Under the pieces are notes generated by a model. The model was given only the letters and a program-made list of their open reading frames with translations, searched no databases and was not told the DNA's origin. Made by a program: the position numbers and the translations under genes. Positions 1 through 25,891 of a DNA stretch of 25,891 bases are shown here, one piece after another; the stretch's first letter is position 1, and each line of letters opens with the position of its first letter. The stretch covers positions 1 to 25,891 of IMG/VR virus record IMGVR_UViG_3300032304_000005; one strand, given 5' to 3'. Source of the DNA: a virus.

Positions 1-1
1 A

Positions 2-160
2 AAGACAGGAGAGCGTTATCTCCCAGAAAAGGCGATCAAAGCTCTAAGCCCCGCCGAGTATGCAGCCACAACGAAGGCAAAGCGAAAAGGCAAGGCAGCA
101 GGTAAACAGTTTGTAGCGCAGCCTAAAGGCATTGCAAAGAAAACATCGGGGTTTAGGTAA
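2..160 (+). CDS. C-terminal end of an unidentified phage gene (5' truncated by window)
   Basis: An open frame runs from base 2 to a TAA at 158-160, giving 52 residues that end GIAKKTSGFR. The segment is strongly basic and Ala/Lys-rich (ALSPAEYAATTKAKRKGKAA). Such a tail is typical of the C-terminus of a virion protein that touches DNA or a partner, but no diagnostic motif is visible. Its stop overlaps the ATG of the next gene in a TAATG arrangement, which supports it as a real member of the late operon. By synteny with podovirus-like phages it could be the end of a capsid, portal-region or minor structural protein; that part is inference. The start lies outside the window. Confidence 0.75.
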   Translation, partial: KTGERYLPEKAIKALSPAEYAATTKAKRKGKAAGKQFVAQPKGIAKKTSGFR

Positions 161-336
161 TGGCGGAAAAATGGATTCAAAAAGCTATAAAGAAACCGGG
201 CGCACTTCGGAAAAGCCTTGGCGTGAAGGCAGGTCAGACCATCCCGGCAAAGAAGCTGTCTGCAGCTGCGCAAAAACCCGGTACCTTAGGAAAACGTGCC
301 CGACTTGCAGAAACGCTAAAAGGTTTCAAAAAATAA
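160..336 (+). CDS. Small basic conserved phage protein, 58 aa
   Basis: The ATG at 160 overlaps the preceding TAA by one base, and the frame runs to a TAA at 334-336. The product starts MAEKWIQKAIKKPGALRKSL and is rich in Lys, Arg and Ala; near its middle it has PAKKLSAAAQKPG. I recognise the N-terminal MAEKWIQKAIKKPGAL pattern as recurrent in small proteins next to structural genes of phages of this kind, but no function is established to my knowledge. The charge suggests binding to DNA or to an acidic partner, which is inference. A longer open frame at 132-341 in another phase would disrupt both this gene and the upstream stop, so I treat it as a shadow. Confidence 0.75.
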   Translation: MAEKWIQKAIKKPGALRKSLGVKAGQTIPAKKLSAAAQKPGTLGKRARLAETLKGFKK

Positions 337-344
337 GGTAGATC

Positions 345-1088
345 ATGCCGTACACAACTTCGACAACCAGTTTTAATCCTGAACTCAATGAGTTAATGGA
401 AGAGGCGTTTGAACGTTGCGGCGTTGAGATGCGTACTGGCTATCATTTTCGTACAGCAAGACGTAGTTTAAATTTCCTTACTACGGAATGGGCTAACAGA
501 GGTATTAATCTTTGGACTATTGAGCAAGGCCAAATACCGTTAATACAAGGACAGTACATATATGATCTACCTAATGACACCGTGGATTTATTGGAACATG
601 TTATTCGCACTAATCCCGGACAGATTGGCAACCAAACTGATATTAACATCAGTAGAATTAGCGTTTCCACGTACTCAACAATCCCAAACAAAATAACGCA
701 AGGTCGTCCTATTCAGGTGTGGGTAAACCGCCGTTCAGGGCAAACGACTAATGCAGTAGGCGCAACCCCTCAAGTTCCACAAATTAATGTATGGCCTTCA
801 CCAGATCAAGGTAGCCTAGCAGCACCATTTTATTATTTTGTGTACTGGCGTTTACGTCGCATGGTTGACGCAGGTACAGGCGTAAACGTTGAAGATATAC
901 CATTCCGTTTTCAGAACGCATTAGTTGCCGGTTTGGCGTATATGATTTCATCCAAACTGCCAGAGATAGACCCTAATCGTATTATGATGTTGAAGGCACA
1001 GTACGATGAAGCATGGGATTTAGCATCGTCTGAAGATAGAGAGAAAGCACCTGATCGCTACGTACCACGCATGACCTTCTATAGGTGA
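345..1088 (+). CDS. Probable head-tail adaptor / packaged-DNA stabilisation protein (P22 gp4-like)
   Basis: This 247-aa protein belongs to a family common in podovirus-like phages, variously named tail tubular protein A, gp4-like stabilisation factor or head-tail adaptor. It would sit under the portal ring, close the packaged head and receive the tail. Recognisable parts are an N-terminal helical section (LNELMEEAFERCG, ARRSLNFLTTEWANRG), a central beta section (QGQYIYDLPNDTVDLLEHV, QGRPIQVWVNRR, INVWPSPD, FVYWRLRRM) and a C-terminal helical part (FRFQNALVAGLAYMISSKLP, then the ALLxAxY-like KAQYDEAW). An AAGG-type ribosome site lies just before ATG 345. The order adaptor, zinc-ribbon protein, second adaptor fits a connector cluster. 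The family call is by recognition of the sequence pattern; the exact structural role is inferred. Confidence 0.75.
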   Translation: MPYTTSTTSFNPELNELMEEAFERCGVEMRTGYHFRTARRSLNFLTTEWANRGINLWTIEQGQIPLIQGQYIYDLPNDTVDLLEHVIRTNPGQIGNQTDINISRISVSTYSTIPNKITQGRPIQVWVNRRSGQTTNAVGATPQVPQINVWPSPDQGSLAAPFYYFVYWRLRRMVDAGTGVNVEDIPFRFQNALVAGLAYMISSKLPEIDPNRIMMLKAQYDEAWDLASSEDREKAPDRYVPRMTFYR

Positions 1089-1091
1089 TGT

Positions 1092-1499
1092 ATGTCAAGT
1101 AAATATTCGTCAGGTAAACATTCAATCGCCGAGTGCGATAGATGTGGGTTTAGGTATAAGTTAAAAGAGTTACGGAAGTTGACGATCAAAACAAAGAACG
1201 TCAACATAAAAGTGTGTCAAACGTGTTGGGAACCAGATCAGCCGCAATTGTCATTAGGTCTGTACCCAGTTAACGACCCACAAGCAGTAAGAGAACCAAG
1301 ACCAGATGTTAGCTATTATCAGTCAGGCTATACCGGATTGCAGTTAACTAATAATACAGATTTTGGTGACCCTAGTGGTGGTAGTAGGGTGTTTCAGTGG
1401 GGCTGGTGGCCTGTTGGTGGAGCAAGTGCTAATGATGCAGGTTTAACGCCTAACAACTTAGCAGTACGATGCTTAGTAGGGTCAGTAACAATTTCTTAG
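1092..1499 (+). CDS. Conserved phage zinc-ribbon protein, 135 aa
   Basis: The N-terminal third has two CxxC pairs, Cys15-x2-Cys18 (CDRCGFRYKLKELRK) and Cys42-x2-Cys45 (CQTCWEPDQPQ). They are 23 residues apart, the geometry of a Cys4 zinc ribbon. It continues with the family-like stretch SLGLYPVNDPQAVREPRPD. The C-terminal half is different in character: Gly/Asn/Trp-rich with short predicted beta strands (VFQWGWWPVGG, LAVRCLVGSVTIS), and may be a small surface-exposed domain. A ribosome site AGGTG lies in the end of the preceding gene. I recognise the N-terminal module as recurrent between adaptor genes in related phages, but no function is assigned; a structural or assembly role in the connector is inferred from neighbours. 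Confidence 0.7.
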   Translation: MSSKYSSGKHSIAECDRCGFRYKLKELRKLTIKTKNVNIKVCQTCWEPDQPQLSLGLYPVNDPQAVREPRPDVSYYQSGYTGLQLTNNTDFGDPSGGSRVFQWGWWPVGGASANDAGLTPNNLAVRCLVGSVTIS

Positions 1500-1508
1500 G
1501 AGTAAAAC

Positions 1509-1712
1509 ATGGACAAGATGGACAAAAAGCAAGACAAAGCAATGATTAAAAAAGCTATGGGTCAACACGACACTCAGCAACATAAGGGCAAAAAGACTAC
1601 GCTAAAACTTAAAAAAGGTGGTTCATGTTATGCCAAAGGCGGCGTAACTACTGAGTCTATGAAAAGCATGGGTCGTAACATGGCACGTGTAGCTAACCAG
1701 AAATCGGGCTAA
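1509..1712 (+). CDS. Small Lys/Gly-rich phage protein with KKGG/KGG motifs, 67 aa
   Basis: This is a 67-residue, highly charged protein. The N-terminus (KQDKAMIKKAMGQHDTQQHK) looks helical. It is followed by a basic linker and two glycine pairs in LKKGGSCYAKGG (residues 34-45), then a second helix ending at VANQKSG. An AGGAG-type ribosome site precedes ATG 1509. Similar Lys-rich small proteins with the KQDKAMIKKA pattern occur beside head-tail genes in related phages, with unknown role. The double-glycine pattern resembles motifs in the internal proteins encoded at 12722-18022 of this window, which may be coincidental. Confidence 0.7.
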   Translation: MDKMDKKQDKAMIKKAMGQHDTQQHKGKKTTLKLKKGGSCYAKGGVTTESMKSMGRNMARVANQKSG

Positions 1713-1721
1713 GGGATAATC

Positions 1722-1991
1722 ATGGCTAAGTTTTCACAAAAAGTAATGGGCAAAGAAGTGGGTCAAGCCGCTGTCTATGCTAAACCACACAGTATGTCTG
1801 GAGGTCCTATGGCTACAAAGAAAATGGTTGACCCGAACACATTGTCAGCTAATAAGATGACTAGAAAAACAGCTACCCCACGCGTAAGCGCAGGCGACCC
1901 TGCTGCGGATAACGTAAAGACTGACGGTATTAAAATTCGTGGTACAGGTGCAGCTACTAAAGGTGTGATGGCACGTGGGCCAATGGCTTAA
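1722..1991 (+). CDS. Small conserved phage protein, 89 aa
   Basis: The product is 89 residues, low in complexity and rich in Ala, Gly, Lys and Met, with little hydrophobic core; it is probably extended or disordered on its own. The C-terminal sequence KIRGTGAATKGVMARGPMA is a pattern I have seen in small proteins of other phages with this gene order. AAGGGA ten bases before ATG 1722 is a good ribosome site, and the following gene begins 9 nt after the stop. No domain or catalytic motif is visible. It could be a minor virion component, but there is no direct evidence. Confidence 0.7.
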   Translation: MAKFSQKVMGKEVGQAAVYAKPHSMSGGPMATKKMVDPNTLSANKMTRKTATPRVSAGDPAADNVKTDGIKIRGTGAATKGVMARGPMA

Positions 1992-2000
1992 GGGATTACT

Positions 2001-2927
2001 GTGACGTATTCTGAACTTATAACTGCGATTACTTCTTATACCCAGAACTACGAAAGTGATTTTCTGGAGAATTTGCCTGTGTTTGTTCAACAGGCAGAAA
2101 AGCGCATTTATAACAGTGTTCAGATACCCGCATTACGTAAAAATGTTACAGGCGCAGTTTTAAGTGGTAATAAGTATGTGTCTTGCCCTTCCGATTTTTT
2201 ATCAGTTTTTTCTTTGGCTGTTATTGATACTGACGGTAACTACGAATACTTACTCAATAAAGATGTAAACTTTATGAGAGCGTCTTACCCAAACCCTAAT
2301 ACCATAGGGCTACCTAAATATTATGCTTTATTTGGACCTACAGTAACTAATGGGTTACCAACAGATGAACTAAGTTTTATTATTGCGCCTACACCAGATC
2401 AATCGTATACGGTTGAAATGCATTATTACTATTATCCAGTATCTATAGTGCAAGGTATTATCACCATATTTAGTGGAGGATTTTCTGGGGGTTCTGGCTA
2501 CACCAATGGTACTTACTTTAACGTCCCTTTAACGGGTGGTTCTGGTTCCGGAGCCACTGCTAATATTACTGTCTCTAATAATGTGGTTTCAAGCGCAGTA
2601 CTTACTAATGGTGGTTCCCTATATGTTGCTGGTGATCAGTTAAGTGCAGGTCAAGCAGATTTGGGAGTAGGTTCCGGATTTTTGATTACTGTTAACACTG
2701 TATCAAATACCGCAGGTGTATCATGGTTAGGCGATAATTATGACCCAGTATTACTTTATGCTTCGTTAGTAGAGGCGTACACCTTCATGAAAGGTGAAGC
2801 TGATATTATGACGTTCTATGAAAAGAAATACCAAGATGCATTAGGTCAATTGAATCGTCTGGGTACAGGTCTGGAGCGTGGCGATTCGTACCGTGATGGA
2901 CAAGCTAAGATTAAGGTTAACCCATAA
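2001..2927 (+). CDS. Phage adaptor-type structural protein with an inserted beta-rich domain
   Basis: Residues 1-147 and 238-308 match the phage adaptor pattern I know from related phages: an N-terminal TYSELITAITSYTQ helix, FVQQAEKRIY, the central PSDFL and PKYYALFG strands, HYYYYP, and a C-terminal DPVLLYASLVEAYTFMKGE helix followed by KKYQDALGQL. Between them (about residues 148-237, bases 2443-2718) is a Gly/Ser/Thr-rich stretch with the repeated pattern GGSGYTNGTY and GGSGSGATANITV. It looks like a separate beta domain replacing what is normally a short linker. The start is GTG at 2001, chosen because AAGGG at 1990-1994 is correctly spaced and no ATG is near. The stop overlaps the next ATG (TAATG). 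Confidence 0.7.
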   Translation: MTYSELITAITSYTQNYESDFLENLPVFVQQAEKRIYNSVQIPALRKNVTGAVLSGNKYVSCPSDFLSVFSLAVIDTDGNYEYLLNKDVNFMRASYPNPNTIGLPKYYALFGPTVTNGLPTDELSFIIAPTPDQSYTVEMHYYYYPVSIVQGIITIFSGGFSGGSGYTNGTYFNVPLTGGSGSGATANITVSNNVVSSAVLTNGGSLYVAGDQLSAGQADLGVGSGFLITVNTVSNTAGVSWLGDNYDPVLLYASLVEAYTFMKGEADIMTFYEKKYQDALGQLNRLGTGLERGDSYRDGQAKIKVNP

Positions 2928-3352
2928 TGCCTATCCAACAAGGTCAGACGTTAAGTTTTAGAAGCGATATTGTGCAGGGGGATCAAGACCTTTCTGCTAA
3001 TACGTTAAAGGTGGCTTTGTATGATGGCTTCGCTACGCTGGGTCCTACTACGACTGCTTACTCTACTACTAATGAAGTCGTAGGTACAGGTTATACGGCA
3101 GGTGGCAATACTATTACAGGCGTTACTATTACTACGGACGTTAACACAAATACTGTGTATGTAAATTTTAATAATGTGTCTTGGCCCGGTGCTTCGTTTA
3201 CTGCACGTGGGGCGTTGATATATAACAGTACACAGAGTAATAAGTCGATTGCAGTATTAGATTTTGGATCAGATAAGATATTTACTAGTACAAATAACAC
3301 TGTAACAATGCCTGTTAATTCAGCAACAACCGCACTACTTAGATTTGTATAG
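2927..3352 (+). CDS. Small beta-rich virion protein, paralogue A, 141 aa
   Basis: This 141-residue protein is mostly beta strands and turns, rich in Thr, Asn and Gly. It has the pattern F(K/R)S(E/D)I(L/V)QG near the N-terminus, then TLKVALYDG, GTGYTAGGNTI, ARGALIYNSTQSNKSI, VLDFGSDK and a final ALLRFV. It aligns over its whole length with the product of 3569-4024, sharing GYTAGG and IYNSTQ(S/G)NK, so the two are paralogues. The family occurs in the tail or decoration region of many phages; it is likely a surface or tail structural subunit, with no enzymatic motif. The ATG shares a base with the upstream stop. Confidence 0.7.
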   Translation: MPIQQGQTLSFRSDIVQGDQDLSANTLKVALYDGFATLGPTTTAYSTTNEVVGTGYTAGGNTITGVTITTDVNTNTVYVNFNNVSWPGASFTARGALIYNSTQSNKSIAVLDFGSDKIFTSTNNTVTMPVNSATTALLRFV

Positions 3353-3360
3353 GAGTTTTT

Positions 3361-3558
3361 ATGGCTGATATATTTACAACTAAAGGCTACATGGATGAGA
3401 GCCTACTTGAAAAACGTACCGGGGTTGATGAAAACGACAACGAACGCGCAGAATGGACTGAGTATTGGCTTAATGACGAGTTAGTACATCGCTCAGTACA
3501 TATGGTAATAAAGAAGTTTACTTTAACAGGCGAAGCCGTCGCCGCATCTTTAGGATAA
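3361..3558 (+). CDS. Small acidic conserved phage protein, 65 aa
   Basis: The 65-residue product contains MDESLLEKRTG, DENDNERAEWTEYWL and ELVHRSVHMVIKK. It looks like one acidic helical segment followed by a short beta or helical tail. TAGGAG directly before ATG 3361 is a strong ribosome site. It sits between two paralogous structural genes, and I have seen comparable small proteins in this position in related phages, but its function is unknown to me. No membrane segment or catalytic motif is visible. Confidence 0.65.
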   Translation: MADIFTTKGYMDESLLEKRTGVDENDNERAEWTEYWLNDELVHRSVHMVIKKFTLTGEAVAASLG

Positions 3559-3568
3559 AGGAAATATC

Positions 3569-4024
3569 ATGGCAAATACACAAGCAATGGCGACCTCGTT
3601 TAAAAGCGAAATTTTACAAGGCGTACATAATTTTGGCACAGCACCTATACGTGCAGCTACTACTGCGGATACGTTTAAAGCAGCTCTATATTTAGCATCA
3701 GCCACAGTTAATGCTTCAACTACTGTATATTCTTCAACTGGTGAAGTAACAGGTGCGGGGTATACGGCAGGTGGTGTTACGGTTACTAATGCAACTGCCC
3801 CAACAACATCTGGCACCACTGCATACTGGACACCTTCAGCTTCAATTACTTATACGAGTGTGACTTTATCTACAGCATTTGATGCTGTATTTATATACAA
3901 CAGCACACAAGGTAACAAAGCAGTAAGTGTTCATACCTTTGGTTCGCAGACTATTACTGCTGGTACATTTACGTTACTGATGCCAACTAATGGTCCCGGT
4001 ACTGCGCTGTTAAATATCGCTTAA
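3569..4024 (+). CDS. Small beta-rich virion protein, paralogue B, 151 aa
   Basis: This protein has the same architecture as the one encoded at 2927-3352: SFKSEILQGVHNF at the N-terminus, DTFKAALYLASATV, GAGYTAGGVTV, a Thr/Ser-rich middle, FIYNSTQGNKAVSV and a hydrophobic C-terminus TALLNIA. The shared GYTAGG and IYNSTQ-x-NK cores at equivalent places show duplication of one gene, with the 65-aa gene left between the copies. AAAGGA before ATG 3569 gives the start. Two related subunits may occupy different positions in the virion or form a mixed ring; that is inference. No enzymatic residues are visible. Confidence 0.7.
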   Translation: MANTQAMATSFKSEILQGVHNFGTAPIRAATTADTFKAALYLASATVNASTTVYSSTGEVTGAGYTAGGVTVTNATAPTTSGTTAYWTPSASITYTSVTLSTAFDAVFIYNSTQGNKAVSVHTFGSQTITAGTFTLLMPTNGPGTALLNIA

Positions 4025-4047
4025 CTCTTTAAAAGGCGGGCGTAGCC

Positions 4048-4968
4048 ATGTTTGGTATAAGTTCGTTCGCCGGAGCAACCTTTTCCGGGTTATCTGAGAA
4101 CGTAGTATATGTTTCTCTATCTGGGGTAACAGGAACTGGATCAGTTGGCAGTATTACAGAAACACAGGACGTTGGTGTTACTGCGGTCACAGCAACAGGT
4201 TCGGTTGGGAATGTTGCGTTTGGTCCAGCCGATGTCCTAATAGGAGTATCGGCTACAGGTGTTGCTGGTACCGTAACAGTTGACGATAGACAATTTACGT
4301 TAACTGGGGTCTCTGCAACTGCATCAGTAGGGAATGTTGCGTTTGGTAAAGAAGGTATTGTATCCGCAGTAACAGCTACTGGGTCTGTTGGTAATGTAAC
4401 AGTAGAAGAGCGACAGCTAGGTATAACTGCAGTAACGGGCACTGGGTCAGTTGGCGATCTTGCGTATGTTGAACAGGATAATGTTACTGGAGTAGCCGCC
4501 ACAGGTTCAGTTGGTAATGTAATAATTAACCAGCAAGTATCGTTAGTAGGTATATCAGCTACAGGCTTTGATGGAAGCGTAGGCTATCAAAAAGTTGCGT
4601 CGATAAGCGCCGTAACTGCTACAGGTGATGTCGGTAGTGTTACGTTTGCTGAACAGTATGATGTTACTGCAGTAGCCGCCACAGGTTCAGTTGGTGATGT
4701 ATCTTTTGGTGAACTAACAATAAGCCTATCTGGTGTAACTGGAACTGGATTGGCTGGCAATATAATTTATGGATTACCTGTCTCCGTAACAGGAGTAACA
4801 GGGACTGGCAGCGTAAGTAGTACTACATTTGTACCTTTAATATCTAGCAGTTTAAGTGGTGTATCAGCAATAGGTAGTGTAGGTACTGTGACAGCACTGC
4901 CGCATTGGGAGTGGATAAACAACGCCCAAAATGCAGATTGGCAACTAATAACTACTGAGGTGTATTAA
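4048..4968 (+). CDS. Repeat protein built of thirteen ~20-residue beta repeats
   Basis: After a short leader (residues 1-24), the 306-aa product consists of 13 imperfect units of 20-22 residues. The consensus is close to (G/A)V(S/T)ATGSVGNV followed by a variable ~10-residue stretch such as FGKEGIVS or VEERQLGIT. The last unit runs into a unique Trp-rich tail ending TTEVY. Each unit would form a strand-turn-strand, so the protein is probably an elongated beta solenoid or fibre. The repeats also show at DNA level as a ~60-bp periodicity between about 4117 and 4890. It lies directly upstream of a tail fibre gene, so a fibre, spike or decoration role is likely but inferred. No signal peptide or catalytic motif is seen. 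Confidence 0.65.
   Translation: MFGISSFAGATFSGLSENVVYVSLSGVTGTGSVGSITETQDVGVTAVTATGSVGNVAFGPADVLIGVSATGVAGTVTVDDRQFTLTGVSATASVGNVAFGKEGIVSAVTATGSVGNVTVEERQLGITAVTGTGSVGDLAYVEQDNVTGVAATGSVGNVIINQQVSLVGISATGFDGSVGYQKVASISAVTATGDVGSVTFAEQYDVTAVAATGSVGDVSFGELTISLSGVTGTGLAGNIIYGLPVSVTGVTGTGSVSSTTFVPLISSSLSGVSAIGSVGTVTALPHWEWINNAQNADWQLITTEVY
4120..4890 (+). repeat. Coding tandem repeat, ~60-bp units (13 copies)
   Basis: Within the repeat protein gene, related 60-66 bp units follow head to tail, each beginning around a GTAACAGxxACTGG or GTAxCxGCxACAGG core and a TCAGTTGG-type segment. Some adjacent and distant units are close in sequence, for example the stretch around 4490-4515 and that around 4670-4695, both with GTAGCCGCCACAGGTTCAGT. 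This suggests recent unit duplication or conversion. Confidence 0.7.
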
Positions 4969-6258
4969 ATGGCATTAGTTCTAAAAGACAGAGTTAAAGA
5001 AACTTGTACAAGTCCCGGCACAGGTACAGTTACGCTATTAGGCGCATCTACGGGTTATGTTTCGTTTTCCGTTATAGGTAACGGCAATACTACTTACTAT
5101 ACAATTGCAGATCAGACCGGTAATAACTGGGAAGTAGGTATCGGCATTTACACCTCATCAGGTACTACGCTGACTAGAGACACAGTGCTTTCTAACTCTT
5201 TAGGTACAACCGCAAGGATTAATTTTTCATCGGGCACTCAAGACGTATTCGTTACTTATCCATCTGGGCGTTCAGTATATGCCGATGGTACTACGTTAAC
5301 AGCTACTAATAGTTCTGTGCTTCCAGTTGCTAGCGGTGGTACAGGATTAAGCTCAACACCTACAAATGGTCAATTAGATATTGGTAACGGCACAGGGTTT
5401 ACCAGAGCTACAGTAACCGCAGGTAGTGGCATATCTGTTACTAACGGTTCAGGTTCTATTACTGTTGCAGCGTCAACAATACCTGTAGCTAACGGCGGTA
5501 CTGGACAGACAACATACACAGATGGTCAATTACTAATTGGTAATTCAACTGGTAATACTCTAAGTAAAGCTACATTAACAGCAGGTAGTGGTATCACTGT
5601 TACTAATGGAGCAGGTGCTATTACTATTGCTTCTAGTGGCGGTGGTGGTTTCTCTAACATACAGGTGTTTACATCTAGCGGCACATTTACTGTTCCAACG
5701 GGTATTACTAAAGTTAAGGTTACTGTTGTCGGTGGTGGTGGTGGATCAGGTTATGTGGAAGATAATATAGGTGGCACACAATGCGCCAGTGCTGGAGGAG
5801 GAGCTGGCGGGGCAGCTATAGAGATTATTTCTGGCTTAACTCCCGGAGGCACTGTTACAGTTACTGTAGGGGCTGGTGGTACAGCTGGTGGCAATGGAGG
5901 TACAGGGGGTACTTCAAGTTTTGGTGCTTTTTGTTCTGCAACTGGTGGCTCTGGCACACCGGCACGTTTTGCTTCTTCAGGGTCTCTAGACCAGTCTGCG
6001 TATAACGGTGGATTAGGGTCTGGTGGAAATTTAAATATTAAGGGTGGTTGTGGTACCAGTAGCACTAATGGCTGGGGCGGAAACGGTGGGGCATCTATAT
6101 TAGGCGGTGGAGTATCTGGCAATACCACAAACGAAAGCTCTGCTGGTGCTACTGGTGGGCAATATGGTGGTGGTGCTTCAGGCGCTATAGTTGGGGCTGA
6201 CAGCGGCGGGCGGAGTGGCGGTGCGGGTGCAGCTGGTGTAGTTATTGTGGAGTATTGA
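4969..6258 (+). CDS. Tail fibre protein with glycine-rich C-terminal domain
   Basis: The 429-aa product starts MALVLKDRVKETC, a typical N-terminal (virion-attaching) domain of phage fibres, with NTTYYTI, NNWEVGIG and DVFVTYPSGRSVYADG. Residues ~117-220 hold two ~53-residue tandem repeats of the form LPVASGGTGLSS / IPVANGGTGQTT, then DGQLLIGN and TAGSGITVTNGAGAIT. The last ~190 residues are glycine-rich, beginning FTSSGTFTVPTGITKVKVTV and continuing as GGGGSG, GGAGGAA and GGAGAAGVVIVEY. They resemble Gly-rich receptor-binding tips that fold as polyglycine helices or beta rolls. The role would be host recognition. The next two small genes are probably fibre-associated. The call is by pattern recognition and is fairly sure for fibre; the receptor cannot be inferred. 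Confidence 0.85.
   Translation: MALVLKDRVKETCTSPGTGTVTLLGASTGYVSFSVIGNGNTTYYTIADQTGNNWEVGIGIYTSSGTTLTRDTVLSNSLGTTARINFSSGTQDVFVTYPSGRSVYADGTTLTATNSSVLPVASGGTGLSSTPTNGQLDIGNGTGFTRATVTAGSGISVTNGSGSITVAASTIPVANGGTGQTTYTDGQLLIGNSTGNTLSKATLTAGSGITVTNGAGAITIASSGGGGFSNIQVFTSSGTFTVPTGITKVKVTVVGGGGGSGYVEDNIGGTQCASAGGGAGGAAIEIISGLTPGGTVTVTVGAGGTAGGNGGTGGTSSFGAFCSATGGSGTPARFASSGSLDQSAYNGGLGSGGNLNIKGGCGTSSTNGWGGNGGASILGGGVSGNTTNESSAGATGGQYGGGASGAIVGADSGGRSGGAGAAGVVIVEY
5318..5636 (+). repeat. Two ~159-bp tandem repeats inside the fibre gene
   Basis: Units starting near 5319 and 5478 encode (L/I)PVA(S/N)GGTG...DGQL(D/L)IGN...TAGSGI(S/T)VTNG. DNA identity is high in the segment GCAGGTAGTGG(C/T)AT, seen at about 5419 and 5581. 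This is the common shaft repeat of such fibres. Confidence 0.7.
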
Positions 6259-6260
6259 TT

Positions 6261-6530
6261 ATGAAAAACGCTTTAATTTCTCCTAATGAACAGGTTTATA
6301 AATACGATGGTACTTTGTTAGGCGTAAGAGTTGCTGAAGTATCTGATACTACATTTGAAGTTAATCCTATTTTATTCTGGGTTGAGTGCGCTGACGATGT
6401 ATTGGCAGATTATTTTTACTATGACACAGATACGCAAACTATTATTGCTACGCCAGTAAAGCCTACACCCCCTGCACCTACTCCTGATGTGACTAACACA
6501 ACTGGCGACGCTCCGAATGTCATTGCTTAA
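6261..6530 (+). CDS. Small conserved fibre-associated protein, 89 aa
   Basis: The product begins MKNALISPNEQVYKYDGTLLG and contains VNPILFWVECADDVLADYFYYD, then a proline-rich C-terminal tail (KPTPPAPTP). I recognise the pattern LFWV(D/E)CADDV-x-AD-x-(F/Y)YYD from small proteins placed just after fibre genes in other phages. A role in fibre assembly or capping is suggested by that position only. An in-frame TTG at 6255 is possible, but it overlaps the upstream stop and leaves only 2 nt after GTGGAG. The ATG at 6261 has an 8-nt spacing to that ribosome site, so I prefer it. Confidence 0.65.
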   Translation: MKNALISPNEQVYKYDGTLLGVRVAEVSDTTFEVNPILFWVECADDVLADYFYYDTDTQTIIATPVKPTPPAPTPDVTNTTGDAPNVIA

Positions 6531-6783
6531 CACAACACTATCTGCTGGCAAACTTAGTGGTGTTGTGTATACCTTTGAAAAAGTTGGTGATGTATTACCT
6601 ATGCACACACATGACGAGATGACAGCGCATCTAACTATAGTTGCTAGAGGTAGAGTAAAAGCACACGGTAATGGTTGGTCAGCAGGGTATGGCGCAGGGT
6701 CAGTAATAGATTTTCCGGCAAACCAAAGCCATGAGTTTATTGCTTTAGAAGACAACAGCAGAGTAGTAAATATTATTAAGTGA
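6517..6783 (+). CDS. Small cupin-fold protein, 88 aa
   Basis: The sequence shows both conserved cupin motifs. Motif 1 is P28-MHTHDE followed by ARGRVKAHG, with metal-ligand candidates His30, His32 and either Glu34 or His38. Motif 2 is GSVIDFPANQSHEF, with His72. Hydrophobic strands LTIVARG and SRVVNIIK complete a small single-domain beta barrel. Cupins bind a divalent metal and act as enzymes (isomerases, dioxygenases and others) or as non-enzymatic barrels; which applies here cannot be told. The gene overlaps the fibre-associated gene by 14 nt and precedes the lysis genes, so it is cotranscribed with fibre genes. A link to fibre function or host-surface sugars is speculation. Its ribosome site is weak, consistent with translational coupling. 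Confidence 0.7.
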   Translation: MSLLNTTLSAGKLSGVVYTFEKVGDVLPMHTHDEMTAHLTIVARGRVKAHGNGWSAGYGAGSVIDFPANQSHEFIALEDNSRVVNIIK

Positions 6784-6804
6784 GTACTTATAGAAAGATG
6801 AATC

Positions 6805-7425
6805 ATGATCGACCCGATGACAATAGGGTTAGCTATACAGGGCGTAAAACTTGTAGTTAACGCAGTTAAATCAGCAGCCGATGAGGCGCGAGAAGCTGTA
6901 GATGCAATTAATGAGTGCGTTGACTCAGGTAAAAAGCTAGGCCAATCACTTTCACCGGTGAAGAAGTTTTTCAGGGCGGCAAGTAAGTACGAAGAAAGCA
7001 GATCACAGTTAGAAGACGCAAAGAAAGCGCAAGACGAAGCAATAGCAAATGGTCAGCCAGTAGTAGACCCAATCACAGACGCTGAGTACGTGATGGACAT
7101 GATGGCAGCAGATAGAGAGATTAAGCAGTACTACGATCAAATCAAGCACATCATGATCTACCACTTTGACGAGTCTGGTATGTGGGACGAGTTCTGGACA
7201 AGATTAAGCCGATTACGCAAAGAGCGTGAAGCTAAAGCAGAAGACGCAAGACGTGCAGCCACAGAAGCAAGATTAGCAATAGCAGCAGAGAAGATGCGTA
7301 AGAAGCGCAAATTACAGCGTACATTAAATATAGTTTATAACTGCATAGGTGGGTTTGTAATCACCGCAATTATTGCAGGGTTTGCATGGTTTATTCACTG
7401 GATGTTTAAGCAAGGGGCTAATTAA
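6805..7425 (+). CDS. Coiled-coil protein with C-terminal membrane segment, 206 aa
   Basis: The N-terminus MIDPMTIGLAIQGVKLVVNAV matches a family I associate with small proteins near the lysis genes of aquatic phages. The middle is charged and alpha-helical (ASKYEESRSQLEDAKKAQDE; RLRKEREAKAEDARRAATEA), likely coiled coil, with MWDEFWTRLSRLRKERE as the best-conserved-looking part. Residues ~175-201 (NIVYNCIGGFVITAIIAGF onward) form one strong transmembrane segment close to the C-terminus. It lies immediately upstream of the holin and endolysin. It could be a lysis accessory, a membrane-anchored structural protein or an ejection-related factor; it lacks the N-terminal anchor of a classical i-spanin. 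Function unknown. Confidence 0.65.
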   Translation: MIDPMTIGLAIQGVKLVVNAVKSAADEAREAVDAINECVDSGKKLGQSLSPVKKFFRAASKYEESRSQLEDAKKAQDEAIANGQPVVDPITDAEYVMDMMAADREIKQYYDQIKHIMIYHFDESGMWDEFWTRLSRLRKEREAKAEDARRAATEARLAIAAEKMRKKRKLQRTLNIVYNCIGGFVITAIIAGFAWFIHWMFKQGAN

Positions 7426-7911
7426 ATGATGACATTAATTTCTACCGCCTTATCTTTTTTGATGGGTGGTTTACCAAAACTACTAGACTTTTTTCAGGAC
7501 AAGTCTGACAAGAAGCACGAGTTAGAGTTAGCTCAAATGCAGATGGATCAACAGTTGCGTATGCAAGCCGCTGGCTTTCAGTCTCAAGAACGTATAGAAG
7601 ATATTAAAACTCATCAGATTGAAATACAGACAGCCGGTCAAGAACGTCTAGCCTTGTACCAGCACGACATAGAAATTGGTAAAGGTGCGTCACAGTGGAT
7701 TATTGATTTACGTGCTTCTGTGCGTCCTGTAGTGACTTATCTTTTTGTAATCTTGTTGATCGTTGTAGATATAACAAGTATCTGGTGGGCTTGGTCTACA
7801 GGCGTTCCTTTTGTAGAAGCTATTAGTCAGGTATTTGATACAGATGAGATGCAGATTTTGGCGTCCATTATTGCGTTTTGGTTTGGTACTCAAGCATTTA
7901 GCAAAAAATGA
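7426..7911 (+). CDS. Probable holin of the 3TM (GTA_holin_3TM-like) type
   Basis: The 161-aa product has an N-terminal hydrophobic or amphipathic segment (residues 1-23, TLISTALSFLMGGLPKLLDF), a charged helical linker (DKKHELELAQMQMDQQLRMQ), and two membrane segments. These are at ~99-123 (SVRPVVTYLFVILLIVVDI followed by WWAW) and ~144-158 (MQILASIIAFWFGTQAF). The motif RPVVTYLF after a long Gln/Glu-rich helix is typical of three-TM holins encoded by phages and gene-transfer agents. Holins permeabilise the inner membrane and time lysis. The gene ends in ATGA, overlapping the endolysin start by 4 nt, which strongly supports the role. AAGGGG at 7412-7417 is the ribosome site; the second codon is also ATG, so a start at 7429 is possible. 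Confidence 0.75.
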   Translation: MMTLISTALSFLMGGLPKLLDFFQDKSDKKHELELAQMQMDQQLRMQAAGFQSQERIEDIKTHQIEIQTAGQERLALYQHDIEIGKGASQWIIDLRASVRPVVTYLFVILLIVVDITSIWWAWSTGVPFVEAISQVFDTDEMQILASIIAFWFGTQAFSKK

Positions 7912-8411
7912 ATATCTCAGAACGCTGCTTATTAGCAATTAAGCATCATGAAGGGGTACGGACTAAGCCGTACCTCGATCATATCCTACTCTGGACGACG
8001 GGTGTAGGACATTTAATTGCACCGCAAGAACACATGAAGATGACGCTTGATGAGCGTAAAGCTGCCAAGGCTAAAGGCAAACTTCCATGCCCTAAAGAGT
8101 GGGATAGAACTTTGACAATGAAGGAAGTCGATGAGATACTCAAAGCTGATTTACGACGTTTTGAATCTGGTGTTTTACGTTATTGCCCCACTAATCTTAC
8201 TCAGGGACGTTTTGATTCTTTAGTTTCTTTTTCGTTTAATTGTGGGCTTGGTGCGTTACAACGGTCAAGCATTAGGATGCGCCACAATAGACAAGATTTT
8301 GAAGGCGCAGCAAATGGTTTATTGCTGTATAACAAAGCGGCTGGCATCGTAAGCAAAGGTTTAACCCGTCGTCGAAATGAAGAACGTGCAATGTATTTAT
8401 CTAAGGATTAA
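7908..8411 (+). CDS. Endolysin, GH24 lysozyme (T4/P22-type muramidase)
   Basis: The sequence HHEGVRTKPYLD, then WTTGVGHL, gives the GH24 catalytic arrangement E-x8-D-x5-T with Glu15, Asp24 and Thr30. C-terminal features also fit: QGRFDSLVSFSFNCGLGAL, then LLLYNKAAG and GLTRRRNEERAMYL, where RRxxE is the usual family ending. The enzyme cleaves the N-acetylmuramic acid to N-acetylglucosamine bond of peptidoglycan. At 167 aa it is close to the family's usual length, with a slightly extended charged section after GHL (EHMKMTLDERKAAKAKGK). There is no clear signal peptide or SAR segment, so it should need the holin for export. The 4-nt overlap with the holin implies translational coupling. Confidence 0.93.
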   Translation: MNISERCLLAIKHHEGVRTKPYLDHILLWTTGVGHLIAPQEHMKMTLDERKAAKAKGKLPCPKEWDRTLTMKEVDEILKADLRRFESGVLRYCPTNLTQGRFDSLVSFSFNCGLGALQRSSIRMRHNRQDFEGAANGLLLYNKAAGIVSKGLTRRRNEERAMYLSKD

Positions 8412-8413
8412 TT

Positions 8414-10084
8414 ATGCCGAGTACATACTCACCCGACTTACGTATTGAGCTTATGGCTAACGGAGACAACTCCGGTACGTGGGGAACTATTACTAATACC
8501 AACCTCGGCACTGTGCTGGAAGATTCCATAGCAGGTTTAGCAAATGTCGTTGTAACTGATACAGCGAATAACCCATCTAGGCAAGCACTAACTGTACAAG
8601 ATGGTTCGGCAGACCAAGCGCGATGCGCTGTAGTTTCTTTGACTACAACTGCTTCACGAAATATGTACGTGTATGTACCTCCTGTTACTAAAACCTATGT
8701 GTTTAGAAATGCAAGTGCGTATATAGCCACAGTTTATGCTAGTACTGTTGCTGGTAATACTACCGCTGCCGGTGCAGGTGTTGAAATCCCTGCGAATGGT
8801 TCAGTATTGATACGTTGCGATGGTACAAATATAGTAGAGCAATTAAATACGATTGCAGGTGACTTAACTGTAAAGGGTACGTTTACATCTGTTGGCTCCC
8901 CTACGATTGATGCTAACTTAAATGTGACAGGCTCAACCTTTTTAGGCTCTTCACAAACCGCAACGATTAGCGTTACTAGCCCGACAATTATTACAGTAGC
9001 AGCAAGCCCAGAGACAAACTCAGCGGTTACATTTTCTACTACTGGCACACTGCCTACAGGTATTACTGCGGGTACGACATACTATGTATCTAAGATTAAC
9101 GCTACGACATTCTTTATTTCTACGTCATCCACACTTAGCCCTTTGGTAAATGTAACGGCTGTTGGTTCTGGAGTACACACGGTAAGTACAGTATCTCTTG
9201 GTATTACATCCCCGGCTGGCGCAAATAACACGCAGTTAGCAACAACAGGTTTTGTGCAGACAGCCATAACATCTGGTGGCACATTAAACGGCGCACTAAA
9301 CTATGCTCCTCCAGTAACTCTAGCTTCAGCAGCTACTGTAAATATTGGTGCGGCTGCGTCAAATGTTGTTAATATTACTGGCACCACAACTATTACGTCG
9401 TTTGGCACAATCGCAGCGGGCGCAGTACGTATCGTTAATTTTCAAGGCGCATTAATCCTTACCTACAACGCTACGTCTATGATTTTACCCGGCGGCACTA
9501 GTATTGCAACAGCCGCTAATGATGCAGGTGTATTTCAGTCGTTAGGTAGTGGTAACTGGAAATGCATATCGTACTCACAAGCAGGAACATTAGGCGGAGT
9601 GCCAGCAGGTACTATTATTTACGTTGCGATGAATGCAACGCCAACCGGCTATTTAAAAGCTAACGGCGCAGCAGTATCTCGTGTAGGGTACGCAGCTTTA
9701 TTTGCTGCGATTGGTACTACTTTTGGCGTTGGAGATGGGTCTACAACTTTTAATTTACCTGATTTACGTGGTCAATTTACTCGTGGTTGGGTAGATGATG
9801 GCAGTGTAGATAGTGGACGTGTTTTTGGTTCTACTCAACTTGACGCATTCCAGAATTTTGGTGGTTCTGCTTCGTTTACTTCTGGCGCTTCAGGTACAAC
9901 TCTTATCGCTGGTACAGACCGCTCTATTTTTACAACAGGTGGCGTAGGTTTTGCTCCTACTGGTTCGGCTGGGTTCTCAGGCGCAAGAACTTTAAACATA
10001 GACCCGTCAACACAAGCTGGCGTTAGAACATCTACTGAAACACGCCCAACTAACGTTGCGCTTTTAGCTTGCATTAAATTCTAA
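8414..10084 (+). CDS. Tail fibre with phage tail-collar domain
   Basis: This is a 556-aa protein. The N-terminal part (MPSTYSPDLRIELMANGDNS, TWGTITNTNLG) is the virion-attachment domain typical of collar fibres. Residues ~182-258 are an inserted beta domain (GTLPTGITAGTTYYVSKINA, TFFISTSS, SGVHTVS). Around 270-285 is TQLATTGFVQTAI, the usual linker. Residues ~398-460 form the tail-collar domain (AMNATPTGYLKANGAAVSR, YAALFAAIGTTFG, FNLPDLRGQFTRGW), and the end RPTNVALLACIKF is the standard terminal motif. It would form trimers and bind the host surface. It starts 2 nt after the endolysin stop. It is the second distinct fibre gene in the window; the lysis genes lie between the two. Confidence 0.9.
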   Translation: MPSTYSPDLRIELMANGDNSGTWGTITNTNLGTVLEDSIAGLANVVVTDTANNPSRQALTVQDGSADQARCAVVSLTTTASRNMYVYVPPVTKTYVFRNASAYIATVYASTVAGNTTAAGAGVEIPANGSVLIRCDGTNIVEQLNTIAGDLTVKGTFTSVGSPTIDANLNVTGSTFLGSSQTATISVTSPTIITVAASPETNSAVTFSTTGTLPTGITAGTTYYVSKINATTFFISTSSTLSPLVNVTAVGSGVHTVSTVSLGITSPAGANNTQLATTGFVQTAITSGGTLNGALNYAPPVTLASAATVNIGAAASNVVNITGTTTITSFGTIAAGAVRIVNFQGALILTYNATSMILPGGTSIATAANDAGVFQSLGSGNWKCISYSQAGTLGGVPAGTIIYVAMNATPTGYLKANGAAVSRVGYAALFAAIGTTFGVGDGSTTFNLPDLRGQFTRGWVDDGSVDSGRVFGSTQLDAFQNFGGSASFTSGASGTTLIAGTDRSIFTTGGVGFAPTGSAGFSGARTLNIDPSTQAGVRTSTETRPTNVALLACIKF

Positions 10085-10093
10085 GGAAATACC

Positions 10094-10420
10094 ATGACTA
10101 TTACGTATACGTGGGACATAACGCAGCTAGAGTGTTATCCGCAAACTGCGGGGCAAACAGATGTTGTATGTAAAGCACAATGGGTTTTAACCGGTACTTA
10201 CGCAAGTTATGAATATGCACTTACTGGCACCGCATCTTTTGTGTATGACGGCGATTCCCCTTACACCCCTTACGACCAGCTAACTGAAGCGCAGGTTGTA
10301 GGATGGGTACAAACTTCTTTAGGCCCACAATTTGTAACAGAAGCAAAGCGCAGTATTGCAGAAATTATTCAAGCAGAGATGTCCCCAGCGCCTATTACGC
10401 CGCCACTACCTTGGGCTTAA
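10094..10420 (+). CDS. DUF7936-like small phage protein, 108 aa
   Basis: The start MTITYTWDITQLECYPQ, the centre PYDQLTEAQVVGWVQ and the proline-tryptophan ending (LPWA) match a small phage family that begins MTITYTWxI and ends in a short PW tail, which I know as DUF7936. The N-terminal half looks like a small beta sandwich and the C-terminal half like one amphipathic helix (EAKRSIAEIIQAEM). AAGGAA lies before ATG 10094. It sits between a collar fibre and a large tail protein; fibre attachment or assembly is a guess. No catalytic residues are apparent. Confidence 0.65.
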   Translation: MTITYTWDITQLECYPQTAGQTDVVCKAQWVLTGTYASYEYALTGTASFVYDGDSPYTPYDQLTEAQVVGWVQTSLGPQFVTEAKRSIAEIIQAEMSPAPITPPLPWA

Positions 10421-10423
10421 GCT

Positions 10424-12358
10424 ATGCCGTTACAAAAGCTACAATTTCGCCCCGGTGTAAACCGTGAAGGTACTACGCTTGCTAATGAAGGCGGTTGGTA
10501 TGATTGCGACAAGGTGCGGTTTCGTTCTGGATACCCTGAAAAAATTGGTGGCTGGGCAGCGCTTTCATATAGCACATTCTTAGGCACATGCCGTTCGTTA
10601 TGGAATTGGGTGACGTTAAAACAATACAACTTACTGGGTGTTGGCACTAACTTAAAGTTTTATGTAGAAAACGGCGGCGCTTATTACGACATTACGCCTA
10701 TCCGTGAGACAAATTTAAATAGTACAACTTTTGCTGCTGTTACTACAGCACCCTTTTCTTCTACCATAACAGTTACAGATTCTGGTGCTAATAGTTTGCA
10801 GGTTGGTGACTTTGTCACGTTCTCTAGTGCTGTAAGTCTTGGCGGGAACATAACTGCTGCTGTATTAAACCAAGAGTATCAGATTGCCACAATTATCTCA
10901 GGTACGGTTTATACAATTCAAGCTCGTGCGGTTTCTAGCATAGAGTCTCCCGGTGCTGCGATATTATCAAATGCGTCTGACGTAGGTAACGGCGGGGCAA
11001 ATACTGATGCTGTATATCAAATTCCTACTGGATTAGATATTTATACGATAGGTACTGGTTGGGGTACAGGTACTTGGTCTCGTGGTACTTGGGGTTCTGG
11101 ATTTTCTACTGGCTTTGGTCAGCAGTTACGTCTATGGAGTCAGGCAAACTTTGGTGAAGATTTATTGTTCTCACCTCGTGGTAGTGCATTATATTTATGG
11201 CAGCCGGGCAGTGGGGCTACTCCAGCGTATGGCACAAGAGGTACGCTAGTATCAGGCACAGATGTGCCAGCGTTTATTAATCAAGTATTAGTATCTGATA
11301 CGTCGCGTATCGTTATTTGCTTTGGTTGTAATGACTACGGCGCTTACGGCACTACAGATATTGACCCATTACTTATTCGTTGGTCAGCGCAAGAAAGCTA
11401 TACAAACTGGACTCCAGCAATAACCAACCAAGCAGGTAGCTACCGTTTATCAGACGGATCAACAATCGTTGGTGCATTACAGACTCGTCAAGAAATTCTG
11501 GTGTGGACTGATTCTGCTATTTATGCGATGCAGTATTTAGGCCCCCCTAATGTTTATGGTTTTACTTTACTAGCAGACAATATTTCTATCGTATCTCCAA
11601 ACGCTACGGCTACGGCTAATGGTGTTGTGTACTGGATGGGTGTTGATAAATTCTATGTGTATTCAGGCCGTGTTGAAACCTTACCGTGCGCAGTTCGTAC
11701 TTATGTATTCAACGATATAAACAGAGATCAGTTTGCCCAGTACTTTGCCGGTACTAATGAAGGATTTAGTGAGGTGTGGTGGTTCTACTGCTCTACTAAT
11801 TCTGACGTTGTAGATCGTTACGTAATATTTAATTACCTTGATCGTGTATGGTATTACGGTACGTTATCACGTACGGCTTGGCTGGATTCCCCATTACGGG
11901 ATTATCCGCAGGCTGCCACGCCAAATAATATTATTGTGTATCACGAAGCACTTGTAGATAACGGTGAAACTAATCCACCAAGCGCAATTGGTTGCTACAT
12001 CCAGTCGTCTGATTTTGATATTGGTGACGGACATAACTACGGGTTTGTATGGAGGATGATTCCTGATATTACGTTTGACGGGTCAACTACCGCAGCGCCA
12101 GCTCACCCTGCTGCAAGGTTTTCTATGCGTCCAAGACAAAACCCCGGTTCTCCATACGGAATAGCACCTGCGCCAATAGTGGCATCAACTCAAAATTATT
12201 CTGCGCAAAACTCCTATACGGTACAACAATTTACTGAGATTATTTATACCCGCATACGTGGTAGACAGATGGCATTTAAGATTGAGTCAGACACGTTAGG
12301 CACACAATGGCAGTTGGGTACACCACGATTAGATGTTAGACCTGACGGGAGAAGATAA
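10424..12358 (+). CDS. Large tail nozzle / stabilisation-type structural protein
   Basis: This 644-aa protein begins MPLQKLQFRPGVNREGT and continues GGWYDCDKVRFRSGYPEKIGG, the pattern of a widespread podovirus family annotated as packaged-DNA stabilisation (P22 gp10-like) or tail structural protein. Trp-rich strands (LWNWVTLK, GTWSRGTWGSGF, LLIRWSAQESYTNWTPA) and repeated short beta motifs (VLVWTDSAIYAMQY-like, YWMGVDKFYVYSGR, EVWWFYCSTNS, WYYGTLSR) suggest a beta-propeller-like nozzle that closes the short tail. Residues ~101-179 hold a separate beta module (TITVTDSGANSLQVGDFVTF, VLNQEYQIATI), another apparent domain insertion. The next gene starts inside its stop codon (TAATG). The family is fairly sure; nozzle rather than another tail position is inferred. 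Confidence 0.7.
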   Translation: MPLQKLQFRPGVNREGTTLANEGGWYDCDKVRFRSGYPEKIGGWAALSYSTFLGTCRSLWNWVTLKQYNLLGVGTNLKFYVENGGAYYDITPIRETNLNSTTFAAVTTAPFSSTITVTDSGANSLQVGDFVTFSSAVSLGGNITAAVLNQEYQIATIISGTVYTIQARAVSSIESPGAAILSNASDVGNGGANTDAVYQIPTGLDIYTIGTGWGTGTWSRGTWGSGFSTGFGQQLRLWSQANFGEDLLFSPRGSALYLWQPGSGATPAYGTRGTLVSGTDVPAFINQVLVSDTSRIVICFGCNDYGAYGTTDIDPLLIRWSAQESYTNWTPAITNQAGSYRLSDGSTIVGALQTRQEILVWTDSAIYAMQYLGPPNVYGFTLLADNISIVSPNATATANGVVYWMGVDKFYVYSGRVETLPCAVRTYVFNDINRDQFAQYFAGTNEGFSEVWWFYCSTNSDVVDRYVIFNYLDRVWYYGTLSRTAWLDSPLRDYPQAATPNNIIVYHEALVDNGETNPPSAIGCYIQSSDFDIGDGHNYGFVWRMIPDITFDGSTTAAPAHPAARFSMRPRQNPGSPYGIAPAPIVASTQNYSAQNSYTVQQFTEIIYTRIRGRQMAFKIESDTLGTQWQLGTPRLDVRPDGRR

Positions 12359-12672
12359 TGAGTACAGGTACCTTAAGAGCACCATTTTTACCTCTTGCTC
12401 CTGTCGAGTACGACCGTCAGTACATGGACACACTTAACAATATATTACGTCAGTACTTTGCCCAGATAGATAATGCCGGACCATCGGCTGCTTCAACGTT
12501 AAGACCAGATGTAAACACTGTGGTTGCAGCTTTAAACTTTAGTGAAGTAGATCAAGCCACTGGGGCTAGACGAATTAGCTGCCCAACTCAGGTTGAGTTT
12601 GCTGCGGGTAAGCTACGGACTGGTGACATCTACTACGACACGTCTACGTACGTCCTCAAAATTACGCCTTAA
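12358..12672 (+). CDS. Conserved phage protein, 104 aa
   Basis: The product contains PFLPLAPVEYDRQYMDTLNN, a helix LRQYFAQIDNAG, a Ser/Asn-rich linker and a C-terminal strand region TGDIYYDTSTYVLKITP. The first half resembles short trimerisation or adaptor segments found in phage tail proteins (YDxxYMDxLNNILRxYF), and I have seen this pattern next to the nozzle-type gene in related phages. GGGAGAAG before the TAATG overlap acts as the ribosome site. Function unknown; a minor tail component is the most likely guess. Confidence 0.65.
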   Translation: MSTGTLRAPFLPLAPVEYDRQYMDTLNNILRQYFAQIDNAGPSAASTLRPDVNTVVAALNFSEVDQATGARRISCPTQVEFAAGKLRTGDIYYDTSTYVLKITP

Positions 12673-12721
12673 AAGTACCAATAATGTTAAACTTTGACAA
12701 ATTTATAGGAATGAGGTAGCG

Positions 12722-15118
12722 ATGAGCCTCCATACATTAGCCAACCATTTACAAAGCGCCGGACGAGGCGAAGATAAAGTCCTAGTCCACATGACCCCCG
12801 GAGAAGTTAACGGGCTGCAGTCATTAGCTATGTCTCAAGGTGGCTCGCTGACAATTAACCCAGAGACCGGTCTTCCTGAAGCGGGTATATTGTCGTCTCT
12901 TCTGCCTATGGTAGCTGGTTTTTTCCTCGGACCCGCAGGTCTTGGTCTAACAGCTATGCAGTCAGCAGTGACTGTGGGCGCATTGGGTACAGCAGCTACA
13001 GGCAGTCTAGGCAAAGGCTTTATGATGGGCTTGGGTGCCTATGGTGGCGCTGGTCTGGGCGAAGGATTGGTAAAAGTAGGGGCGCCAGCAAATGTTACAC
13101 CATCTGTAACAGATCCAACCTTAGGCGGGTTCCCACAAAATCAAACTTTAGCCAATGCAGGTGTAGGACCAAAAATAGCCCCTGATACCATTACTGGAAA
13201 TACTTTAGGTGGAGCAGATACGTTTGGTAACGTAACTAAAGAAGCTGGATTAAAGCCATTAAACCTAAGTGACACTCCAGGTTTTGGGCAAATGAATCAA
13301 AAAAGCATCATGTTTAAGGACGCTCCACAGGGATATATAACAGATACATCCCCAATGGGTAACTACGTAAGCAACATGAAAGCGGATATGTTAAATCCTA
13401 TTCAGCCAAATGTTGTGCCTTCAGCCCCTACTGTTACAAATATGTCTCCAAAGTTAGATATTCCTCGTCCAGTAGATGCAGGATCTAATCTTTCTAGGGG
13501 CTTTGATCGCGCTACTAGTAGCTTTGAAGGCGCTAAAGAAGTATGGGACGCAACACCAAAAGGTACTGGTTACGGCTTGGCGGCAACTGGTATAAGCGCA
13601 CTTCAAGCTCAACAGGAAGAAGATGCTAAAAAAGCTAAAGCTGCTGCTGACGCCGCTGCCGCTGAACGTCGTGGTTATATACGTCCTTATGAATTCTCAA
13701 CAGCTTTAACAGAAAACGCTTTTGAGCCTAGAGAATCAACTTCTGAAATGAGATATTTTACAGAGCCTAGATTTACAGCCGGACCAGTTACAAAAGTAGC
13801 TAAAGATGGCGGCCTTATGTCATTGGCAGTAGGTGGTCCAGTAGAAGAGATGTCAGCAGCTAATGCTATGGGGGCTAATACTGGCTACCCTATGGCTAAC
13901 TTGCAAACGCCTATGTATGCTAACCCTATGATGGCTCGCCCAACACCGACTAATGTGATTAGTCCATCTGGTGATACTGGTGTAAATGCATATAGTGGTG
14001 AAATGCGGATGGCTTTAGGTGGTTCAGCAACTGCAAGTGCAAGCGCACCAAAATCTAATACCAAGTACTCATACAATCCTGAGACTATGAAGTACACACA
14101 GGTAGATACGACTACGCCTGCTGCTTCGAATACTATGCAAGACTCTATTAGGGGTTTTTATGCGCCTGTGTTTGGTATGCTCCCACACTTCCGTACTATG
14201 GGTGGTGGTAAGTTACCGGGATTAGATGCCGATTCAATGAAAAAATTTCAGCAGCAAATAGGATCGCCACAACCTGCCGTAACAACACAAACAATGGGTG
14301 GCATGGCAGCACCATACACGCCGCCATCAGGTTTAGCGGCAGCGGATACATCTATGATGCCAAACATACAGATGCAACCACAGCAGAACGTAGATCGTCA
14401 GCTAGGACTGGAAGCGTTCTATCCAATGATGGAACAACAGTTGGCGCTGAAGGGATCTAATTTGCAGGCGCAAGGGTACGCTAATGGTGGGGTTGCTAGA
14501 TTTGGTGGCGGTGGAACTATGGCGCAACCAACAGCAGAGGGTACAGCTAGACAAAAGTACGCAAGAGAAAATAAGCCAGGGATAATTCCAAGTGTTTCCG
14601 ATGAGGAATGGAATAGTTATAAAAAATTACAAAACTTGTCATTTCCATCAGCGGCATCATCAGCGCCAACTTACAACTACAATCCTGCAACTATGCAGTA
14701 CACAGATAATGTAGGTAAATTAACTGGCGGAATGGATCAATCTTTCCTGCCTCCTATGATGCAGCAACTAACGCCAGAGCAGCAAATTGGTTTGAGTGGT
14801 TATCAAGGATACGCTGCAGGTGGTGGTATATCTACATTAGGTAGTTATTCTGACGGTGGGCGTTTATTGAGAGGACCCGGCGATGGCGTATCTGATTCTA
14901 TTCCTGCTTCTATTGGTGATCGCCAGCCTGCTCGCTTGGCTGACGGAGAGTTTGTGGTACCCGCTAGAATCGTATCGGAAATCGGTAACGGAAGCACGGA
15001 GGCGGGAGCAAGAAAGCTCTACGCAATGATGGATCGCGTGCAGAAAGCCCGTAAGAAAACAGTGGGTAAAAACCAAGTAGCTAAAAATACTAAAGCAGAC
15101 AAACTATTGCCAGCATGA
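12722..15118 (+). CDS. Large Gly-rich structural / probable internal virion protein, 798 aa
   Basis: The N-terminus SLHTLANHLQSAGRGEDKVL, then VHMTPGEVNGLQSLA and GGSLTINPETGLPEA, is a pattern I know from large proteins in podovirus-like phages. Residues ~57-110 are hydrophobic and Gly-rich (LSSLLPMVAGFFLGPAGLGL, VTVGALGTAATG), with membrane-inserting potential. The middle is low complexity with a Lys/Ala helix (EEDAKKAKAAADAAAAERR). The C-terminus (~718-770) has the recurrent module GPGDGVSDSIPASIG, QPARLADGEFVVPARIV and GNGSTEAGARKLYAMMDRV. Three GG-x(n)-GG motifs occur at ~361-374, ~584-600 and ~695-713. The ribosome site is GAGG at 12713-12716. Position before two Gln-rich proteins and the giant protein suggests an ejected internal protein, which is inference. 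Confidence 0.65.
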   Translation: MSLHTLANHLQSAGRGEDKVLVHMTPGEVNGLQSLAMSQGGSLTINPETGLPEAGILSSLLPMVAGFFLGPAGLGLTAMQSAVTVGALGTAATGSLGKGFMMGLGAYGGAGLGEGLVKVGAPANVTPSVTDPTLGGFPQNQTLANAGVGPKIAPDTITGNTLGGADTFGNVTKEAGLKPLNLSDTPGFGQMNQKSIMFKDAPQGYITDTSPMGNYVSNMKADMLNPIQPNVVPSAPTVTNMSPKLDIPRPVDAGSNLSRGFDRATSSFEGAKEVWDATPKGTGYGLAATGISALQAQQEEDAKKAKAAADAAAAERRGYIRPYEFSTALTENAFEPRESTSEMRYFTEPRFTAGPVTKVAKDGGLMSLAVGGPVEEMSAANAMGANTGYPMANLQTPMYANPMMARPTPTNVISPSGDTGVNAYSGEMRMALGGSATASASAPKSNTKYSYNPETMKYTQVDTTTPAASNTMQDSIRGFYAPVFGMLPHFRTMGGGKLPGLDADSMKKFQQQIGSPQPAVTTQTMGGMAAPYTPPSGLAAADTSMMPNIQMQPQQNVDRQLGLEAFYPMMEQQLALKGSNLQAQGYANGGVARFGGGGTMAQPTAEGTARQKYARENKPGIIPSVSDEEWNSYKKLQNLSFPSAASSAPTYNYNPATMQYTDNVGKLTGGMDQSFLPPMMQQLTPEQQIGLSGYQGYAAGGGISTLGSYSDGGRLLRGPGDGVSDSIPASIGDRQPARLADGEFVVPARIVSEIGNGSTEAGARKLYAMMDRVQKARKKTVGKNQVAKNTKADKLLPA
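14063..14706 (+). repeat. Internal duplicated YNPxTMxYT segment within the 798-aa protein gene
   Basis: The segment at 14063-14100 encodes KYSYNPETMKYTQ and that at 14670-14706 encodes TYNYNPATMQYTD. DNA is similar, both containing TACAATCCTG and ACTATG(A/C)AGTACACA. Each copy is followed by a short loop and a segment naming a Met/Pro/Gln-rich stretch, so it looks like duplication of a larger low-complexity block that has since diverged. Confidence 0.6.
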
Positions 15119-15576
15119 GCTATACATTCCACTTAGGTAAGTTCAAAGAAACATATAATGAACTGGAGCCACTGTATCGACAGCACTATAAAGAGATGTG
15201 CGAAAGGTTGGCTAACGACGGGATACATTACCCGCCATATAATCCTAGGTTGGATAAGTACATAGAGTCGGGTGAAAGTGGCTGGTTGTTGACTTTTATA
15301 ATAAGGCTAGAGGGTAAGCCTGTTGGATATAGCAATGTTTATTTAACAAATGACATGCACAACGGTGATTTAATAGCGCAGGAAGATACTATCTTTGTAC
15401 TAAAAGACCACCGTAATGGTGTAGGCAAGAAGCTAGTAAAAGTTATTCTTGAAGAATTGAAAGAGCGCGGAGTGAAACGAGTAATAGTCTCCGCAATGAC
15501 AGACCTGCGTGTAGCTAAACTATGGGGCCGAATGGGTTTCAAAGAGGCAGCAACGCAAATGATATATACATTCTGA
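15115..15576 (+). CDS. GNAT-family N-acetyltransferase
   Basis: The 153-aa product has the GNAT core: GKPVGYSNVYL (strand 3-4 region), AQEDTIFVLKDHRNGVGKKL (strand 4 and the acetyl-CoA pyrophosphate loop, a compact variant of R/Q-x-x-G-x-G), the helix VKVILEELKERGVKRVIVSA, and the end WGRMGFKEAATQMIYTF with the typical MGF motif. It would move an acetyl group from acetyl-CoA to an amine; the substrate is unknown. It overlaps the 798-aa gene by 4 nt (ATGA) and sits inside the internal-protein cluster, so it is made late. Near-identical architecture (start SYTFHxGKFKETY) is known to me from many podovirus-like phages and prophages, so its place here is conserved. Confidence 0.85.
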   Translation: MSYTFHLGKFKETYNELEPLYRQHYKEMCERLANDGIHYPPYNPRLDKYIESGESGWLLTFIIRLEGKPVGYSNVYLTNDMHNGDLIAQEDTIFVLKDHRNGVGKKLVKVILEELKERGVKRVIVSAMTDLRVAKLWGRMGFKEAATQMIYTF

Positions 15577-15584
15577 GGTAAATT

Positions 15585-16562
15585 ATGTGCGGCTCATCAG
15601 CTCCTCCACCACCATCAAGTCAAACCGTAACTCAGACTTCCATACCTGAGTACGCACAACCGTATGTAGAAAGAATGCTTGGTAAAGCAGAAGCGTTTAC
15701 TGAAGCCCCTTATCAAGCTTATGGTGGTGAACGCATCGCTGGGTTTACACCTATGCAACAACAAGCGCAACAAGCTGCTGCCGATCTTGGTCCTTCACAG
15801 CAATTAGGATTAGGTACGCAGGTGGCAGGTATTGCAGGTCTTGGTCAGCTTGGTGCAGGTCAGCAGTACACAATGCAAGCTACCAACCCGTATGCAATGA
15901 GTGCATATATGTCTCCGTATATGGAGAATGCGTTAGCACCACAAATGCGTGAGGCTGCTCGTCAGTCTGCTATACAAGGACAGATGGATCAAGCTAGGGC
16001 TGTGCAACAAGGTGCGTTCGGTGGATCACGTTCAGCTATTGTAGAGGCAGAGCGTCAACGTAACTTACAAACTCAGCTTGGCGATATATATGGCAGAGGT
16101 ATGCAATCTGCATACGACCAAGCTCGTCAAGCTCAACAGTTTGGTGCTACGTTAGGATTACAGGGTATGCAGGGCGCAACACAGACAGCGGCTACTCTTG
16201 GTCAATTAGGTCAGACACAATTTGGTCAGCAGAAAGATATTATCAATGCCCAAGCCACTGCAGGTGCACAACAACAGGCATTACAGCAAGCAAAACTGCA
16301 ACAGCAATACCAAGACTTCTTAACACAAAAGGCGTACCCACAGCAAAATTTGGCGTTTATGTCAGATATATTGCGTGGCGCACCATTAGGTCAACAGACA
16401 CAACAACAGTACACAGCAGCAGCTCCATCAGGTATGGGGCAGGTGGCGGGTTTAGGACTAGCCGCACTCGGTGCTAGTAAAGCAGGTTTGCTCGGTGCTA
16501 AAGGTGGTAGCGTTCCATACGGCTTAGATAAAGTAGCAATCGACCAGTTGATGAAGGGTTAA
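15585..16562 (+). CDS. Gln-rich probable internal virion protein, 325 aa
   Basis: The N-terminus MCGSSAPPPPSSQTVTQT, followed by IPEYAQPYVERMLGKAEAF, AYGGERIAGFTPMQQQAQQA and PYMENALAPQMREAARQSAI, resembles a phage family found next to giant terminal proteins. It is about 20 percent Gln and strongly helical and coiled in the middle (AYDQARQAQQFGATLGLQ, ALQQAKLQQQYQDFLTQ). It carries the AFGGSR(S/A)AI motif near residue 145. A hydrophobic Ala/Gly segment (GLGLAALGASKAGLLG) and AKGGSVPYG lie close to the C-terminus. Composition and position fit a DNA-ejection or inner-core protein comparable in role to T7 gp14/gp15, but I cannot show homology to those. No enzymatic motif is seen. AGGTAAATT precedes ATG 15585. 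Confidence 0.6.
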   Translation: MCGSSAPPPPSSQTVTQTSIPEYAQPYVERMLGKAEAFTEAPYQAYGGERIAGFTPMQQQAQQAAADLGPSQQLGLGTQVAGIAGLGQLGAGQQYTMQATNPYAMSAYMSPYMENALAPQMREAARQSAIQGQMDQARAVQQGAFGGSRSAIVEAERQRNLQTQLGDIYGRGMQSAYDQARQAQQFGATLGLQGMQGATQTAATLGQLGQTQFGQQKDIINAQATAGAQQQALQQAKLQQQYQDFLTQKAYPQQNLAFMSDILRGAPLGQQTQQQYTAAAPSGMGQVAGLGLAALGASKAGLLGAKGGSVPYGLDKVAIDQLMKG

Positions 16563-16564
16563 TT

Positions 16565-18022
16565 ATGTCAATCAATTACGGCCCAATAAACGAGATTAAA
16601 GATTTAGCGTTTAAATACTCTAAGCCACAACTTGGACGTATGGCGCAGCTTGGGTTGATCGATACCCAAAAAGCTGTATTAGCAGCTATGATGAGAGAAC
16701 GTGTTGCTAAACAAGATGCACAACCGCCGACCGCAACAGTAGCGCAAGATGCACTTGGCTTACAACCTCCACCACAACAACAAGCTCAACCGCAGCCGCA
16801 ACAAATGGGTATGCAGCAAGGGCAGGTTCAGCCACAACCACAACTAGCTCAAGCCCCTGCTGGCATAGAGTCTTTACCTGCCGGTAATGTTGGTAACTAC
16901 GCTGGTGGTGGCATTGTTGCGTTTGATGAAGGTGGCGAAGTTCCGGGTTACGCTTATGGCGGTATGCCTAAAGCGCCAAGTACAAATATTCAGCTAGGTC
17001 AATTTAAAGGCCCACAAGAAAAAACAATTGAAGAAATACTTGCTGAACAACAAGGCATATATGAACAACAAGGTATAGTTAATCCGTATGAAGGATTGAT
17101 GCAGCAGCAAGAAGCTAAGCGTGGTGAACTCGATACACGTAGAGAACAAGCTAAAGGTGAGTTCTTAATGAATCTTGGCACCGGTTTAATGCAAGCTCAA
17201 AAAGGTAGAGAGTTAGCAGCTTTAGGTACAGGTGCAACTAAAGGTATGGCAGACTACAAAGATGCTATGAAAGATTTACGCGCATCTGAAGAAAAACTTG
17301 ACGATAGAATCGGCGCATTTAAGTTGGCTGATTATCAGGCTAAGAAAACCGGCACAGACGCTGCTATTGCTAGACGTGACTCGCTTCTTGATAAAGTTAG
17401 AGAAACCGAAAATAAAAATATCGAAGCTCAAAATGCTGTTGCAGTTGAAGGCAAGAAGCTTGAAACCCAAATGTATGGCAAACAAGTTGATTATGCTTCT
17501 GCAGAAAACGCTCAACGTATCAGTGGCTCTAATCAGATATCTCTGGAAAGAGAACGTCAGAAAGCATTGCCAGATATCATGAAGGTTGCAGATAGTAAGC
17601 AAATGAAAGAGGCTATGCCGAACGCAACGTTCTTCCAACGTGTTGAAGCATATGCACTGGCTACGCATCCTAAAGATGTACAGAACGCTGTTATTAATGC
17701 GGTTACTGCTGCTAATAAAGCTGCTGATGCAGAGTGGTCACAGAAGATGTTGTTTAGTAAACCACTTCAAGACCTACAAGCAAAAGCTTCTAACGGTGAT
17801 AAAACAGCTGCAGATAAGCTAAAGAAAGAACGCGACGCCATAGATAACTACCACCTTAATAAAGTATACAGAGGTGAAGACGCATCAAGACAAGGTTCAA
17901 CTATAGTAGCCCCTCCTCCCGCCGCTGTTGACCAACTAAAAGCAAACGATAACCCTCAGACACGAGCGTATTTCGATCAAGTATTTGGTCAAGGTGCTGC
18001 AGCTAGAGTATTAGGAAAGTAA
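16565..18022 (+). CDS. Gln/Pro-rich, coiled-coil probable internal virion protein, 485 aa
   Basis: The N-terminal ~45 residues are helical (PQLGRMAQLGLIDTQKAVLA). Residues ~55-105 are a Gln/Pro-rich linker. Residues ~109-135 contain YAGGGIVAFDEGGEVPGYAY then GG, a double-glycine motif of the kind found in other proteins of this block. From about 150 to 330 the protein is a long charged coil (EEILAEQQGIYEQQG, RGELDTRREQAKGEFLMNLG, DAMKDLRASEEKLDDRI). The C-terminal region (DIMKVADSKQMKEAMPN, DPQTRAYFDQVFG-like) is helical. It starts 2 nt after the previous stop and ends 1 nt before the giant gene. I recognise the overall pattern from related phages; ejection or inner-core role is inferred from context only. 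Confidence 0.6.
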   Translation: MSINYGPINEIKDLAFKYSKPQLGRMAQLGLIDTQKAVLAAMMRERVAKQDAQPPTATVAQDALGLQPPPQQQAQPQPQQMGMQQGQVQPQPQLAQAPAGIESLPAGNVGNYAGGGIVAFDEGGEVPGYAYGGMPKAPSTNIQLGQFKGPQEKTIEEILAEQQGIYEQQGIVNPYEGLMQQQEAKRGELDTRREQAKGEFLMNLGTGLMQAQKGRELAALGTGATKGMADYKDAMKDLRASEEKLDDRIGAFKLADYQAKKTGTDAAIARRDSLLDKVRETENKNIEAQNAVAVEGKKLETQMYGKQVDYASAENAQRISGSNQISLERERQKALPDIMKVADSKQMKEAMPNATFFQRVEAYALATHPKDVQNAVINAVTAANKAADAEWSQKMLFSKPLQDLQAKASNGDKTAADKLKKERDAIDNYHLNKVYRGEDASRQGSTIVAPPPAAVDQLKANDNPQTRAYFDQVFGQGAAARVLGK

Positions 18023-18023
18023 C

Positions 18024-21000
18024 ATGGCAAATCCGTTTGCAAGGTATGTTCAGCCTGAACAGGATGAAGGCAACCCATTTGCCAAATTTGTACAACAACC
18101 TGTACAAGACGAAGCCAATCCGTTTGCAAAATTTACACAGCCACAAGCAGCTCCTGTTATAACTACGGGGCCAAACCCGCTCAACCCAAAACAAGAACAA
18201 CCAACTGCCCCCGAACAAGATAAAAGCTTTGCTCCTATTGAAGAAGCAGGGAAAGGTATTAAGTCAGGGGTAACTTCTGTAAAAAGTATACCAACTTCTG
18301 CTGGCGCTTTTGCCGACGTTGGTGCTGCACTTACTAACTTAAATACAGCTAGCCTATATGACAAGATAGACAAAGGTGAGATTACTGACCCAACGCAAAT
18401 AAAAGGTGGTTCAGACTTTGAGACTTCTCGTGCTCGCATGTATTTCAACTCAAAGCCAGAAGTACGTGCGCAACTTAAAGAAAAAGCAAATGCAGAAGTA
18501 GGCGCAAGAAAAGAATCTGTATTAGAAGCAGTAAATATACTTAAACGATATCAACAAGAAAATCTAGCAAACAAAGGTCGTACAGAAGATTTTACTGATA
18601 TTGAAGGCGTAAAAGATTTTACCAACTGGGCTGCGTATAACTTAGGCTCTGCAGGTGTACAACTTGTCCCACTTATTGTAGCTGGTGTTACTACAGGTGG
18701 TTTAGGTTTGTTTGCTACTGGTGCAACTATGGAGTTGTCTGGTGGTGTACAGAGCCGTCTAAACTTTATAGACGAGAAAACCAAAGACATAAAAGACCCT
18801 AAAGCTAAAGCAGATGCTATAGTCGATTACGTAGCTAAAACTGGTGACGTTACGTTAGCTTCGGCGTTAGCTTCCGGTGGTGTTGATGTAATGTTAGGCC
18901 CAGCAGCTGCGTTAGCTAAACGCCCATTACTTGAGTTTGTAAAAAATCAAACACGTAAAGAAGTAATAAAAGAAATACCTAAAGCTATTGCTAAACAAGG
19001 CGCCGAAGAACTTGTAGCAGGTGGTACACAAGAAGCTATTCAGATAGCTGCCGAACGTGCTATTGGCGAACAGACTGGTGATTTAATTACATCAGAGAAT
19101 ATCAAACGTATAGTTAATTCTGCTACTGCTGAAGCTGTTGGTGGCGGATTTTTTGGTGGCGCTAGTAAAGCAACCCAAGCTGCTTTTACTAAAAAAGAAG
19201 CAAAGGAAACAGACACGCCTGAAGGCCGAGCATTACGTGGTCTTGATGATTTAGCTGCGCGAGAAGAAGCCGGAACAACAGAAGGAGTGACCGTTCCTCC
19301 GCCTCCCCCTGCACCATCTAAAGAACTGATTGATACTTATGACAGTGCGCGTGGCGCACAAGCGTACGTTAATGTTTTAAAAGCTAATCGCCCTAAAGAA
19401 AATTTTACGTTTGAAGAAACAGAAGACGGCAAATTTGCTATATACAAAATACCGGTCGAGGAAACAGGAGGCGAGAATGTTACCCCACCTATCACAGACA
19501 CAAGTGGAGTTGGCGCTGAAGATATTGGCAAACCCCCACAAGGTACCGGTGCCGGAGTCACTCCATCATCTGAGGGAACAGGACTGGGTGTTTCTGATAC
19601 AGATGTTACGGGAGCTGGAGCACCAAAAGGAGTTCAGTCAGGTGCATTAATGTCGCTTGAAGATGCGCAAGATGAATTATGGGCAACTGAAGATAGATTA
19701 TCTAATGACCCTAACGCTACGACTGAAGACTTTGACGCTGCACAAGCTAAGTACGATGCTGTAGAAGAAGCCCATATAGCTAATGCTGAAAGTATTGCAA
19801 TAGCTAGTGCACAGTCTGCATTTGATGTGTTTACTGGCCCTAATTACAACGGCAATTTAGAAGCCGCTTTAGAGTTGTATGAAAATAATTTAGAAGATGC
19901 ACTAACAGAGATGGGTATTACCGACCCATTGCTAATACGTAGAGCGGAACAAGCGTTTGAAAATGAGGTCGAAAGATTACGCGAAAAGTATGAAGGCGCT
20001 GGAAATATAGCTGTAAAAGAAACGCGTAATCTGCTTTCGTCTATAGGCGATCTCCCACAAGATAAGAAGAGATATGACACGTACATACAGCATCCGGTAC
20101 ATAGACATACTCTAAATACAGTAAACGATACTATTCAAAAGCTAACTAACTTTATTAATAAAAGTGGGTTACAAGTTAATAAAGTAAATTCGTTTACAGC
20201 AAAAGATAAACCAGAAGTACAAACTGCGCACCGCTTAGCTTCGCAGATATCCGGCTCTGCTACTAGACTGCTATCAAAACTAGATGCAGTAGATCGTAAA
20301 TTACAACGTGCTAATCCAGAACAAGTAGAGCAATCTCAAAAACAATTAAGTGATGACATAATTGAAGCCAATAAATTTTTATTGCAACAACAAGAAAACA
20401 AACCATTAGCTAATGTAGGTTTCACTGGCTCAAGCTACGCTTATAAAGACCCAATAGCAGCTTTAGTAGATACACTTCCGCTAAACCAAGTCGGCGTTAA
20501 TAAGCTACAAAAGATGCTTGAAGATAACAAGCTCTCATATGCTGAGTACACTAATGCGATGACTGAGTTACAAGAGCGCATACGTGATAAGCGTGATATG
20601 AAGAACGCCACGTCAAGTGGGTTAGCAAAAGAACGTGGGTTCGGTAGAGTAATTAAAGCGTTAGAAGACGCAGCTAACCAAGGAAAGATTTCTCCTGAAG
20701 CATACCGTATGGTTAGATGGTTCCTTAGCAAGAACCCTGATATGGTTCAAGACTTAGCTATATCTATTGCGCAACCAAAAAATGCAAATAAAAGAAACCA
20801 AGTAGAGGGTGGGGTTCTTGGTGAATATAACACTGTCCAACGTTTAGTAAATATATTTTTACGATTTAACCCAACTGCCGGACTTGGTTCTACATATAAT
20901 AATGATGATGTAAATACAGCGATACACGAGATACTGCATCACTTAGAAAGATTGATGCCGAAAGAATTGCAAGCACTGTTACGTAATGAGTGGGCGGTGC

Positions 21001-24000
21001 GTGTTGGCGGTGCTAATAAAAAAGCTAAACAAGAGTTAAAACAACTTAACGATAAAATTAAAAAACAAGAAGGTATATTAAATAATCCTGCTCGCGCTAA
21101 AGATCATGCCAAAGCACAAGCAGAATTAGAGCGTTTAGCTAAAGAAGTTACAAAACAAGAAAACATACTAAAGTATTTAGAGTATGTAAATGAATATAAT
21201 GCTAACAATAATGACGATGCTGCTGAGTTAGCAATAAAAATGATTACTAGTGGCGCAGTGCCACACACTATGTACGCACTGTTTGATCCGTCGGAATTCT
21301 GGGCTGTTACTGGTTCTGAAATAATAGCTGGTAGGTATGGCGTTGCAGCTCAAAATAAATTTAAGAAGATTGCACAGTTCTTAAAAGAGTTTATCGAATA
21401 TGTTAAAGACGCTTTCGGCATGCCTAGCGATGCCCCGCTTCTTCGTGGCTTAACAGCTATATTAGAAGGTAATGGTCAGTACCTAAGTAGAGAACAACTT
21501 TCAACTGGCACAAGAACTGCGTTACCTAATGTTAAAGGTTGGACAAAAGCTGAGACTAGCGTTAGCGATGAAGAATTAAAAACACTTGAAGGTGCTATGG
21601 CTGGCGGTGATATGAACCCGACAGTAGTAGATGCTATTGCAAACAACGATATTAACGGTGCATTAAATGCAATGTCGAAAGTGGTGGGTGGCTTCTACGG
21701 AGAACTTGCTGCTAGATTAGCAGAGTTAAACCTACCTACAGGTACTCGTGTCGGCGATCAACGTAACATGACACGTAAAGCTATTGATCTTAGAAGTGCT
21801 GAAGCGCAAAAAACGTTGTTTGAGTTTGTACGAACGATGATGCCTGACGTATACGCAAAGTATTTTGAGAACTACGATAGGGCTGAAAGCCTTGAGCGTG
21901 TGTATAAAGGCTTAATTACAATAGTAAATAATGCCGCATTAAAACCAGTATTACCACAATACAATACTGTAGTAAGAGCATTTAAAGATGCTATGAAAGG
22001 CTTAACCGCCCACGGTGGTTACTACCCAAGTTTTGATGTAATAAACTTAAACCCAACTACTAACCAAGGTCTTACCTACCGAGTATTCCTACATGAAGCA
22101 GTTCATGCAGCTACAGTAATGCTGTTGAATACACCGGCAGACCAACGCACCGTTGAACAAAATGAAGCTATTGCAGAGTTAGAAAAACTATTTGAAGCTG
22201 CGAAGGCTAGTACTAATATACCGTATTACGGGTTTACAAACTTAAAAGAGTTTATATCAGAGATATATACCAATAAAGAATTCCAAGCTGAGTTAAAGAA
22301 AGTACCATACGCCCCTGCACGTACAAATATGCTAAGCAGATTTGTAAAGCTAGTAATGGATATGTTCGGTATGGATAACATTACTGGTCGCTCAATAATA
22401 GAAGCCAACAAGTTATTCAATGCTGATCGCTCTGTTGAGCCAGTATCGGCGGGTCCTGTATTTGCTGGAGCAAAAGGGCCAAGAAAACGTGGGCCTATTA
22501 GCACTTCGTGGCGTACTGTTGAAGACACGATGAAGAGTGTTAAGGATTGGGAAACAATAAAGAGTGATTTAATGCCCGCAATGTGGGATGCTACTAATGG
22601 TGTATTCCGTAACGTTATGCTTGGGGTTATGAACTTACGTCAGATTGCTGATATTACTAAAACTAAGTTTCCACAGATTGATACTGCTATCCGTACGATT
22701 GAAAAGATGCTTGCATATCGTGGCAAGATTATGAATGAGGGTGGCGATATTATTAAACGTTGGACTAAGGCACAGGCTAAGAACTTAAAAGGTTCTCAGC
22801 TGCTTGGTCGTGTTATGTTGGAAGCTACTATTCGTGGGTTAGAGGTTGACCCAAAAGGCCCTAACTATGATGTATCTAAAGTCAATAAGGAAATGGCAAA
22901 TGCTTGGAACGCATTAGGTCCAGACTTCCAACAGATATACAGGGATGTACGTGACTTCTACGTACGCGCCGTACAGGAAACCGTACGCCTAATGAAAGAA
23001 CGTGCAAACAGTGTAACTGATCCTGTAGAACGCCAAGAGTTATTAGATAAGATCGATGCACAGTTTGGGCCAGATAAGTTAAAGGGTCCTTACTTCCCGT
23101 TACGTCGTTTTGGTGAGTTCTGGTTCCAAGTGGGTGAAGGCAATTTCAAAGAATTCTATATGTATGAGAGCCGTGTAGCTAGAGCATTAGCTATGCGCAA
23201 TAGAAAACGTGAGTTGTCCAGAGGCAACGCAAATCAACGTGCGCTCGTAGATACTATGGATAAAGGTAATGGCATATCTACTCTGTACGGACAGAACGTA
23301 GGCACGACTAAAATACTTCAGGATGTGCAAGAAATAGTTGATAGCATAGGTAATAGCGTGGTTGATACATCTACAGGTTTACCTAGAGATAAAACTCAAG
23401 ATGAGTTAAAGGGCGAGATTAGAGATAGCTTAAACCAACTTATCTATATCCTCCTACCACAACAAAGCATGCGTAAGATGTTTATTAACCGTAAAGCAAT
23501 TCAAGGTGCAAGCGGTGACATGTTACGTGTGTTTGCTACACATGCTGTTCATAGTGCATACCAACGCTCTCGGTTTAAGTACGCTCAAGAGTTTATGGAT
23601 AACTTATCCAACGCACAAGATTGGATTAGGTCATTTGCAAAAGGCGACAAGGCCGAAGTCTATCGTGATTATGTAAACGAAGTAGAGAAGCGTTCTAAAA
23701 CAATTCTTGGTACTGAAGATACTAGCTTAGCTGCAAAAGTCGCAGGTAAACTTTCTGAGTCAGTGTTCTACTTTATGTTGTCTGCGCCATTTACTTCTAT
23801 GTTAAACGTAATTGGCTTTGCACAAATAGCTATGCCTTATATTGGTGGTAGATTCGGCTATGCAAATGCTAACAAACGCATTTTAGAAAACATGGGTAAG
23901 TATCTGCAGACGGTACCAAAACGTACGTTCTCACCGTTAGCAAAAGGTGCTGTAATGGATATGGCTTTCCCTTCTATAGTAGAAGGTGGTAAGTTAGAAG

Positions 24001-25595
24001 GCATATTAAAAGATGCAGCTCAACAGCTTTTAGACGAAGAGCAAATTAACATCTCTTTAACTAACGACGTTTTGAATATCGGTGAGGGTCCAACTGCGGC
24101 ATACACTGGTACATACAATGCTGTTAAGCGTGGTATATCCGCTTTGTTCCACCAATCAGAAAGATTAAATCGTGAAGTAACGTTACTGTCGGTTGTAGAA
24201 CTTGCGTACGAAAAACTTATGTCCGAGCCTATTAAAGACGCTCGTGGTATTGTTAAACGTGATGCGCAGGGTCAACCTATGCAGTTTACTAATAACGCTA
24301 CAACATCTGATGGTACAACACAGTACTCCAAAGAAGCTTTAGAGTTAGCTATTAACGAAGCAAAAGACATTGCAGGTCTAGCACTTGGTGACTTTACTCG
24401 CCAAATGAAACCTAGATACTTCACACCGCCATTACTAAGTGTGTTAACTAAGTTTAAGCAATACTCGGTGCTTGCTTCTTACGCAATAATTCGTAACGCA
24501 CAATTAGGTTTAATTAAACCATTCTCTAAAGCTGAACTAGATGAGCTACGTGGAATACTAGAAGAGCATTACAAAACTGCTGTAGATAAAGATCAAATAA
24601 TCGAGCAGCAAATGGCTGAAGCGCAAACTCGCCAAAAAGAAGTAGCTAAAGAAGCACGTCGTAGGTTAGCAGGTATTTTAGGTATGACGTATTTGTTTGG
24701 TGGTTACGTGGCGTTGCCATTCTTTAGCACGGTTACACCTATACTGGTTGGCATGTTGGCAGGTGAAGATGACGACGACGATGAATTCTTTAACTGGGAA
24801 AACTGGTTTAAGAATTACATAGAAACCGAATTCGGTGGTTACGCCGGTGCAATGCTTCAAAAGTTTGGTATGGATCAAGAAAAAGCAAATAAAGCTGGAC
24901 GTAAAGTTGGTGAAACATTGTTATATGGTCCTGCTTCAACAGTTACTGGCGGTGCATTATCTGATCGTGTTAGCTTAGATTTAAAGAACTTATGGTTTAG
25001 AGACGGGCGTTATTCACCTGATACCCGTGAGAGCGTTATAGAAAACCTTATTGCAAATGCTGGTCCTGTAGTTGGCTTAACAGTAAATGCTGCTGATGCG
25101 TGGGACTTAGTACAAGAAGGTCAGATTGGCCGTGCATTTGAGAAGATGGCTCCTGCTCTATTTGCTAAGCCAGTAACAGCAGGTCGTTTGGCTACTGAAG
25201 GCGCTAAGACAAAAGGTGGTGATATTCTTGTAGATGAACTTACTACTTCTGAAATAGCAATACAAGCTATTGGTTTGCAGCCTTTGCGTATAGCACAAGC
25301 ACAAAAAGCTTCTATTGAAACAGTACAAAAAGCGCAAAAGATTACAAACCAACATGATTCAATCATGAACAGGTTGTGGATGGAGCGTGATAACCCTGAG
25401 ACGTTTAGTGAAATTTTACAGAAAGCAAATGAGTTCACACGCAAACATCCGGGGTACGCAATAACTTTTGAAACTATTACAGAGTCATTTAAGAAACGTG
25501 CCGAACAATCAGCTATAGCAAACACTATGGGTGCGCGTATACCTAAACCTTTACGTAGTGAGCTTAGTGATATGCCAGAGTATGGGCAGAAATAA
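18024..25595 (+). CDS. Giant polyvalent internal virion protein: two HExxH zincin-like units, PLxRFG and LPD38-like C-terminus (2523 aa)
   Basis: Domains in order follow. Residues 3-39: three NPFA(R/K)(Y/F)(V/T)Q repeats at 3, 17 and 32. ~203-240: hydrophobic segment. ~390-560: Pro/Gly-rich linker. ~560-900: helical region. H968-EIL-H972 forms a first HExxH, with downstream acidic candidates E1091 and E1099 (SEFWAVTGSEIIAG) and an intervening coiled-coil insert (~990-1060). H1357-EAV-H1361 forms a second HExxH, with E1409 and E1413 (NLKEFISEIYTNKEF) as third-ligand candidates. P1692-LRRF-G1697 is the PLxRFG motif. ~1911-1942 and ~2212-2247 are hydrophobic, followed by an acidic EDDDDDE at 2248-2254. 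The end (LLYGPASTVTGG, VSLDLKNLWFRDG) resembles LPD38. Such giant phage proteins are thought to be packaged and ejected with DNA. The role of the peptidases is unknown. Start: AGGA at 18013-18016. Confidence 0.75.
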   Translation: MANPFARYVQPEQDEGNPFAKFVQQPVQDEANPFAKFTQPQAAPVITTGPNPLNPKQEQPTAPEQDKSFAPIEEAGKGIKSGVTSVKSIPTSAGAFADVGAALTNLNTASLYDKIDKGEITDPTQIKGGSDFETSRARMYFNSKPEVRAQLKEKANAEVGARKESVLEAVNILKRYQQENLANKGRTEDFTDIEGVKDFTNWAAYNLGSAGVQLVPLIVAGVTTGGLGLFATGATMELSGGVQSRLNFIDEKTKDIKDPKAKADAIVDYVAKTGDVTLASALASGGVDVMLGPAAALAKRPLLEFVKNQTRKEVIKEIPKAIAKQGAEELVAGGTQEAIQIAAERAIGEQTGDLITSENIKRIVNSATAEAVGGGFFGGASKATQAAFTKKEAKETDTPEGRALRGLDDLAAREEAGTTEGVTVPPPPPAPSKELIDTYDSARGAQAYVNVLKANRPKENFTFEETEDGKFAIYKIPVEETGGENVTPPITDTSGVGAEDIGKPPQGTGAGVTPSSEGTGLGVSDTDVTGAGAPKGVQSGALMSLEDAQDELWATEDRLSNDPNATTEDFDAAQAKYDAVEEAHIANAESIAIASAQSAFDVFTGPNYNGNLEAALELYENNLEDALTEMGITDPLLIRRAEQAFENEVERLREKYEGAGNIAVKETRNLLSSIGDLPQDKKRYDTYIQHPVHRHTLNTVNDTIQKLTNFINKSGLQVNKVNSFTAKDKPEVQTAHRLASQISGSATRLLSKLDAVDRKLQRANPEQVEQSQKQLSDDIIEANKFLLQQQENKPLANVGFTGSSYAYKDPIAALVDTLPLNQVGVNKLQKMLEDNKLSYAEYTNAMTELQERIRDKRDMKNATSSGLAKERGFGRVIKALEDAANQGKISPEAYRMVRWFLSKNPDMVQDLAISIAQPKNANKRNQVEGGVLGEYNTVQRLVNIFLRFNPTAGLGSTYNNDDVNTAIHEILHHLERLMPKELQALLRNEWAVRVGGANKKAKQELKQLNDKIKKQEGILNNPARAKDHAKAQAELERLAKEVTKQENILKYLEYVNEYNANNNDDAAELAIKMITSGAVPHTMYALFDPSEFWAVTGSEIIAGRYGVAAQNKFKKIAQFLKEFIEYVKDAFGMPSDAPLLRGLTAILEGNGQYLSREQLSTGTRTALPNVKGWTKAETSVSDEELKTLEGAMAGGDMNPTVVDAIANNDINGALNAMSKVVGGFYGELAARLAELNLPTGTRVGDQRNMTRKAIDLRSAEAQKTLFEFVRTMMPDVYAKYFENYDRAESLERVYKGLITIVNNAALKPVLPQYNTVVRAFKDAMKGLTAHGGYYPSFDVINLNPTTNQGLTYRVFLHEAVHAATVMLLNTPADQRTVEQNEAIAELEKLFEAAKASTNIPYYGFTNLKEFISEIYTNKEFQAELKKVPYAPARTNMLSRFVKLVMDMFGMDNITGRSIIEANKLFNADRSVEPVSAGPVFAGAKGPRKRGPISTSWRTVEDTMKSVKDWETIKSDLMPAMWDATNGVFRNVMLGVMNLRQIADITKTKFPQIDTAIRTIEKMLAYRGKIMNEGGDIIKRWTKAQAKNLKGSQLLGRVMLEATIRGLEVDPKGPNYDVSKVNKEMANAWNALGPDFQQIYRDVRDFYVRAVQETVRLMKERANSVTDPVERQELLDKIDAQFGPDKLKGPYFPLRRFGEFWFQVGEGNFKEFYMYESRVARALAMRNRKRELSRGNANQRALVDTMDKGNGISTLYGQNVGTTKILQDVQEIVDSIGNSVVDTSTGLPRDKTQDELKGEIRDSLNQLIYILLPQQSMRKMFINRKAIQGASGDMLRVFATHAVHSAYQRSRFKYAQEFMDNLSNAQDWIRSFAKGDKAEVYRDYVNEVEKRSKTILGTEDTSLAAKVAGKLSESVFYFMLSAPFTSMLNVIGFAQIAMPYIGGRFGYANANKRILENMGKYLQTVPKRTFSPLAKGAVMDMAFPSIVEGGKLEGILKDAAQQLLDEEQINISLTNDVLNIGEGPTAAYTGTYNAVKRGISALFHQSERLNREVTLLSVVELAYEKLMSEPIKDARGIVKRDAQGQPMQFTNNATTSDGTTQYSKEALELAINEAKDIAGLALGDFTRQMKPRYFTPPLLSVLTKFKQYSVLASYAIIRNAQLGLIKPFSKAELDELRGILEEHYKTAVDKDQIIEQQMAEAQTRQKEVAKEARRRLAGILGMTYLFGGYVALPFFSTVTPILVGMLAGEDDDDDEFFNWENWFKNYIETEFGGYAGAMLQKFGMDQEKANKAGRKVGETLLYGPASTVTGGALSDRVSLDLKNLWFRDGRYSPDTRESVIENLIANAGPVVGLTVNAADAWDLVQEGQIGRAFEKMAPALFAKPVTAGRLATEGAKTKGGDILVDELTTSEIAIQAIGLQPLRIAQAQKASIETVQKAQKITNQHDSIMNRLWMERDNPETFSEILQKANEFTRKHPGYAITFETITESFKKRAEQSAIANTMGARIPKPLRSELSDMPEYGQK

Positions 25596-25599
25596 AAAA

Positions 25600-25628
25600 G
25601 CCCCGCAAAACCAAAAGGCTAGCGGGGC
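25600..25628 (-). terminator. Rho-independent terminator for the convergent minus-strand gene
   Basis: A perfect 7-bp GC stem, GCCCCGC (25600-25606) and GCGGGGC (25622-25628), encloses a 15-nt loop. Read on the minus strand, the stem is followed at once by TTTTTTATT (complement of 25591-25599), a proper U-tract. On the plus strand the stem is followed by AAAACTTG, so it is not a good plus-strand intrinsic terminator. It lies 4 nt after the giant gene's stop and 55 nt after the minus gene's stop. Confidence 0.85.
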
Positions 25629-25683
25629 AAAACTTGAACGAAGGAGAAAGTAACGAAAGATCGCTAAATTCAAGACCATCATA

Positions 25684-25881
25684 CTACCTAATCCGCCAAA
25701 CACGCAAGCCCCTAATTCCTTCCTCAATTACCAATTTCATAACTACCTTGTACCCGAGTCGGCGGGTTACTGTTTTTATTTCTTCTTTTGCAATATCTTT
25801 GTGTATGCACGGGACAAAAAAAGAAGCTCCAAGTTTGAAGCCTCTCCAATTTATCTCGTAGCTAACACCATCAATTAGCAT
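25684..25881 (-). CDS. Small conserved phage protein, 65 aa, minus strand
   Basis: The product starts MLIDGVSYEINWRGFKLGAS and contains FFVPCIHKDIAKEEI, TVTRRLGYKVVMKLVIEEG and the ending GLRVWRIR. This is a pattern I recognise from small phage proteins with the form (N/D)WxxF-x-GxSFF(V/I)PC and GLR(V/I)WR; no function is known to me. It looks like a compact alpha/beta protein with one Cys. GAGGAA just before the ATG (bases 25884-25889 in complement) gives the start, though spacing is short and an upstream in-frame extension beyond the window cannot be excluded. It is convergent with the late block and has its own terminator, so it probably belongs to an early or middle transcription unit on the other strand. 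Confidence 0.75.
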   Translation of the reverse strand: MLIDGVSYEINWRGFKLGASFFVPCIHKDIAKEEIKTVTRRLGYKVVMKLVIEEGIRGLRVWRIR

Positions 25882-25891
25882 CTTCCTCGGT

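Follow-up and report, generated by a model that had tools for sequence, protein, structure and literature searches.

The window analyzed here, meaning the whole stretch of 25,891 nucleotides of viral DNA, encodes a giant protein of 2523 residues that we read, with a probability of roughly 0.6, as a virion-carried and ejected polyvalent protein having two gluzincin-type metallopeptidase domains, likely cleaving peptide bonds during or after ejection. This reading is based on the gene setting of the protein, on the conserved residues and predicted folds of the two domains, here called units A and B, and on the match of unit B to solved phage ejection proteins.

A giant polyvalent protein with two HExxH units

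The open frame of the protein extends from 18024 to 25595, on the + strand as are all features given below, and belongs to the giant PLxRFG/LPD39 polyvalent proteins (NCBIfam NF032893; PHROG 30335/10089). The match to tail-700 (PLxRFG), NF032893, reached 299.6 bits against a curated cut-off of 100 (E = 5e-89), with its best-matching stretch at 23085–24227, and the LPD39 domain at 22608–23099 (residues 1529–1692) scored 58.3 bits with PF18858, for which the gathering cut-off is 27 (E = 1.1e-15); with PF20573 (DUF6782) the protein gave at best 17.4 bits, below the gathering cut-off of 27. Hydrophobic segments, both with a Kyte–Doolittle value of 1.76, were seen at residues 214–232 (18663–18719) and 2229–2247 (24708–24764). 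Just upstream lie the gene for a DNA ejection protein (15585–16562; phrog_4287, E = 1.1e-21) and other virion genes. The product is a polyvalent protein, being large, multidomain (LPD39, tail-700) and adjoining ejection and structural genes, and it is probably packed in the virion and ejected. P/G/T-rich linkers separate its N-terminal parts from unit A.

The preliminary description of this DNA had placed HEILH at residues 968–972 and HEAVH at 1357–1361, each followed by an acidic third-ligand candidate and a closing element. Both motifs were found there and were conserved well beyond what chance would give among the aligned sequences (84 for A, 59 for B), and SEFWAVTGSEI, KEFISEIYTNKEF, EFIEYVKDAFGM and RFVKLVMDMFGM were likewise all present, at the coordinates given below. 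From the composition of the protein 0.011 HExxH motifs would be expected, against the two observed. No named peptidase family scored above cut-off for either unit in the Pfam, PADLOC and PHROG scans, and searches of PDB sequences with a profile of the whole protein or of its C-terminus found nothing.

Unit A comprises residues 823–1158 (20490–21497; AF2 pLDDT 85.6). Searching viral contigs with its profile yielded 118 relatives, and residues 825–1159 match the Erwinia phages Pavtok, PEp14 and Stean. Invariant in the 84 aligned sequences were H968, E969, H972, H973, E975, Y1084, S1090, E1091 and W1093. They include the putative zinc ligands H968 and H972 and putative general base E969 of HEILHH (20925–20942), invariant also in an alignment of 65 sequences, as well as S, E and W (84 of 84) of S1090-E1091-F1092-W1093 (21291–21302), which begins SEFWAVTGSEI and contains the third-ligand candidate E1091. 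The later Glu of that stretch, E1099, is not conserved; the candidates for acidic third ligand are the invariant E1091 and, in unit B, E1409. Since HEILHH had been part of the viral search patterns, its conservation among the first 80 relatives was partly built in, whereas SE[FY]W had not been part of them, and we consequently place the weight on E1091, on the loci found through the C-terminus and on three contigs (L093, L099 and L138). Relatives found via the unrelated C-terminus or via unit B keep HExxH with varying middle letters (HELMH in L093, HEIMH in L099 and L138), and the A matches lacking HExxH were solely pieces matching the profile beyond the motif.

In the AF2 model of unit A three strands are followed by the HExxH helix, a long antiparallel hairpin of high pLDDT and the E1091 helix (267–286, model numbering). 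The hairpin, with its two long helices at about residues 980–1061 (20961–21206), is the coiled-coil insertion that had been suggested for the first unit; the segment is shorter or absent in most relatives. The closing element EFIEYVKDAFGM is found at residue 1122 (21387–21422). Foldseek comparison of model A with viral models gave one clear match, to an uncharacterized phage protein of 1247 residues (E = 5e-16), and VIA-align gave Z up to 8.0 over 149 residues for the lethal-factor domain, most rows in that comparison being coiled-coil matches. The unit A profile found nothing relevant among PDB sequences, and neither model A nor model B had a Foldseek match in the PDB at E 0.001 or better.

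Unit B comprises residues 1179–1470 (21558–22433; AF2 pLDDT 87.4), and its profile, seeded by three close relatives, gave at least about 300 matches, of which 80 were kept. The sole invariants of the 59-sequence family, reaching down to 18% identity, were H1357, E1358, H1361, A1362 and E1409. The motif HEAVH (H1357/E1358/H1361; 22092–22106) was also invariant in 11 domains of cultured phages, and E1409 (22248–22250), the third-ligand candidate of this unit, lies within KEFISEIYTNKEF (residue 1408, nucleotide 22245), with the closing element RFVKLVMDMFGM at residue 1439 (22338–22373). AF2 placed two strands ahead of the HExxH helix and one apart, with E1409 on a later helix (236–245, model numbering). 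The helical context that the preliminary description had ascribed to both motifs agrees with the models: in each, HExxH lies on a helix behind a small sheet, and a later helix carries the third Glu. Unit B is under purifying selection, with a dN/dS of 0.07 in comparison with a 95%-identical contig (L002).

Ancestry and exchange of the two units

Alignment of family A with family B using hhalign gave a score of 55. In this alignment HExxH fell on HExxH, SEFW on the EF..E motif and FGL on FGM, and the closing elements of the two units were aligned with each other. The controls scored 15 for reversed B, at most 21 for shuffled B and at most 31 when HExxH was kept and the rest was shuffled. Judged from these profile alignments, units A and B are remote homologues with a likeness that reaches beyond HExxH. 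The earlier suggestion of two copies of one unit is upheld in so far as the order of elements is the same and remote homology was found, but A and B are members of two old families combining independently, not tandem copies. That a recent duplication of one unit gave rise to both would fit with their common element order and remote homology, but is highly improbable considering that A is far nearer to Pavtok-type proteins, and B far nearer to ejection proteins, than A is to B, and that the order is reversed in some contigs and A replaced in others: we found A-B in at least 13 contigs and B-A in four (L046, L052, L070 and L081).

In a set of 30 complete proteins whose C-termini were the closest, 12 (the window protein included) had the arrangement A-B, 14 had C-B and four had B only, with two HExxH motifs being kept in 26. 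The type C zincin has HE[LIFM][AG]H and, six residues later, another His, is WLM/YgjP-like at subthreshold scores, and was preceded by a GHKL ATPase domain in the examples tested; unit A is accordingly replaced by a GHKL ATPase and another zincin in 14 of these 30 close homologues. As part of the set had been retrieved using B patterns, the universality of B is overstated in these numbers; in a C-terminal scan that made no use of B, it was nonetheless present in all close relatives. In this motif-independent scan the distinct close relatives with enough upstream sequence kept two HExxH sites, and more distant proteins had B alone, A alone or another type of HExxH. With regard to conservation of the two motifs proposed initially, HExxH of unit B was kept, and that of unit A was intact wherever A was present, but the whole of unit A was often absent, mostly having been replaced by the other zincin.

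Judging from these architectures, B is the constant unit and A occupies an exchangeable slot. That A is exchanged and B retained speaks for separate tasks of the two, in which the A slot may be effector-like, and the alternation of two zincin types in the first slot, beside a second zincin that is kept, suggests that delivery of two proteases is selected for.

Unit B in solved ejection proteins and the likely function of the units

The unit B profile matched 9sfn_G, a phiKMV-type internal virion protein (E = 8e-23), 8vb2_A, the PhiM1 tetrameric ejection protein (TEP; E = 2.5e-15), and 23sg_S, another solved phage internal/ejection protein (E = 5e-10), and the lethal-factor peptidase more weakly than these phage proteins (E = 1.4e-4). 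Using VIA-align, residues 268–515 of 8vb2_A were clearly at the top for model B (Z 11.7, rmsd 3.2 over 147 residues), with the lethal-factor group ranking next at about Z 6. In the register of the lethal-factor alignment, E1409 comes opposite the Glu that is the third zinc ligand of that enzyme. The PhiM1 region contains HEAAH (H385) with a distal Glu, and HExxH with the distal Glu was invariant in all 11 cultured-phage domains, including those of PhiM1, phiKMV gp37, two N4-type virion RNA polymerases and a DarB-like protein. Comparison of the C-terminal half with PhiM1-type proteins gave an hhalign probability of 5.7% and a score of 35 (shuffles at most 20); firm homology to the ejection proteins is confined to the zincin domain.

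Residues 268–528 of PhiM1 TEP have been labelled endolysin/exotransglycosidase-like (PMC11440229), and degradation of peptidoglycan by B-type domains would also agree with the many phage records named 'internal virion protein with endolysin domain'. That reading, published for PhiM1 on the basis of BLASTP and DALI (PMC11440229), nonetheless appears rather unlikely to us, as the same region has invariant HExxH and Glu in the 11 cultured phages, as its best non-phage relatives by fold and profile are lethal-factor zincins, and as a lysozyme domain sits in the neighbouring ejection protein (phiKMV gp36, PhiM1 OEP). From its conserved residues, a zincin is the better reading of the PhiM1 TEP domain, although it may still target the peptide cross-links of peptidoglycan.

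For the window protein, each unit is proposed to follow the gluzincin pattern, in which two His and a distal Glu hold the zinc and the Glu of HExxH activates water. Unit A would hold one zinc through H968, H972 and E1091, with E969 as predicted general base, and unit B one zinc through H1357, H1361 and E1409, with E1358 as predicted general base; B is of one kind with the HExxH domain found in the tetrameric ejection proteins of podophages and in virion RNA polymerases of the N4 type. Since the giant protein is probably a virion protein that is ejected, the units may act at ejection or later, and cleavage of peptide bonds, while the protein is being ejected into the host or afterwards, is the likeliest activity. 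Substrates may be host proteins or ejected proteins, possibly including release of parts of the giant protein itself.

It is also possible, albeit on balance unlikely, that the zincin domains process the giant protein only, by maturation before packaging or by setting domains free, with no target in the host. The DdrB protein of phage P1 is cleaved before packaging and self-processing has been proposed for such domains (PMC5512222), and the P/G/T-rich linkers ahead of unit A would suit such a role, but a fixed self-cleaving pair would not be predicted to show exchange of A with B being kept. Moreover, the virion RNA polymerase of N4 retains a domain of this type yet is packaged uncleaved (PMC5512222), which argues against self-processing and also counts against regarding catalysis as established in this group. 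Should the units instead be catalytically dead folds that serve assembly of the ejection complex, one could understand that the domain-bearing region is needed for encapsidation of the N4 virion RNA polymerase (PMC5512222) and that the domain belongs to the core assembly in PhiM1. We consider this quite unlikely, since one would not expect the only invariants of a dead scaffold to be, as in family B down to 18% identity, metal-site residues and one Ala.

Returning to ejected metallopeptidases as the preferred reading, we would tentatively extend it, at somewhat less than even odds, to the proposal that podophage ejection proteins generally carry the zinc protease B, mislabelled as endolysin, that one lineage of giant ejected proteins adds an exchangeable second slot (zincin A, or a GHKL ATPase with a WLM/YgjP-like zincin), and that proteolysis by injected enzymes regularly forms part of infection. 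If B is active as a peptidase, it is already present, differently named, in the ejection machines solved for cultured phages of the PhiM1 and phiKMV type, where a single catalytic mutation in laboratory phages could test its role. Delivery of two proteases would furthermore give entry to early targets of podophage infection.

Comparison with known systems

Zincin-like peptidases in phage polyvalent proteins were known, as the preliminary description had correctly stated: Iyer et al. (2017) reported a zincin-like MPTase in about 36% of polyvalent proteins, 8% of these having more than one, and proposed both self-processing and host targets for such domains (PMC5512222). Multi-zincin polyvalent proteins are hence already known. 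Units A and B resemble those MPTases in the predicted placement of HExxH on a helix and of a conserved Glu on a later helix, in the variable insert between these, and in their occurrence in giant phage proteins adjoining virion genes. A three-stranded sheet with flanking helices also characterizes those MPTases; the predictions show three strands ahead of the HExxH helix in A, and two ahead of it with one apart in B. What sets the window protein apart is a recurrent A-B pairing of two specific families in which the first slot is exchangeable; in our Pfam scans neither family scored as high as a cut-off.

The closest named counterpart of unit A is in the 'DarB-like' giant protein of Erwinia phages Pavtok and PEp14 (27% identity over 335 residues, with HEILHH and SEYWAV kept), which also resembles the window protein in the C-terminal region but is without the coiled-coil insertion and had no second HExxH in the portion examined. 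Anthrax lethal factor, with its M34 peptidase domain, shares with B the zincin fold and HExxH with a distal Glu in register, but at merely 14–17% identity over the fold alignment, and we claim no membership in M34. In N4-type virion RNA polymerases, where HExxH was already known (PMC12633501), profile B matched the C1/MPTase domain of Nepra and EcP1; unlike those polymerases, the window protein showed no RNA polymerase domain when scanned. PhiM1 gp48 (PDB 8vb2), phiKMV gp37 and 9sfn_G, T7-gp16-like ejection proteins, have the same B-type HExxH and Glu domain as the window protein, but are about half its length with one zincin unit. As far as the literature examined shows, the definition of families A and B is new, and so are the connection between B and solved ejection proteins, by which a domain label is corrected, and the finding that the first slot is exchangeable.

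Exchange of the first slot

In eight of the phage loci compared (L003, L095, L118, L127, L131, L133, L140 and L146), the first slot of the giant polyvalent protein, occupied by the HEILH unit A in the 2523-aa protein, instead holds a GHKL (HSP90/MutL-like) ATPase domain together with a WLM/YgjP-like zincin of the HExxHx5H type. In protein P0004 of L003, the replacement lies at residues ~745–1550 and is accompanied by a SAP domain.

Further motifs and neighboring genes

Four HExxH motifs (HEILH, HELQH, HEALH and HETQH) were seen in a giant protein of L035, encoded by a 3162-aa ORF, and distant PLxRFG proteins of L102, L103 and L104 carry an additional type, HEMFHAG, which had no match to unit A or to the HEAVH unit B. 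The N-terminus of the 2523-aa protein has three copies of NPFA(R/K)(Y/F)VQ (window 18024–18140), with comparable repeats (MANPFAQFAQ) in L121. The virion gene cluster of the window includes a GNAT acetyltransferase gene (15115–15576; PF00583, E 5e-11), and the protein encoded at 4048–4968, built of V(T/S)xVxATGSVGxV-type repeats, is a probable tail or fibre protein of the repetitive kind.

B-type domains in cultured phages

The B-type domain in the tetrameric ejection protein of PhiM1 (gp48; L195) has been published as endolysin/exotransglycosidase-like (PMC11440229), and that in gp37 of phiKMV (L196) is annotated as 'endolysin domain'. By sequence and fold, the domain is in both proteins an HExxH + Glu zincin.
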